From assembly GCA_017399555.1 (NCBI GenBank), contig JAFQBW010000064.1, positions 1 to 52,251 of the forward strand: 52,251 nt of DNA, in the 5' to 3' direction. The stretch is from Methanocorpusculum sp. (lineage in GTDB: Archaea; Halobacteriota; Methanomicrobia; Methanomicrobiales; Methanocorpusculaceae). The translations under genes and the position numbers were made by a program. The notes under the pieces were generated by a model that worked only from the letters and a program-made list of their open reading frames with translations, was not told the DNA's origin and ran no database searches. This document shows positions 1 through 52,251 of this stretch, in pieces (the stretch's first letter is position 1; each line of letters starts with the position of its first letter).

Positions 1-51
1 AAGTGGTGAGTAATATTTTTTCCTGCTTTCATTCTCAATGATATACAAGAG

Positions 52-116
52 GAGAATTTCTAACAACCTCATAAGCAACACTATCGCGTTGCTTTGCGCG
101 GTTGTTAGAAATCCTC
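52..116. repeat. Short foldback element (copy A)
   Basis: Inverted arms 52-68 and 100-116 match at 16 of 17 positions and carry the word CTAACAACC/GGTTGTTAG. Inside lies a second hairpin, AGCAAC (74-79) with GTTGCT (88-93). It sits directly downstream of the minus-strand HepT gene, so it may also end that transcript. Positions 58-70 and 74-107 closely match the two ends of the larger element at 51707-51967, so this looks like an internally deleted copy of the same family. Confidence 0.7.
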
Positions 117-124
117 TCTCTTTT

Positions 125-463
125 TTAGAGCGTTTCTAAAAGAGCTTTCAGATTTTCGCGAAGCGGCGGGATGTCATGGATAAGCGTATTCCATGTGGCA
201 TTCAAATCTACTGTCGCATATCCGTGAGCAAGTTTGTCCCGCATACCGGTTATCTGCTTCCAGGGAATTTCCGGGTGCTCCTCTCGGATGTCGCCTGGAA
301 TCTGCTTTGCGGCTTCACCGATGATTTCCAGAGAACGGATTAAAGCATTCTGGAAAAACGGGCGGGAAAAGAATTCGTCGCGGGAGATTGCCGGAAGCTC
401 GCTTTCGATAATCTCAATCTGTTCGAGCATGTCTGCGAGGTAGATTGTTACATCATACTTCAT
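125..463 (-). CDS. HepT-like RNase toxin (DUF86), pair 1
   Basis: A 112-aa all-helical protein of the HepT/DUF86 family. The RX4HXY signature is R75, H80, Y82 (RDKLAHGY), which in HepT proteins forms the RNase site. Its start codon overlaps the stop of the nucleotidyltransferase gene upstream by 4 bp (ATGA), the usual MntA-HepT order. In this family the MntA partner neutralises HepT, by AMP addition near the tyrosine in characterised systems. Full length, no sign of damage. Toxin activity here is inferred from family and pairing. Confidence 0.85.
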   Translation of the reverse strand: MKYDVTIYLADMLEQIEIIESELPAISRDEFFSRPFFQNALIRSLEIIGEAAKQIPGDIREEHPEIPWKQITGMRDKLAHGYATVDLNATWNTLIHDIPPLRENLKALLETL

Positions 464-795
464 ACAGTCGCTTCTCCTCCTGCCTCAAACAGAATCATAT
501 CCGGCTCGACAAACGCAAAAAGCCGCGGCTTCATCCATTTCAGAGAGACAAAGTCCACATCGCGCCCGAAAAGCGTTTCTAAATACTCCACGAGTTCTGC
601 GGTCTGGAACAGCCCGGTATCCGCATCCTCACGGAAGAGATAGAGAACATCCACATCACTCTCCGGCGTGTCTTCTCCGCGGGCGACAGAGCCGAAGATG
701 CCGATTTTCTCTATGGCAAAGCGTACGCTGATTTCGGGAAGACTTGCCTGGAGTTTGGCTATGACGTCCTCTTTGATACTTTCGTACGCCTGCAT
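460..795 (-). CDS. MntA-like minimal nucleotidyltransferase, pair 1
   Basis: A polymerase-beta-like nucleotidyltransferase of 111 aa, the antitoxin partner of the HepT gene that it overlaps by 4 bp. The motif GSVARG (35-40) is followed by D47 and D49, with a third acidic residue at D81, so the three metal-binding carboxylates are present. An in-frame extension to 918 exists but adds about 41 residues lacking family similarity; the ATG at 795 gives the usual family length. It probably adds AMP to HepT or otherwise blocks it. No substrate evidence beyond family. Confidence 0.82.
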   Translation of the reverse strand: MQAYESIKEDVIAKLQASLPEISVRFAIEKIGIFGSVARGEDTPESDVDVLYLFREDADTGLFQTAELVEYLETLFGRDVDFVSLKWMKPRLFAFVEPDMILFEAGGEATV

Positions 796-968
796 ATCTG
801 ATAGTATTTTTGCGGGAGATGATATGATTGTTTTGGTGATGCCAAACCCACGCGCACGAAACCTCCGCATCAACCTTTCAAAAAAGTTCAGAATGAGATA
901 TATTCTGCACAATCGCATATATTTCTTTCCCGCACCAAATCTTCACAGAGCGAACACAAATAAATACG

Positions 969-1670
969 ATGAAAAACACTGTTACCTGTATGAAGAAAAT
1001 CTTAGTGCTCGCCGCAGCCCTGTGCTTGGCGCTCTGCGTCTTTGGTGCAGGCTGTGTCGACAATGACGAACCCTCCGGCGGGGGAGGCGCTTCTTCGGGT
1101 GAAGAGCTTGACGTAAAAGTCGGCGACAGCTTCACCATTGGAACGTACAACGGCAAAGCCCTCGAATGGGACGTCCTTGCCGTAGACAAGAAAAACGAAA
1201 AGGCTCTTTTAATCACAAAGGATTGTATCGGCTACGTCAGATTCCACGACACTCAGCCGCCGGAAGACTTGACCTGGGAGACCAGTACCCTTCGTGCATG
1301 GCTTGCCGGAGAGTTTGCTGATGCGGCATTTTCCAACGCAGAAAAAGCAGACATTCTCACCGTGGTAAACAGCAACCCGCCAAACTCTGAAAACGGAGTT
1401 TTTGCAGGAGACAGCACGGAAGATACGGTCTTTGTATTAAGCGAATCCGAGATGCGTCAGTACTATCCAAACCCTGAGGATATGGCTGCCTTCTACAACG
1501 GAGAAGGAGTATCCTACTGGACCAGAACTCCGGGAGATAATCAGCAGGGATACATCTGTACATACTCAGGCGGCGGAGACCTCTACATGACCGGAAACTT
1601 CGCAATCAGCGACGCAGTCTGTGTACGTCCTGCCTTCTGGCTTGACCTCTCAGCAGACGAGGAAGAATAA
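969..1670 (+). CDS. DUF6273-type lipoprotein
   Basis: A 233-aa secreted lipoprotein. A hydrophobic signal segment ends in the lipobox FGAGC (C29), followed by an acidic/Gly-rich linker (about 30-50) and a globular domain with DUF6273 hallmarks: WDVLAV, ITKDCI, a TWETSTLRAWL stretch, then SYWTRTPG and a final VRPAFWLDL. Such domains resemble formylglycine-enzyme/C-type-lectin folds and have no settled function. ATG at 990 is an equally good start and gives a more typical MKK- signal peptide. TATA-like CATATATTT lies near 917-925. A decayed relative is at 4444-4590. Confidence 0.75.
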   Translation: MKNTVTCMKKILVLAAALCLALCVFGAGCVDNDEPSGGGGASSGEELDVKVGDSFTIGTYNGKALEWDVLAVDKKNEKALLITKDCIGYVRFHDTQPPEDLTWETSTLRAWLAGEFADAAFSNAEKADILTVVNSNPPNSENGVFAGDSTEDTVFVLSESEMRQYYPNPEDMAAFYNGEGVSYWTRTPGDNQQGYICTYSGGGDLYMTGNFAISDAVCVRPAFWLDLSADEEE

Positions 1671-1686
1671 CCCTCTCTTTTTTCCC

Positions 1687-2055
1687 TCACTCCGCAAGAA
1701 CCCGCTCAAGCTCCTCCTTATATGCCAGAAGCTCCTCTTTTGACTTGCCCGCAAAGACCACCTGCGGACGCGAGAGAAGCGCATGCATCTGCTCAAAGCG
1801 GACAGCCTCATCCTCTGCCATCTTTGCCGCAGTCTCCGCATGCAGCGCACGCCCGCAGGACGAACAGAACCGGGCATCTTTCACCGTCAGCGAACCGCAG
1901 ACAGGACATGCCCCTGCCCCGGCAAACGCAGAAATCGCATCCCGCATAAAGTCAGTTGCCTTTATTTCGCGCGCTTCTGCCCGTCTCTCAACCTCATCAT
2001 ACATATCCTGATTCATCCGAAACGTAACCTGCGTCGTTATTACTTTAAATCCCAT
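1687..2055 (-). CDS. Ribbon-helix-helix protein with zinc ribbon
   Basis: A 122-aa protein starting at ATG 2055. Residues about 5-45 (TQVTFRMNQDMYDEVERR and following) look like a ribbon-helix-helix DNA-binding unit. Then comes a CPVCG...FCSSCG zinc ribbon (about 52-70) and a charged helical tail. The longer frame to 2124 is rejected because the TATA-like element (about 2078-2086) falls about 25 bp upstream of 2055, suggesting a leaderless transcript. It is divergent from the ATPase gene at 2159 and probably regulates the shared promoter. Function inferred. Confidence 0.6.
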   Translation of the reverse strand: MGFKVITTQVTFRMNQDMYDEVERRAEAREIKATDFMRDAISAFAGAGACPVCGSLTVKDARFCSSCGRALHAETAAKMAEDEAVRFEQMHALLSRPQVVFAGKSKEELLAYKEELERVLAE

Positions 2056-2056
2056 G

Positions 2057-2086
2057 CATATATTATCTGTTTTCCAACATATATTA
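2057..2086. promoter_or_regulatory. Tandem CATATATTA sites between divergent genes
   Basis: The nonamer CATATATTA occurs at 2057-2065 and 2078-2086, 21 bp apart, which is two helical turns. The second copy is placed as TATA box for the minus-strand gene; the pair could also be an operator for its ribbon-helix-helix product. A separate TATA-like run near 2130 serves the plus-strand gene. Operator role is inference. Confidence 0.4.
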
Positions 2087-2158
2087 ACTTTACATTCTGC
2101 GCAGTTTTCGTTAACGCACTCCAAACATACTTAAATTTAAAGTTACATAAAGTCATTC

Positions 2159-3832
2159 ATGCAAATTATTGCTGAAGACAAAACCAACATCGAAGACCTC
2201 AAACTCGAGGCATTCTTCGGTCCTGTATCGAATGTCGAACCAATCGAACTTCCGCCTCCCCCCGAAACGGAATCCGCACTCCCCATCACCGTCCCTCTGG
2301 GTTCCACATCCAGAGTCCTGCTTGAATCCGCAAACTCCGCAATCCGCGCCTACAACCGCAGAAACGGCGAATCCGTCTTCTTCCGGGACAGCAGACTCGT
2401 TGAAGTAATCAAAGACAAAAGCGGAAAACCGCAGATTCGAGAGCTTACCGCAGACCGCATGCTCTCCATCCTTACCAGAAACGCCTACTGGGAAGACCAC
2501 CAGACCGAAAAAGACATCAGACTCTCCATCTCCCACGCCCGCGTAGTACTCACCTCCCTGCCCGCAGAACTGCCTGACATCCGCGAACTTGCCGGACTCT
2601 ACACCGGCGTTCTCATGACTGAGAACGGAATTACTGCCGAGCCGGGATACCACGAAGAGACAGGACTCTACCTCACCAACGGCTACCCCGTCCCTGCCGT
2701 GCCGGAGAATCCGTCTGCGGATGACATCCGGCAGGCCCGCGCCCTCTTCGAAAACCTCTTCGGAGAGTTCCGCTTCTCGTCCGTCACGGACTTCGAAAAC
2801 ACCGTACTTGCCGTCCTCACCCTCGTCTGCCGCCGCATGATCGAAGGCCCTGTCCCCATCTGGGTTGTGGACAAAAACGTCTCCGGCGCCGGAGGAACGC
2901 TGCTCTGCCAGACCGTTGGAACTGCAGCCCTCGGTGTCATCCCGCAACCCAACAGAACAACCGCATCGCCTGAGGAGATGGAAAAGCAAATCACCTCCGC
3001 GATTATCGCGGGCAGACCGTTTGTCATCCTCGACAACGCATCCCGCGGCACAAACTGGGCACCGGACATTCTGCTGACCGCAACGTCCGGCACAGGACAC
3101 GTCGAGGTCAGGCGTCTTGGAAGTTATGACACCGTATCATGCGAAAAGCCCATGACCTTCGCCGTCAACGGAATTAATCTGGACTGCCGGGCAGACGTCT
3201 CCCGCAGAGTGTACAAGACGCGGCTTTCCACCTCCCGCGCTCTGGCAGATGAAGCGCCCTTTAAGCGTTCCAAGTCCGAGCTTCTTGCATTCGCCGAAGC
3301 AGTGCATCCGGAAATTGTCTGGGCGGCAGGAGTGTTTTATGCCGCATGGAAAGCCGCGGGATGTCCAGCGCCAAAGCCGTGCGAGGGAAACATCTCCGAG
3401 TACGACACCTGGTACACCCTCTGCGGGGGCTGCATGACCGCTGCCGGATACACGGAGTTCCTGTCCAACCTGCGCGAGCTTCAGACCGGAGACAACGGAT
3501 TCGACGAAGACGGAAAGGCAGTAATCGAACTGCTTGCCGCACGCTTCAAAGACGAGCTGTTCTCCCCAAAAGCTCTGCAGAAGATGCTTGTCGAAGAAGG
3601 GCAGATGCGAAGAACCGGGAACGGATATGACGGACTGCTGAACTATGCACCGGACAGGCTTGTGCAGTCTGCGGTATCCGGAACGCTTACCACGCAGTCT
3701 GTCGGGCTTTGGATGAAGGAGTATGTGGATGTGAAGTTTGCCGGATGCCCCAAGTATCTGCAAAAGATGAAGCAGCCTGAGGGTAACCGGTATCAGATTC
3801 GAGAGGTGATTCCCCAGAGTACGCTTAGCTGA
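2159..3832 (+). CDS. Orphan SF3/primase-type ATPase, Walker A lysine missing
   Basis: A 557-aa protein resembling the helicase half of plasmid and virus primase-helicases. A GYHEETGLYL motif (163-172) precedes an AAA+-like core: P-loop-like VSGAGGTL (241-248), Walker-B-like VILDN (289-293), and an arginine-finger-like DVSRR (346-350). The lysine expected at 246 is glycine, so ATP hydrolysis is doubtful. The C-terminal third (about 360-557) is alpha-helical with no recognised domain. No replication gene lies beside it, so it may be a domesticated remnant of an integrated element. The gene is intact and GC-rich like its chromosomal neighbours. Confidence 0.5.
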   Translation: MQIIAEDKTNIEDLKLEAFFGPVSNVEPIELPPPPETESALPITVPLGSTSRVLLESANSAIRAYNRRNGESVFFRDSRLVEVIKDKSGKPQIRELTADRMLSILTRNAYWEDHQTEKDIRLSISHARVVLTSLPAELPDIRELAGLYTGVLMTENGITAEPGYHEETGLYLTNGYPVPAVPENPSADDIRQARALFENLFGEFRFSSVTDFENTVLAVLTLVCRRMIEGPVPIWVVDKNVSGAGGTLLCQTVGTAALGVIPQPNRTTASPEEMEKQITSAIIAGRPFVILDNASRGTNWAPDILLTATSGTGHVEVRRLGSYDTVSCEKPMTFAVNGINLDCRADVSRRVYKTRLSTSRALADEAPFKRSKSELLAFAEAVHPEIVWAAGVFYAAWKAAGCPAPKPCEGNISEYDTWYTLCGGCMTAAGYTEFLSNLRELQTGDNGFDEDGKAVIELLAARFKDELFSPKALQKMLVEEGQMRRTGNGYDGLLNYAPDRLVQSAVSGTLTTQSVGLWMKEYVDVKFAGCPKYLQKMKQPEGNRYQIREVIPQSTLS

Positions 3833-3837
3833 GCGTT

Positions 3838-4443
3838 TTTTGGAATTTGGATGTTTCTTCATCTCCCTGCATAGTTGAGAGAGAGGTATGCAGGGATTTT
3901 GCAGTCATTTCTGGTTTGTTTTTTCATTTTGAACTCGTATGGAGGTTTTGCATACTCTGGATACTTTTTTTGTCTGCTTTGGCTCTGTACTGTTGGAACG
4001 GGTGTTTTCTATTTTGGATATTTTTTCTGTCCAGAGTATGCATATCCTCCATTCTGCCGTTATTTGTGAAATGAAACGATATAAGCCTGCAAAATTTATG
4101 GACAGTCTGCATAGTGTACGGAAAAAAGAATGTGATGGTTTCATCGAAGTGGAAGGAATGGTATATTGTTGCGCTGCCTTCTTTTCATTCTCCTCAGCGC
4201 AACAAACATGATTTGATTTATTGGACCTATTTCCTGGCTGGAGAGAGTCATCCTCAAACCCTGCTCCAGATTAATAATACCCGTTGTTAATATAAAAAAT
4301 TACCCCGCGCAAGCCAATATCGCAGAAATTATCGGGAAAAGTGAGAATAGAATATATTACATCACAATGTTATATAAAATTTACCCGGAGGTATAATTCA
4401 CAGCGGGAATAATATTATATACTATCTGTGCAATAGAATCCTG
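3838..4443. other. Gene-poor AT-rich region with imperfect foldback
   Basis: No convincing gene. An inverted repeat of 22 bp (3940-3961 with 4030-4051, 20 matches) centres on GCATACTCTGGA. Weaker matching continues outward (ATTTTGCAG near 3895, its complement near 4090), giving a foldback of about 220 bp. Open frames here have no initiation signal or family resemblance. The right part (4270-4443) is very AT-rich and looks like the remains of a promoter for the broken gene that follows. Confidence 0.5.
3940..4051. repeat. Inverted repeat around GCATACTCTGGA
   Basis: Arms 3940-3961 and 4030-4051 match at 20 of 22 positions with 68 bp between them. No transposase, terminal direct repeat or T-run was found. 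It may be a degraded foldback element. Confidence 0.6.
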
Positions 4444-4590
4444 TATGAAGAAAACACTGTTACCTGCCCGGGGTTAATGGGGCAGAAAAGACAGTGTCCC
4501 TCCGCTGGAGTTCCAGTGAGGGGGGGACTTCTTCTAGTGAAGAGTCCCCGGTAAATCGGTGACACCTTCACGCTTTGGAATATCTCGGTG
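4444..4590 (+). pseudogene. Decayed DUF6273 lipoprotein fragment
   Basis: ATGAAGAAAACACTGTTACC at 4444 repeats the start of the lipoprotein gene at 969, and the segment around 4525-4580 aligns well with positions about 1078-1152 of that gene (shared words CTTCTTC, GTGAAGAG, TCGG.GACA.CTTCAC, TTGGAA). An in-frame stop falls soon after the start, the signal peptide region is lost, and nothing after about 4590 is clearly related. This is direct sequence evidence for a dead copy, or a dead paralogue. Confidence 0.6.
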
Positions 4591-4674
4591 AATTCCTGAA
4601 TGAAGCAACTCGCGGCCGAAAAGGCGGCTTCCAAAAGTATTCACTGCAAAATAAAACGCATGAGGTGAAAACAC

Positions 4675-5253
4675 ATGACATTACCAATCGCAGAAAACGT
4701 AAAGCAGTCATTCGAATACGCCAAGGGCACGCTTTTTGGAAAGTGGGTTGACTGGCTTATCCTGATTGTCCTTACTATCATCCCGGTAGTCAACTTCATT
4801 GGTATCGGCAGATACCTGAAAATCTTCCGCGGTGAAGACCCAAGCATGGACGACATCGGAAAATGCTTCATGGACGGTCTCTTCGTCTTCGTAATCGGCT
4901 TCATCTATCTCATCATCCCCATGATTGTCGCAGTCATATTTGCCATCATCCCGATTATCGGATGGATAATTGACCTCGTAATCATGGTCGCAGCAGCCGC
5001 CCTCCTCATCCCGGCAGTCTACAACTTCGCCAACAAAGGATTCGGAGCTGCATTCGCAATCAAGGAAAGCATTGCAGAGATTAAGCAGATGGGCGTTGGA
5101 GCATACCTTATCTCCATTGTCGTCTTCATGCTCCTCTTCCTTGTAATCGCACTCTTAAACATCATCCCGGTAATTGGAACCATTCTTGGCTTCATTGTCA
5201 TGCCGTTCCTCCTTATCATGGGATTCAAGTACATCGCAAACCTGCTTGCATAA
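4675..5253 (+). CDS. DUF4013 membrane protein
   Basis: A 192-aa polytopic membrane protein with the DUF4013 pattern: an N-terminal amphipathic stretch, then paired hydrophobic segments (about 24-46, 68-100, 100-125, 140-192) separated by Gly/Pro-rich turns such as IIPVVNFIGIGRYLK and IIPVIGTILGF. GAGGTG lies 9 bp before the ATG and acts as a ribosome binding site. First of three co-directional envelope-related genes (4675-6770), spaced 15 and 62 bp apart. Its function is unknown. Confidence 0.75.
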   Translation: MTLPIAENVKQSFEYAKGTLFGKWVDWLILIVLTIIPVVNFIGIGRYLKIFRGEDPSMDDIGKCFMDGLFVFVIGFIYLIIPMIVAVIFAIIPIIGWIIDLVIMVAAAALLIPAVYNFANKGFGAAFAIKESIAEIKQMGVGAYLISIVVFMLLFLVIALLNIIPVIGTILGFIVMPFLLIMGFKYIANLLA

Positions 5254-5268
5254 ATTACACACACAATC

Positions 5269-5865
5269 ATGAACTGGAAAATCATTATCACGGGTATCTT
5301 CTGTGTTATCCTGATGGTCTTTTCCGCAGGATGCATTGACCTCCCGTTTGGAGGTTCAGAAGATGAGGGAGGACTTTCCTCCCTTGCCGCTCTTGCCGCT
5401 CTCTCCGGCGGAGAAATGAGCGAAGAAGATTTAGCTGTCTTCGCTGCCCTCATGGGCGGAGGCGGGGGCTTTGACCTCTCAGCCCTTGCCGGAATGTCCG
5501 GCGAAGACATGAGCGAAGAAGACTTGGCTGCCTTCTCTGCCTTAATGGGCGGAGGAGGCATGGGCGGATTTGATATGTCAGCCTTGATGGCCATGTCCGG
5601 TGAAGAAATGAGCGAAGAAGACATGGCTGCCTTATCCGGCCTCATGGGTGGAGGAAGCGGTTATGACATGTCTGCACTCGCAGGTTCGATGAACACCAAC
5701 CCAAGCGAAGATGGCTTTTCATATCTTGAAAACTACGGAGCTAGCAGTTCCGGAAGCGAAGATATCATGGCTATGATGGAAAGTCTTGGAGTGGACTTAA
5801 ACGAGAACGCCGGAAATGAGGCAGCAGAACTTGCATACCTCATGTCCTTTATCGGCGCAATGTAA
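5269..5865 (+). CDS. Lipoprotein with three MSEED/Gly repeats
   Basis: A 198-aa lipoprotein: signal segment 1-21 and lipobox FSAGC (C22). Residues about 35-133 hold three repeats of about 32 residues, each with SALA/SSLA, MSGE.MSEED and LMGGGG, very acidic and low in complexity. A less repetitive tail (134-198) follows. It lies 15 bp after the DUF4013 gene and is probably co-transcribed. No domain of known function; a membrane-anchored spacer or metal-binding acidic surface is possible but unsupported. Confidence 0.7.
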   Translation: MNWKIIITGIFCVILMVFSAGCIDLPFGGSEDEGGLSSLAALAALSGGEMSEEDLAVFAALMGGGGGFDLSALAGMSGEDMSEEDLAAFSALMGGGGMGGFDMSALMAMSGEEMSEEDMAALSGLMGGGSGYDMSALAGSMNTNPSEDGFSYLENYGASSSGSEDIMAMMESLGVDLNENAGNEAAELAYLMSFIGAM

Positions 5866-5927
5866 AGCTTTCAGAACAAAAATGGACGGCAGGCATTAGC
5901 TTGCCGCAAACCACGAGGTGATACAAA

Positions 5928-6770
5928 ATGGGATTTCTCGACCGAGCCATCAGCCGCGGAATCAGCCGCGGAGTAAGCAACGCCATAGGGGATGCCGTAC
6001 AGCAGGCTATAGCACCCAAAGTAGAACGCGTTGCAAACAAGATGTCTGACGAAATCGACAAAGCAGCAGCATCCGCTGCAGAAGAGCGCGAAGCACAGCA
6101 GAAGCAGCGCGCTTCCACCGGCATGTTTGCAAACCTCCAGAAATCCGCAGAAAACTACGCAACCGAGATGTCCAAAAACATCAAAATCTGCCCCAACTGC
6201 GGAGAGTCATCTCCCAAAGAGAAAGACTTCTGTCCGCACTGCGGAACAAAACTGCCGGACAAAACAGCCGCTGACGGATATGTATGTACCGCCTGCGGAT
6301 TACAGAACACGGTAGGCACCAAGTTCTGTTCAGGATGCGGAGAAAAGCTTCCCGCAGCCGTCGAAGAAGAAGAGAACGCACGGCTTGCTGACGAAAAAGT
6401 CCTTGGCGAAGACTGGGACACCTACCTTGCCCCGTATCCGAAGTGGCAGAATGGAGGTTCCGGCTTTGACATCGAACAGATAGGAGAGGACAACGGACAT
6501 CCGATGTACGAGTTCCGTGCAACCGGTGTCGGCAGAAACGACCTTCTGGACTACAAGGAACTCTTAAAGCAGAACGGCTTTGCCCGCCCGCCGGGATGGA
6601 GCAGTGATGAGGAACTCTACAAAGTAATCGACGGAGTAAGCTACAGTGTCAATTCCACTGAGCCGTTCCCGTGCGAGCCGGGGCATCTTCAGCTCTGCTT
6701 CCATGTCCGTGAATTCAAGCCGCCGGAGCAAAAGAAGGCAGGAGGGCTGTTTGGCGGATTGTTCAAGTAA
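5928..6770 (+). CDS. Double zinc-ribbon protein
   Basis: A 280-aa soluble protein. Residues 1-85 are helical and basic/acidic mixed (start MGFLDRAISRGIS). Two CxxC-x10-CxxC zinc ribbons follow: C88/C91/C102/C105 and C120/C123/C134/C137. A globular domain (about 155-265) is unrecognised, and the tail is GLFGGLFK. GAGGTGAT precedes the ATG. The N-terminal helix and C-terminal Gly-Leu-Phe repeat could bind a membrane or the DUF4013 partner upstream, which is inference from gene order. Confidence 0.65.
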   Translation: MGFLDRAISRGISRGVSNAIGDAVQQAIAPKVERVANKMSDEIDKAAASAAEEREAQQKQRASTGMFANLQKSAENYATEMSKNIKICPNCGESSPKEKDFCPHCGTKLPDKTAADGYVCTACGLQNTVGTKFCSGCGEKLPAAVEEEENARLADEKVLGEDWDTYLAPYPKWQNGGSGFDIEQIGEDNGHPMYEFRATGVGRNDLLDYKELLKQNGFARPPGWSSDEELYKVIDGVSYSVNSTEPFPCEPGHLQLCFHVREFKPPEQKKAGGLFGGLFK

Positions 6771-6870
6771 AAACCCTCAGTTATTCCAATAGGCATGAAT
6801 CACCCTCAAATATCCATACAATACCACACCACTCTTTTTGGATGGAAACCATCCAACCCCTTCTAAATAT

Positions 6871-7203
6871 TTAATCTGATAAAAGAGCTTCAATCTGTTT
6901 TTGCAGAACAGGAATTGTCTCTGTTGCCAGTTCCCAGAGATACTGGATATCTATTGAAAAGTAGCTGTGAATCAGTTTGTCACGAAATCCTGCCATCCCG
7001 CGCCATGCAATATCAGGATGCTGGTCACGGAACTCTTGCGGAATATGCTTTGCTGCCTCACCGATAATCTCAAAACTGCGGGACATAGCATTTAGAAAAA
7101 TAACATTCTCTTTCAATCCTTCACACGTGGTCTGTGCAGAAATCTCCTGGATTACTTTCGTCTGTTCGAGAATGTGGGTAAGGAAAATGGATATATCTTT
7201 CAT
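6871..7203 (-). CDS. HepT-like RNase toxin (DUF86), pair 2
   Basis: A 110-aa HepT protein with R74, H79, Y81 in RDKLIHSY. Clearly homologous to the copy at 125-463 (shared SFEIIGEAAK, IPQEFR/IPGDIR, HPDIAW/HPEIPW) but well diverged, so not a recent duplication. It overlaps the nucleotidyltransferase gene by 4 bp. Same predicted role as pair 1. Confidence 0.85.
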   Translation of the reverse strand: MKDISIFLTHILEQTKVIQEISAQTTCEGLKENVIFLNAMSRSFEIIGEAAKHIPQEFRDQHPDIAWRGMAGFRDKLIHSYFSIDIQYLWELATETIPVLQKQIEALLSD

Positions 7204-7523
7204 GCTTTTGCCGGATTACACGGAATACTGTCCGATACAATAAAGGGTTTCAGTTTTGGATGAATGCTCCTTTCAGTAAGCAGGTCAACCTTTCGTCCGA
7301 AAAGCACCTCTAAGAAATCACTCAGACTCAGGAAGTTCATGTATTTATCATATTCAGGGGAAAAGGAAACAACAAAATCAATATCGCTTTCTGCCGTATC
7401 TTCTCCGCGGGCAACAGAACCAAAGAGACTGATTGTCTCAACGCCGAATGTGTCTACGATCTCCGGCATCCGCTCATGAAGAGTAAGCAGGACGGCGGAT
7501 TTGATACTCGTATACTCGGACAT
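7200..7523 (-). CDS. MntA-like minimal nucleotidyltransferase, pair 2
   Basis: A 107-aa nucleotidyltransferase with GSVARG (35-40), D47, D49 and D80, the full catalytic set. It begins MSEYTSIKSAV and overlaps its HepT partner. It is the predicted antitoxin of pair 2. A MITE-like element begins 47 bp upstream of its start, so its promoter may lie in or near that insertion. Confidence 0.82.
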   Translation of the reverse strand: MSEYTSIKSAVLLTLHERMPEIVDTFGVETISLFGSVARGEDTAESDIDFVVSFSPEYDKYMNFLSLSDFLEVLFGRKVDLLTERSIHPKLKPFIVSDSIPCNPAKA

Positions 7524-7560
7524 TTCGTTATATTCTCATGGGTGCTGAATGGTATAAGTA

Positions 7561-7569
7561 TTTTGGCAT
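7561..7569 (+). repeat. Left target-site duplication of MITE
   Basis: TTTTGGCAT abuts the left terminal inverted repeat and recurs exactly at 8051-8059 against the right one: a 9-bp target duplication. The G that follows each copy is also identical. Confidence 0.75.
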
Positions 7570-8050
7570 GGCGTTGCCCATAAATTCAGTTTTGCTCCTA
7601 AACCCTGGACACTGCCTCTAAAATATCTATTCTGCTCCTAAAATTGATGTGTGGGTTTCCTCATTCATCTTAGATAAAAAAGGAGAATGCAGGCATTGTA
7701 TGACATTTGGAACACGAATCCACACTAATCAAGACGAATCGCGACCTCTAAAGGCGGCAGCTTAGCTCTGCTTATCGCAGAGCTGCCGCACGGTCGCTGA
7801 CGCCCTCGCAGTCGGCTCGGGCGAGCGGTTGAGAGAACTATTCCGCCCGAGCCGACTGCGAGGGCGCAAGCGTGCCGCGGCTTCCCGCGATAAGCAGGGA
7901 AAGGAGCCGTGAATAGGCATGCGATTTGTTTTGATTCGCGTGGATTCGTGTTCCCATGTTAGTGGATGCCCACAAATTCTTAGTTTTGCTCCTAAATTCT
8001 ATGGGTTACCCTTTTACTCACCATTTTTTTTGGAATTTATGGGCAACGCC
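7570..8050. mobile_element. 481-bp MITE-like element
   Basis: Perfect 18-bp terminal inverted repeats (GGCGTTGCCCATAAATTC at 7570-7587, its complement at 8033-8050) are bracketed by 9-bp direct repeats. There is no transposase, so the element is non-autonomous and depends on an enzyme encoded elsewhere. A long foldback (7711-7952) fills the middle, and TTTGCTCCTAAA is repeated near both ends. The terminal sequence was not assigned to a known insertion sequence family. Confidence 0.75.
7711..7952. repeat. Foldback core with 10-bp-phased AATC arms
   Basis: Outer arms 7711-7741 and 7922-7952 match at 27 of 31 positions and show AATC at 10-bp spacing. Inner arms 7801-7823 and 7844-7866 are a perfect 23-bp GC-rich inverted repeat around a 20-bp loop. 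Between them the arms match less well (TGCTTATCGC near 7769 against GCGATAAGCA near 7888). The core probably represents a separate element nested in the MITE. Confidence 0.75.
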
Positions 8051-8059
8051 TTTTGGCAT
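8051..8059 (+). repeat. Right target-site duplication of MITE
   Basis: TTTTGGCAT directly follows the right terminal inverted repeat and equals 7561-7569. Confidence 0.75.
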
Positions 8060-8086
8060 GGAGGGAGAGTCCGGTCTGTATTATAT

Positions 8087-8380
8087 ATCCTATCTAAGTA
8101 GGATTTTATTTTGTCGTGCCTTTCGTATTTTCTGTATCTGCCTCATATAACGCGCATGTTTTTTTGTGCTCAGAGATTGCTCAGCGTGATTCTCTGTGTT
8201 ACGTGTTAGCATATTTTCAATATTGGTTTTTGAGTGTGAATATGGCGTTATGTTATTTGATTTTTCGAAATATGTTTTAAAAGGGCTTTGATATAACGTT
8301 GTGATAGTGGTGTTTTCTTTCAAATTGATGGGGGTAAATTATATTAATAATTAGTTGTAAAAATCCTACTTAGATAGGAT
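8087..8380. mobile_element. 294-bp AT-rich MITE-like element
   Basis: Perfect 21-bp terminal inverted repeats lie at 8087-8107 and 8360-8380, each containing ATCCTATCTAAGTAGGAT, itself an inner palindrome. The interior is AT-rich. A minus-strand frame (8090-8323, basic, 77 codons) ends inside the left repeat; it resembles nothing I recognise and is not called as a gene. No clear target duplication touches the ends, although GTCTGTA occurs 6 and 9 bp outside them. Confidence 0.6.
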
Positions 8381-8488
8381 TAGAATCCTGTCTGTACGGT
8401 GTTCTCTGCTGCGAGGCATGAGGTGTTTTTTCCTCGCGGTTGAATGCCAGCGTGTAGTTGACTGAATTTCAATTCGAGGTAAAAACAC

Positions 8489-11212
8489 ATGATTCCATTA
8501 ATTGAGATGGGGACTGCCCCTCCGGAGTTGTCCCGAAGAAGAATTCTGCGGCACGGTTTAGCGTCCGCTTTTGTACTGCTGTTGATTACTCTTTTGTTTG
8601 CAGCGCCGGTGAGTGCTGATAATGTCTGGGATGGAAGTACTATAGATACTACATGGGATGGTGCCGGAACTGAAGCTAATCCGTATCTGATTACTTCTGC
8701 CGCAGAACTTGCTGGGCTGGCATCTCAGGTGAATGCTGGAACATACTATACAGGTAAGTACTTCAAACTGACGGATGATATTAACCTCAACAATAAAAAC
8801 TGGGTGCCGATTGGAAACAAAAGCATCATCATCACAGACGGCCACTCCTTCCAAGGTACCTTTGACGGAGGCGGACATACCATAAGTGGTCTGAACGTGA
8901 CGCAAGGAAATAATGGATGTTTTGGTCTCTTTGGATGTAACGAAGGTGTCATCAAAAATCTGAACGTTGCCGGCAGTATTTCTTTTGAGAGAATTAGCGC
9001 CCGTTCGTATGCTGGCGGTATTGCTGGATATAATTTAGGAACGATTTCCAACTGTTCATCTTCAGTTACTATCAATGTAAAGTTTACCAGTTCTAACTCT
9101 TCCGGTGGTTACTATGTCGGCGGTATTGCTGGATTTAATTTAGGAACAATTTCCAACAGTTACGCAACAGGAGACGTAACAGCAAATGCAATCTGCAACA
9201 ATAATATCCAAGTCTATGTCGGAGGTGTTGCAGGAGCGAACAATTGTAAGATTTCCAACAGTTACGCAACAGGAGACGTAACGGCAACCTCAACCAGCGG
9301 CGACGTTCGTGCCGGAGGTATTACAGGACATAATACAATAGGGAATGATGCACTGATTTCCAACTGTTATGCAACAGGAGACGTAACGGCAACCTCAACC
9401 AGCGGCGACGTTCGTGCCGGAGGTATTGCAGGATATAGTTATACTTATACCGATAAAAATGTAGAGATTTCCAACTGTTATGCAACAGGAGACGTAACGG
9501 CAACCTCAACCAGTGGCGAAGCCTATGCTGGAGGTATTGCAGGATATGTTGAGGGAAGTAATTCGGGGACTTCAACAGTTTCCGACAGTTATGCTCTGAA
9601 TGCGAAGATTTCCTCTTCAAAATATGCAGGAAGAGTAGTTGGAAATAACACCAAGGGAACTGTTGAGAACAACATGGGCTGGGAAAAGACGACGCTCAAC
9701 AATGCGCCGGCGGCTAACGGAGAAATCAACGGAGAAAATGTCGCATCTTCTGCTGTGTGGGAGCAGTTATTTGGTCAGTTTACCCCTGAAAACGGCTGGA
9801 CACTCAGCAGTAACGCAAACTTCAGGCTTCCGGTATTAGCCAATCTCCCTGAACCGGCAGATGCCTTAGCACCTCAGCTTGATCCAGATGTACGCACCGT
9901 GACCTTTAACGCAAACAATGACTCTGCTGAATGGTCTGTGAAAGTGGCAGATGGCGGAACGGTAGGAGAACCAGCAAACCCAACAAAGACCGGTTACACC
10001 TTTGACAGATGGTACAACGACACAGCTCTTACCGATGCATGGGAGTTCACCTCTGATACTGCCACTGCTGACATCACCCTCTACGCAAAGTGGACGGCCA
10101 ACACCTACACCGTGACATTTGACGCAAACGGCGGGGAGGGAAGCATGAACCCGCAGACCTTCACCTATGACGAGACCGCAAAGGCTCTGGCCGCAAACTC
10201 CTTCACTCGCGAAGGATACACCGCTGACGGATGGGCAACGTCTGCAGGCGGAGCGAAAGTGTATGAAAACGAAGAACCAGTTCAGAACCTCACCGCTGAA
10301 CCAAACGGCACGTTCCCGCTCTTCGCAAACTGGACTCCCAACACCTACACCGTGAAGTTCCACAACAACACTGGAACAGGAGATATGGCTGACCAGACCT
10401 TCACCTATGACGCTGCGCAGACTCTGACCGCAAATACATTCACCAACCTTGGCCACACCTTTGACGGATGGGCAACGTCTGAAAACGGAGAGGTAGTATA
10501 TAGTGATGGAGCGTCTGTTCTGAACCTCACAACAGTAAAGGATGGAATCGTTAACCTCTACGCAAAGTGGAGACCTGACGGCAGCTGGAAAGTAACCTTT
10601 GAAAGCAACGGTGGAAGTGCTGTACCATCCGAGTATGTCTCTGCAGGAGGAACAGTCACCAAACCGACAGACCCGACAAAGACCGGTCACACCTTTAACG
10701 GATGGTACAACGACTCAGCTCTTACCGATGCATGGGACTTCTCCTCTGATACTGTCACTGCTGACATCATCCTCTACGCAAAGTGGAACGCCAATCCCGC
10801 ACCATCTACAGGAGGCGGCAGCGGCAGTCACGCTCCGGTCACTACCACCTACACCGTGACATTTGACGCAAACGGCGGAGTGGGAATCATGAACCCGCAG
10901 ACCTTCATCTCCGGAAAGGAGACGGAGCTGTCAGCAAACACCTTCACCCGTGAAGGCTTTGTGTTCATGGGATGGGCAGAGAGTGCAGATGGAGACGCGG
11001 TTTACGTAGACGGCGAGACCGTTCTCGTGAAGAAGTCCCAGACCCTCTATGCAGTCTGGACTGAACTGAACCCGACTGTCACCCCGACGGATGAACCAAG
11101 CGAAGAGCCGACCGGTGAACCGATTCCGACCGAGCCGGGGAAGACTCCGGCACCGATTCTTGGAATCCTGCTCGGCGGACTTGCCGCGGCACTCTGTCTC
11201 AGAAGAAAATAA
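8489..11212 (+). CDS. Large GLUG/InlB-repeat surface protein
   Basis: A 907-aa exported protein. The signal peptide ends near residue 43 (APVSA). An N-terminal domain (about 45-130) precedes several GLUG-type repeats (about 165-400), recognisable by GGIAGYN and ISNCYATGDV. About five InlB-B/Listeria-Bacteroides repeats follow (about 470-860) with TVTFDANGG, GYTF..W, and YAKW. A Pro/Thr/Glu linker leads to a C-terminal membrane helix and RRK, typical of archaeal surface proteins anchored or processed at the C-terminus. GAGGT lies 9 bp before the ATG. Three 72-bp coding repeats are almost identical. Likely adhesion or cell-surface role, inferred. Confidence 0.82.
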   Translation: MIPLIEMGTAPPELSRRRILRHGLASAFVLLLITLLFAAPVSADNVWDGSTIDTTWDGAGTEANPYLITSAAELAGLASQVNAGTYYTGKYFKLTDDINLNNKNWVPIGNKSIIITDGHSFQGTFDGGGHTISGLNVTQGNNGCFGLFGCNEGVIKNLNVAGSISFERISARSYAGGIAGYNLGTISNCSSSVTINVKFTSSNSSGGYYVGGIAGFNLGTISNSYATGDVTANAICNNNIQVYVGGVAGANNCKISNSYATGDVTATSTSGDVRAGGITGHNTIGNDALISNCYATGDVTATSTSGDVRAGGIAGYSYTYTDKNVEISNCYATGDVTATSTSGEAYAGGIAGYVEGSNSGTSTVSDSYALNAKISSSKYAGRVVGNNTKGTVENNMGWEKTTLNNAPAANGEINGENVASSAVWEQLFGQFTPENGWTLSSNANFRLPVLANLPEPADALAPQLDPDVRTVTFNANNDSAEWSVKVADGGTVGEPANPTKTGYTFDRWYNDTALTDAWEFTSDTATADITLYAKWTANTYTVTFDANGGEGSMNPQTFTYDETAKALAANSFTREGYTADGWATSAGGAKVYENEEPVQNLTAEPNGTFPLFANWTPNTYTVKFHNNTGTGDMADQTFTYDAAQTLTANTFTNLGHTFDGWATSENGEVVYSDGASVLNLTTVKDGIVNLYAKWRPDGSWKVTFESNGGSAVPSEYVSAGGTVTKPTDPTKTGHTFNGWYNDSALTDAWDFSSDTVTADIILYAKWNANPAPSTGGGSGSHAPVTTTYTVTFDANGGVGIMNPQTFISGKETELSANTFTREGFVFMGWAESADGDAVYVDGETVLVKKSQTLYAVWTELNPTVTPTDEPSEEPTGEPIPTEPGKTPAPILGILLGGLAAALCLRRK
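9251..9538 (+). repeat. Three near-identical 72-bp coding repeats
   Basis: Units at 9251-9322, 9356-9427 and 9467-9538 encode ISN(S/C)YATGDVTATSTSG and following residues with few base differences; a partial fourth begins near 9149. They are interspersed, in frame, with variable spacers. The high DNA identity suggests recent duplication or gene conversion within the gene. Confidence 0.8.
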
Positions 11213-11224
11213 CCCTCTCATATG

Positions 11225-11258
11225 AGCGGGATGGGGGAAACACTCCCCTGCTTTTTTT
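11225..11258 (+). terminator. Hairpin plus T-run after surface protein gene
   Basis: GGGG (about 11233-11237) can pair with CCCC (11245-11248) within AGC...GCT, followed by seven Ts at 11252-11258, just downstream of the stop codon at 11212. Archaeal termination needs mainly the T-run; the hairpin is supporting. Confidence 0.5.
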
Positions 11259-11319
11259 ATGGTAATTAAAATCGGCTTTGCTCCTAAACAAAAAAAAAGA
11301 GAATATCCTTATCGGATAC

Positions 11320-11937
11320 TTATAATATCTTCTGGGTAAATGCGACCTGACCGGAGATTCTGGTGATTCTGACCTTTACCTTCTGTCCGACCTTCACGCC
11401 GGAGACGTAGAGAATATACTTTCCAACGTGTGCAACACCGTCTCCCTTCTTACTGATAGAGTCAATGCTGACCTCCATCTCCTTTCCTTCCTCAACAGCC
11501 GAGGCGGCAGAGGTGTCAATCTTACCCTTTCTCTTTCTAATCGGGCGCTTCGAACCGCATGCCTCACAGAGAAGCATTAATACACGCTCGTCTTTAACGA
11601 GTTTGGTATCCGGTCTTCCGCACTCAGTACAGATGACATAGTCTGCGACATAGCCTTTAACAATCGCCTCAAACTGGGAATGCTCAAACTTACCGTTGAA
11701 GACTGCACGTGCACCGTCAATCTTTCCGGCAGTTCCGAGTTCACCTAAGGCATACTTCATAAAGTGCTCCGGCTCGCGGTTTAAGGTGTCAATGATATCC
11801 CGGAAGTTCTCGAGAACAGTGGTCTTACCCTCAATATAGACACGGGTTTTTGGAACCTGGAAACGTTCGCCGGTATCCGTCGGCTCATCGATTCCTGCAT
11901 ATGCCTTCTGCAGCATTTCTTCGTATGACTCTACCAT
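11320..11937 (-). CDS. Translation initiation factor aIF2 subunit beta
   Basis: A 205-aa protein. Residues about 20-100 are the aIF2-beta alpha/beta core (FRDIIDTLNREPEHFMKYALGELGTAG), followed by a C4 zinc ribbon (C103, C106, C124, C127). A C-terminal TRAM-like RNA-binding domain (about 150-205: GKEMEVSIDSISKKGDGVA) follows, a fusion found in Methanomicrobia and relatives. It forms the aIF2 heterotrimer that delivers initiator tRNA to the ribosome. Single gene with its own promoter upstream of 11940; downstream is the terminator of the convergent surface protein gene. Confidence 0.93.
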   Translation of the reverse strand: MVESYEEMLQKAYAGIDEPTDTGERFQVPKTRVYIEGKTTVLENFRDIIDTLNREPEHFMKYALGELGTAGKIDGARAVFNGKFEHSQFEAIVKGYVADYVICTECGRPDTKLVKDERVLMLLCEACGSKRPIRKRKGKIDTSAASAVEEGKEMEVSIDSISKKGDGVAHVGKYILYVSGVKVGQKVKVRITRISGQVAFTQKIL

Positions 11938-12053
11938 AGTACATTACATTTGGACGTTTGAACGTATATAATGAACTCTCTTTAAACATCCCCTCAGCGG
12001 GTTTTCCAAAGGATTTGCGGAGGTGTTTTTCCTCCGCGAAAAAAAGAAGCTGT

Positions 12054-13928
12054 TTAGAGGAACAGCATAAATCCAAGATTAAACAGTGCGCCCATCACCA
12101 GACCGAGCATCACCGTAAACACCGAAACAAACACCGCCATCCTCTTTCCAAGCTGCTTTGCAAGAACAGCTATCGTAGAAACACACGGAACAAACAGCAC
12201 GCAGACTAAAGCAAAGATATAGAGCTGCGGGGCGGTCAGGATAGTGAGTAAGTCCGCACTGCCTCCCATAACCGCCAGCGTCTCAAATGCCATCTCCTTT
12301 CTAAGAATACCAAACATCAGAGCCGTAAACGCAAAGCCCGGAAGACCTAACACTGCCTCAGAGACCGGCTCGATAAAGGACTCGAAGAGCTCCACCCATC
12401 CCAGATACTCAAAGAGTCCAAGGAAGATACTGCTTACCAAAAGAAGCGGCATGGCGATATATAAGAACTCCTTGAGTCTCAGCCACGCCTTCTTTACCAC
12501 ATACTTTAGGATAGGGCGGCGAATCTTTGACATCTCCAGAATCATACCGTACTGCTCCCCCGGCGTCACCTTTGATAAGATACATCCGACGATAAACACC
12601 AGGGCAAACACAATCAGATAAATCGAAAATGCCGCGCCAAGGCCGACAAAGGATGCAACAACTCCCGAGATAACAACCGTTCGTGCCGAACAGGGAAGCA
12701 TTGTAACGAGCACGGATGAGATAAACCGCTCACGCTTTGTCGGAAGCAGGCTGGTACTCATAACAGCCGGCACACTGCAGCCGAAGGAGAGAACAAACGG
12801 AATCACTCCCTGTCCGTGCAGACCTAACTTATGCATGAAACGGTCGGCTAAAAATGCCGCACGCGTCAGGTATCCGGTGTCCTCTAAGATAGAGATGAAG
12901 ATATAGAAGAGGAACACATACGGGAAGGCAATTCCAAGACCTGACATAATAGCAAGAATAATTGCCCCGCCGACGGTATCGACTATAGCCGGGAGACCTA
13001 ACGCATGGAACGGCTCTTCGATATACGTTGTCATCAGCGAGACAATCGTCTCTTCTAAAAATCCGCCGACCTCGAATACAATTAAGAGGATGGCAAGAAG
13101 CGTCAGAATCAGAATCGGCACGCCCGGGAAGGTGCGGGTAAGCAGCGCATCAAAGTCGCGGCGCTTCTTTTTCGGAACATCCGATGTTACCGCGCGGGCA
13201 ATCTCTGCTGCGGTGTAGTACCGGTTCTCGCGGATAATCTGGTGCGGAGACATCGCATGGAGCTTTTCAATCTCCTCGCTGAGGGCTTCGGCGGTCTCCA
13301 TAACACACTCCGGAAGAGTTGAGATGCGAATGCCTTCGAGGGCAAAGAGCGCCTCTCCGTCAGAGAGTGTATAGACCGCCTGCAGGGAGTCCTTTGCCGC
13401 CTTGATGTGCTCATCCAGCCGGGTTGCCGGCTTTGATTTCGGGATGCCGCCTTTTGTCATGTACTCGGCAAGCACATCCAGATTCTTTCCTTCGGTTGCA
13501 ACGGTTTTGAGAACCGGTATGCCGAAGACAGCGGAAAGCTTCTCTGCATCAACATCCTTTCCTGCTTTTTCGGCATCATCAATCATGTTGAGGACTGCAA
13601 GCATCGGCTTGCCGAAGTCTGCGGCCTGCAGAAGCAGGAAGAGGTTTCTCTCCAGCGTTGCGGAGTCAAGGATGACGATAAAGAGGTCCGGGTTTTCCTG
13701 CGCGAGGTATTCTCTGACCATCTGCTCTTCCACCGAGTCGCCGGCAAGGGAGTAGATTCCCGGAAGGTCGGTGACCATGAACTCCTCTCCGCCGTGTTTG
13801 ACAACACCGGTCTGGACAGAGACGGTCGTTCCCGGATAGTTGCTGATTTCCACACCCAGTCCGGTTAAGGAGTTGAAGATGACCGACTTTCCCACATTCG
13901 GGTTTCCGAGAAGGACTGCTTTTTTCAC
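12054..13928 (-). CDS. feoB: Ferrous iron transport protein B
   Basis: A 624-aa FeoB. The N-terminal G domain has G1 GNPNVGKS (8-15), a NYPGTTV switch, G3 DLPG (54-57) and G4 NMID (113-116). The C-terminal half holds the Gate transmembrane segments (PFVLSFGCSVPAVMSTSLL and a later repeat). It imports Fe2+ across the membrane. The start is taken as GTG 13928: GAGGTG at 13938-13943 is well spaced and the start overlaps the regulator stop by 4 bp (GTGA). The upstream GTG at 13940 adds only four residues and lies within that site. No separate feoA gene; a FeoA domain is in the regulator. Confidence 0.93.
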   Translation of the reverse strand: MKKAVLLGNPNVGKSVIFNSLTGLGVEISNYPGTTVSVQTGVVKHGGEEFMVTDLPGIYSLAGDSVEEQMVREYLAQENPDLFIVILDSATLERNLFLLLQAADFGKPMLAVLNMIDDAEKAGKDVDAEKLSAVFGIPVLKTVATEGKNLDVLAEYMTKGGIPKSKPATRLDEHIKAAKDSLQAVYTLSDGEALFALEGIRISTLPECVMETAEALSEEIEKLHAMSPHQIIRENRYYTAAEIARAVTSDVPKKKRRDFDALLTRTFPGVPILILTLLAILLIVFEVGGFLEETIVSLMTTYIEEPFHALGLPAIVDTVGGAIILAIMSGLGIAFPYVFLFYIFISILEDTGYLTRAAFLADRFMHKLGLHGQGVIPFVLSFGCSVPAVMSTSLLPTKRERFISSVLVTMLPCSARTVVISGVVASFVGLGAAFSIYLIVFALVFIVGCILSKVTPGEQYGMILEMSKIRRPILKYVVKKAWLRLKEFLYIAMPLLLVSSIFLGLFEYLGWVELFESFIEPVSEAVLGLPGFAFTALMFGILRKEMAFETLAVMGGSADLLTILTAPQLYIFALVCVLFVPCVSTIAVLAKQLGKRMAVFVSVFTVMLGLVMGALFNLGFMLFL

Positions 13929-14566
13929 GGAGACGAACACCTCTCAACCATGATGTTTGCGGCAACCTCAGGACTCAGTGCGACCTCGCAGTCCTTCACC
14001 TTGACAACCACGGCGTTGTTTCCGAGTCTCCGGCGAAGGGTAATCAGCTCGCCCGGAATGATTCCCATATCAAGAAGGCGGCTGTGTTTGGCAAACTCCT
14101 GGATGAGGGCAACGTGCAGGAGTTCTCCTTCCGGACAGTCGGAAAGCGGCACAATCGGATTTTTCTGCGTGAGTTCATTGTGGTCGGTAAACTCTGCGCC
14201 GCTTTTTGGAACGGTGCGGTCCAGGAACGAGTCCAGTTTGTTGATGGTCTCGGTCGATATTTTGTGTTCGAGCCGGCAGGCTTCTTCTGATGCGGCATCC
14301 GGCTTTTGTCCGAGTACGTTTGTCAAAAAGTTTGCCAGGACTGCGTGTTTACGGGCAACGGACTCTGCCCGCTTCTGTCCTTTTTCGCTTAAGTAAAGCC
14401 CCTGATCGTCTTCAAGCAGACAGCCGTTTTCCTTGAGGCGTCCAAGGGCTGCTTCAAACGCCTCTTTTCCCCGCATCTCCAGTTCGGACAGGTCGCGTCT
14501 TGCCGTCCGGTCTTTTTTGAGATTGAGAATTTCTTCTAAAATATCTTCGGGAAGGTCCCCTCGCAT
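13925..14566 (-). CDS. DtxR-family iron regulator with FeoA domain
   Basis: A 213-aa protein. Residues 1-65 form a winged helix (EDILEEILNLKKD, GRLKENGCLLEDDQGLYLSEKG), about 70-130 the DtxR metal-binding/dimer region (ARKHAVLANFL, EEACRLEHKIS), and about 135-210 a FeoA/SH3-like domain (LIQEFAKHSRLLDMGIIPGELITL). It is the first gene of the feo operon and overlaps feoB by 4 bp, so it likely represses feo when Fe2+ is plentiful. The FeoA domain could instead assist FeoB directly. Metal ligands were not tested one by one. Confidence 0.88.
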   Translation of the reverse strand: MRGDLPEDILEEILNLKKDRTARRDLSELEMRGKEAFEAALGRLKENGCLLEDDQGLYLSEKGQKRAESVARKHAVLANFLTNVLGQKPDAASEEACRLEHKISTETINKLDSFLDRTVPKSGAEFTDHNELTQKNPIVPLSDCPEGELLHVALIQEFAKHSRLLDMGIIPGELITLRRRLGNNAVVVKVKDCEVALSPEVAANIMVERCSSP

Positions 14567-14597
14567 AGTAGAACTATATTCGTATGGAGGAGTATTA

Positions 14598-15278
14598 TTA
14601 TTTCTTTTTCAGCCGTTCAAGAAGCGTATGCGGTTTTTCCAGCGGACGGCATTTTTCCGCAAACCGGCAGCGTTTGCATTTCTCTCCGCGGATTGGCCGC
14701 GGCACTTCCCCGCGCCGGACTTTTTCCACTTCTTTGAGCGCGGTTAAAAACACCCGTTTATCAGACGGCGAGAGCACAACACTGCGAATCGTGCCGGAGC
14801 CTAAGTACTCGATTCTGCCGTAGAACTCTTTTCCGTACATCTCTTCAAGGCATATCGAGTAGCATACCGCCTGCAGCCGGTCTGAAGCATAGACGCCGTG
14901 CGTCGGGGCTTTTCCGCCTTTGATAATCGAGAAGCTGTCGTCAAAAACGCGGTCCACGCGGCCGTGGATGTTGTATTTTCCGGAGTCAACCTGCATGTCA
15001 TAGGTCAGCGCCTGCCGCCAGGTTACTTTTCTGCATGCCGCAAGCATTTCATCGAGAACGCGAAACGCTTCCTCTCCGCAGTCGGGTATGGTGAGTTTGA
15101 GTTCTTCGCGAATCTCTGCCGCATCCAGTTCATCCCCTAAGTGGTAGGAAATCTGTTTTGCGACGGAATAGCGAAGCGGTTCGGAAAAATCTGCCGGTGA
15201 GGATTTTGCAAGATACAGCTGCATGGGGCAGATGGAGGCACGAAGGATGTCGCTGACGGAAACTGAATTGGCAGGCAT
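14598..15278 (-). CDS. Solo Cas4-like Fe-S PD-(D/E)XK family protein
   Basis: A 226-aa protein with the Cas4/Dna2-type architecture: one cysteine near the N-terminus (C17) and three at the C-terminus (C201, C204, C210) positioned to bind a 4Fe-4S cluster. The core keeps GRVD (D109), a lysine (K120) in SIIKGGK and the Q-x3-Y helix (Q136, Y140). The acidic residue two before the lysine is isoleucine, so nuclease activity may be weak or absent. ATG 15278 is preferred over TTG 15284. No CRISPR array or other cas gene is in the window, so a DNA repair role is as likely as adaptation. Confidence 0.7.
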   Translation of the reverse strand: MPANSVSVSDILRASICPMQLYLAKSSPADFSEPLRYSVAKQISYHLGDELDAAEIREELKLTIPDCGEEAFRVLDEMLAACRKVTWRQALTYDMQVDSGKYNIHGRVDRVFDDSFSIIKGGKAPTHGVYASDRLQAVCYSICLEEMYGKEFYGRIEYLGSGTIRSVVLSPSDKRVFLTALKEVEKVRRGEVPRPIRGEKCKRCRFAEKCRPLEKPHTLLERLKKK

Positions 15279-15391
15279 ATCCAATAGTGATAACTTCCGG
15301 CCGGCTGGTATAAATACGTTTGGCTGAGGGAAGTTTTTCTCTGAGGCAATCTATTTATTCTCCCGATGTTAATTTATATAAGCAACTTTTC

Positions 15392-15463
15392 GCCGTTGTG
15401 GCTTAGCGGTATAGCGGCTGATTCGTAATCAGCAGGCCGAGGGTTCAAGTCCCTCCAACGGCT
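15392..15463 (+). tRNA. tRNA-Thr (CGU anticodon)
   Basis: A 72-nt cloverleaf. Acceptor stem GCCGTTG/CAACGGC, anticodon stem-loop with CGT, T arm GAGGG TTCAAGT CCCTC, and discriminator U as in archaeal tRNA-Thr. No intron is visible, and CCA is not encoded. TATA-like TTTATATA lies at 15373-15380. Confidence 0.95.
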
Positions 15464-15527
15464 TCTTTTCTGTATTTCATCTCTCAAAGGGAAACCTACA
15501 ATACCTCACAGACGAATATTACTATCA

Positions 15528-16748
15528 ATGTTAGAGCTGCACTCATCTCCAAAGGTCTACCGCGGATGGACCGAGCGGAGCTGTACTCCCGAAGAGACGC
15601 TTGAACGTATCGAAAAATTCGTACCGGACGCAGGAATTACCCGTGTCGCTGATATCACCGACCTTGACCGGATTGGAATTCCGGTCTACTCCTGTATCAG
15701 ACCTGCCGCTGCCGAAGGGGCAATCTCTGTCTATAACGGAAAGGGCGGAACGGAAGCAGAGGCAAAGGTTGCCGGAATCATGGAAGGAATCGAGCGCTAC
15801 AGCGCAGAAGCCGTTCCCCGCGACCTTGCGCCGTACTCTTATGCCGCCATGCGGCTCAACGGGGAAAAACCGATTGACCCCGAATCCCTGATTCTGCCGG
15901 TCACAACCGACGCCACGCAGGAGATTCCATGGGTAAAAGGCTTTGACCTGGTTGATAAGGAAGAGGTAAGTGTTCCATTCTGTGCGGTTGTGCATCCGAA
16001 TCCATACTATATGCCAACCCTCTTCCGTTCCAGTTCCAACGGTGTTGCTTCCGGAAACACGCTGGAAGAGGCAATCTTTTACGCATTAACGGAACTCATC
16101 GAGCGTGACGCCTGGTCTCTTGCCGAGGTCACGCGAAACACCGGAAAGAAACTGACTGACCTTCCGCCGAAGGTTGCCGAAATGGCGGCAAAGTTCACGG
16201 ACGCCGGTGTCGAAGTAACGCTTCGGGACATCACCTCCGATATCGGTGTTCCCACCGTTGCCGCGGTAGCAGACGATGTGCAGATGAAGGACCCGCGTCT
16301 GTTAATGATTGGTATGGGAACGCACTCAAATCCGGAAATCGCCATGATTCGGGCACTGTCCGAGGTTGCCCAGAGCCGGGCAACCCAGATTCACGGCGCC
16401 CGCGAGGATGCAACCATTGCCCAGTTCCGTGAAATGATGGGCTACGACCGCGTAAAACGCATGAACGCCTACTGGTTCAAGGGTGATGAGTACGAGCCGG
16501 CATCCGAGATTCCCTCCTGTGCCACGGATGACTTCAAGACTGATATTGAAGAGATTGTCTCCCGCCTTGCCGCGGCAGGTCTGGACCGGGTAATCGTCTG
16601 CGATTTAACCGATCCGGAGATTCAGATTCCGGTTGTCCGCGTAATTGTGCCGGGACTGGAATGCTTTACGATTGACAACGAAAGAAGAGGTCAGAGGTGC
16701 CGGGATGCCGAATATCGTCATATTCGCCGCGCCAAGTCTTCAGCCTGA
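15528..16748 (+). CDS. ycaO: YcaO protein for McrA thioamidation (methanogenesis marker 1)
   Basis: A 406-aa YcaO-domain enzyme. Typical motifs are KGGTEAEAKVAGIMEGIERYSAE and ELIERDAW, which hold the ATP-binding glutamates of YcaO proteins. In methanogens this subfamily, with TfuA, converts a glycine backbone amide of methyl-coenzyme M reductase to thioglycine using ATP and a sulfur source. The tfuA gene follows at once, with the two frames overlapping by 44 bp. The C-terminus ends RAKSSA and lacks the Pro-rich tail of azole-forming YcaOs, consistent with thioamidation. Transcription starts just after tRNA-Thr. Confidence 0.9.
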   Translation: MLELHSSPKVYRGWTERSCTPEETLERIEKFVPDAGITRVADITDLDRIGIPVYSCIRPAAAEGAISVYNGKGGTEAEAKVAGIMEGIERYSAEAVPRDLAPYSYAAMRLNGEKPIDPESLILPVTTDATQEIPWVKGFDLVDKEEVSVPFCAVVHPNPYYMPTLFRSSSNGVASGNTLEEAIFYALTELIERDAWSLAEVTRNTGKKLTDLPPKVAEMAAKFTDAGVEVTLRDITSDIGVPTVAAVADDVQMKDPRLLMIGMGTHSNPEIAMIRALSEVAQSRATQIHGAREDATIAQFREMMGYDRVKRMNAYWFKGDEYEPASEIPSCATDDFKTDIEEIVSRLAAAGLDRVIVCDLTDPEIQIPVVRVIVPGLECFTIDNERRGQRCRDAEYRHIRRAKSSA

Positions 16749-17346
16749 AGAAGCCCGCGGGTATCTGCCGGATGCAGATATCAGACCTCCTGCAAAACGC
16801 GGGGACGTAACAGCCGCGGCTGCCGCGGGGGCTGAGGTAATTGTTATCATCGACGGGGTGTTCTTCCAGAATGAGTCCGTAGGCCACAAGGAGATTTTAG
16901 CAGCTCTCCGCTCCGGGGTGAAGTTCTACGGCTCTTCTTCGATGGGCGCTCTGCGTGCCGCTGAGATGGAACCGTTCGGTATGGTTGGTGTCGGCAAAAT
17001 CTTTGAGGCATACAAGTCCGGAAAGATTGTAGCAGATGATGAAGTGGGGCTGCTCTATGATCCGGAGTCCGGCATGGCGCTGTCTGACCCGATGGTAAAT
17101 ATGCGGGCAAGTTTTTCCCGTGCCGTTGCCGAAGGTTTCCTTTCCGCGGAGGAAGAGGCGGCACTTCTCAAGACCTGCAAAGGGATTTACTATCCGGACA
17201 GGACCTACCGCCGGGTCGTAAAGGAATCTCCGCTTGATGAGGAGAAGAAGAAGGCGCTGCTTTCCTGGCTGAAGACGAACGCGGTTGACCAGAAGCATGA
17301 GGATGCCAAAGCCTGTCTGGCTCTCGTGAGGGATACGTATGTCTGA
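16705..17346 (+). CDS. tfuA: TfuA-like thioamidation partner
   Basis: A 213-aa TfuA protein starting at ATG 16705, inside the ycaO end. It carries the family pattern: PADIRPPAKRGD-like start of the core, IIDGVFF, KEILAAL..GVKFYGSSSMGALRAAEM and GVG.IFEAY. TfuA proteins assist YcaO, probably by delivering sulfur or binding substrate. An upstream in-frame start at 16645 would deepen the overlap and adds residues without family similarity. It overlaps the next gene by 8 bp, so the three genes form one transcript. Confidence 0.88.
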   Translation: MPNIVIFAAPSLQPEEARGYLPDADIRPPAKRGDVTAAAAAGAEVIVIIDGVFFQNESVGHKEILAALRSGVKFYGSSSMGALRAAEMEPFGMVGVGKIFEAYKSGKIVADDEVGLLYDPESGMALSDPMVNMRASFSRAVAEGFLSAEEEAALLKTCKGIYYPDRTYRRVVKESPLDEEKKKALLSWLKTNAVDQKHEDAKACLALVRDTYV

Positions 17347-18055
17347 GCGCTACGCACGCCAGATTCCGCTGATTGGAGAAGACGGCCAGCGCCGCCTCGC
17401 TGAGTCAACGGTCTTTATCGCAGGAGCAGGCGGTCTCGGCTCTCCGGTTTCGATGTATCTGGCAGAAGCCGGTGTCGGCGAGATGCGGATTGCCGATTTG
17501 GATGTAATCGAAGAGTCCAACTTGAACCGCCAGATTCTGCATCCGGCCTCGCGCCTTGGAATGCTGAAGGCAGAGTCTGCCGCCCAGACGCTTTCCGCGC
17601 TCAATCCGGAATGCCGGGTTGTTTCCTTCGCGGAAAAGATTGATGCAGATTCCGTCTTCCGGATGGCAGACGGCGCAGACCTTATCATCGACTGCATGGA
17701 CAACTTTGAGACGCGGTATGTCTTAAACGAAGCATCTAAGAAGCTGAACATCCCGCTTCTGCACGGGGCGGTCACCGGGTTTTCCGGGCAGATAACGCTG
17801 GTTGTGCCAGACGAGACGCCGTGTCTTTCCTGTATTTTTCCAAAAGTCGGCCCTTCCTCTTCCGCGCCGATTCTCGGGGCGGCCGCGGGTGTTGTCGGAA
17901 GCATGCAGGCGTTGGAAGCACTCCGCTTCCTGACAGGCAAACCGACCCTTGCCGGAAAGTTACTGCTCTATGACGGTGCATCGAACGCGGTTGATATCTT
18001 TTCGGTGAAGAAAAGTCCGCGGTGTCCGGTCTGCGGAAAAACTGAAAACTTATAG
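17339..18055 (+). CDS. ThiF/MoeB/HesA-family E1-like adenylyltransferase
   Basis: A 238-aa E1-like enzyme with nucleotide loop GAGGLGS (29-35), IADLDVIEESNLNRQ (metal/ATP arginine within NRQ), DCMDNFETRY, and two CxxC pairs (CLSC and CPVCG) for structural zinc. Such enzymes adenylate the C-terminal glycine of ubiquitin-like sulfur carriers (MoaD, ThiS, SAMP). Its 8-bp overlap with tfuA suggests it could supply activated sulfur to YcaO-TfuA, or it may simply serve molybdopterin synthesis for FdhA. No carrier gene is adjacent. Confidence 0.85.
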   Translation: MSERYARQIPLIGEDGQRRLAESTVFIAGAGGLGSPVSMYLAEAGVGEMRIADLDVIEESNLNRQILHPASRLGMLKAESAAQTLSALNPECRVVSFAEKIDADSVFRMADGADLIIDCMDNFETRYVLNEASKKLNIPLLHGAVTGFSGQITLVVPDETPCLSCIFPKVGPSSSAPILGAAAGVVGSMQALEALRFLTGKPTLAGKLLLYDGASNAVDIFSVKKSPRCPVCGKTENL

Positions 18056-18078
18056 GCTCTGGGGAAAAATAGTAAGGT

Positions 18079-18333
18079 ATGGCAAAGAAACTTACCCGTT
18101 CCCCGACCAACCGCTATTTAGGCGGCGTCTGCGGAGGTATTGCAGAGTACTTCGGTATCCCGTCCTGGGTTGTCAGAGTGGTCCTGATTCTTCTTCTGAT
18201 TCTCCCGATTCCGTTTACGGGAATTGCCCTGATTCTGGTTTACATCGCACTCTGGCTGCTTCTGCCGATGGGCGAGGTCAAAAAACAGCTTGACCCGAAT
18301 ACTCTTGATGCGGAGTTTGAGGTTAAAGAGTGA
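18079..18333 (+). CDS. PspC-domain membrane protein
   Basis: An 84-aa protein: KKLTRSPTNRYLGGVCGGIAEYF is the PspC signature, followed by VVRVVLILLLILPIPFTGIALILVYIALWLLLP (two membrane segments) and an acidic tail. PspC proteins sense or respond to membrane stress. It overlaps the next gene by 4 bp (GTGA). Confidence 0.88.
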   Translation: MAKKLTRSPTNRYLGGVCGGIAEYFGIPSWVVRVVLILLLILPIPFTGIALILVYIALWLLLPMGEVKKQLDPNTLDAEFEVKE

Positions 18334-18935
18334 AGCCGCCGGCTGACCCGAATGATTTAACCGACCCGCCGTTTTATCTTCCGCAGTTTGAAGAGGCATA
18401 CCGCTATATCATCGACCAATACCATATCGAGCCGCGCGAGATTGGGATTTTCATTCCCTGCGCTGTCCGCAAACCCTACAGCGAAAGCCCGTCGCACAAG
18501 CTGTTTCACAAACTCTTCGGGGAGGTCTTTCCCGACCCGGCAAAATATCATGTGACGATATTCGGCACCTGCGGCACAGTTCCGGCGGAGCTTGAACTGA
18601 TGTATCCGTTTGCCCACTATCACTATATGCTTGGAAATGTGAAGGACCAGAAAATCAAGGATGACTTTCTGGAGATTGAGACACGGCGTCTCATCGGCTA
18701 TCTGGAAAAGACGAGAGAGACCTACACGCACCGGATTGCGTACTGCATCGGGCTTTTCCGGCGTGCTATGGAAGCGGCGGCTGAAGCGACCGGTGTCAAG
18801 GTTGAGATTTATCCAACCCAGCCGGTAATCGACAAGCTCTATGATGCGGACTGTCCGTTCCCGGAGGGAAGCCTTTCGATGCAGGCATACCTGGATGAGT
18901 TCCGCGCGGCATTAACGGAAATGAGGGAGAGATAA
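18330..18935 (+). CDS. ArcS-like protein (DUF5591), stand-alone
   Basis: A 201-aa protein equal to the archaeosine-synthase core domain. It shows the ArcS motif PC-x3-KPY-x2-S-x2-H exactly (P43, C44, K48, P49, Y50, S53, H56). Full ArcS carries TGT-like and PUA domains that place lysine on preQ0 of tRNA; both are absent here. The start is GTG 18330. The protein may act with a separate tRNA-binding subunit, or do a different amidation-type reaction; function in this form is uncertain. Confidence 0.75.
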   Translation: MKPPADPNDLTDPPFYLPQFEEAYRYIIDQYHIEPREIGIFIPCAVRKPYSESPSHKLFHKLFGEVFPDPAKYHVTIFGTCGTVPAELELMYPFAHYHYMLGNVKDQKIKDDFLEIETRRLIGYLEKTRETYTHRIAYCIGLFRRAMEAAAEATGVKVEIYPTQPVIDKLYDADCPFPEGSLSMQAYLDEFRAALTEMRER

Positions 18936-18936
18936 T

Positions 18937-19314
18937 ATGGCAGTTCGTGAAGTATCAGTCGTCAGGCTTGATGAAAAGAAGTCGAAGTTCTATGCACATC
19001 TCTATGAGATTGACACGCCGGATGATGTTCTGGAGGTGCGGGCAATTCATGACAAGCTCTACAAGAAGGCGGCACACCACTGTTATGCGGTTGTGTGCGG
19101 AAACTTTACCGACAGCAGAGCCGACGGAGAGGTAGGCTCTCCGGGACGTGCATTGGCTGAAGTGATGGAACGGCATAATTTAGGAAGCCATGTGCTTATG
19201 GTTTCCCGCATCTTTGGCGGAATCAAGCTAGGTCCTGCCGGTGTTGCCCGGGCGTTCCGCGAGGCAGGAAACGGGGCAGTGGTTGAATATCAGGCGCACC
19301 GCCCGAAATTATAA
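18937..19314 (+). CDS. YigZ/IMPACT N-terminal family protein (UPF0029)
   Basis: A 125-aa protein with the UPF0029 pattern KKSKFYAHL, AHHCYAVVCG, DGEVGSPGRALAEVM and SRIFGGIKLGPAGVARAFREA. It corresponds to the N-terminal domain only; the usual C-terminal ferredoxin-like domain of bacterial YigZ is missing. It starts 2 bp after the ArcS-like stop with GGGAGA ahead of it, so it is co-transcribed. The biochemical role of the family is not settled. Confidence 0.85.
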   Translation: MAVREVSVVRLDEKKSKFYAHLYEIDTPDDVLEVRAIHDKLYKKAAHHCYAVVCGNFTDSRADGEVGSPGRALAEVMERHNLGSHVLMVSRIFGGIKLGPAGVARAFREAGNGAVVEYQAHRPKL

Positions 19315-19339
19315 ATCCTTTTTTCCCCTATTTTACTGT

Positions 19340-19528
19340 ATGACTAAATCACTTCTGACCTGTCCCTTGTCGGGCAAGACCTGTTCTGCTGACGGCTGTA
19401 TGTGGTGGGATGCCGAGTGGAAGGACTGTTCGGTGCCTGTTCTGGTAAAATATCTTAGGGCAGCGGATGTTCGGGCAACCTTTGACCACAACGTTCCGGC
19501 GGAGTTTCTGGAAGGCGAGAGGAAGTAA
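19340..19528 (+). CDS. Small Cys-rich protein
   Basis: A 62-aa protein starting at ATG 19340 (MTKSLLTCPL). Four cysteines, C8, C14, C19 and C29 (TCPLSGKTCSADGCMWW...DC), could bind a metal or Fe-S cluster. Short 25-bp gap to the gene before. No recognised family. A longer reading from 19241 would overlap the previous gene by 74 bp and is not favoured. Confidence 0.55.
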   Translation: MTKSLLTCPLSGKTCSADGCMWWDAEWKDCSVPVLVKYLRAADVRATFDHNVPAEFLEGERK

Positions 19529-19703
19529 CAACTTTCAATCCTTCTTTTTTATGTGCAAAGCCGCGGCTTACGAGCCGATGCGGCTTGCGGCGCTGCTGTC
19601 TTCTTCAAAAATATGCTCTATTCCTCTATCAGGGAATATCAGGCAGTGAATCTGTCAGATTTTGCTCAATCTTTTTATATCAAACAACCGCCGAGTATAT
19701 TTC

Positions 19704-20183
19704 ATGAACCTCATGAACACCACAGTTCCGGTAAAGAAACCAAAGCAGCCGGTGAGTAACGCGGTCTTTTACTCCGTTCATGTTGTACTTATGGTACTGT
19801 TCTTCGGTGTTGGGAAGCTGCTGACCGTCTATGAAAAAACCGCGCCGTCTCTTGGCGAGTTCTTCTATCCGGCAACAGTTGTTATTGGGTTTTTTGTCGA
19901 AATTGTGGTCCTCGCCGGATCATTCTTCATCGAACAAAAACCTCCGTCCTATCTTAAAGAAAACCCCAGACCTAAGACCTCCGGAATTGTTCTTATCATT
20001 GTTCTGTTATGTCTGGCTGTGGGTCTGGCGGCGGCGGGAATTATTGTCTCGATTTTCTGGCATCCGGATATGGCATCCCACGCGGCATTCACCTATCTCC
20101 TTGGCTGTATTCCAGGAGGGGCAGCAGTCTGTATCCTGCGGTATCTTCCGCACAAACTCCCGCAAAAGGAGGCAGAGAGCTAA
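19704..20183 (+). CDS. Four-helix integral membrane protein
   Basis: A 159-residue protein from ATG 19704 (ATG 19713 also possible). Hydrophobic segments lie about 21-40, 52-72, 91-115 and 121-140, with Lys/Pro-rich loops. No enzymatic motif or named family recognised. It stands alone, with a TATA-like TTTTTATAT near 19671-19679. Unknown function. Confidence 0.6.
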   Translation: MNLMNTTVPVKKPKQPVSNAVFYSVHVVLMVLFFGVGKLLTVYEKTAPSLGEFFYPATVVIGFFVEIVVLAGSFFIEQKPPSYLKENPRPKTSGIVLIIVLLCLAVGLAAAGIIVSIFWHPDMASHAAFTYLLGCIPGGAAVCILRYLPHKLPQKEAES

Positions 20184-20285
20184 TCAACTAAGGGTTTTAC
20201 CCACGCTTTTTTTGTTGGAGTCTTTTGATGTGTTAGAAAATGCTTAGAGAATTTATATGTCTGTTCGTGCAATAGGAATTACAGA

Positions 20286-21056
20286 ATGCGCCTGCGGTTG
20301 TTTCTTGTGGTACTGATTCTCTTTGCGTTCTTTGTGATGCCTGCGGCAGGATATACAAACGGCATTTTATCGTCCCCGCTGTCTGAGATTACTTTAATCC
20401 CGGAAGAATTACAACGGTTCATAGCAGAGAGCCCTCTTTTATCGTATTTCCTTTTTGATGACCCCATATATGTATTGGAATTTCCTGAGATTGGGTTCTC
20501 CATACCTTCGAACGTTAAACCCACTATAAAAATTATTGTTGTAATTATTGGAATCATCATTATGCTTCTTGGTCTCTTTACTTCGGAGCGTATCTCCCAA
20601 TTCCACTTCCGAAGAAAACTCTCCGACAATCCAAAAAGCCGTGCCATGCAAATCCTTGCATATCTCAGAAAACATCCCGGAGCAACGCAGACAGAGATTA
20701 TCAAAGCAACCGGATATTCCCGCGGTTCTGTTGCATATAATCTGCAGAGACTTCAGCAGGATTGCAGAGTTTCCCAAATCACTTCCCGATACTATCCTGC
20801 AGATGAATATCCGACAGAAGAACAGGCAGGGGCAGACAGAGCTCTGAGAAATGCACAGAGACAGCGTATCTTCCGGATAATCGCAGAGAATCCCGGCATC
20901 TCCCGAAAGCAGCTCGCTGAGGAAATACAGATGCCGGTATCAACACTTCGCTGGCATCTGGGAAAACTGACAAAAGAACGTCTGGTTATCTCTGAGGTAA
21001 AACAGCACACAATCTGTTATTCGGTAAATCCTGAGTTTATTCGGCAGGATGAGTAA
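20286..21056 (+). CDS. Membrane-tethered double winged-helix regulator
   Basis: A 256-aa protein. A signal-like segment (1-21) and a membrane helix (about 80-100, IKIIVVIIGIIIMLLGLF) frame a short outside loop. The cytoplasmic part has two winged helices: about 118-170 (RAMQILAYLRKHPGATQTEIIKATGYS) and about 195-250 (QRIFRIIAENPGISRKQLAEEIQMPVSTLRWHLGKL). This layout is common in Methanomicrobia and suggests a regulator that senses an envelope signal. It lies just left of the McrBC cassette, on the other strand, and probably is not part of it. Confidence 0.75.
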   Translation: MRLRLFLVVLILFAFFVMPAAGYTNGILSSPLSEITLIPEELQRFIAESPLLSYFLFDDPIYVLEFPEIGFSIPSNVKPTIKIIVVIIGIIIMLLGLFTSERISQFHFRRKLSDNPKSRAMQILAYLRKHPGATQTEIIKATGYSRGSVAYNLQRLQQDCRVSQITSRYYPADEYPTEEQAGADRALRNAQRQRIFRIIAENPGISRKQLAEEIQMPVSTLRWHLGKLTKERLVISEVKQHTICYSVNPEFIRQDE

Positions 21057-21102
21057 GCGGAGATGTGCGGTTTTTTTTTTTCAAAAATCCCTCTGATAAT
21101 CA

Positions 21103-21159
21103 GGGGTGCGGGGCGGCGACTTCGGCGCGGAGCCGCCCGCGGTGGAGATATCTTCTGCA
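21103..21159 (+). repeat. Left 57-bp inverted repeat of McrBC cassette
   Basis: Matches the reverse complement of 24489-24545 at 52 of 57 positions. It folds: 21111-21117 pairs with 21132-21138 (GGGCGGC/GCCGCCC) and 21121-21124 with 21128-21131. The inner 19 bases (21141-21159, GGTGGAGATATCTTCTGCA) are identical in both copies. Confidence 0.85.
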
Positions 21160-21195
21160 AAGCTAAGATTAGACTCTTATCTCTCTCATCTCAGA

Positions 21196-22212
21196 TTAAA
21201 AATGCTCATCTACAATATTATCAAGCTGTTTTGCAATCTCTGAAAAACCGCAATCCAGATTCAATGTACGAACACTGATTTTATTTCCGCTCATTTGATA
21301 GACAGCGTCTGGAAGAATTACCTCATCTGTTTTTGCATACAGGAGCATTCCTGATACATCTCCGCCACCCTCAGCTTTGTTTTTAACATAGGTGAAAATC
21401 TGGTAGAGATTTCCGGAATGAAGCGTGTGGACATCATACTGAACCTGTGTGGTACGACTGTAGTATTTTGCATCGACAATGAGTGTTTTCTCATTTGATG
21501 ACAGCATGATATCAGACTGCATTGTTGGAAGCATGAAATTCATTCCATCATCCAATGCCCAGGGAATCTGTGATGCTGAGACGTGAATTTCCGGGTGTTC
21601 TTTCCTGTAGTATTCCAGAATAAACTTCTCGTAAAGACGAGACATGCGTTGTTCATCCAAGAACTGCATCATCTTTACTGAGCCGTCTGTTGTTGTTTGG
21701 AGAAGTCCTTTCAGTACCAGATAACAGATAGAAAGAAGCATCTGATACGTTTGGTTGTGGCGGTTAAAACGGAGATTCCAATCAATATCGTATGGACTTA
21801 AGATACCAACGTCTTTGAAGTAGAATAGGATATTTCGCAGTCCCTTCTTTCTGGATTTTGGAATGTCTGCTCTTAGCAGAGACTCTATCGTTGTTTTCAA
21901 AATCCTGTTGTGATATGAATCAAGAGAAAAATCATCATAGGAACAGACCAACTGCTGTTTTGTGATGCTCTGTTGTTTGATAGATTCGGAGAGAGATATT
22001 TTACCTCGCAGAGAGCTAAGCGGTTCATGATATTCTTTGTACTCACGAAAAAGCCCGCGCTTAACCTGTGTAGTAACTCCTTTGATGAGAATTGCTGAGA
22101 GAAGGTCAGCAGTATTTTCAAAATCTTCTGCCGCACAGCTTGTGTACCCACTCTCTTTCAGAACCTGAAAGGCATAGCTTAGCATGTAGTAGATGTTCTG
22201 AATCCGAATCAT
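21196..22212 (-). CDS. mcrC: McrC: nuclease subunit of McrBC
   Basis: A 338-aa McrC. The N-terminal region (to about 150) is the helical McrB-contacting part; the C-terminal PD-(D/E)XK nuclease has E195 (YEKF), D234 (SDIML) and D247-A-K249 (IVDAKYY), so the active site is complete. With McrB it cuts DNA carrying modified cytosine or other modified bases, driven by GTP. The gene overlaps mcrB by 4 bp and ends 36 bp inside the left inverted repeat. Confidence 0.92.
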   Translation of the reverse strand: MIRIQNIYYMLSYAFQVLKESGYTSCAAEDFENTADLLSAILIKGVTTQVKRGLFREYKEYHEPLSSLRGKISLSESIKQQSITKQQLVCSYDDFSLDSYHNRILKTTIESLLRADIPKSRKKGLRNILFYFKDVGILSPYDIDWNLRFNRHNQTYQMLLSICYLVLKGLLQTTTDGSVKMMQFLDEQRMSRLYEKFILEYYRKEHPEIHVSASQIPWALDDGMNFMLPTMQSDIMLSSNEKTLIVDAKYYSRTTQVQYDVHTLHSGNLYQIFTYVKNKAEGGGDVSGMLLYAKTDEVILPDAVYQMSGNKISVRTLNLDCGFSEIAKQLDNIVDEHF

Positions 22213-24368
22213 TGAATGGAACTTCTAAGAGTATGCTCCCAGTTTTTCACTTTGCTTGGCTCGTCAAACCAGTATTCACTTAACAGAGGAAGAATCTCAT
22301 AGGTAATAACTGAGTTCAGCCACATGTCATCAACATCCTGTTTCGTGCAGAAGTAGCTGTGACCAATACGGAATCCGCGTCCAAGTGAGTCATCATTCTC
22401 AATTACTTTGTTCAGATTTTCGATAGAATCAATCAGGCGGTCAAACTTCGGATTATCTATCTCTTCACGATATTTTCTAAATCCTTCTGATGAGAATGCC
22501 GGAGACAGTTCATAGAAGGCAAACCGACGACGCAGAGCATAATCAAGGATGGCAAGACTTCGGTCTGCCGTATTCATCATACCGATTATGTACACGTTCT
22601 CCGGGACATCAAATTTCTCATCAGAGTAGAGAAGTTGGAGAGATACTCCGCGTTTGTCATTTTCGATAAGCATGAAGAGCTCACCGAAAATCTTGCTCAG
22701 ATTTCCTCTGTTGATTTCATCGATGATGAAGAAGTAATCATTCTCTTTGTCCTCATTTGCTTTCTTACAGAAGTTGTAGAATGGTCCTTTCTTCAATTCA
22801 AAGCCGGAAGCTGACGGGCGGAATCCCATGATAAAATCTTCATAACTGTAGTTCTGGTGGAACTGTACCATCATTACCCGATTCGGGTCTTTGATGCCCA
22901 TCAAAGAATATGCCAGCCGTTTGGCGGCAAAGGTTTTACCAACTCCCGGAGCTCCCTGCAGAATGACATTCTTTTTGTTTCTCAGGAGGGTGGTGAGAAT
23001 TTCATAATCGGATTTGCCCATGTAGACTTCTTTGAGGAAGTCTTCTTCGGTGTAAAGAGTGTCCTGTGTAGTGTCTCTTTCGATTTCCTCACCACTTTCG
23101 TCTTCAAAGAGTGACTTTATCTGTTCCACATAAGCAGTGTATGGTGTGACTTCTGTGAGCACTTGACTAGAGATATTTCCCTGACTACCCCATTCACCTT
23201 TATGTGTCCATGTTACTTTGCGTATATTTCGGAATTTTTCAGGCTGATTTTCGTCATAAATATAATCAGAAGTAACCACCCCTCTTCCAATAATATCTCC
23301 ACGACCACGTTTGGCAAATATTACATCACCTACTTTTATGTCGTGTACAAATTGCCAGATTTCAAGAGAGACACGAGTATAGGTGGCTGTTTTTCCGAAC
23401 TCATTACCAAACTCATTCACCTCACGTGCAGATTCTTCAATCTCTTTCCGCGATGCATACTGACTTAAATCTCCAAGAGAATCACGAGCGAGAGCCATTA
23501 TGTTAGATTGATAATACTCATCCCATTGTTTCGCCCCATATCCCGGAGTGTAAACCCAATATTGAATATTCTCAATACCTGCATCCCCAATAGCTTCCCC
23601 CACATTTGCTCTCCATTGATTTATCTCTTCTTTCGGTAACCTCCACGCAAAGTAAGAGAGCTCAGGGAAGTTTGTATATTCATAAGATTCTCTATCAAGC
23701 ACGTTCTTACAATCCTCAATCAGTTCAAGGTATTTCGCTGCAGATGGTACAACATTTAATTTCCCAGCTTTCTTGATAAAGTCAAGAGGCATTGTTTTTG
23801 GATTTTGGAGAATGTCACGATTTGTAGAATCAAGGTTCAGATATGTGTATGGGCGAATCCAGAACAAACCCATTGTAATATTCCATAGAATATTGCTCTG
23901 TTTTTGTACTAAATCATAGAGCTCTACGAATTTTGCTCTGTTTTCTTCCGTTGGATTGTCAGCATAATCCAAAGATGTAAGATAAAATCTCCAGAGGTTG
24001 TTGATATCATCCGGTTTACGTTTCTCGCCAAAACGATAGAAGAGAGAGTTCAGATTATTTAATAGAGGGATTCCGTCAAACGTTTCTGGGATAGGAGATA
24101 CCACAGAAAATTCTTGAGCAAAAGCCTGAATTATAGATATCCGGTTTACCAGACTATTTCCCCGATTAAACAAACCAAAAACTGTGAATGGGTCGACATC
24201 AAGGACAGGTTTTCCCTCTTCTTCCAATTTTAGAAGTGGCACTCCTGCAGTGATAAAGACTCTCTTTACTTTTTCAATAAGGTGGGTTCGATTTTCTACA
24301 AATGGACGTAGTTTATCAGCAAACTCCGTATAGAAATTTACCCAAGGCATATATTCGGCTTTATCCAT
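22209..24368 (-). CDS. mcrB: McrB: GTPase and DNA-recognition subunit of McrBC
   Basis: A 719-aa McrB-type protein. Residues about 1-330 are an N-terminal helical region. About 335-400 is an EVE/PUA-like fold (VGDVIFAKRGRGDIIGRG, WTHKGEW) that in related proteins flips and reads modified bases. The AAA+ motor begins near 465: P-loop GAPGVGKT (about 472-479), Walker B YFFIIDEINRGNLSK, and NTADRSLAILDYALRRRF. The start is ATG 24368, preceded by GGAGG 12 bp upstream; the longer TTG frame from 24461 lacks this. McrB-type motors use GTP. Confidence 0.9.
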   Translation of the reverse strand: MDKAEYMPWVNFYTEFADKLRPFVENRTHLIEKVKRVFITAGVPLLKLEEEGKPVLDVDPFTVFGLFNRGNSLVNRISIIQAFAQEFSVVSPIPETFDGIPLLNNLNSLFYRFGEKRKPDDINNLWRFYLTSLDYADNPTEENRAKFVELYDLVQKQSNILWNITMGLFWIRPYTYLNLDSTNRDILQNPKTMPLDFIKKAGKLNVVPSAAKYLELIEDCKNVLDRESYEYTNFPELSYFAWRLPKEEINQWRANVGEAIGDAGIENIQYWVYTPGYGAKQWDEYYQSNIMALARDSLGDLSQYASRKEIEESAREVNEFGNEFGKTATYTRVSLEIWQFVHDIKVGDVIFAKRGRGDIIGRGVVTSDYIYDENQPEKFRNIRKVTWTHKGEWGSQGNISSQVLTEVTPYTAYVEQIKSLFEDESGEEIERDTTQDTLYTEEDFLKEVYMGKSDYEILTTLLRNKKNVILQGAPGVGKTFAAKRLAYSLMGIKDPNRVMMVQFHQNYSYEDFIMGFRPSASGFELKKGPFYNFCKKANEDKENDYFFIIDEINRGNLSKIFGELFMLIENDKRGVSLQLLYSDEKFDVPENVYIIGMMNTADRSLAILDYALRRRFAFYELSPAFSSEGFRKYREEIDNPKFDRLIDSIENLNKVIENDDSLGRGFRIGHSYFCTKQDVDDMWLNSVITYEILPLLSEYWFDEPSKVKNWEHTLRSSIQ

Positions 24369-24488
24369 AGTGAATAGCTTCCTCCAAAGCTCAGATGATA
24401 GGTAATAGGATATCTGAAACAATAAGGATATCGAAGGGTCAGTCTTGGTGTATACATACAAAAACGGAAGTGAGATGCCGCACTAACC

Positions 24489-24545
24489 TGCAGAAGATAT
24501 CTCCACCGCGAGCCGCTCCGCGCCGGAGTCGCGGCTCCGCACCCC
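24489..24545 (-). repeat. Right 57-bp inverted repeat of McrBC cassette
   Basis: Counterpart of 21103-21159. Its stem is GAGCCGC (24510-24516) with GCGGCTC (24531-24537), and TCCG (24517-24520) with CGGA (24524-24527). Four of five differences from the left copy form two compensated base pairs; the fifth changes C-G to a T-G (U-G in RNA) pair. Confidence 0.85.
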
Positions 24546-24595
24546 GAAATTCAAAAAAATCTCAATCTGACAAACGGAATCTAACCAAAAAAGAA

Positions 24596-24668
24596 TACTC
24601 CTAGGCGGGTTCGAACCGCCGTCTCCGGCTCCAAAGGCCGGAATGATTGACCACTACACTATAGGAGT
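24596..24668 (-). tRNA. tRNA-Gln (UUG anticodon)
   Basis: A 73-nt cloverleaf with acceptor ACTCCTA/TAGGAGT, anticodon stem CCGGC with loop CTTTGGA (anticodon TTG), T arm GGCGG TTCGAAC CCGCC, discriminator A. No intron. Its 3' end faces the McrBC cassette 51 bp away. Confidence 0.93.
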
Positions 24669-25309
24669 ATTTGCTATACAGTATCGGTCTGCATAGTATT
24701 TCTAGATTTTTGAATCTGGTGTCGTGTTCTATTTCACTCGCAGAAACTATTAGCTGTATGGGAGCGAACTATATTTGGCGTTCCCATTTTTTATGGGGCG
24801 CTGTGATATAATGAATAAAAATAAAATACATATCAGTATTAATATCTCTCCCTCAATCCACATCGGTAGTATCAGTACTGATAGTGAATCAAAGAGGGAG
24901 AACGTATCGCGGTTGAGTAAAATGATATTTTGGAGAGTACTACTCCCAATTATCATTTCTCATCTCGATACATATAGTCTTTGGAGGAAAGTATTTTACC
25001 CTCACAAAGCCCATTATGTTTGTTAATACTGAAATAGTATTGTTATTCATATATCGCGAACAAAACGGTCTGATACGCCGTGAGTTCAACCGATTGGGCG
25101 CGGGGCTTTTAACCCCAAACCACTTTCGTTCCGCTTCTTTTCTGTTCTTGTTTCTCCGGTCTTAAGTATCTCTGGATTTTTGAATTCAGTGATGCGTCTT
25201 CCCGCGCCTATCTGTGAGATGGGATTCTCTGCGGCATTTCCGGGCGCTTTTGGCAGGTGTCAACCGCGTAGTTTTATATCTTGTAGGTACAATGTAATAA
25301 GGTAGTTGG
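24669..25309. other. Gene-free stretch between tRNA-Gln and tRNA-Leu
   Basis: No gene is supported. A plus-strand frame from ATG 24811 (71 codons, to 25026) has no ribosome binding site or known relative and is only weakly possible. A 12-bp palindrome ATCAGTACTGAT is at 24871-24882. A diverged direct repeat of about 27 bp (24695-24721 and 25165-25191, sharing GATTTTTGAAT) lies upstream of each tRNA. TATA-like TTTTATAT near 25272 fits the tRNA-Leu promoter. Confidence 0.5.
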
Positions 25310-25394
25310 GCGAGGGTAGCCAAGCCAGGCCAACGGCGCCAGACTTAAGATCTGGTCTATAAGTAGTTCATGGGTTCGAATCCCACCCCTCGCA
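25310..25394 (+). tRNA. tRNA-Leu (UAA anticodon)
   Basis: An 85-nt class II tRNA with acceptor GCGAGGG/CCCTCGC, anticodon stem CCAGA/TCTGG around CTTAAGA (anticodon TAA), a long variable arm, T arm GTGGG-type with TTCGAAT, and discriminator A, as expected for leucine. Confidence 0.93.
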
Positions 25395-25526
25395 CTTTTT
25401 TTCGCTCCGTTTTACTTCGCTCAAAAAGTGCTCAATCTTCGAGTCGCCTTCGGCGCCTCTCGAACCTCGCATGTCTATTTCATTCGTTCATATCGTATCA
25501 TTCACTCAAAAAGTGCTCAATCTTCG
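25393..25526. repeat. Direct repeats and hairpin after tRNA-Leu
   Basis: CTCAAAAAGTGCTCAATCTT (continuing CG) occurs at 25420-25441 and 25505-25526. CACTTTTT at 25393-25400 pairs with AAAAAGTG at 25423-25430. The spacer is rich in TTCG-type words. This could be tRNA-end debris from past integrations or repeated terminators. Confidence 0.5.
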
Positions 25527-25630
25527 CGTCACTTCGTGCCGCTCGATTCTCGTACGTTTTTCGTTTTGGTGTATTTTGCTTCGCTTATGCAAAGAAAATA
25601 TCTTGTAGAATTTTTGGAATTGAAAAAAAG

Positions 25631-26425
25631 TCAGCGGTTGATTTTCTCAACCATATCGTTTAACGCATCGCAGGCGCGGTATGCCGTGTTGTCCATAGTA
25701 AGCGGAGTGAGTGTTACATACCCGTCCATGATTCCCTGGACATCTGTCCCCTGCTCATTCAGGTGGACAACCTCTCCGCAAATCCAGTAGTACGGTTTTC
25801 CGCGCGGGTCGGTGCGTACCTCAACGGAGGTGTCAAAGAGCCGGGAGCCGAGGGTGGTTACGCGGTATCCCTTTGCCTCTCCGGCCGGAATGTTGACATT
25901 GATTAAGTCTGCACCGTTCGGCAGCCCCTCCTTCAGGAAAACCGGGATAAGGTCGCGGATTGCTCTCTGTGCCGTGGAAAAATCAATCCGGTGTGCCCGC
26001 GGATCGGTGAACTTGTCTCCGTGGTCGTTCATCTGCAGAGAGAATGCGACAGCGGGAACTCCCTGGTTTGCGGCTTCCATCGCTGCCCCGACCGTTCCGG
26101 ACGTGGTTATGGATTCACACGAAATGTTCTCGCCTAAATTGATGCCGGAGACAACCAGGTCCGGATGGATGTCTAACGCGTAAAGGCCGAGCAGGAGTGA
26201 GTCCGTCGGTCTTCCCTCCACGATATGAGCGGTATGTCCGTTAATCTGGACCTCGTTCATTCGAAGCGGTTCGAAAATAGAAATGGAACGTCCTACCGCA
26301 CTCTGCTGAACGGCAGGCGCGGAGACCACGACCTCGGCAAACTCTGAGAGCGCATCGTATGCCGCCCAGAGACCAACCGAGTTTACTCCGTCATCATTCG
26401 TTAAGAGAATGAGGGGTCTGCTCAT
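25631..26425 (-). CDS. surE: 5'-nucleotidase SurE
   Basis: A 264-aa SurE phosphatase. NDDGV (10-14) provides the metal-binding aspartates, with SAVGRSIS and SGINLGENIS as further conserved loops. It hydrolyses nucleoside 5'-monophosphates. The start overlaps the mfnF stop by 4 bp, so surE is last in the mfnD-mfnF-surE operon. Confidence 0.93.
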   Translation of the reverse strand: MSRPLILLTNDDGVNSVGLWAAYDALSEFAEVVVSAPAVQQSAVGRSISIFEPLRMNEVQINGHTAHIVEGRPTDSLLLGLYALDIHPDLVVSGINLGENISCESITTSGTVGAAMEAANQGVPAVAFSLQMNDHGDKFTDPRAHRIDFSTAQRAIRDLIPVFLKEGLPNGADLINVNIPAGEAKGYRVTTLGSRLFDTSVEVRTDPRGKPYYWICGEVVHLNEQGTDVQGIMDGYVTLTPLTMDNTAYRACDALNDMVEKINR

Positions 26426-27351
26426 TCCTGCTCCTTTGCAAGCTGGAGAACTGCATAGGCAGGAAGAGCATCCGCATGGATTCCGGTCGCGGCAGTTAAG
26501 TCGATGCCGGAAACCAGCGGGGCAAAGGTTGGAGAACCGATTCCGCCGACAAGGATAGTGTCTGCATTCGATGCGGCTTTTGCTTTCGCCACCGCATCAC
26601 AGACCAGCTTCTGCTGTGCGCTGCAGAATGCTTTTGCGATTGCAAGCGCTCCTTCCTCGCCGATTTCCTCCAAGTCCGCACAGACCGTCCGTGCCAGGCG
26701 GCGCAGGCATGCCTCGCGGGAAACCTCTTTTCCGTCCGGGGTTGCGGCAGAGTACTCCTCATCTCCGATGTATCCTAAGACATAGTTTGCATCCCCGCTG
26801 CAGGCAAAGTACTCAGTAGAGAAAGGCGTAACCTTTCCATCAATTACTGCCTCGGATGCAAGTGTTGCAACCGGAGTTCGAAGCATTCCGGTATAGACCA
26901 GATATCCTGCCTGCAGGCGGAGGGTATCGGTCATGCCGATGAGCTTTTCGAAATCGGCAAACGGCACAATATCAGCGGTGGTGCTTCCGATATCCAGCAT
27001 CATACCGTTTGGATACTGCTGTTTCAGATAGGCAACGGAAGCAAGCCAGTTTGCGGCGGCAAGTTCGCGGCAGGCTTCGGTGTGGAATTTTCCGTCCATG
27101 CCGTAAAAAATTGCGTTCGGGAAGGACTTCTTTACCGCATCGACGATAAAGGCAATTCCTTCGTTCTTGTCAAAGAAACCGTCTGCAAGCTCTCCGCTCA
27201 TGACAACCGCGGCATTGTCTGCACCGGCTTCCTTGTACTCTGCAATGATTTCTGCAAGCGGGGATTCTTTCCAGAGCGGGCAATAGTGAATGTGGACGCC
27301 GGATTCGTCAACAATTTTCAGATTGGCGCCGCCGACGTCGATTCCAATCAT
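26422..27351 (-). CDS. mfnF: MfnF: methanofuran-core synthase
   Basis: A 309-aa member of the ASKHA/hydantoinase-like family that condenses gamma-glutamyltyramine with aminomethylfuran phosphate in methanofuran biosynthesis. Phosphate loops are GIDVGGANLK at the N-terminus and MMLDIGSTTADIV (about 121-133). It overlaps mfnD (ATGA type) and surE by 4 bp each. The gene order with mfnD strengthens the call. Confidence 0.88.
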   Translation of the reverse strand: MIGIDVGGANLKIVDESGVHIHYCPLWKESPLAEIIAEYKEAGADNAAVVMSGELADGFFDKNEGIAFIVDAVKKSFPNAIFYGMDGKFHTEACRELAAANWLASVAYLKQQYPNGMMLDIGSTTADIVPFADFEKLIGMTDTLRLQAGYLVYTGMLRTPVATLASEAVIDGKVTPFSTEYFACSGDANYVLGYIGDEEYSAATPDGKEVSREACLRRLARTVCADLEEIGEEGALAIAKAFCSAQQKLVCDAVAKAKAASNADTILVGGIGSPTFAPLVSGIDLTAATGIHADALPAYAVLQLAKEQE

Positions 27352-28253
27352 TCTACGACAACTCCGCCTGCGGCATCGTATTTTGCGGTCTTGCCGTTGT
27401 AGTGAACACCTTCCGGCGGGAGGCCGACGGTTGCCTTGAGAAGAACCTCTGCGATCTCCTCTTCAATGACTTCCACAATGCCAACAAGGCTCATGGTTGG
27501 TCTGGAGTTTACGTCAACAACGTAAATCTCATCTGCGACGACCATATCGATTCCGGTGTATCCCTGACAGCCGAGCGTCTCGATAGTCTTTTTGGCGACC
27601 TCGATCATCTCAGCCTCGCGCTCCGGGTGAACCGGGGTAACGCCTCCCTCGTAGACGAAGTTTCCGTTCTCGTCCGGGTGGGAGTTCTGCTTGTTGATGG
27701 TAAGGAATACCGGCGGCAGTCCGCTGTAGAATCCGCATGCCTCGCCGACAACACGGCTTCCGACAATACTGACGCTGTAGTGTTCGCCTTCGATGTACTC
27801 AACAGACATCTCGCCTTCCTTCGGCTCTTCGCCGTCTTTTGCGATGCGGACGCCGTTGGAGCCTTCGCCTTTTACCGGCTTGATGACTCTCTTTCCGGCA
27901 AAGTCAGTGCCGACCTCTTTTGGAACGTGGATTCCGACATTTGCAAGGAGCTTAGAGGATAAACGCTTGCTTGCACAGACAGCAACGGCTGTACTGTCGG
28001 TTCCTATATTGTGCGTTGCAAGCTCTAAGGTGTGGGTGAATTTGGAGAGCAGTGCATCCGGGGCGATGACAATTCCGTAGTCGCATTCCGGAGCTAAGCG
28101 TTCAATTTCCGCATTAAAGTCTCCGCCGTCGGGGAGGATGACTTCATGTCCGCAGTTCTCAAAGCTCTTTTTCAGAGCCGATACCATGGCCCGTCCCTCC
28201 GGTGCGAGGTGCGGGTCGTGGAAGGTGGTGTACTCGGCGATTAAGACTTTCAT
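27348..28253 (-). CDS. mfnD: MfnD: tyramine-L-glutamate ligase
   Basis: A 301-aa ATP-grasp enzyme that joins glutamate to tyramine in methanofuran synthesis. Recognisable parts are the RVIKPVKGEGSNGVRI ATP loop, EYIEGEHYSVSIVG, and the metal-binding VVDVNSRPTMSLVG. It is the first of three overlapping genes and lies just 2 bp from the end of the Mrp ATPase gene, so the transcript may begin further upstream. Confidence 0.9.
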   Translation of the reverse strand: MKVLIAEYTTFHDPHLAPEGRAMVSALKKSFENCGHEVILPDGGDFNAEIERLAPECDYGIVIAPDALLSKFTHTLELATHNIGTDSTAVAVCASKRLSSKLLANVGIHVPKEVGTDFAGKRVIKPVKGEGSNGVRIAKDGEEPKEGEMSVEYIEGEHYSVSIVGSRVVGEACGFYSGLPPVFLTINKQNSHPDENGNFVYEGGVTPVHPEREAEMIEVAKKTIETLGCQGYTGIDMVVADEIYVVDVNSRPTMSLVGIVEVIEEEIAEVLLKATVGLPPEGVHYNGKTAKYDAAGGVVVE

Positions 28254-28255
28254 AC

Positions 28256-29125
28256 TTATTCTTCGCGTTTTTCAACTTCGGCGATGAGGTTTTCCATGAC
28301 CTTGTCAACAGCTTCCCAGGTTGGGTTCTTGTCCTGTCCCGGTTTTCTGATAATGAACGGTCTTCCCTCGTCTCCGGCCTTTCTCATCTCGATATCAATT
28401 GGGATAGCACCAAGGTACGGGACTTCGTATTTTTCGGCTGCTTTGACTCCTCCGCCTTTTCCAAAGACTTCGAGGATTTCTCCGCAGTGCGGGCAGACGA
28501 GTCCGGACATGTTCTCAATGATTCCCAGAACCGGTAAATCCATCATTTCGATGAACTTGATTGCTTTGGTGGAGTCAAGAACTGCAACATCCTGCGGGGT
28601 GGTGACGATTACTGCTCCTTCGACGTTTGGTGCAAACTGCACAATATTGAGTGCCTCATCACCGGTTCCCGGCGGAAGGTCGACGACAAGGTAGTCAAGC
28701 TCTCCCCAGTCAACATCGCCTAAGAACTGCTGGATTGCTGCGGCCTTCATCGGACCTCTCCAGACAACCGGGCTGTCGGTCTCGTTTAAGAGCAGTGCCA
28801 TGGAGACTGCCTTTAAAGAACCGGTGACCTTAATCGGCATAATCTTGTTTCCGATTGCCTGCAGTCTGAGGTCTTCGATGCCGAGCATCTTTGCAATGGA
28901 CGGACCGTGGATATCAAGGTCCATAAGACCGGTCTGGTATCCGTGGTTTGCGAGAGCATATGCGAGGTTGACAGAGACCGTACTCTTTCCAACTCCTCCC
29001 TTTCCGGAGAGAACTAAGATTACATGGCGTACACTGATGTCTGCTTTCTGTGGTTTCTGGCAGGAATCTGTCTTGGAGGTGCATCCCTCACAGTTTCCGT
29101 CGCATCCTTCTGGTTTGTCACTCAT
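28256..29125 (-). CDS. Mrp/Nbp35-type Fe-S carrier ATPase
   Basis: A 289-aa P-loop protein. Deviant Walker A GKGGVGKST is at 41-49, LMDLDIHGPS follows, and VCPHCGEI carries the CxxC that binds the bridging 4Fe-4S cluster. An N-terminal cysteine cluster (C8, C12, C15, C22) resembles the extra ferredoxin-like site of Nbp35. It assembles or delivers Fe-S clusters, which FdhA and FdhB would need. ATG 29125 is preferred over TTG 29134, which lies too close to GGAG. Confidence 0.9.
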   Translation of the reverse strand: MSDKPEGCDGNCEGCTSKTDSCQKPQKADISVRHVILVLSGKGGVGKSTVSVNLAYALANHGYQTGLMDLDIHGPSIAKMLGIEDLRLQAIGNKIMPIKVTGSLKAVSMALLLNETDSPVVWRGPMKAAAIQQFLGDVDWGELDYLVVDLPPGTGDEALNIVQFAPNVEGAVIVTTPQDVAVLDSTKAIKFIEMMDLPVLGIIENMSGLVCPHCGEILEVFGKGGGVKAAEKYEVPYLGAIPIDIEMRKAGDEGRPFIIRKPGQDKNPTWEAVDKVMENLIAEVEKREE

Positions 29126-29300
29126 ATTTTTCAAATCTCCAGTTTTGTAATTCTATAATAATTATTTGTGTGGATGATAGTATAGGTCTTTTGGATTGGT
29201 TCTCGCATCTCAGTGTGAATATTTTTGCCGCATTCCCGTGATATTTAAATTTAGACCTCCTATTTTTTTCACTGTTAAGAAATATTTGGAGATGAGTTTC

Positions 29301-30131
29301 ATGCTCTCTGAAAAGCTCCCGGAAAACCGGCTTTCTGCCGGAAAATCTCTTCACAGAAGAGGTTCAGTATCGTCCTTCCTGAAACTGTCCGCACTTTGCA
29401 TTCTGCTCTTTGCAGTTTTGTGTATGCTTCCGGTATCTGCCTCGCCGCTTGACGGAGAGGTTTTGCCGTCTGCGGAACGGGATTTGGGCGAGACAGCCGA
29501 ACTGGAGCGAATGAACCGGGAGGTGATACTTGATGCCCATCCTCACTTCAACTCCATGCTTCCGATAACTCCGCGTGAAGTAAAGCAGCGCAGTTCGCAG
29601 AAGAAACTGCTTTCTGCTGAGTATCAGTCCTATGCAGAAAACGGTCATCCGGTTCTCTTTGCAGAAAGCCCGGTTGTTACCGGCATGTCTCTTCCAGACG
29701 GCGTCACTGGTGTTGTTCATCTGCTGACCAGATCAGATGATGCAGGGCCGAAGTGCCGCGAAGTCTATGATGTTTTTGAGCTCTCGCTGGACAACTATCC
29801 GCAGGGCCTGGAAGCGGTTATCCGCTATACTATCCCGCTGGAAGAAATTGAAGAGAGCGGAAACTCTCCAGGCGACATCTCTCTCTATTTCTCTGACGGC
29901 GAGAACTGGGAGAAGCTTCCAACAGAATACTATATGGACTCATCCCAGGCATTTTTTGAATCCATCACCACCTCGCTTGGTGTTTTTGCCATTGTACTCG
30001 ATGAGTGTGAGTCCGAAGTGGAATCTGTGCATCTCCCTTCCCGTTCTCTGGAGCCGGGAAAGATTGTGCTGGACATCTCTCCGGTCTGCATATTAACGCA
30101 TCCGGTATCCTACACGGTGACTGCTGACTGA
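29301..30131 (+). CDS. Secreted protein with PGF-pre-PGF-like domain
   Basis: A 276-residue protein from ATG 29301, placed 9 bp after GGAG. A long n-region precedes a hydrophobic segment (FLKLSALCILLFAVLCMLPVSAS, about 27-49), a secretion signal. The C-terminal part (about 120-240) resembles the archaeal PGF-pre-PGF surface domain: VVTGMSLPDGV, RYTIPLEEIEE, LYFSDGENWEKLPTEYY and TSLGVFAIV. No membrane anchor follows. Likely an envelope protein; role unknown. Confidence 0.65.
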   Translation: MLSEKLPENRLSAGKSLHRRGSVSSFLKLSALCILLFAVLCMLPVSASPLDGEVLPSAERDLGETAELERMNREVILDAHPHFNSMLPITPREVKQRSSQKKLLSAEYQSYAENGHPVLFAESPVVTGMSLPDGVTGVVHLLTRSDDAGPKCREVYDVFELSLDNYPQGLEAVIRYTIPLEEIEESGNSPGDISLYFSDGENWEKLPTEYYMDSSQAFFESITTSLGVFAIVLDECESEVESVHLPSRSLEPGKIVLDISPVCILTHPVSYTVTAD

Positions 30132-30297
30132 CCATCTTTCCTTTTTTGCCGGTTCTTTTGTTTACCTTTTGCGCGCGATATCTATTGTGTGTGATTGTCA
30201 TTTATGAATTGTTGTTGTCTTTCGATTAACTTAGAAGTTGCAACTCCGCGGAACAACCCACTGATGTTTTTCAAAACAGCAGGTTTGGCAGACAGGG

Positions 30298-30305
30298 TTA
30301 AATAC
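30298..30305 (+). promoter_or_regulatory. TATA box of fdhAB
   Basis: TTAAATAC is centred about 42 bp before the fdhA start codon, predicting transcription from about 30325. GAGGT at 30331-30335 is a good ribosome binding site. The 160 bp before it is gene-free. Confidence 0.5.
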
Positions 30306-30342
30306 TCCCCACGCTGAAAATTATGTATCCGAGGTTTAATCC

Positions 30343-32406
30343 ATGGAAATTAAGTTTGTTACTACAACCTGTCCATACTGTGGATCCGGATGTTCTTTCA
30401 ACTTAGTCGTAAAAGACGGAAAGATCGTCGATACACAGCCATGCCAGAGAGGTCCGGTTAACGAGGGTAAGCTCTGTCCGAAAGGTGTATTCGGATTTGA
30501 GTTCATCAACTCTCCAGACCGCCTGACCACCCCGCTCGTTCGCAAGAACGGCGAGTTAGTACCGGCATCCTGGGACGAAGCACTCGCAGTCATTGCAGAG
30601 AACTTCGCAAAGTACCAGCCGGATGAGTTTGCAGTTATCTCTTCTGCACGCTGCTGTAACGAAGACAACTACGCAATGCAGAAGTTCGCACGTATTGTCT
30701 TAAAGACTCCAAACATCGACCACTGTGCACGTCTCTGCCACGCACCGACTGTCGCAGGTCTCGCAAAGGTCTTTGGATCCGGTGCATCCACCAACTCCTT
30801 CGACGACCTTGCAATCGCAGACCTCGTCTTCATCATCGGTTCCAACAACTTCGAGGCACACCCGCTTGCAGCACGCAGAATCATGCAGGCAAAAGAAAAG
30901 GGAGCACACATCATCGTCTGCGACCCGCGCCGCACTCCGACTGCAAAGCAGTCCCACCTGCACATCCAGCACAGACCGGGAACTGATATCCAGCTCCTCA
31001 ACTGTCTCATGAAGAACATCATCGAGAACGACTGGATTGACCACGAATTCGTCGAGAACAGAACTCTCGGATACGAAGACCTCAAAGCATGTGTCACTCA
31101 GGACAAATACTCCATCGAGAACACCGCAAAGGTCTGTGGAATCCCAGAGGAGTCCATCAAGCAGGCTCTTGAGTGGCTCCACGAGTGCCAGCACAAGACT
31201 GCATTTGTCCACTGTCTCGGTATCACCCAGCACACCGTTGGTGTCGACAACGTTCGCTCTATCGCATTCGTCCAGACTCTCCTCGGAAACATCGGAAAGC
31301 CGGGATGCGGTGTCAACGCACTCCGCGGTCAGAACAATGTTCAGGGATCCTGTGATATGGGAGCACTGCCGAACGTATACGCCGGCTACTTCTCTGTCAT
31401 GAACCCGGACCTTGCAAAGAAGGTCGCAGACTACTGGGGCGTCGAGTCCATCCCGCAGGGCAAGCTCGGTCTCCACATTCCGGAAATGCTCGACACTCTC
31501 TACGAGCACCCGGACCAGGTCAAGTGTATGTACCTGATGGGTGAGAACCCGGTTATCTCTGACCCGAACTCCAAGATGGTCGAACAGGCAATGGAGAACT
31601 GCGAGTTCCTTGTTGTCCAGGATATCTTCGAGACCGAAACCTCCAGATACGCAGATGTTGTCCTTCCGGGATCCTGCTACGCAGAGGAAGACGGTACCCA
31701 GACCAACGCAGAACGCCGTGTCCAGAGATTCAGAAAGGCACAGGATGCACCGGGAGAGTCCAAGCTCGACTGGGAAATCATGAAGATGATTGCAGAGAAG
31801 ATGGGCTACGGCCAGTACTTCCAGTGGGAAACCTCCGAGGATGTCTTCAACGAGATGCGCGGAATCACCCCGCAGTACGCAGGTATCACCTACGCAAAGC
31901 TCGAGGGAGACGGTATCCAGTGGCCATGTCCGACTGAGGACCACCCGGGAACTGCAATTCTCCACATCAACGAGTTCGCAGGCATGCCGGAAGGCAAGGC
32001 AGCACTCGAGGCAGTCGAACACCGCGAACCGGCTGAGGTCGTTGATGAGGAATACCCGATCTGGCTCACCACCGGTGCAACCATCTGGCACTGGCCAAGC
32101 GGATCTATGACCCGCAGATGCGAGCAGCTCGACAAGGACGCACCGACCGCATGGCTCGAGATCAACGTCAAGGACGCAGAGAAATACGGCGTCAAGGACG
32201 GAGAGACTGTTGTACTCTACTCTCGCCGCGGCGAAGTCGAAGTCGCAGCACGCGTTATCCCGGACATCAAGGAAGGCGTTTTCTTCATGCCGTTCCACTT
32301 CACCGAAGCACGTGCAAACTTAGTTACGAACACTGCATACGACCCAGTCTCCAGAACTCCGGAGTTCAAGGTCTGTGCTGTTAACATCAGAAAGAAGGAG
32401 GCCTAA
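30343..32406 (+). CDS. fdhA: F420-linked formate dehydrogenase, alpha subunit
   Basis: A 687-aa molybdopterin (or tungstopterin) enzyme that oxidises formate. The N-terminal 4Fe-4S site is C10, C13, C17, C45. The selenocysteine position of E. coli FdhH is cysteine here (C132 in HCARLCHAPT), next to the conserved His. Domain order is typical: Fe4S4 domain, molybdopterin domains (GENPVISDPN, GSCYAEEDGTQTNAERRVQ) and the C-terminal dinucleotide-binding barrel. It works with FdhB, 2 bp downstream, to reduce F420. Very biased codon use suggests strong expression. Confidence 0.96.
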   Translation: MEIKFVTTTCPYCGSGCSFNLVVKDGKIVDTQPCQRGPVNEGKLCPKGVFGFEFINSPDRLTTPLVRKNGELVPASWDEALAVIAENFAKYQPDEFAVISSARCCNEDNYAMQKFARIVLKTPNIDHCARLCHAPTVAGLAKVFGSGASTNSFDDLAIADLVFIIGSNNFEAHPLAARRIMQAKEKGAHIIVCDPRRTPTAKQSHLHIQHRPGTDIQLLNCLMKNIIENDWIDHEFVENRTLGYEDLKACVTQDKYSIENTAKVCGIPEESIKQALEWLHECQHKTAFVHCLGITQHTVGVDNVRSIAFVQTLLGNIGKPGCGVNALRGQNNVQGSCDMGALPNVYAGYFSVMNPDLAKKVADYWGVESIPQGKLGLHIPEMLDTLYEHPDQVKCMYLMGENPVISDPNSKMVEQAMENCEFLVVQDIFETETSRYADVVLPGSCYAEEDGTQTNAERRVQRFRKAQDAPGESKLDWEIMKMIAEKMGYGQYFQWETSEDVFNEMRGITPQYAGITYAKLEGDGIQWPCPTEDHPGTAILHINEFAGMPEGKAALEAVEHREPAEVVDEEYPIWLTTGATIWHWPSGSMTRRCEQLDKDAPTAWLEINVKDAEKYGVKDGETVVLYSRRGEVEVAARVIPDIKEGVFFMPFHFTEARANLVTNTAYDPVSRTPEFKVCAVNIRKKEA

Positions 32407-32408
32407 AA

Positions 32409-33665
32409 ATGTCAGCAAAAGGCGATATGTTCTACGCATGGACTACCGATGCGGGAATCAAAGGCGAATGCGGAGGAGCTGTTACCGCAATCCTCAAGAA
32501 TCTGCTTGCATCCGGCACTGTTGACATGGTCTTAACCGTCAAGAAGGGTGTCGATGTATACGACCCGGTACCGGCATTCATTACCGACCCGGCAGAACTT
32601 GACAAGTGCGCAGGTTCCCTCCACTGCGGTACTCTGCTTCTCCCGAAGCTCATCAAGAAGTACCTCGGCGGTGCAAAGGACATCAAGGTCGCAGTTACCT
32701 GCAAGGGCTGTGACGCAAAAGCAATGTACGAGCTTGCAAAGCGTAACCAGATCAACATGGACAACGTTGTCATGATTGGTCTGAACTGCGGTGGTTCTAT
32801 CCCGCCGATGCAGGCACGCCGCATGATTAAGGAAAAGTACGGTGTCAACCCGGACTCTGTCTTCAAGGAGGAGATTGACAAGGGACAGTTCATCATCGAG
32901 TACACCGATGAGAACGGTGCACACCAGTCCAAGGGTATCAAGATCGACGAGCTCGAGGAAGAAGGCCTTGGCCGCAGAAAGAACTGCCAGCGCTGTGAAA
33001 CCAAGATCCCGCGCCAGTGCGACCTCGCATGTGGTAACTGGGGTGTCTTCGGTGAGAAGGCAGGCAAGGCAACCTTTGTTGAAGTTTGCTCCGAGAAGGG
33101 TGCAGCAGTCTTTGACGCAGCAGTAAACGCAGGCGTTATCCAGACCGCAGCTCCGGAAGCAAAGGGTCTTGAGATCCGCGCAAAGATCGAGAAGACCATG
33201 GTCAACATGGGTAAGAAGGGACAGGAAAAGCAGTTCGCAGAACTCGGCGAGGGTCAGGAGAGACTCGAGAAGATTATGCGTGCAACCAGCAAGTGTATCA
33301 AGTGCTACTCTTGTATCGAAGCATGTCCGATCTGCTACTGTGTTGAGTGTTCCACCAAGAAGCCGCACCTGGTTCGCCCGGGAATTGTCCCGCCGGACTT
33401 CATGTTCCAGATGATCCGCTTCGCACACATCGCAGACTCCTGTGTCAACTGCGGTCAGTGTACCGAACTTTGTCCGATGGACATCCCGAACTCTCTCTTC
33501 ATGCACGCCCAGCAGGTCGAGCTTGAGAAGATGTTCGGCCACAAGCCGGGATACGACATGGAGCTTCCGGTCCTCGCCTTCGCAGAAGAAGCAGACGAGC
33601 GTGCCAGACTCAACGCAACCGGCTCCGACATGATCTTCGAGAACGTGTTCGGACAGGAAGAGTAA
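32409..33665 (+). CDS. fdhB: F420-reducing formate dehydrogenase, beta subunit
   Basis: A 418-aa FrhB/FdhB-family protein that passes electrons from FdhA to coenzyme F420 through flavin. Residues about 1-270 form the F420/FAD part (GECGGAVTAIL, CKGCDAKAM, GLNCGGSIPP). The C-terminal two 4Fe-4S motifs are CIKCYSCIEACPICYC and CVNCGQCTELCPMD. GGAGG lies 9 bp before its ATG, within the end of fdhA. Codon use is as biased as in fdhA. In methanogens this pair can also join heterodisulfide reductase. Confidence 0.95.
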   Translation: MSAKGDMFYAWTTDAGIKGECGGAVTAILKNLLASGTVDMVLTVKKGVDVYDPVPAFITDPAELDKCAGSLHCGTLLLPKLIKKYLGGAKDIKVAVTCKGCDAKAMYELAKRNQINMDNVVMIGLNCGGSIPPMQARRMIKEKYGVNPDSVFKEEIDKGQFIIEYTDENGAHQSKGIKIDELEEEGLGRRKNCQRCETKIPRQCDLACGNWGVFGEKAGKATFVEVCSEKGAAVFDAAVNAGVIQTAAPEAKGLEIRAKIEKTMVNMGKKGQEKQFAELGEGQERLEKIMRATSKCIKCYSCIEACPICYCVECSTKKPHLVRPGIVPPDFMFQMIRFAHIADSCVNCGQCTELCPMDIPNSLFMHAQQVELEKMFGHKPGYDMELPVLAFAEEADERARLNATGSDMIFENVFGQEE

Positions 33666-33859
33666 GCGGGAATACCCCGTTTACCCTCTCAATTTTATTT
33701 TCGTTAAACCTCACCAGATGCCGCTGTGGAGACCGTCAGGTCTCTTTTGCGGCACTGTTTACTGTCGTTTTTTATTTTGCCTGGTGTGGGTTTTCGCGCA
33801 GGAAATACGTTCCTGTACCGCACAACATAGTGTAGAATTAACTATAAAAAAAGTAGAAT

Positions 33860-34783
33860 TTAGAGTCCGCCGGAACATCCGCCGCCGGAACCGTCGCCTT
33901 TGCCGCAGCAGCCGAACTCGCCCTGCACATCTTTGCCTAAGAGACCGACTGCATCGGCTCTGCATCTCTGGCAGTGGCGCATCTGGCGGACGTAGGGGGC
34001 ACAGAGTTCGTGCATCCTTGCCTTGTCTGCCGGGGTTGGCGGGACAATGTCTTTGAACTTGTACTGCGGAATCACCGGGATGATGTTATAGTTAAAGACA
34101 CCAAGTGCTCCGACCTTCTTGGCGATTTCCGGGATGTGCTCGTCGTTGATTCCCGGGATATAGACGGTATTAATCTTGACAAGCATGCCGCGCTTGACAG
34201 CCTCTTCAATGCCTTTTAACTGCTGGGATAAGAGCAGTTCGGCTGCCTCTAAGCCGTGATATTTCTTGCCCTCATACTCGACGAATGAGTAAATCTTCTC
34301 GCCGATTGCGGGGTCGATGGCATTTAAGGTGACAGTGATATTCTTGACATTGTACTTTTCCAGAAGGTCAATCTTGTCTGGAAGGAGCAGTCCGTTGGTG
34401 CTGATACAGAGGATGGTGTCCGGGTACTTTTCGTGGACAAGGCGCAGCGTCTCGAAGGTTTCCTCGTTTGCGAGCGGGTCTCCCGGTCCTGCGATACCGA
34501 CAACCTTGATGTGTTTCATGCGGTCGACGACTTCGTCGATTCTCTCGAGTGCGTCTCCCGGTTTGAGAATCTCGCTGGCAACACCCGGTCTTGACTCGTT
34601 GACGCAGTCAAAATCACGGACACAGTAGTTACACTGGATATTACATTTTGGAGCTACTGCTACGTGACAGCGGCCAAACTTGTGGCGGGCATCCTGGCTG
34701 TAGCAGGGATGCTCGTTAATCCGCCGCAGGGTGTCCGGGTCGTACGGAAGGTCTGCGGGGTTTTGCAGTGTTTTCTCGTCCAT
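33860..34783 (-). CDS. nifB: Radical SAM protein NifB
   Basis: A 307-aa NifB, which builds NifB-co, the 8Fe-9S-C core of the nitrogenase cofactor. The sequence HPCYSQDARHKFGR leads to CNIQCNYC, the SAM-cluster C-x3-C-x2-C, then RDFDCVNESRPGV, all diagnostic. GIAGPGDPLAN and TVTLNAIDP are further family blocks. The C-terminal tail is Gly/Cys-rich (FGCCGKGDGSGGGCSGG). ATG 34783 is the start; the frame continues upstream only through the foldback element. No nifHDKEN is in this window. A TATA-like TATTTAAGGG complement lies about 25 bp upstream. Confidence 0.9.
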   Translation of the reverse strand: MDEKTLQNPADLPYDPDTLRRINEHPCYSQDARHKFGRCHVAVAPKCNIQCNYCVRDFDCVNESRPGVASEILKPGDALERIDEVVDRMKHIKVVGIAGPGDPLANEETFETLRLVHEKYPDTILCISTNGLLLPDKIDLLEKYNVKNITVTLNAIDPAIGEKIYSFVEYEGKKYHGLEAAELLLSQQLKGIEEAVKRGMLVKINTVYIPGINDEHIPEIAKKVGALGVFNYNIIPVIPQYKFKDIVPPTPADKARMHELCAPYVRQMRHCQRCRADAVGLLGKDVQGEFGCCGKGDGSGGGCSGGL

Positions 34784-34923
34784 ACTATTCCTATTTGGTT
34801 TACAGGTATTTAAGGGATGGTTTTGGGTTACTTCTTGAGGATTTCTCAACCGCAAAGAGCAGCACGGATGGTGTTGCGGGAGAGCAGAAGGGGCAATTCG
34901 CGACTGCTGTACTTTGCTATTTT

Positions 34924-35244
34924 TGAAAAAGGAGTCCGCCAATCCACGCCAATCTAAGCCAATCGCGTTTCGTACTTCGCTCTCCTCCTCCCTTCGGTCG
35001 GACTCGCGGCTAATCGCCGACGCTTCTGCGAAACGCTGGACTCGCGCTTCTGCGCTCGCCGATTTCTTGAAAATAGACTCTGCTGTTCTGAATATTTGCG
35101 CCAACCCGGCGAGTGCCGAAGCACGAGTCCAGCGTTTCGCTGAAGCGCCGGCGATTAGCCGCGAGTCCGACCGAAGGGAGGAGGAGAGCGAAGTACGAAA
35201 CGCGATTGGCTTGGATTAGCGCGGATTGGCGGACTCCTTTTTCA
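34924..35244. repeat. 321-bp foldback with 138-bp arms
   Basis: Arms 34924-35061 and 35107-35244 are inverted copies, identical at 130 of 138 positions, separated by 45 bp. The outer 35 bp show AATC repeated at exact 10-bp spacing. The right arm supplies the TGA stop of the methyltransferase gene. No coding content is credible: frames crossing it read the palindrome in both directions. A single strand could form a very stable hairpin. Confidence 0.9.
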
Positions 35245-35820
35245 GGGGTGCTTTTTGAAAATCCCGATGATTTCCGCCCGCGGAAGGTCTGTCCCTCTGA
35301 CTCTCAGAGACCAGCGGTTTTCCGTGATGTCGCCTTCTCCAAAGAGGCAGGCGGTCTCTTCTTTTGTGAAATAATGCGTCAGCATCCCGTCTCCCCGAAG
35401 ATAGGTTTTCGGCTCTGCCTCCTCGCCTTTTCCGCAGCGGAAGTCCGCGGCAGAGAAGGCTTTGAAAAAGAGGGTGCCGCCGGGTTTTGTGACGCGGAAC
35501 AGCTCTTCTGCCGCGGTTTTGCGGTCTGCTTCTTTCAGGTGTCCTAGAACATGCCAGCAGAAAACCGCGTCAAAGCTGTTGTCTGAAAACGGCAGGGAGC
35601 GGATATCGCCTGCAACAGCATCGGCGCATCCGGCAAGGCGGACCGCCTCCTTTGCGATATCAACGCCTACCGTGCGGTAGTTTTTCAGCGCGGACAAGGT
35701 TTTCCCGTTCCCGCATCCTGTCTCCAGAATGACTGCATCTTTTGGAAGGGGCGGAAGCGCTACCGCTCCTGCCCAGCGTGCGCCGCGTCTCTTATAATCT
35801 GACTGGAATGCCTCTTCCAT
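35242..35820 (-). CDS. SAM-dependent class I methyltransferase
   Basis: A 192-aa Rossmann-fold methyltransferase with SAM loop [14 protein letters not shown] (about 32-45), an acidic residue at [16 protein letters not shown] and [13 protein letters not shown]. The substrate is unknown. The start lies inside the end of hisF (29-bp overlap). The stop codon is provided by the foldback element, so the original C-terminus may have been altered by that insertion. Confidence 0.82.
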
Positions 35821-36595
35821 GCAGATATTCCTTCACCTGAGATATCGTCATCTCCCCGTAATGGAAAACCGAAGCGGCAAGGCATCCGTCCGCCTTTCCC
35901 TTCGTAAAGCCGTCGTAGAAGTGCGAAAGCTCCCCAACCCCGCCCGAGGCGATTACCGGGACATCAACAGCGTCAGAGACCGCGGCGGTAATGGTGAGGT
36001 CAAAGCCGTTTTTGACGCCGTCTGTTTCCATACTCGTCAGCAGGATTTCTCCCGCTCCGCGGGATACCGCATCCTCTGCCCACTGCACCGCATCAAGCCC
36101 TGTCCGGTGACTGCCGCCGTAGATGACCACCTCATACCAGAATGTGCCGGTCTCGTCGGTGAAGGTTGTCACGCCCTCTCTGAGGTCATAACTGCGTTTC
36201 ACATCCTCGGCAAGGACGATACACTGGTTTCCGAAAAGCCGCGAGCCTTCGGTGATGAGGTCCGGGGTTTTTACCGCGGACGTGTTTAAGGAAACCTTGT
36301 CAGCTCCTGCCCGCAGCATTGTTCTGATGTCGTCTGCTGTCTTGAGTCCTCCGCCGACCGTAAGCGGCAGGAACAGCTCATCTGCCGCGCGGGCGATGAC
36401 ATCTATCATGGCATTTCTGCCTTCCTTGGACGCGGAGATGTCGAGGAACACCACCTCGTCTGCTCCCTGTGCATTGTACCGCGCGGCAAGCTCCACCGGG
36501 TCTCCTGCATCGCGCAGACCGGCAAAATTCACGCCCTTGACGACTCTGCCGTCCTTTAAATCCAGACAGGGGATAATGCGGCGGGTTAAGGTCAT
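35792..36595 (-). CDS. hisF: Imidazole glycerol phosphate synthase subunit HisF
   Basis: A 267-aa TIM-barrel cyclase of histidine biosynthesis. Catalytic aspartates are D12 ([14 protein letters not shown]) and D131 (AEDVKR); phosphate-binding GGGLKT and [11 protein letters not shown] are present. With HisH it forms IGP and AICAR from PRFAR and ammonia. No hisH is adjacent. It overlaps the patatin gene by 4 bp. Confidence 0.94.
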
Positions 36596-37446
36596 TCTTC
36601 CTCCAGGAATGCTTTGAGCTTCGGCATCAGCTCCATGCCGTCTTCGTATCCGTCGCGGTAGAGGGCAAGCATTTTTTCTTTGTTCATCTCGAGGCGTCCA
36701 ACAGTTACCGGCTTTTTGGGGCGGAACACAAACGCGCGGCCTGCTTTTTCCTCTTCTGCAATCTGCTCAAGGGCGGCGTTGTAGCGGATATGGCGGGTTG
36801 CTATCTTTTTGATGAATCCCGGATACTTCCAGTAGCCGAGCGCAATTAAGGGGAGGATTTTGTTGATGCCTTTACGGTAGGCGGCGTCCTGTGTTAAGAC
36901 GAGGACGGTTTTTTTGTTTCCGTCGTCTATGGAGCGCTGGATTGGCAGTGAGTCGGAGATGCCGCCGTCTAAATAGCGGTTTTCGTTGATGGTGACTTTT
37001 TTAGCGATTAAGGGCAGAGACATTGAGGCGCAGACCATCATGTAGTCTTCTTCGATGTTTTTTACGTGGAGGTATTCTCCTTCTGCGGTATCTACGTTTA
37101 TGACTCCGACGTAGAATTTTGCGGGGTTTTTCTTTGCGGTTTCGTAGTCGTAGGGGTCGAGCTGTCTGGGGATTATGTTAAAGAGGAAGTCCACGTCGAA
37201 CATGTTTCCGGTTTTTATGAGGTTTCTAATGCTGAAGTAGCGTTTGTCCCTGACGTAGTCGGTTACGAGGCGTATTGCCCGTCCTTTTTGGCGGGAGAGG
37301 TATGTTGTGGCATGTGTTGCGCCGGAGGATACTCCGTAGCAGTATTCGAAGTTGATGTCATGTTCTAAGAGTGCGTCAATGATTCCTGCGGTGTATGCTC
37401 CGCGCATTCCGCCGCCTTCAAAGATGATTCCCGCCTTGTATAACAT
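36592..37446 (-). CDS. Patatin-like phospholipase
   Basis: A 284-aa patatin-family hydrolase: oxyanion loop GGGMRG (11-16), nucleophile in GVSSG (S40 within residues 38-42) and DGG in [11 protein letters not shown] as the catalytic aspartate. It resembles the bacterial YjjU/RssA branch. It is predicted to cleave acyl esters, although archaeal membranes are ether-linked, so the substrate is unclear. Leader gene of the patatin-hisF-methyltransferase operon. Confidence 0.87.
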
Positions 37447-37552
37447 TACTTAGGTATTGGCTCTCTGAGTAATTCTATATTGTTCTCCGTCCCGCAAAAC
37501 ATACCTCTCAGGGGGCAAAACACTTTTCCTGCCGCTCACCCCACCATATAGC

Positions 37553-38311
37553 ATGTTCTCCCTGCCGCTTGCTGTATCTGCCGCTGCTGTTCTCCTCACC
37601 TTCCTTGCTGCCGCATGGCAGGACTGGAAGACCAGAACAGTCTATCGCGCAACCTGGTATCCGGCGGCAGTTATCAGCGGCATCTGCGCTGTTCTCTTCT
37701 GGCTCGAATACATCCATACCGCAGGCGCGCTTTTCATACTTCTCCTCTCGCTTGCTTTTGCCGCGCTCTGCTGGCTGTTTGCGGCGCTTGGCATGTTCGG
37801 CAAAGCGGATGCAAAAGCGCTTGTTCTCCTGTCTCTTGCGGTCCCTGTAACGCCCTTTGCTGCATGGATTTTTCCCTCTCTTGCGGTATCGGCGCTGGTA
37901 AACGCCGGAATCCTCTCTCTTGCTGTTCCGCTGTTTTGCCTCGGATATAACCTGCTCAAAGGAAACCGCGCACCCTTCTGGCTGATGTGTTCCGGAACGC
38001 CTGTTGCCGGCAGTTCGGTAAAAGACCGCTTCGGCTTCCTTGCAGAAACTGTCACAGAGGAGAATGGTGAAATCAAAAAAGAGTTTGTGCGGATGCGGGA
38101 CTCGGTCTTTTCCCTGAAATCGCCGATGCGCCACACGCGCACTCTGCGGGAGCGTCCGGAAGAGTGTGAAGGCACCCTGCGGCTTCTGGAAAAGTGCGAG
38201 ACGGTGTGGGTAACCGTCGGCATTCCGCTTCTGGTGCCGCTTACCGCAGGGCTTATCTTTGCACTCTTTGGATTCTCGGCAGTGGATATTCTGCTCTCAC
38301 TGCTCCTCTAA
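37553..38311 (+). CDS. Archaeal prepilin/preflagellin peptidase (A24)
   Basis: A 252-aa membrane aspartic protease. D24 (WQDWKTRTV) and D86 (GKADAK, the GxHyD motif) are the two catalytic residues. Six hydrophobic segments surround a soluble loop (about 150-215). It would process class III signal peptides of pilins or archaellins, although no pilin gene is nearby. The 3' end overlaps the convergent transporter gene by 15 bp. Confidence 0.85.
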   Translation: MFSLPLAVSAAAVLLTFLAAAWQDWKTRTVYRATWYPAAVISGICAVLFWLEYIHTAGALFILLLSLAFAALCWLFAALGMFGKADAKALVLLSLAVPVTPFAAWIFPSLAVSALVNAGILSLAVPLFCLGYNLLKGNRAPFWLMCSGTPVAGSSVKDRFGFLAETVTEENGEIKKEFVRMRDSVFSLKSPMRHTRTLRERPEECEGTLRLLEKCETVWVTVGIPLLVPLTAGLIFALFGFSAVDILLSLLL

Positions 38312-39256
38312 CCCGCTTACAATCCGTTTTTCGATAAGGTAGGGAAGTGCGATGCCGATGAGGATAATAAGCACTCCTGCCCAGCGCAGCGGAGCAACCG
38401 GCTCAAGGATGATAACTGCCGCGAGAAGAACCTCCAGCGGGAGCTCTGCGGAGTTGAGAATCGTTGCCATTCCGGTGGATATCTTCGGCGCACCGACTGC
38501 AAGGAGGGTGATGGGGACAGCGATTCCAAAGAGACCAAGCGGGATGCTGTAGGCAAGCGTTCCGGTGTTTGTGATGCCTTCCAGAACTGCGGCGCCGCCG
38601 TAGATGGTACCGACAAAGAGCAGGACAAACAGCATTCCGGCAGTTGCTATGCAGAAGCTTTTGGAAAGCGGCTGCATGTCGGTGCAGACTCTGCCGCTTA
38701 AGCAGACAAAGAGTGCATAGCAGAATGCCGCGCAAAGGCCGAGGAGAATTCCTGTTGGGTTCATGTCGGCAAGAGATATGGATGAGCCGATGATGCCGCC
38801 CGCAAGAATTGTTCCGGCGAGAATTACCAGACAGGAGATGACTTTGCTTTTGGAGGGAAGGCGGCGGGAGATTGCTGCTTCCAGAAGCACCCCCATCCAG
38901 GAGTACTGGAAGAGCAGGACTACCGCAAGCGAAATTGGAAGATAGCCTAAGGAGTGGAAGTAGCAGACGGTAACCAGCGCCATAACAACTCCGGTCCCGG
39001 CAAGGGATGCGGTACGCTTTGCATTCAGCACCGAGCCTGCTTTCCGGCGTTTGCGGGAAACTGCGGCGGTAATGCAGAAGAGAATGCAGAGGATAATCCA
39101 TCCGTAGAAGAATTTGCCGACTAAAACAACCGGGATGCCGTATCCGGCGCCGACGGCAAGGCTTACTATTGTGGAGAGGACTGCATAGGAACAGGATGCA
39201 AGAAGCACCAGCACCGAGCAGAACAGCACGGATGAGGGAAGCGTTTTCCAATTCAT
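38297..39256 (-). CDS. EamA/DMT-family transporter
   Basis: A 319-aa protein with about ten membrane helices in two EamA repeats (about 5-145 and 170-310). Recognisable parts are SLGYLPISLAVVLLFQYSWMGVLLEA and LNSAELPLEVLLAAVIILEPVAPLRWAGVLIILIGI. Such carriers export or import metabolites; the substrate cannot be judged. It overlaps the prepilin peptidase gene tail to tail. Confidence 0.82.
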   Translation of the reverse strand: MNWKTLPSSVLFCSVLVLLASCSYAVLSTIVSLAVGAGYGIPVVLVGKFFYGWIILCILFCITAAVSRKRRKAGSVLNAKRTASLAGTGVVMALVTVCYFHSLGYLPISLAVVLLFQYSWMGVLLEAAISRRLPSKSKVISCLVILAGTILAGGIIGSSISLADMNPTGILLGLCAAFCYALFVCLSGRVCTDMQPLSKSFCIATAGMLFVLLFVGTIYGGAAVLEGITNTGTLAYSIPLGLFGIAVPITLLAVGAPKISTGMATILNSAELPLEVLLAAVIILEPVAPLRWAGVLIILIGIALPYLIEKRIVSGLEEQ

Positions 39257-39400
39257 TGGAATAGAGATTTGCTATTTGGGTATATAAATTAATCATATTT
39301 TTCAGAAATAGATAAAATTAACTTTACTTTATCGCAACAAAAGAAAAACTGTCCTGAGGAGAAACCGTATATTGGAAAAACGGCAATGTAAGATTACTGT

Positions 39401-40510
39401 ATGCCGAAATCGTATCTGAGCCGCCGGTATAAACGTAAACTTTCTCCGTATCTGAAAACGCTTTCCGATGCGGAGCAGGATGTCTATTTTTCGGAGACTG
39501 AGTCTGCAGTAGCGGAGCTTGTGTCTCGTCTGGGAAAGGACCCGAAGGAGGTTCGCTGTATTATTTTAAGCATCGGGCGGTATCTTTACGGGAATGCGGG
39601 AAAGGACTTCTATCTGGATTATCAGAAAATTCCGCTTTCTTCTGATATCACGCTCTGGGTTCTTCAGCCTCCTGGCGGCGGCTGTATTCATCTGTTTGAA
39701 ACTCCGGCGGGTAAGGTTCTTGTTGACTGCGGGTACGGAATGAATTATGCGGACTGGTGTGCTGCGCTTGCAGACCTTGGACTCGGTTCGTTTGCGGATG
39801 TGAAACATCTGCTCTGTACGCATGGAGATGCGGACCATATGGGAATGGCAGGGCTTCTTCCAGCTCCTGCCTATATGCATCCGACAACCCGTGCCCTTCT
39901 GGAGAGCGGTTCGCGCGGGTTTTCGGCGGTAAATGAGTATCAGAATCTGAATCGAACCTATACCAAAACCATCAACACCATCTCCGGCTTTGTCATGCCG
40001 AAGGAGTATATTCCTGCAGATACGGTGCCGAAGAGAAAACGCGGGGCGTTTTCTGTGATTGATGAGATATCCTTCGGCGGTCTGACCTTTGAGGTCTGGG
40101 AAAGCCGGGGTGGGCATCTGGCAGGACAGCTGTTTTACTATGAGCCGCGGTTCGGGCTGCTGTTTACTTCGGATGCGATTTTGAATTTTGCAAGCATCAG
40201 CATGCCGCGACGGGTTTACGGATCGATTCCGGATTATCTGATAACCTCTGCCAACATCAACAGCGCGCTGGCATCAGAAGAGCGCGCAGAGCTTTTTGCT
40301 GCGGCCAAAGCGCTTGATGCTGAACTGAAAGCAGAAGGAAAACGCCTTCGGCTCTGCTGCGGACACGGCGCCGCATCGGTGTTTGATGGGGCAGGAAATC
40401 TTGCGGTTTTTGATTCTGTTTATCATTATGCGCGAAGAAATGCTGTTTCTGCGGCGGTTAAACGGAATCTGACGAAAATCTCGTGGATGATAGAAAAGAA
40501 ACTGTGCTGA
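39401..40510 (+). CDS. Metallo-beta-lactamase-fold hydrolase
   Basis: A 369-aa protein. Residues 1-75 are a helical extension. The hydrolase core begins near 85 and has HGDADH (141-146) in place of HxHxDH, so the second metal ligand is Asp, then GGHLAGQLF, LLFTSDAIL and CCGHGA as later metal ligands. The shift from His to Asp is seen in some branches of the fold. Substrate unknown. It is a single gene with TATA-like GTATATTGG near 39368. Confidence 0.75.
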   Translation: MPKSYLSRRYKRKLSPYLKTLSDAEQDVYFSETESAVAELVSRLGKDPKEVRCIILSIGRYLYGNAGKDFYLDYQKIPLSSDITLWVLQPPGGGCIHLFETPAGKVLVDCGYGMNYADWCAALADLGLGSFADVKHLLCTHGDADHMGMAGLLPAPAYMHPTTRALLESGSRGFSAVNEYQNLNRTYTKTINTISGFVMPKEYIPADTVPKRKRGAFSVIDEISFGGLTFEVWESRGGHLAGQLFYYEPRFGLLFTSDAILNFASISMPRRVYGSIPDYLITSANINSALASEERAELFAAAKALDAELKAEGKRLRLCCGHGAASVFDGAGNLAVFDSVYHYARRNAVSAAVKRNLTKISWMIEKKLC

Positions 40511-40528
40511 GAAAGAGTACAAAAAACA

Positions 40529-40603
40529 TAGCGAGGAATGGATTTGAACCATTGGTCTTCGGGTTATGAGCCCGACGGGATCTCCTGACTACCCCACCTC
40601 GCT
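40529..40603 (-). tRNA. Initiator tRNA-Met (CAU anticodon)
   Basis: A 75-nt cloverleaf with acceptor AGCGAGG/CCTCGCT. The first pair is A1-U72 and the anticodon stem has GGG/CCC (TCGGG CTCATAA CCCGA), both marks of the archaeal initiator. Discriminator A. Confidence 0.93.
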
Positions 40604-40712
40604 TCCTATAAGGGATATAATTATATGCGGTACGAGCATAAATAGGTTTCGTAGATGTCCGCGAAACAACCTTCCTTTTTGAGATGATTACAAAAGAACT
40701 CAAAAGAAAGTA

Positions 40713-40785
40713 TGCTGATATGGGGATTCGAACCCCAGTAGCCGGCGTGAGAGGCCGGCATGATTGGCCACTACACTATATCAGC
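40713..40785 (-). tRNA. tRNA-Glu (CUC anticodon)
   Basis: A 73-nt cloverleaf with acceptor GCTGATA/TATCAGC, anticodon stem GCCGG with loop CCTCTCA (anticodon CTC), T arm TGGGG TTCGAAT CCCCA, discriminator A. It lies 109 bp upstream of the initiator tRNA on the same strand. Confidence 0.92.
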
Positions 40786-40895
40786 ACTTGATGTTGCGTA
40801 ATAAGATACGACTCATAAATATTTATAGTTGCCGATTTGCAACATAACAAAGCCCAGACATTTATCTAATACCAACACTAACTAATATAGACAAC

Positions 40896-42008
40896 ATGGG
40901 TTTTGATGAAGAGATTCGTGCTATTGAGGACGAGATACGAAATACCAAATATAACAAAGCGACCTCACAGCACATAGGACGTTTAAAGGCGAAGCTTGCC
41001 AAGATGAAGGACGAGGCGGTCATGCGCGCCATGAAATCCGCCGGCGGAGGCGAAGGTTACGCAGTCAAGAAGAGCGGAGACGGAACGATTGTCTTAGTCG
41101 GTTTCCCGTCTGTTGGTAAATCCACTCTTCTGAACCGCTTAACCGGCGCGGAAAGTCAGACCGGTGCATATGCGTTCACCACGCTTACTGTCGTCCCGGG
41201 TTTAATGGAATATAAGGGCGCAAAAATCCAGATTTTAGATATTCCGGGATTAATTGCGGGAGCAGCCATGGGTAAAGGCCGCGGAAAGGAAGTTATCGCC
41301 GTTGTCAGAACCGCGGACTTAATCGTCATCTTAGGCGATGTCTTCAACGCAGTGCACGTTGATGTCTTAATGCGGGAACTCTACGACTCCGGTATCCGCA
41401 TCAACAAGGAAAAGCCGGACATCACCATCAAGAAGACTACCTCAGGCGGAGTATCGCTCCATACTGTTGGAGCATCTTCTGTGAACATCGAAGAAGTGCG
41501 CGCAATCCTTGCCGAGAACAAGATTATGAACGCAGAGGTCCTCTGCCGCGGAAAGGACATCACGCAGGACGACATCGTCGATGCTATGATGGGCAACCGT
41601 ATGTACATCCCGGCATTTATCGCCATCAACAAGGTCGATTTAATTACGCCGGAGCAGAGAAAGGAGGTCGAGGACCACATGCGCGAGAAGTACGGCGTTG
41701 ACCCGATTATGATTTCCGCGCACGCAAAATACAATATCGACACTCTGCAGGATGCCATCTACGACCACTTAGGCTTCGTGCGCATTTACTTAAAGCCGTA
41801 CGGACATGAAGCTGACATGGACGAACCGATGATTATGCGCAAAGGAACCAAGATTGAAGATATCTGTAAAAGACTTCACCGCGACTTCGTCGACCAGTTC
41901 CGATATGCAAAAATCTGGGGCCCGTCCGTCAAACACGATGCGGCAAAGGTCGGTCTCCAGCACGTCGTTGCAGACGGCGATATTGTCACTATCGTGACAA
42001 AACTCTAA
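40896..42008 (+). CDS. DRG-family GTPase with TGS domain
   Basis: A 370-aa OBG/DRG-superfamily GTPase. A basic coiled N-terminus (1-60) precedes G1 GFPSVGKS (69-76), TTLTVVPG, G3 DIPGLIAGA and G4 NKVD, with a C-terminal TGS domain (about 290-370, ending VVADGDIVTIV). DRG proteins bind RNA or ribosomes; the archaeal role is translation-linked but not defined. Confidence 0.93.
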   Translation: MGFDEEIRAIEDEIRNTKYNKATSQHIGRLKAKLAKMKDEAVMRAMKSAGGGEGYAVKKSGDGTIVLVGFPSVGKSTLLNRLTGAESQTGAYAFTTLTVVPGLMEYKGAKIQILDIPGLIAGAAMGKGRGKEVIAVVRTADLIVILGDVFNAVHVDVLMRELYDSGIRINKEKPDITIKKTTSGGVSLHTVGASSVNIEEVRAILAENKIMNAEVLCRGKDITQDDIVDAMMGNRMYIPAFIAINKVDLITPEQRKEVEDHMREKYGVDPIMISAHAKYNIDTLQDAIYDHLGFVRIYLKPYGHEADMDEPMIMRKGTKIEDICKRLHRDFVDQFRYAKIWGPSVKHDAAKVGLQHVVADGDIVTIVTKL

Positions 42009-42081
42009 TCATCCTTCTTTTTTCCCACTCATCGACCACAAGTGTTTAATTAGATGTCGAACACATTCCTAGATATTGTCT

Positions 42082-43758
42082 ATGTCCCGCAAAGCCTTCC
42101 GCAATGATGCGGTAAAAGAAGTTCCCTACACAGAAGAGGCAAAGCGCTCGCTCTACTCCATGCTGGAGTTCGGATTGAGCCATGCCTCCGGAAAAGCCGA
42201 AGCTCTGCAGTACTTCAATACCTCCATATCCTACGCAGAACTGTTAGACCTCGTCAAAACCTGTGCCGCAGGATTTGTGAAACTCGGCATCAAAAAAGGT
42301 GACAAGGTAACCATCTGCCTTCCAAACATTCCGCAGTGTGTAATAGCCGTCTATGCCGTAAACCGGATTGGCGCAGTCTGCAATCTGGTGCATCCGCTCT
42401 CCACCAAAGAAGAGATTGAGTACGCAGTAAACCTCACCAAAAGCCGTTTCATCTTAACCTTCGAGATGAACGAAGGACACTGCCGCGACCTGGACGCAAC
42501 CGTTATCCGCTGCAGAACACCGCAGTACTTCCCCAAGTCTCCGGTAGGTCTGATAACCAAGGCTGTCTATCAGAAAAATGTCAAGGATGCTCCGCGGCTT
42601 GACAGCGTAATTGAATGGGAAGATTTGATGAAGATGGGGGAAGGGATCACGCTGCCGGAAGATACCATGCAGCCCGAAGACATCGCGGCAATCATGTACA
42701 CCGGAGGAACCACGGGACAGTCCAAAGGTGTTATGCTTTCCAACCAGGCAATTAACTACACCTCCTCCTGGCTGGTTCGCTACTACACAACAGGGGACTC
42801 GCATATCGGAGATGCGATTTTAGCCATCCTTCCGGTCTTCCATGCTTTTGGTCTTGCGGTTGTTATCCATGTGCCGCTCTCGGCAGGTCTTCGCGTAATT
42901 CTCGTTCCGCGGTTCAACCCGAAGGACTGCGCAAAGATTATCCGCCGCGAAAAGGTTGCATACCTCGCAGGAGTTCCTGTCATGTATGAACGCATGTATC
43001 CGCTTCTTGCAAAGCATGACTGCTCCTTTGTCAAACACGCGGTCTGCGGAGGAGACAAAGTCGGAGAAGATCTGCTGAACCGCTACAACGCGCTTCTTGC
43101 AGATGACACCGGACGCTGGAAATTCCAGCCGGGATTTGGTCTCACCGAAGCCTGCGGAGCGTTTGCCGTGACGCGCAAGGAGTATCACTCCTTTATCGAC
43201 GGCAGTGTGGGAAAACCGTTTGACGGAATTGACATCTGCCTGGTAGAACCGGGAACAACCGAAGTCCTGCCGAACACCGAGGAAGGAGAACTTTGTCTCA
43301 GAGGTCCGTCCCTGATGTCCGGATATTATGAAAACGAAGCGGCAACCGCGGAAGTTTTCCGCAGACATGACGACGGACTTGTCTGGCTCCACACCGGCGA
43401 TGTGGTAACCCTTACCGAAGACAACAACATCGTCTTCCGCTCCCGCTACAAGCGCATGGTAAAGATTAACGGCATAAACGTGTACCCGACCTTAATCGAG
43501 AACACCATGGAAAAATGCCCGGCAATTTCGGAAGTCTGCGCAGTGGCCGTTCCCTGGAAGAACGATCGGAGAATCAAGCTCTACGTAACGCTTGCGGACA
43601 AGAAAGCGGATGAAGAGGCAGCATGTGCAGAGATTATGGCATACGCAAAAGAGAACCTGAATCACTGGAGCTGTCCGTTTGCGGTTGCGGTCCTCGAAGA
43701 GATGCCGCAGACAAAGATGAACAAGACTGATTACCGCGTCCTGGAAAAACGCGGCTGA
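42082..43758 (+). CDS. AMP-forming acyl-CoA synthetase
   Basis: A 558-residue ANL-family ligase starting at ATG 42082 (TTG 42076 is less likely). Signatures are the P-loop MYTGGTTGQSKGVML (about 210), the motif FGLTEACGAF, LHTGDVV and the C-terminal domain with KRMVKINGINVYPT and the catalytic lysine in PQTKMNKTDYR. It activates a carboxylic acid as acyl-AMP, then acyl-CoA. Substrate not predictable; single gene. TATA-like TTTAATTA near 42045 suggests a short or absent leader. Confidence 0.88.
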   Translation: MSRKAFRNDAVKEVPYTEEAKRSLYSMLEFGLSHASGKAEALQYFNTSISYAELLDLVKTCAAGFVKLGIKKGDKVTICLPNIPQCVIAVYAVNRIGAVCNLVHPLSTKEEIEYAVNLTKSRFILTFEMNEGHCRDLDATVIRCRTPQYFPKSPVGLITKAVYQKNVKDAPRLDSVIEWEDLMKMGEGITLPEDTMQPEDIAAIMYTGGTTGQSKGVMLSNQAINYTSSWLVRYYTTGDSHIGDAILAILPVFHAFGLAVVIHVPLSAGLRVILVPRFNPKDCAKIIRREKVAYLAGVPVMYERMYPLLAKHDCSFVKHAVCGGDKVGEDLLNRYNALLADDTGRWKFQPGFGLTEACGAFAVTRKEYHSFIDGSVGKPFDGIDICLVEPGTTEVLPNTEEGELCLRGPSLMSGYYENEAATAEVFRRHDDGLVWLHTGDVVTLTEDNNIVFRSRYKRMVKINGINVYPTLIENTMEKCPAISEVCAVAVPWKNDRRIKLYVTLADKKADEEAACAEIMAYAKENLNHWSCPFAVAVLEEMPQTKMNKTDYRVLEKRG

Positions 43759-43821
43759 GAATTTCCCTCTCCCTCTTTTTGTGTGCAGGGTTTAATACCT
43801 TAGAGAGCCTATGTTTTTTAC

Positions 43822-45036
43822 ATGAATTTCGGGACACTTCAGGACGTCGAAACCCGCGGAAAGACCGTACTTCTCCGTGTGGATTTTAACTCTCCAATCG
43901 ACCCCTCTTCCAATACGATTTTAGATGACAAACGCTTCCGTGAACACATCCCAACCATCCAGGCATTAGAGGATGCCCGCGTCGTTGTTCTCGCTCACCA
44001 GAGCAGACCGGGAAAGAAGGACTTCACCACTCTGCAGGCACACGCAGAACGCTTAGAGCGTCTGCTCGGCATGCCGGTCACGCAGGTTGATGATATCTTT
44101 GGTTCCTGCGCCAAGAAGGCGGTCCGCGAATCCCACCCGGGTGATGTTGTCCTCTTAGAGAATGTCCGCTTCTCAAGCGAGGAAAACCTCACCATGAAGC
44201 CGGAAGACGGTGCAAAGACGCACCTCGTCAGAAAACTCGCATCCATGGCTGACCTTTGTGTGTACGATGCTTTCGGCACTGCACACCGTTCCCAGCCGAC
44301 GATTACCGGACTTCCGTATGCCATGAAGACCGTTGCCGGTCTCTTAATGGAGAAGGAAGTTTCCATGCTTTCCAAGGTCTTTACCTCCGCACCAAAGCCG
44401 GTTACCTTTGTCCTCGGCGGTACCAAGGTTGATGACTCCATGGCTGTTGCCGGCAATGTCCTTGCAAACGGCACTGCTGACAAGGTTGTCATCATTGGTG
44501 TTGTTGCCAATGTCTTCTATCTCGCACAGGGAATCGACATCGGCGAGCCGTCCAGGAATCTCATCCACACCTTAGGCTATGACGGAGAGGTTGAGAAGGC
44601 ACGTGAGATTCTTGCCAAGTACGGAGACAGAATCGTGCTTCCTGAGTTTGTTGCCGTCAAGGAAAACGGCGAGCGCCGCGAGTACTCCGTCAACGCTGTC
44701 CCGAAGGACTGCCCGATTTTAGATATGGGAAGCGAATCCATCGGCGTTATCTCTGATGAATTAAAGCAGGCGGGAACTATTGTCATGAACGGACCTGCCG
44801 GCGTATTTGAAGATCCGGACTATGCCGCAGGAACTTTCGATATCCTCCATGCCGCATCCCATGCAGAGTTTACCGTCTGCGGCGGAGGACACACTGCAGC
44901 AGTTATCGAACAGTTAGGACTTGAGCCGAAATACTCTCACCTCTCCACCGGCGGCGGAGCATGCATTGAGTTCCTGACCGGAAAGAAACTGCCGGCAATT
45001 GCCGCTCTCGAAGAGAGCTGGGCAAAATTCCACTAA
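43822..45036 (+). CDS. pgk: Phosphoglycerate kinase
   Basis: A 404-aa kinase with the PGK signature VLLRVDFNSPID at the N-terminus, LAHQSRPGKKD, DAFGTAHRSQPT, FVLGGTKVDDS, and GPAGVFEDPDYAAGT plus GGGHTAAV for nucleotide binding. It interconverts 1,3-bisphosphoglycerate and 3-phosphoglycerate, here mainly in gluconeogenesis. TTTAATACC at 43791-43799 is a probable TATA box. Confidence 0.95.
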   Translation: MNFGTLQDVETRGKTVLLRVDFNSPIDPSSNTILDDKRFREHIPTIQALEDARVVVLAHQSRPGKKDFTTLQAHAERLERLLGMPVTQVDDIFGSCAKKAVRESHPGDVVLLENVRFSSEENLTMKPEDGAKTHLVRKLASMADLCVYDAFGTAHRSQPTITGLPYAMKTVAGLLMEKEVSMLSKVFTSAPKPVTFVLGGTKVDDSMAVAGNVLANGTADKVVIIGVVANVFYLAQGIDIGEPSRNLIHTLGYDGEVEKAREILAKYGDRIVLPEFVAVKENGERREYSVNAVPKDCPILDMGSESIGVISDELKQAGTIVMNGPAGVFEDPDYAAGTFDILHAASHAEFTVCGGGHTAAVIEQLGLEPKYSHLSTGGGACIEFLTGKKLPAIAALEESWAKFH

Positions 45037-45086
45037 CTTTTTTTTCGCTCACATTTAAACCCCTGAAAAACCCATAATGAGTATCT

Positions 45087-45845
45087 ATGCTCACCTTTAT
45101 CGGTCTTGGTCTTTTTGATGAATATGATGTATCCGTTCGCGGACTGGATGCCATCCGCAATGCAGATACTGTCTTTCTTGAGGTGTACACCTCTGTTCTG
45201 ATGGGATCTTCCATCGAACGCCTTGAAGAATACTACGGCAAGAAAATCACTCCGCTCTACCGTGAGGATGTGGAGATTCACTCGGATAAAATTATCAATG
45301 CCGCAAAGGAAGGGGATGCGGTCTTCCTCACGGCAGGGGATTCTATGGTTGCAACAACCCACTCGGATATCCGCTGCCGCTGTGCGGAAGCAGGCGTTGA
45401 GACAAAAATCATCCACGGCGCATCCATTACGACTGCTGTCTGCGGACTTTCCGGTCTGCAGAACTATCGCTTCGGCAAATCTGTTTCCGTACCGTTCCCG
45501 TACGGCAAATGGTTCCCGATGACGCCTATAGAAGTCATCTCGGAAAATCTCAAGAACAATCTCCACACCTTAGTCTTCCTCGATATCCAGAAGGACAAGG
45601 AACGCTACATGAAAGTCTCCGAAGCAGTGGAGCTCTTAGAAGAGCAGGCACGCCGCGTCGGTGCGAAGATTCCGGTGTATATCGGAATCGCTCGTGCAGG
45701 ATCTCCCGCACCGGTTGTTCACGCAGGCGATGCAGAAGAGATGATGCAGTTTGACTTTGGCGGGCCTCTTCACATCATGGTCGTTCCGGCAGAACTGCAT
45801 GATATGGAACGTGAATACTTAGAGAGATTTGCCGGCTTATGCTGA
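45087..45845 (+). CDS. dphB: Diphthine synthase
   Basis: A 252-aa SAM-dependent methyltransferase (Dph5 family) that trimethylates the modified histidine of elongation factor 2. Motifs are [63 protein letters not shown] and [18 protein letters not shown]. It shares 7 bp with the next gene. Confidence 0.94.
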
Positions 45846-46402
45846 TTGAAGAGCTGGTCTCTTACTATCAGAAAACTGCGGCAAAGGCCAGTCCCGCAGT
45901 GCCGAAGGCAAGTATTCTCGGCGGCACGGCAGACGAGATTCTGGAAATGGTTACCTGCTATGCATCGGATGCTGCAGTGTTTCTCAAACACGGAGACTTA
46001 GTCAACGCATTTGCCGCATCTGAGTACGGACTTGGCTGGCTTGACTGCGGGGTGTATCTCGGATACGTAAACGCAGATATCTCCAACTGCCTGGCACTCG
46101 AAAAGGAGTTTCCAACAGACCTCTTCGAAAAACTCGAAGAAAAAACCCTGCGCTATGAAAGAATGCTCAACGGCGCTCTTGCAGGCTCAGTCCCTGCTCC
46201 TGATGCTGAAGCAGGATGCTATGTTGCTGTTGAAAAAATCCGCGAAACCGCAGAACGTGCACTATCCGTCGGTGAAGATATGCTTCCGGAAGATTATGTC
46301 AACGCACTTGCAGTCTTTTCCTACGGATACGGCTGGCTTGACTGCGGCGTGCGCTCAGGACTCTTTCAGATAACAGGTGACAGGCATCTGTTTACTATCT
46401 GA
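45839..46402 (+). CDS. DUF357 protein, internally duplicated motif
   Basis: A 187-aa helical protein of the archaeal DUF357 family. A motif of the form VNAFA..YG.GWLDCGV.LG appears near residues 55-74 and again near 159-179 ([21 protein letters not shown]), so the protein is a fused duplication of one HEPN-like helical unit. It overlaps dphB by 7 bp, suggesting a link to translation factor modification. Function unknown. Confidence 0.82.
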
Positions 46403-46515
46403 ACTTCTTTTTTTAATCTTTGGTGTGGGTAGTTTCCTGGATCTGTGTGAGCGTATTACCTACGCGGAATAAAACGAAAACAAAACAAGCCAGCATCCGC
46501 TCCCATGAATTTATT

Positions 46516-46541
46516 GACTGAAAGAAAATACCCTTTCAGTC
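46516..46541 (-). terminator. Hairpin downstream of rpl10e
   Basis: GACTGAAAG (46516-46524) pairs with CTTTCAGTC (46533-46541) around an 8-base loop, 60 bp beyond the rpl10e stop. No long T-run follows on the minus strand, so a terminator role is tentative. Confidence 0.35.
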
Positions 46542-46600
46542 GGGCCCTTCAAATTATGAAAAAAGTATTTTGTGTATATTGAGAGCCGGGCGAATCAGCC

Positions 46601-47101
46601 TTACTCTTCAACAACAACACGAACCGGGGTCGGGAGCTTGTATCCGCTGTGGAGTAAAGCGTCCTTTGCCTGGTCGATGTACTGCGGGTTGGTCCAGATG
46701 GTGAAGACCTTCTGTCTCGGCTGGACACGTGCTGCAGTTCCGACTGCCTTACCGAATGCAAGTCTCATACCCTCAGAAACACGGTCTGCACCTGCTCCGG
46801 TTGCGTATTTGTGCTCACGGAGAACGTGGTGCGGGTAGGTTCTGATCTTTAAGTGGAAGTTGTTCTTACCAATAGAGTTGACAAGGCGTCTGTTCATATT
46901 GATACGTGCTGCTTCCATTGCGGTGTGGCGAATCTGACATCCCTCTAATGCTTCGAGGTGAATTGCTACTGGGAAATCTGCGGAGAGGTTTCCCATATCG
47001 AACTGAACAACCTTACATCCTGGGACACCACCCATATACTGGCGGCGGCAGTATGCCTTCTTGGCAAGGTTGCGGTACATCTTTGCTGGCTTTCTTACCA
47101 T
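46601..47101 (-). CDS. rpl10e: Large ribosomal subunit protein L10e (uL16)
   Basis: A 166-aa ribosomal protein: [40 protein letters not shown], the conserved [35 protein letters not shown] loop and the basic RxNMNRRLV region. It sits at the base of the P-tRNA/5S RNA region of the 50S subunit. GGAGG precedes the start. Stand-alone gene. Confidence 0.95.
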
Positions 47102-47155
47102 GTTAGTATCCTCCTAGCTCTCTAAATGTGCTAATTATGTTAGACGAGTATCATA

Positions 47156-47944
47156 TTAAAGGTTCGCATTCTCCTGCTCAAGTTCCTCGATAACACCAAG
47201 GACAGTTTTGCGCAGGCTTGCAAACTCAACGCTCGTTCTGTCGCGCGGACGCGGCAGCGGATTTTCGTAAATCTCATGGATTCTGCCCGGTCTCGGCGTC
47301 AGAATCACAATCTTGTCAGCGAGGAAAACAGCCTCATCCACGCTGTGCGTGACAAAGAGAATCGTCTTCTTCGTCTTCTCCCAGATTTCGAGAAGTTCTC
47401 TCTGCATCTTGTTTCTGGTCTGGGCATCAAGCGCGCCGAACGGCTCATCCATCAGCATGACAGCAGGCTCGCTTGCAAGAGCGCGGGCCACTGCCGCGCG
47501 CTGACGCATACCGCCGGAAAGCTCATACGGGTAACTGTTTCCAAAGTCCTGAAGACCGACCAGCTCCAGATACTCGGCAACCTTTGCCTCGCGCTGCTCC
47601 TTTGGGACCTTCATCATCTCAAGACCGAAGCCCACATTCTCAGCGATAGTCCGCCACGGGTACAGCGAGTACTCCTGGAACACCATGGTCATCATCGGAG
47701 ACGGACCGTCGACGATTTTTCCGTCGATTTCAACCGTTCCCGCTGTCGGCACATCCAGACCGCCGATCATGCGAAGGAGTGTTGTCTTACCGCATCCCGA
47801 AGGACCTAAGAGACAGACAAACTCGCCGTCATGCACTTCCAGATTCACATCCTCAAGGGCAGTGACCGTGCCTTTCTTGGTGAAGAACTGCTTTGTTGCG
47901 TGCTCCACCTTCACCCAGACCTTATCCCAGTCGGTTTCCGTCAT
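47156..47944 (-). CDS. ABC transporter ATPase, nitrate/sulfonate type
   Basis: A 262-aa ATPase of the TauB/SsuB group: Walker A GPSGCGKT (47-54), Q-loop VFQEYSLYPWRT, signature LSGGMRQRAAVARAL, Walker B MLMDEPFGALD, and H-loop THSVDEA. It overlaps the permease gene by 4 bp. It energises uptake of an organic or inorganic anion such as a sulfonate; substrate not shown. Confidence 0.92.
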   Translation of the reverse strand: MTETDWDKVWVKVEHATKQFFTKKGTVTALEDVNLEVHDGEFVCLLGPSGCGKTTLLRMIGGLDVPTAGTVEIDGKIVDGPSPMMTMVFQEYSLYPWRTIAENVGFGLEMMKVPKEQREAKVAEYLELVGLQDFGNSYPYELSGGMRQRAAVARALASEPAVMLMDEPFGALDAQTRNKMQRELLEIWEKTKKTILFVTHSVDEAVFLADKIVILTPRPGRIHEIYENPLPRPRDRTSVEFASLRKTVLGVIEELEQENANL

Positions 47945-48702
47945 TTGTCAAGCACCTCCCATGCAAACTTCTTCTTCTGCACAATGCGGAACAGCTGGTC
48001 GGCGGCAATTCCGATGATTCCGATAGCGACCATTCCCGCGATAATTACCTGAATCTGACTGAAATTGTACGAGTACATAATCAGATATCCAAGACCGGAA
48101 GATGCTCCCGGCATCATTTCTGCGGCAACCACACTCATCCAGGCGATACCAAAACCAAGACGCAGACCGTTACAGATAGCAGGACCTGCGGCAGGCAGGA
48201 GAACCTTGGACAAGACCTGACGGTCGTTTGCCTGATAGATTTTTGCCGTCTCAACCCAGCTCTTCTTGACACGGGAAACACCGTCAATCGTGTTTACCAG
48301 AATCGGGAAGAAACAACCGATAACGATAATGAAGACAATAGAACTCATACCGATACCAAACCAGGCAAGGGAAAGCGGAACCCAGGCCATCGGCGGAATC
48401 GGGCGGAGAATCTGAATTAATCCGTCACAGAAGTTCTCAAGTCTCGGATAGCGGCCGAGAATAATTCCAAGCGGCACCGCAATTACACAGGCAATGACAA
48501 ATCCGGTCACCACACGCGTAATACTGACAACCGCGTTGCTGACTAAGCTTCCGCTTCCGTAAATGTCAGCAAACGGCGTTAGGAATACCGCGAATACTTC
48601 CTCTACCCGCGGCAGAATATAGGGGTTATTTACCAGAACCGCTGCAATCTCCCAGATAACTACAGCAAGTATCGGGAGAATGAGCTTCGTATACCATTTC
48701 AT
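47941..48702 (-). CDS. ABC transporter permease, nitrate/sulfonate type
   Basis: A 253-aa inner-membrane protein with about six helices and the EAA loop (ETAKIYQANDRQVLSKVLLPAAGPAICNGLRLGFGIAWMSVVAAEM) that docks the ATPase. The start lies 61 bp after the binding protein stop, on the same strand, completing a three-gene importer. Confidence 0.92.
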   Translation of the reverse strand: MKWYTKLILPILAVVIWEIAAVLVNNPYILPRVEEVFAVFLTPFADIYGSGSLVSNAVVSITRVVTGFVIACVIAVPLGIILGRYPRLENFCDGLIQILRPIPPMAWVPLSLAWFGIGMSSIVFIIVIGCFFPILVNTIDGVSRVKKSWVETAKIYQANDRQVLSKVLLPAAGPAICNGLRLGFGIAWMSVVAAEMMPGASSGLGYLIMYSYNFSQIQVIIAGMVAIGIIGIAADQLFRIVQKKKFAWEVLDK

Positions 48703-48763
48703 TTCTACATATATAAGGGGCTTTCAGCCTTAATCAAACATACGGAAAACACACAAAAAAAAG

Positions 48764-49981
48764 TTAGGCAGATTTGGTTGCATAACCAATGCCTGCGGAG
48801 TCAAGAGCCTCCTTTAACTGGACATCCTGAATAGAGCCAAGCTGCGGGTCAGCGATAACAACCGGTTTTCCTTCTGCACTGCGCTCTTTAATCCATGCAA
48901 CAAAGCTGTCCCAGTCGTCAGCCGGAGCATCATCTGCTGCGAGGAGACCGGATCCGTTCATCATAATCGGTGCTAAGATCTTGATGTCAACAGCGCTGGA
49001 TGCCTTGTCGATTGCAGAGACAAACGGCGGGGTTCCGGCGACTGCATACTGAATCTGATTCTGCTGGAGCAGAGTCATCAGCTGCGGTCCTGCACTTCCC
49101 TCAATGAGTTTGACGTCACAGACCTTTTTGCCGTTGACATAGAGTTCTGCTTTGTCAATCTTTCCGACCTTTTCGGAAACCGGCTTTAAGTAGGTGTTGT
49201 AGTTGTCCTTGAAGAACTTCCAGTCCTTTAAGAGGACGAAGAGCGGTCCGTCGTGGTCAGACGGGAGGTATCCAATAGAGATTTCCTGAACTGCGGTCTT
49301 CGGGTCTAAGAATTTGCCGGATGCTAAAATGTCCTGTGCTGCATCATAGGCAGAGAAGTCAAAGAGCAGAGCTTCAGTTTCCTCACTGTTGGTGTTTGCA
49401 AGCTTTCCGGTAACTAATCCTAAGTCACGCTGGGACTGTACGAAGTCTTCGTTGCTTGCAATCCATGCATCGGTAACCTCTCCGGAGAACAGGATGGTCG
49501 GAATGGATGCCTTCATGACATCAAGGGAATCAACCTTGACATCTCCGTAGGTTAACTCACCGTTTGCAAAGAGCCAGTCTGCGATGAGGGCTGCTGACTT
49601 CTCCGGGTTTTCGGTGATGTATTCATTGCCGAGAATCATCAGGGCAGTTACATCAGCGGCAACCTCCGGGTTTGCAAGGGCATTGGAGTTTGCACCGAAC
49701 ACACAGCAGGTGTGTCCTTCCCATTTGCCTGCCGGCGGAAGGTCTTCGGAGTAGGAGATGACTTTTCCGACACCGCTTTCTTCGATACCGGCAACAAACG
49801 GCTGCCAGGTAATTACTGCATCAACCGCTTCGGAATCCAGGAGCTGTGCCATAGTTCCGGGAGCGGAATATAAGATTTCCACTCTGTCGCCGGAAGTTCC
49901 GTTGTCCACACAGCCGGCTGAGAAGACGACTGCGGCACAGAGAAGAACTGCTGCGGCAAGTACAAGATGCTTTTTCTGCAT
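48764..49981 (-). CDS. Circularly permuted substrate-binding lipoprotein
   Basis: A 405-aa lipoprotein: signal 1-23, lipobox SAGC (C24). In ordinary SsuA/TauA/NMT1-type binding proteins the sequence starts with IxIGYLP..., continues to GSIQDVQLKEAL, then VEI...LxSG.VDAxxTWxPF and ends in ENPE.A. Here the second half comes first: residues 33-215 hold AQLLDSEAVDAVITWQPF, a GHTCCVF segment and YITENPEKSAALI. The first half follows: EISIGYLPSDHDGPLFVL (233-250), GPQLMTLLQQNQIQYAVAGTPP (298-319) and GSIQDVQLKEALDSAGI (382-398), and the protein then stops. Both lobes are complete, so it should fold; it is the binding protein for the adjacent permease and ATPase. Confidence 0.85.
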   Translation of the reverse strand: MQKKHLVLAAAVLLCAAVVFSAGCVDNGTSGDRVEILYSAPGTMAQLLDSEAVDAVITWQPFVAGIEESGVGKVISYSEDLPPAGKWEGHTCCVFGANSNALANPEVAADVTALMILGNEYITENPEKSAALIADWLFANGELTYGDVKVDSLDVMKASIPTILFSGEVTDAWIASNEDFVQSQRDLGLVTGKLANTNSEETEALLFDFSAYDAAQDILASGKFLDPKTAVQEISIGYLPSDHDGPLFVLLKDWKFFKDNYNTYLKPVSEKVGKIDKAELYVNGKKVCDVKLIEGSAGPQLMTLLQQNQIQYAVAGTPPFVSAIDKASSAVDIKILAPIMMNGSGLLAADDAPADDWDSFVAWIKERSAEGKPVVIADPQLGSIQDVQLKEALDSAGIGYATKSA

Positions 49982-50166
49982 GATTTTATTTAGGGCAGAT
50001 TCGCATATATACTATTCTGACGAGAGAGATAATTTGGAGGGGTTGCAGAATACAATATATCTTCCGAATTGATGCAGTGTATAATTTGGCAGACTGAAAT
50101 TATCATTTTGAAGATTGCCGGCAATCAGTTATTTTATGGTATCAAAATGCCCATAAGTATAGAAGA

Positions 50167-51081
50167 ATGCGAATCTTAGTACTTGGCGCAGGAGCAGTGG
50201 GCCTTACCGTTGCGGCACAGCTTTCCAGACACGCAGAGGTGTTTGCCGTGTGCCGGGAACGCTGTGTTTCTGCAATATCAGAACATAATTTTACCATGAC
50301 CGGTATTTGGGGAGAGAGAATGCTTCCCCTTTCCGTCGGTACAAAACCGCCGGAAGGTCCATGGGACTATATTATTATCTCCACCAAATCCGCCGCAACC
50401 CGCGGCATCTGTGAGGAATACTGCGACATCTTCGGCGATGCGGAAGTGGTTTCTCTCCAGAACGGTATCGGAAACGAGGAAGTCATTGCGGAATATACGA
50501 AAAATGTCATCGGGGCAATGATTATCACTGGATTCGAGTGGGTTTCTGATTCGGAAATCCATGTCTCCGTGGACGGAGGCGAGACGGTTTTCGGCAGATT
50601 CCCGGGAGGGGTTGACGAGAAAGTCACCGCCCTTGCCGACCTGTTTAACCAGTGCGGTATGCGAAGCATCGCATCCGAAAATGTCCGCGGTGCTGTCTGG
50701 AGCAAAGCCTTCTACAGCTGTTCCCTAAATCCGTTAGGTGCGGTAATGGAGTGTCCGTATGGAGAACTCCTGCAGACTCCTGCCTGGAATATTATTGAGG
50801 GCATTGTCCGCGAGGCGTTTGCGGTCTCTACCGCAGAAGGTGTTGAGCTTCCGCAGAAGACGGCAGACGAATATCTCGAATATCTGAAAGTACAAAAGAT
50901 TCCGCCGACAGCAGCCCACTACAGTTCCATGTATCAGGATATTATGGCAAAGCGTCTGACAGAAGTTGATTTCATCAACGGCGCTATTGTAAACCTTGGA
51001 AAGAAGCACGGAATTCCAACACCGGTCAATGAGGCCATTGTAAACCTGACACACTTCAAGGAGGGGCTGAAGTGCCGGTAA
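50167..51081 (+). CDS. Ketopantoate reductase family protein (PanE/ApbA)
   Basis: A 304-aa NAD(P)-dependent reductase: GAGAVG (7-12), VSLQNGIGNEEVIAEY, a catalytic Lys/Asn pair in WSKAFYSCSLNPLGAV, and SSMYQDIMAKRLTEVDFINGAIVNLGKKHGIPTPVNE. It could make pantoate for coenzyme A, although some archaea use other enzymes, so the exact substrate is not certain. It overlaps the next gene by 10 bp. Confidence 0.85.
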   Translation: MRILVLGAGAVGLTVAAQLSRHAEVFAVCRERCVSAISEHNFTMTGIWGERMLPLSVGTKPPEGPWDYIIISTKSAATRGICEEYCDIFGDAEVVSLQNGIGNEEVIAEYTKNVIGAMIITGFEWVSDSEIHVSVDGGETVFGRFPGGVDEKVTALADLFNQCGMRSIASENVRGAVWSKAFYSCSLNPLGAVMECPYGELLQTPAWNIIEGIVREAFAVSTAEGVELPQKTADEYLEYLKVQKIPPTAAHYSSMYQDIMAKRLTEVDFINGAIVNLGKKHGIPTPVNEAIVNLTHFKEGLKCR

Positions 51082-51698
51082 GGTCTGCAATGATTCTGGC
51101 AGGAGGAGAAGCCAAGCGCGTCAACGGCCGCGAGAAGTATTTCTTCTCCTACAAGGGCTGCTCGTTTATCTCCCGCCTGGTCATGACCTTTACCGGAATC
51201 ACGGATGAGATTCTCATCGTCGCGAAGAACGAAAAACAGACCGCACACTTCGCAGGCCTTCCGGATATCGTCCGCTGTACCTGGGATAAAGAGCCGGGAC
51301 TTGGTCCTATCGGCGGTATCGCTTCCGGAATTGAGGAAATCAAAGGCGAGACGGTCTTTATCTCCGCCTGCGACATGCCGACGATTCACAAACCAATCGT
51401 CTCTTACCTCTTCGACAACATCGAGGACTATGATGTAATCATTCCGGAATGGGAAAACGCCAACATGGAGCCCTTACACGCCGTCTACCGCGTGTCTGCG
51501 GTAAAGGAATACCTGAAAACGCACACCGACGCGTCGCTCCATGCAATGATTCTCACACTGAACACCAAGCGCGTGTCTCCGGAAGAGTTCCGCGAGTTCG
51601 ACCCGGAGCTTGAGACGTTTAGAAACGTCAATACCTTAGATGAACTCCTGGCTATGGGGCCTGAGGCTTCGTATCAGGAGAAGCATCCGGAAAAATAA
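51072..51698 (+). CDS. MobA-like molybdenum cofactor guanylyltransferase
   Basis: A 208-aa nucleotidyltransferase: ILAGGEAKRVNGREKYFF (about 8-25), EPGLGPIGGIASGI, and ISACDMP with its metal-binding Asp. The start is GTG 51072, backed by GGAGGGG at 51058-51064. MobA attaches GMP to molybdopterin, which formate dehydrogenase needs in bis-MGD form. No molybdopterin gene is adjacent. The tail EEFREFDPELETFRNVNT matches the family. Confidence 0.85.
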   Translation: MPVRSAMILAGGEAKRVNGREKYFFSYKGCSFISRLVMTFTGITDEILIVAKNEKQTAHFAGLPDIVRCTWDKEPGLGPIGGIASGIEEIKGETVFISACDMPTIHKPIVSYLFDNIEDYDVIIPEWENANMEPLHAVYRVSAVKEYLKTHTDASLHAMILTLNTKRVSPEEFREFDPELETFRNVNTLDELLAMGPEASYQEKHPEK

Positions 51699-51706
51699 GA
51701 GAGACG

Positions 51707-51967
51707 TTCTAACAACCTCTATTTTTCAAAAAACTTCATGAAGCAACACGATAGTGTTGCATTACAGGAAGCGAGCGATTAGCGAAGCTTTCGCCCTCGA
51801 AACAGAAACTCATCCATAATAAATTCGTGTAGATTCGCGTGTCAGTTCACAAAAGACGCGAATCTACGCGAATATTAAGAAATATATTTGGAGGGGCGTT
51901 GTTGCTTCGTCGCTAATCGCTCCTCCGCTGCTCACGCAACACTATCGTGTTGCTTTTGCGGTTGTTA
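51707..51967. repeat. Foldback element (copy D)
   Basis: Ends TTCTAACAACC (51707-51717) and CGGTTGTTA (51959-51967) are inverted. Next inside are hairpins GCAACAC/GTGTTGC (51743-51760 and 51936-51953), then GAGCGATTAGCGAAGC (51773-51788) against 51904-51922 (3-bp gap). The centre is ATTCGTGTAGATTCGCGT (51823-51840) against 51855-51873. No coding content. The same family as 52-116 with a longer interior. Confidence 0.8.
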
Positions 51968-51983
51968 CATATGCTCATTTTTT

Positions 51984-52166
51984 TTACTGACGCTCTTTCT
52001 GTGCCTTTCTCTGGAAAAGAACCGAGAGGCTGATAAATACTGCCGCAAGCGCGATATCGACCGCAAACTGCGAAACACTGCCGACAGACAGCATCAGGAT
52101 GCCGCTTATCATCCAGCAGACGGCACATAACAGAAAACAGATGCTTGCAGCCCGTTCTTTTTTCAT
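51984..52166 (-). CDS. Small two-helix membrane protein
   Basis: A 60-aa protein from ATG 52166 (MKKERAASICFLLCAVCWMI) with two hydrophobic segments (about 8-30 and 33-52) and a basic tail. ATG 52193 would add nine residues; the frame extends to 52244. No clear ribosome binding site. A hairpin AAAACAGG/CCTGTTTT (52194-52201 with 52210-52217) lies just before it. No named family; could be a conserved hypothetical. Confidence 0.5.
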   Translation of the reverse strand: MKKERAASICFLLCAVCWMISGILMLSVGSVSQFAVDIALAAVFISLSVLFQRKAQKERQ

Positions 52167-52251
52167 GCAGAAAAATACGTATTCCGGATACATAAAACAG
52201 GGGGTTATGCCTGTTTTAATCTGCTCTCTTTGACAAACAGACAAATCACAA

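Follow-up and report, generated by a model that had tools for sequence, protein, structure and literature searches.

The mcrBC genes in the window (the whole stretch of 52,251 nucleotides analyzed here) are enclosed by two inverted copies of a small hairpin belonging to a dispersed family. On balance, we read this hairpin as a REP/MITE-like element, pairs of which, with their GGGG ends facing outward, probably delimit a cassette, usually of defense genes, that is gained, lost, or exchanged as a unit ending at the hairpins. This reading draws on the dispersal of the family, the covariation of its stem, an excess of outward-facing pairs, the defense content of most of the cassettes, the absence of mcrBC from a close relative, and a step in sequence identity at the cassette ends. 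The locus comprises the following features:

20286..21056, + strand: HTH protein, left of the mcrBC cassette
21103..21159, + strand: left copy of the hairpin repeat, of stem class GGGCGGC/GCCGCCC, with its GGGG end outward (repeat search, fold, and family alignment)
21111..21138, + strand: left-arm hairpin core with a 7-bp stem, 3-nt bulge, and 4-bp stem (fold and covariation)
21196..22212, - strand: McrC (Pfam McrBC, E 1.6e-42)
22209..24461, - strand: McrB-like AAA+ protein, ORF with a TTG start (Pfam AAA_5, 3e-24)
24489..24545, - strand: right copy of the hairpin repeat, of stem class GAGCCGC/GCGGCTC, with its GGGG end outward (repeat search, fold, and family alignment)
24510..24537, - strand: right-arm hairpin core (fold and covariation)
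24595..24669, - strand: tRNA-Gln(ttg), adjoining the right arm on its outer side

The McrC family protein adjoins the McrB AAA+ protein, as in McrBC type IV restriction systems, and by sequence the two would form a type IV restriction gene pair. For the McrB-like ORF, an in-frame ATG near 24368 is the likelier start as judged by eye. With overlapping ORFs removed, the two mcr genes are the only ORFs of at least 100 aa between the 57-bp arms; the ORF list also holds a 101-aa antisense ORF inside mcrB. The portion of mcrB at 23119-24165 has no DNA match to G018 or G009, the C-terminal portion being near-identical, and this apparently swapped N-terminal region would be the sole unusual feature of the pair. 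The tRNA-Gln(ttg) gene is the right neighbor of the mcrBC site in G018, G009, and G023 as well. On the left, the HTH protein is present in G023 (95%), a genome without mcrBC, and absent from the site in G018 and G009. Three independent mcrBC insertions are ruled out, as all three genomes share one locus.

A sequence-only reading had placed an inverted repeat pair at exactly 21103-21159 and 24489-24545, and our search recovered it (57 nt, 91% complementary, 52/57 positions), with the five arm-to-arm differences where that reading had described them. Its proposal that each arm folds into a 7-bp stem, a 3-base bulge, and a 4-bp stem holds in full for the right arm and for the 7-bp stem only in the left, where the 4-bp stem contains a T-G pair and lies outside the predicted minimum-energy fold. 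Folding energies relative to shuffled sequences (z of -0.73 and -0.49) prove nothing alone. The paired swaps that it noted in the stem are real, but their origin is not a divergence of this cassette's arms from each other; they separate two old subfamilies. Divergence of the arms by compensation at the mcrBC locus is ruled out, because the same two stem classes recur at many loci; at least five classes, GGGCGGC/GCCGCCC and GAGCCGC/GCGGCTC among them, are found in this way.

Searched as a family, the arm proves to be dispersed, with 2-36 matches in each of 12 of the 25 Methanocorpusculum genomes. The window's own genome has 13 matches by sequence and 13 by covariance model, and G014, which we take as M. 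labreanum, has 26; Table 1 of PMC2686161 reports 0 transposable elements for M. labreanum. Across the covariation alignment (97 copies, 90 distinct), 96.1% of cells are paired versus 85.8% after shuffling, and 79 cells are changed on both sides versus 22.4 expected from shuffles and at most 16 in slid controls. Two of the five measures do not rise above shuffles, namely the number of pairs with two-sided change (4 versus 3.6) and the further pair types (13 versus 12.5). The suspected structural constraint is thus borne out by covariation of the stem over the 97 copies. The tag of the hairpin, GGGGTGCG, is invariant or at least 90% conserved at every position in the same copies, and a long form carries two additional variable arms. 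Because stem sequence varies while pairing is kept, we lean toward recognition of a folded single strand as the use of the fold. The element would fold on one strand, GGGG end first; G-T pairs outnumber A-C pairs on that strand by 57 to 7, an excess that drops to 11 versus 7 without pair 20-29 and hence points only faintly to this polarity.

So far, hairpin matches have been seen only in Methanocorpusculum or in contigs matching that genus. Viral contigs gave 0 matches by exact pattern, and plasmids and phages gave none. Seven contigs labeled bacterial carry matches and are probably misbinned: L159, L164, L180, and L196 match Methanocorpusculum loci over at least 1 kb, and L148, L169, and L195 do so over 175-422 bp only, partly in repeats.

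Hairpins less than 150 bp apart are inverted in 20/20 pairs (16 inward, 4 outward), and the close inward-facing pairs of the window's clade join GGGCGGC/GCCGCCC with GAGCCGC/GCGGCTC in 10/10 cases. At gaps of 1-6 kb, 14 of 24 pairs face outward, 3 inward, and 7 are direct (p 5e-4); with three orthologous outward pairs removed, 11/21 face outward (p 6e-3). The mcrBC pair, with its GGGG ends outward, belongs to this arrangement in excess. In the group B cassettes L210, L218, and L220, inverted homology extends beyond GGGG, up to ~290 bp, and the ends of L218 are long-form hairpins.

Known or candidate defense genes occupy 8 of the 11 independent outward loci at 1-6 kb, two of them broken. These are McrBC, Gabija (GajA 3.7e-136, GajB 2.6e-153), DRT-UG5 (RT_UG5-nitrilase 2.9e-212), PD-Lambda-4 (PD-Lambda-4_A 1.7e-78), a broken type IIG system, AbiL plus CBASS (AbiLi 2.7e-69, cyclase 1e-73), a split dGTPase, and the candidate system PDC-S06 (6.7e-159). 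The other three cassettes, two pentapeptide-repeat loci and one DUF368-type locus, are not known defense. A 9.3-kb pair encloses CRISPR-Cas I-C, and among three pairs spaced 6-12 kb, two carry either surface proteins or core genes plus a type IIG fragment (partly by eye).

Comparison between genomes bears on the ends of these cassettes. From hairpin to hairpin, the mcrBC cassettes of two species, G018 and G009, are identical at 3419/3439 positions (99.4%); outside the hairpins, identity is 84.5% over the left 2.5 kb, and over the first 100 bp it is 72% on the left and 85% on the right, in what is one genome pair, with the right side covering a short stretch only. Because this step in identity falls at both hairpins, they seem to bound the stretch that was exchanged, in line with the proposal that the hairpin marks the cassette ends, and we infer that they participate in the movement rather than merely adjoin moved DNA. 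On whether the repeats persist without their cassette, which the sequence-only reading took as a point against itself, the relatives give a mixed picture. In G023, which matches the window's flanks at 95% identity, mcrBC and both repeats are missing. The AbiL/CBASS cassette of G002 is absent in G016, G014, and G020, and two relatives without it retain one long-form hairpin. For the DRT and Gabija sites, no clean empty site was found in relatives. How a defense system can travel as one discrete module is a question on which this case bears, since here an exchanged stretch stops at a hairpin marker. The covarying hairpin is a cheap marker that, within a single archaeal genus, brackets loci for McrBC, Gabija, DRT, CBASS, type IIG, dGTPase, and CRISPR-Cas. 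It offers a direct route to new defense candidates, among them the pentapeptide-repeat cassettes and further genes flanked by hairpins, and to the enzyme responsible.

Under our favored reading, two copies facing each other with GGGG outward would enclose a gene cassette, usually a defense system, that lineages would gain, lose, and trade as one unit terminating at the hairpins. The hairpins might serve as folded termini on which a trans-acting enzyme cuts and joins the DNA or, alternatively, provide short patches of homology for recombination. Counting against this reading are the absence of the Y1 transposase from all 25 genomes, the lack of visible target duplications, the cassettes without known defense genes, the defense genes present in control intervals, the borderline difference between genes on the two hairpin sides, and the reversed hairpins inside the MITE-like elements of the clade. 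A more ambitious version seems to us doubtful: Methanocorpusculum would have a dedicated cassette system for immunity genes, in which some trans-acting enzyme would read the folded single strand (short or long form) at outward-facing ends and move or swap whole defense systems from one chromosomal site or species to another, and the pairing of unlike stem classes in close inward pairs would contribute to recognition.

The hairpins could instead be insulators or terminators, kept for that role, that do not move genes, an inward U-rich tract and then a hairpin blocking outside transcription into costly defense genes, with the close pairs serving as two-way terminators between convergent genes. 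Each of the 8 positions lying 7-14 nt before GGGG is T in 60-79% of copies, a T-run of at least 5 occurs in the last 30 nt of 50/97 copies (an A-run in 12), and the same inward strand is presented at both cassette ends. The flanking genes are convergent at 34/69 copies (p 1e-5 versus 0.25), a count based on a crude gene caller and on those of 111 copies in fetched loci that have both neighbors called and lie outside called ORFs, some loci being counted twice. These observations would fit such a role, which nevertheless leaves the identity step at both hairpins and the two-class stem pattern unexplained, and we consider it unlikely.

A passive origin, in which REP/MITE-like elements and defense genes build up at the same permissive intergenic positions and exchange amounts to ordinary homologous recombination through short stretches of identity, we judge improbable. 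It would accommodate the single hairpins that occur without a cassette, the group B hairpins embedded in longer mosaics of other repeats, and the control intervals, which likewise have PADLOC matches (DrmD, SoFic, TmtA, and others). It would also sit well with the borderline asymmetry between sides: a PADLOC gene (E<=1e-30) lies beside the inner (56) end in at least 13/72 cases versus at most 6/74 beside the GGGG end (p 0.06), and in 7/27 versus 2/30 in a random sample (p 0.05). The outward-orientation excess at 1-6 kb, the filling of most such cassettes by defense systems, and the identity steps at both GGGG ends nonetheless argue against it. Highly improbable is a structured RNA gene or mRNA element on the GGGG-first strand with no tie to mobility, which would suit the covarying stem, the two further variable arms of the long form, and the weak G-T bias, but would leave inverted pairing unexplained and is at odds with copies in either orientation relative to neighboring genes and with the lack of any Rfam match at the arms at the gathering threshold, which also rules out a known RNA family there.

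Our favored reading has its closest relatives among REP/BIME/REPIN elements with RAYT, likewise dispersed intergenic imperfect palindromes that keep paired changes and form opposite-orientation pairs; PMC2817692 describes rayt genes with an inverted REP on either side, the two REPs being different in E. coli, which resembles the two unlike inverted copies around mcrBC. The present family differs in its tag (GGGGTGCG versus GTAG in REP), in having at most 36 matches per genome, in its defense cargo, and in being archaeal. The Y1 transposase (PF01797, Y1_Tnp) was found in 0/25 genomes (controls positive 5/14), which rules out a RAYT-driven REP. REP-like sequences, as intergenic palindromes, are described in archaea; the sections seen of PMC12306157 tabulate six archaeal species without Methanocorpusculum and do not mention defense cassettes, and among the literature matches listed, in the parts available, nothing concerns this repeat or hairpin-bounded defense cassettes. 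Defense islands and composite transposons also present modules that are present or absent between constant flanks; here, there is usually one system per cassette, bounded by the same small hairpin, and mcrBC has 57-bp repeats at its ends in place of insertion sequences. Integron attC sites, with a hairpin, a conserved bulge, a variable terminal part, and long and short forms, resemble the Methanocorpusculum hairpin. They stand in direct orientation, whereas the mcrBC ends are inverted, and presumably their core sites are not matched by those of the hairpin.

MITEs offer a further likeness. The window's clade has MITE-like elements of ~260-400 bp with inverted ends, and four of 290-294 bp (L283, L036, L019, and L102) have terminal inverted repeats, a hairpin pair at the center, and no gene. 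In these, the hairpins sit within other terminal repeats and turn their 56 side outward; at the mcrBC cassette, by contrast, no such terminal repeat was seen and the hairpins are reversed. Inspection by eye of the DNA flanking the cassettes, mcrBC included, revealed no target duplication. L294, which shares the terminal repeat and has no detected hairpin, shows one 17-bp direct repeat, and the other listed MITE pairs show none longer than 7 bp. One MITE-like element with a hairpin pair has precise empty sites in G018 and G009.

The mcrBC cassette of the window lies between two inverted 57-nt repeats at 21103–21159 (left arm) and 24489–24545 (right arm), as the sequence-only reading had described, with five differences between the arms. 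That each arm folds alone agrees with the predicted fold of the right arm; the inner stem of the left arm is predicted to be weaker. Neither arm exceeds shuffled sequence in folding stability, and the structural case must therefore rest on further copies.

With 97 bp around the left arm as query, 22 of 61 genomes match at E 0.1 or better, and among the matches listed all those with E <0.001 fall in the same genus. Two rounds of profile search yielded 98 distinct copies, of which 97 were aligned; the copy left out, L100 (510–563, left of an HTH gene in genome G023), is a weak, decayed hairpin-like match (profile E 0.007; covariance model 0.002). A covariance model places the family in 12 of the 25 genomes of the genus with 2–36 matches each (E 0.01 to 0.05), counts that are minima because 150 candidates were scored per genome and of which the weakest matches are uncertain. 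An exact-pattern search of named genomes matched 55 stretches, in Methanocorpusculum or Methanocorpusculaceae records (for example, M. parvum XII, UBA424, and SIG11) and in seven contigs labelled bacterial, four of which share at least 1 kb with Methanocorpusculum DNA and three only 175–422 bp. On a contig labelled Acholeplasmataceae (L164, 424–5146), AAA ATPase, cyclase-like, and membrane genes lie between two outward hairpins, that is, facing copies with their GGGG ends outside, and 1.1 kb matches the AbiL/CBASS locus of genome G002 at 89%. On another, labelled Bacilli (L169, 307–7755), DndC- and DndD/PbeC-like genes adjoin a hairpin at 7871–7926, and the match to Methanocorpusculum loci is confined to ~175 bp around that hairpin.

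In a test for covariation, which the sequence-only reading had proposed, the stem covaries over the 97 copies. With the structure scored at columns 9–15/31–37 and 19–23/27–30, paired cells amount to 96.1% (85.8% in shuffles), cells with two-sided changes to 79 (22.4 in shuffles), cell counts being inflated by kinship among copies, and the covariation score is 0.284 versus 0.126. None of 500 shuffles equals any of these values, and slid versions of the structure give at most 16 two-sided-change cells; the numbers of pairs showing two-sided change and of pair types are no higher than in shuffles. By the sequence of the 7-bp stem strand, four fully complementary classes are found among 90 distinct alignment rows (GGGCGGC, 18; GGGCCGC, 16; GGGACGC, 16; GAGCCGC, 15), and a fifth, GGAGGGC/GCCCGAC, has a tandem G-A/A-G mismatch in 8 of the 90. 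Six examples of a long form, 94–110 nt with two additional arms inside the loop, were found; judged by eye, the paired sequences of these arms also covary.

Long-form hairpins, by locus and coordinates
L224, 7645–7740
L261, 1314–1409
L262, 2162–2259
L212, 3241–3338
L211, 4875–4968
L194, 4449–4558

In the window's clade, close inward pairs (GGGG ends inside) join GGGCGGC and GAGCCGC in 10 of 10 cases, a combination that can be explained by descent from a single ancestral pair, and in the other clade they are of unlike class in 6 of 6. For outward pairs, the unlike-class rule is not strict: in the other clade it holds for 2 of 3 below 150 bp, 4 of 8 at 150–1000 bp, and 7 of 11 at 1–12 kb, and in the window's clade 1 of 4 at 1–12 kb is of like class. 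The sequence-only reading had taken four of the five differences between the mcrBC arms as paired swaps preserving the stem. The left arm is GGGCGGC and the right GAGCCGC; given the class pairing across loci, each of the two mcrBC arms belongs to a different old subfamily. Among 173 copies at E 1e-4 or better, neighbors closer than 150 bp comprise 16 inward pairs and 4 outward ones; at 150–1000 bp, outward pairs number 8 and direct pairs 3; at 1–6 kb, 14 outward, 3 inward, and 7 direct; and at 6–12 kb, 3 outward, 7 inward, and 3 direct. At one orthologous place, G000 has an inward pair (L104, 950–1100) and G006 an outward pair (L115, 997–1170).

The mcrBC cassettes of genomes G018 and G009 occupy the same site, with common genes on the left and tRNA-Gln and tRNA-Leu on the right, beyond which G018 loses collinearity with G009. 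Counted from the opening G of the left hairpin through the closing C of the right, the two cassettes agree at 3419 of 3439 aligned bases, with one gap, and 15 of the 20 mismatches cluster near one mcrC end. Outside the hairpins, identity over 100 bp is 72% and 85%, and 84.5% over the left 2.5 kb; the step on the right is measured over a short stretch. Read most simply, the unit that moves is bounded by the hairpins. The cassette's identity to that of the window is mosaic (left end 97%, ATPase 99–100%, McrB N terminus 57–64%, right end 98%), and McrB protein identity is 0.35–0.72 in residues 1–450 and 0.87–1.0 beyond. The N-terminal half (window 23119–24165) differs from both G018 and G009, most of it being 57–64% identical to G009 at the DNA level; judged from sequence, this is a modular swap within a cassette whose ATPase half and ends are 97–100% identical to G009.

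That repeats should be missing where mcrBC is missing agrees with G023, in which 42 bp replace the cassette and both arms between flanks 95% identical to those of the window; the cassette is as likely to have been lost there as to have been gained in other genomes. The AbiL/CBASS locus of G002 goes partly the other way: its flanking genes adjoin in G016 and G014 with a single long-form hairpin kept between them, and are together in G020 without a hairpin.

Since mcrBC accounts for three of the 14 outward pairs at 1–6 kb and a DUF368-type locus for two, the pairs represent 11 loci. Known or candidate defence genes are present in 8; of the remaining 3, two are pentapeptide-repeat loci and the third is the DUF368-type locus.

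Contents of outward hairpin pairs
1–6 kb: mcrBC
1–6 kb: Gabija
1–6 kb: PDC-S06 (candidate system)
1–6 kb: dGTPase, split
1–6 kb: DRT-UG5
1–6 kb: PD-Lambda-4
1–6 kb: type IIG enzyme, broken
1–6 kb: AbiL and CBASS
6–12 kb: CRISPR-Cas I-C
6–12 kb: surface-type proteins
6–12 kb: core genes and a type IIG fragment (by eye)

Pentapeptide-repeat proteins within the cassettes at L213 (868–2109) and L218 (1666–3354), without a match in the PADLOC defence-gene profiles, are candidates for unknown defence genes. Control intervals (108 ORFs in 20 inward or direct intervals) also match PADLOC, with DrmD (4e-114), SoFic in four, mads_3 in two, and TmtA (2.9e-57) among the first 25 of 107 families. When the nearest gene was taken on each side for 132 of the 173 copies, PADLOC matches at E 1e-30 or better were found on the inner side (the "56" end) in 13 or more of 72 protein clusters, a minimum from a scan of fewer than all 72, versus at most 6 of 74 on the outer, GGGG side (p 0.06); a random sample gave 7 of 27 versus 2 of 30 (p 0.05), both outer matches resembling general ATPases by eye. 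The content claim is based on whole cassettes, inspected before the scan was chosen, and is not blind. In G016, the start of a type IIG cassette is present twice on contig C1 (~167454 and 1580990; L084, L080), along with the hairpin and the 45 bp beyond it (443 bp at 99.8%, the 45 bp at 100%).

As cassette ends, the hairpins would be used by an enzyme or crossed by recombination; no Y1 transposase, the sole enzyme family searched for, was found in the 25 genomes. It is also possible that they act as insulator or terminator, given the T-rich tract preceding GGGG and an excess of convergent neighboring genes (34 of 69), a role compatible with that of bounding cassettes. Genes framed by inverted hairpins, and hairpin repeats whose changes are paired, are already known from REP/RAYT (PMC2817692), and PMC12306157 reports REP-like sequences in archaea. 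Among the open-access papers listed by our searches, none was seen to describe hairpin-bounded defence cassettes or this Methanocorpusculum repeat; what is new is the combination of hairpin repeat and framed genes in an archaeon that has no known transposase for it.

In the window's clade, four inward pairs sit in the middle of 290–294 bp MITE-like elements, whose terminal repeats include GGATTTCTAACAACC; the precise empty site of one such element is seen in both G018 and G009. A further MITE-like element (L294, ~1500–1885) shares the terminal repeat, has no detected hairpin, and lies between copies of a 17-bp direct repeat, which is the sole clear target duplication seen. Near both ends of the window, 51707–51731 and 100–118 resemble the terminal repeat of this clade's MITE.
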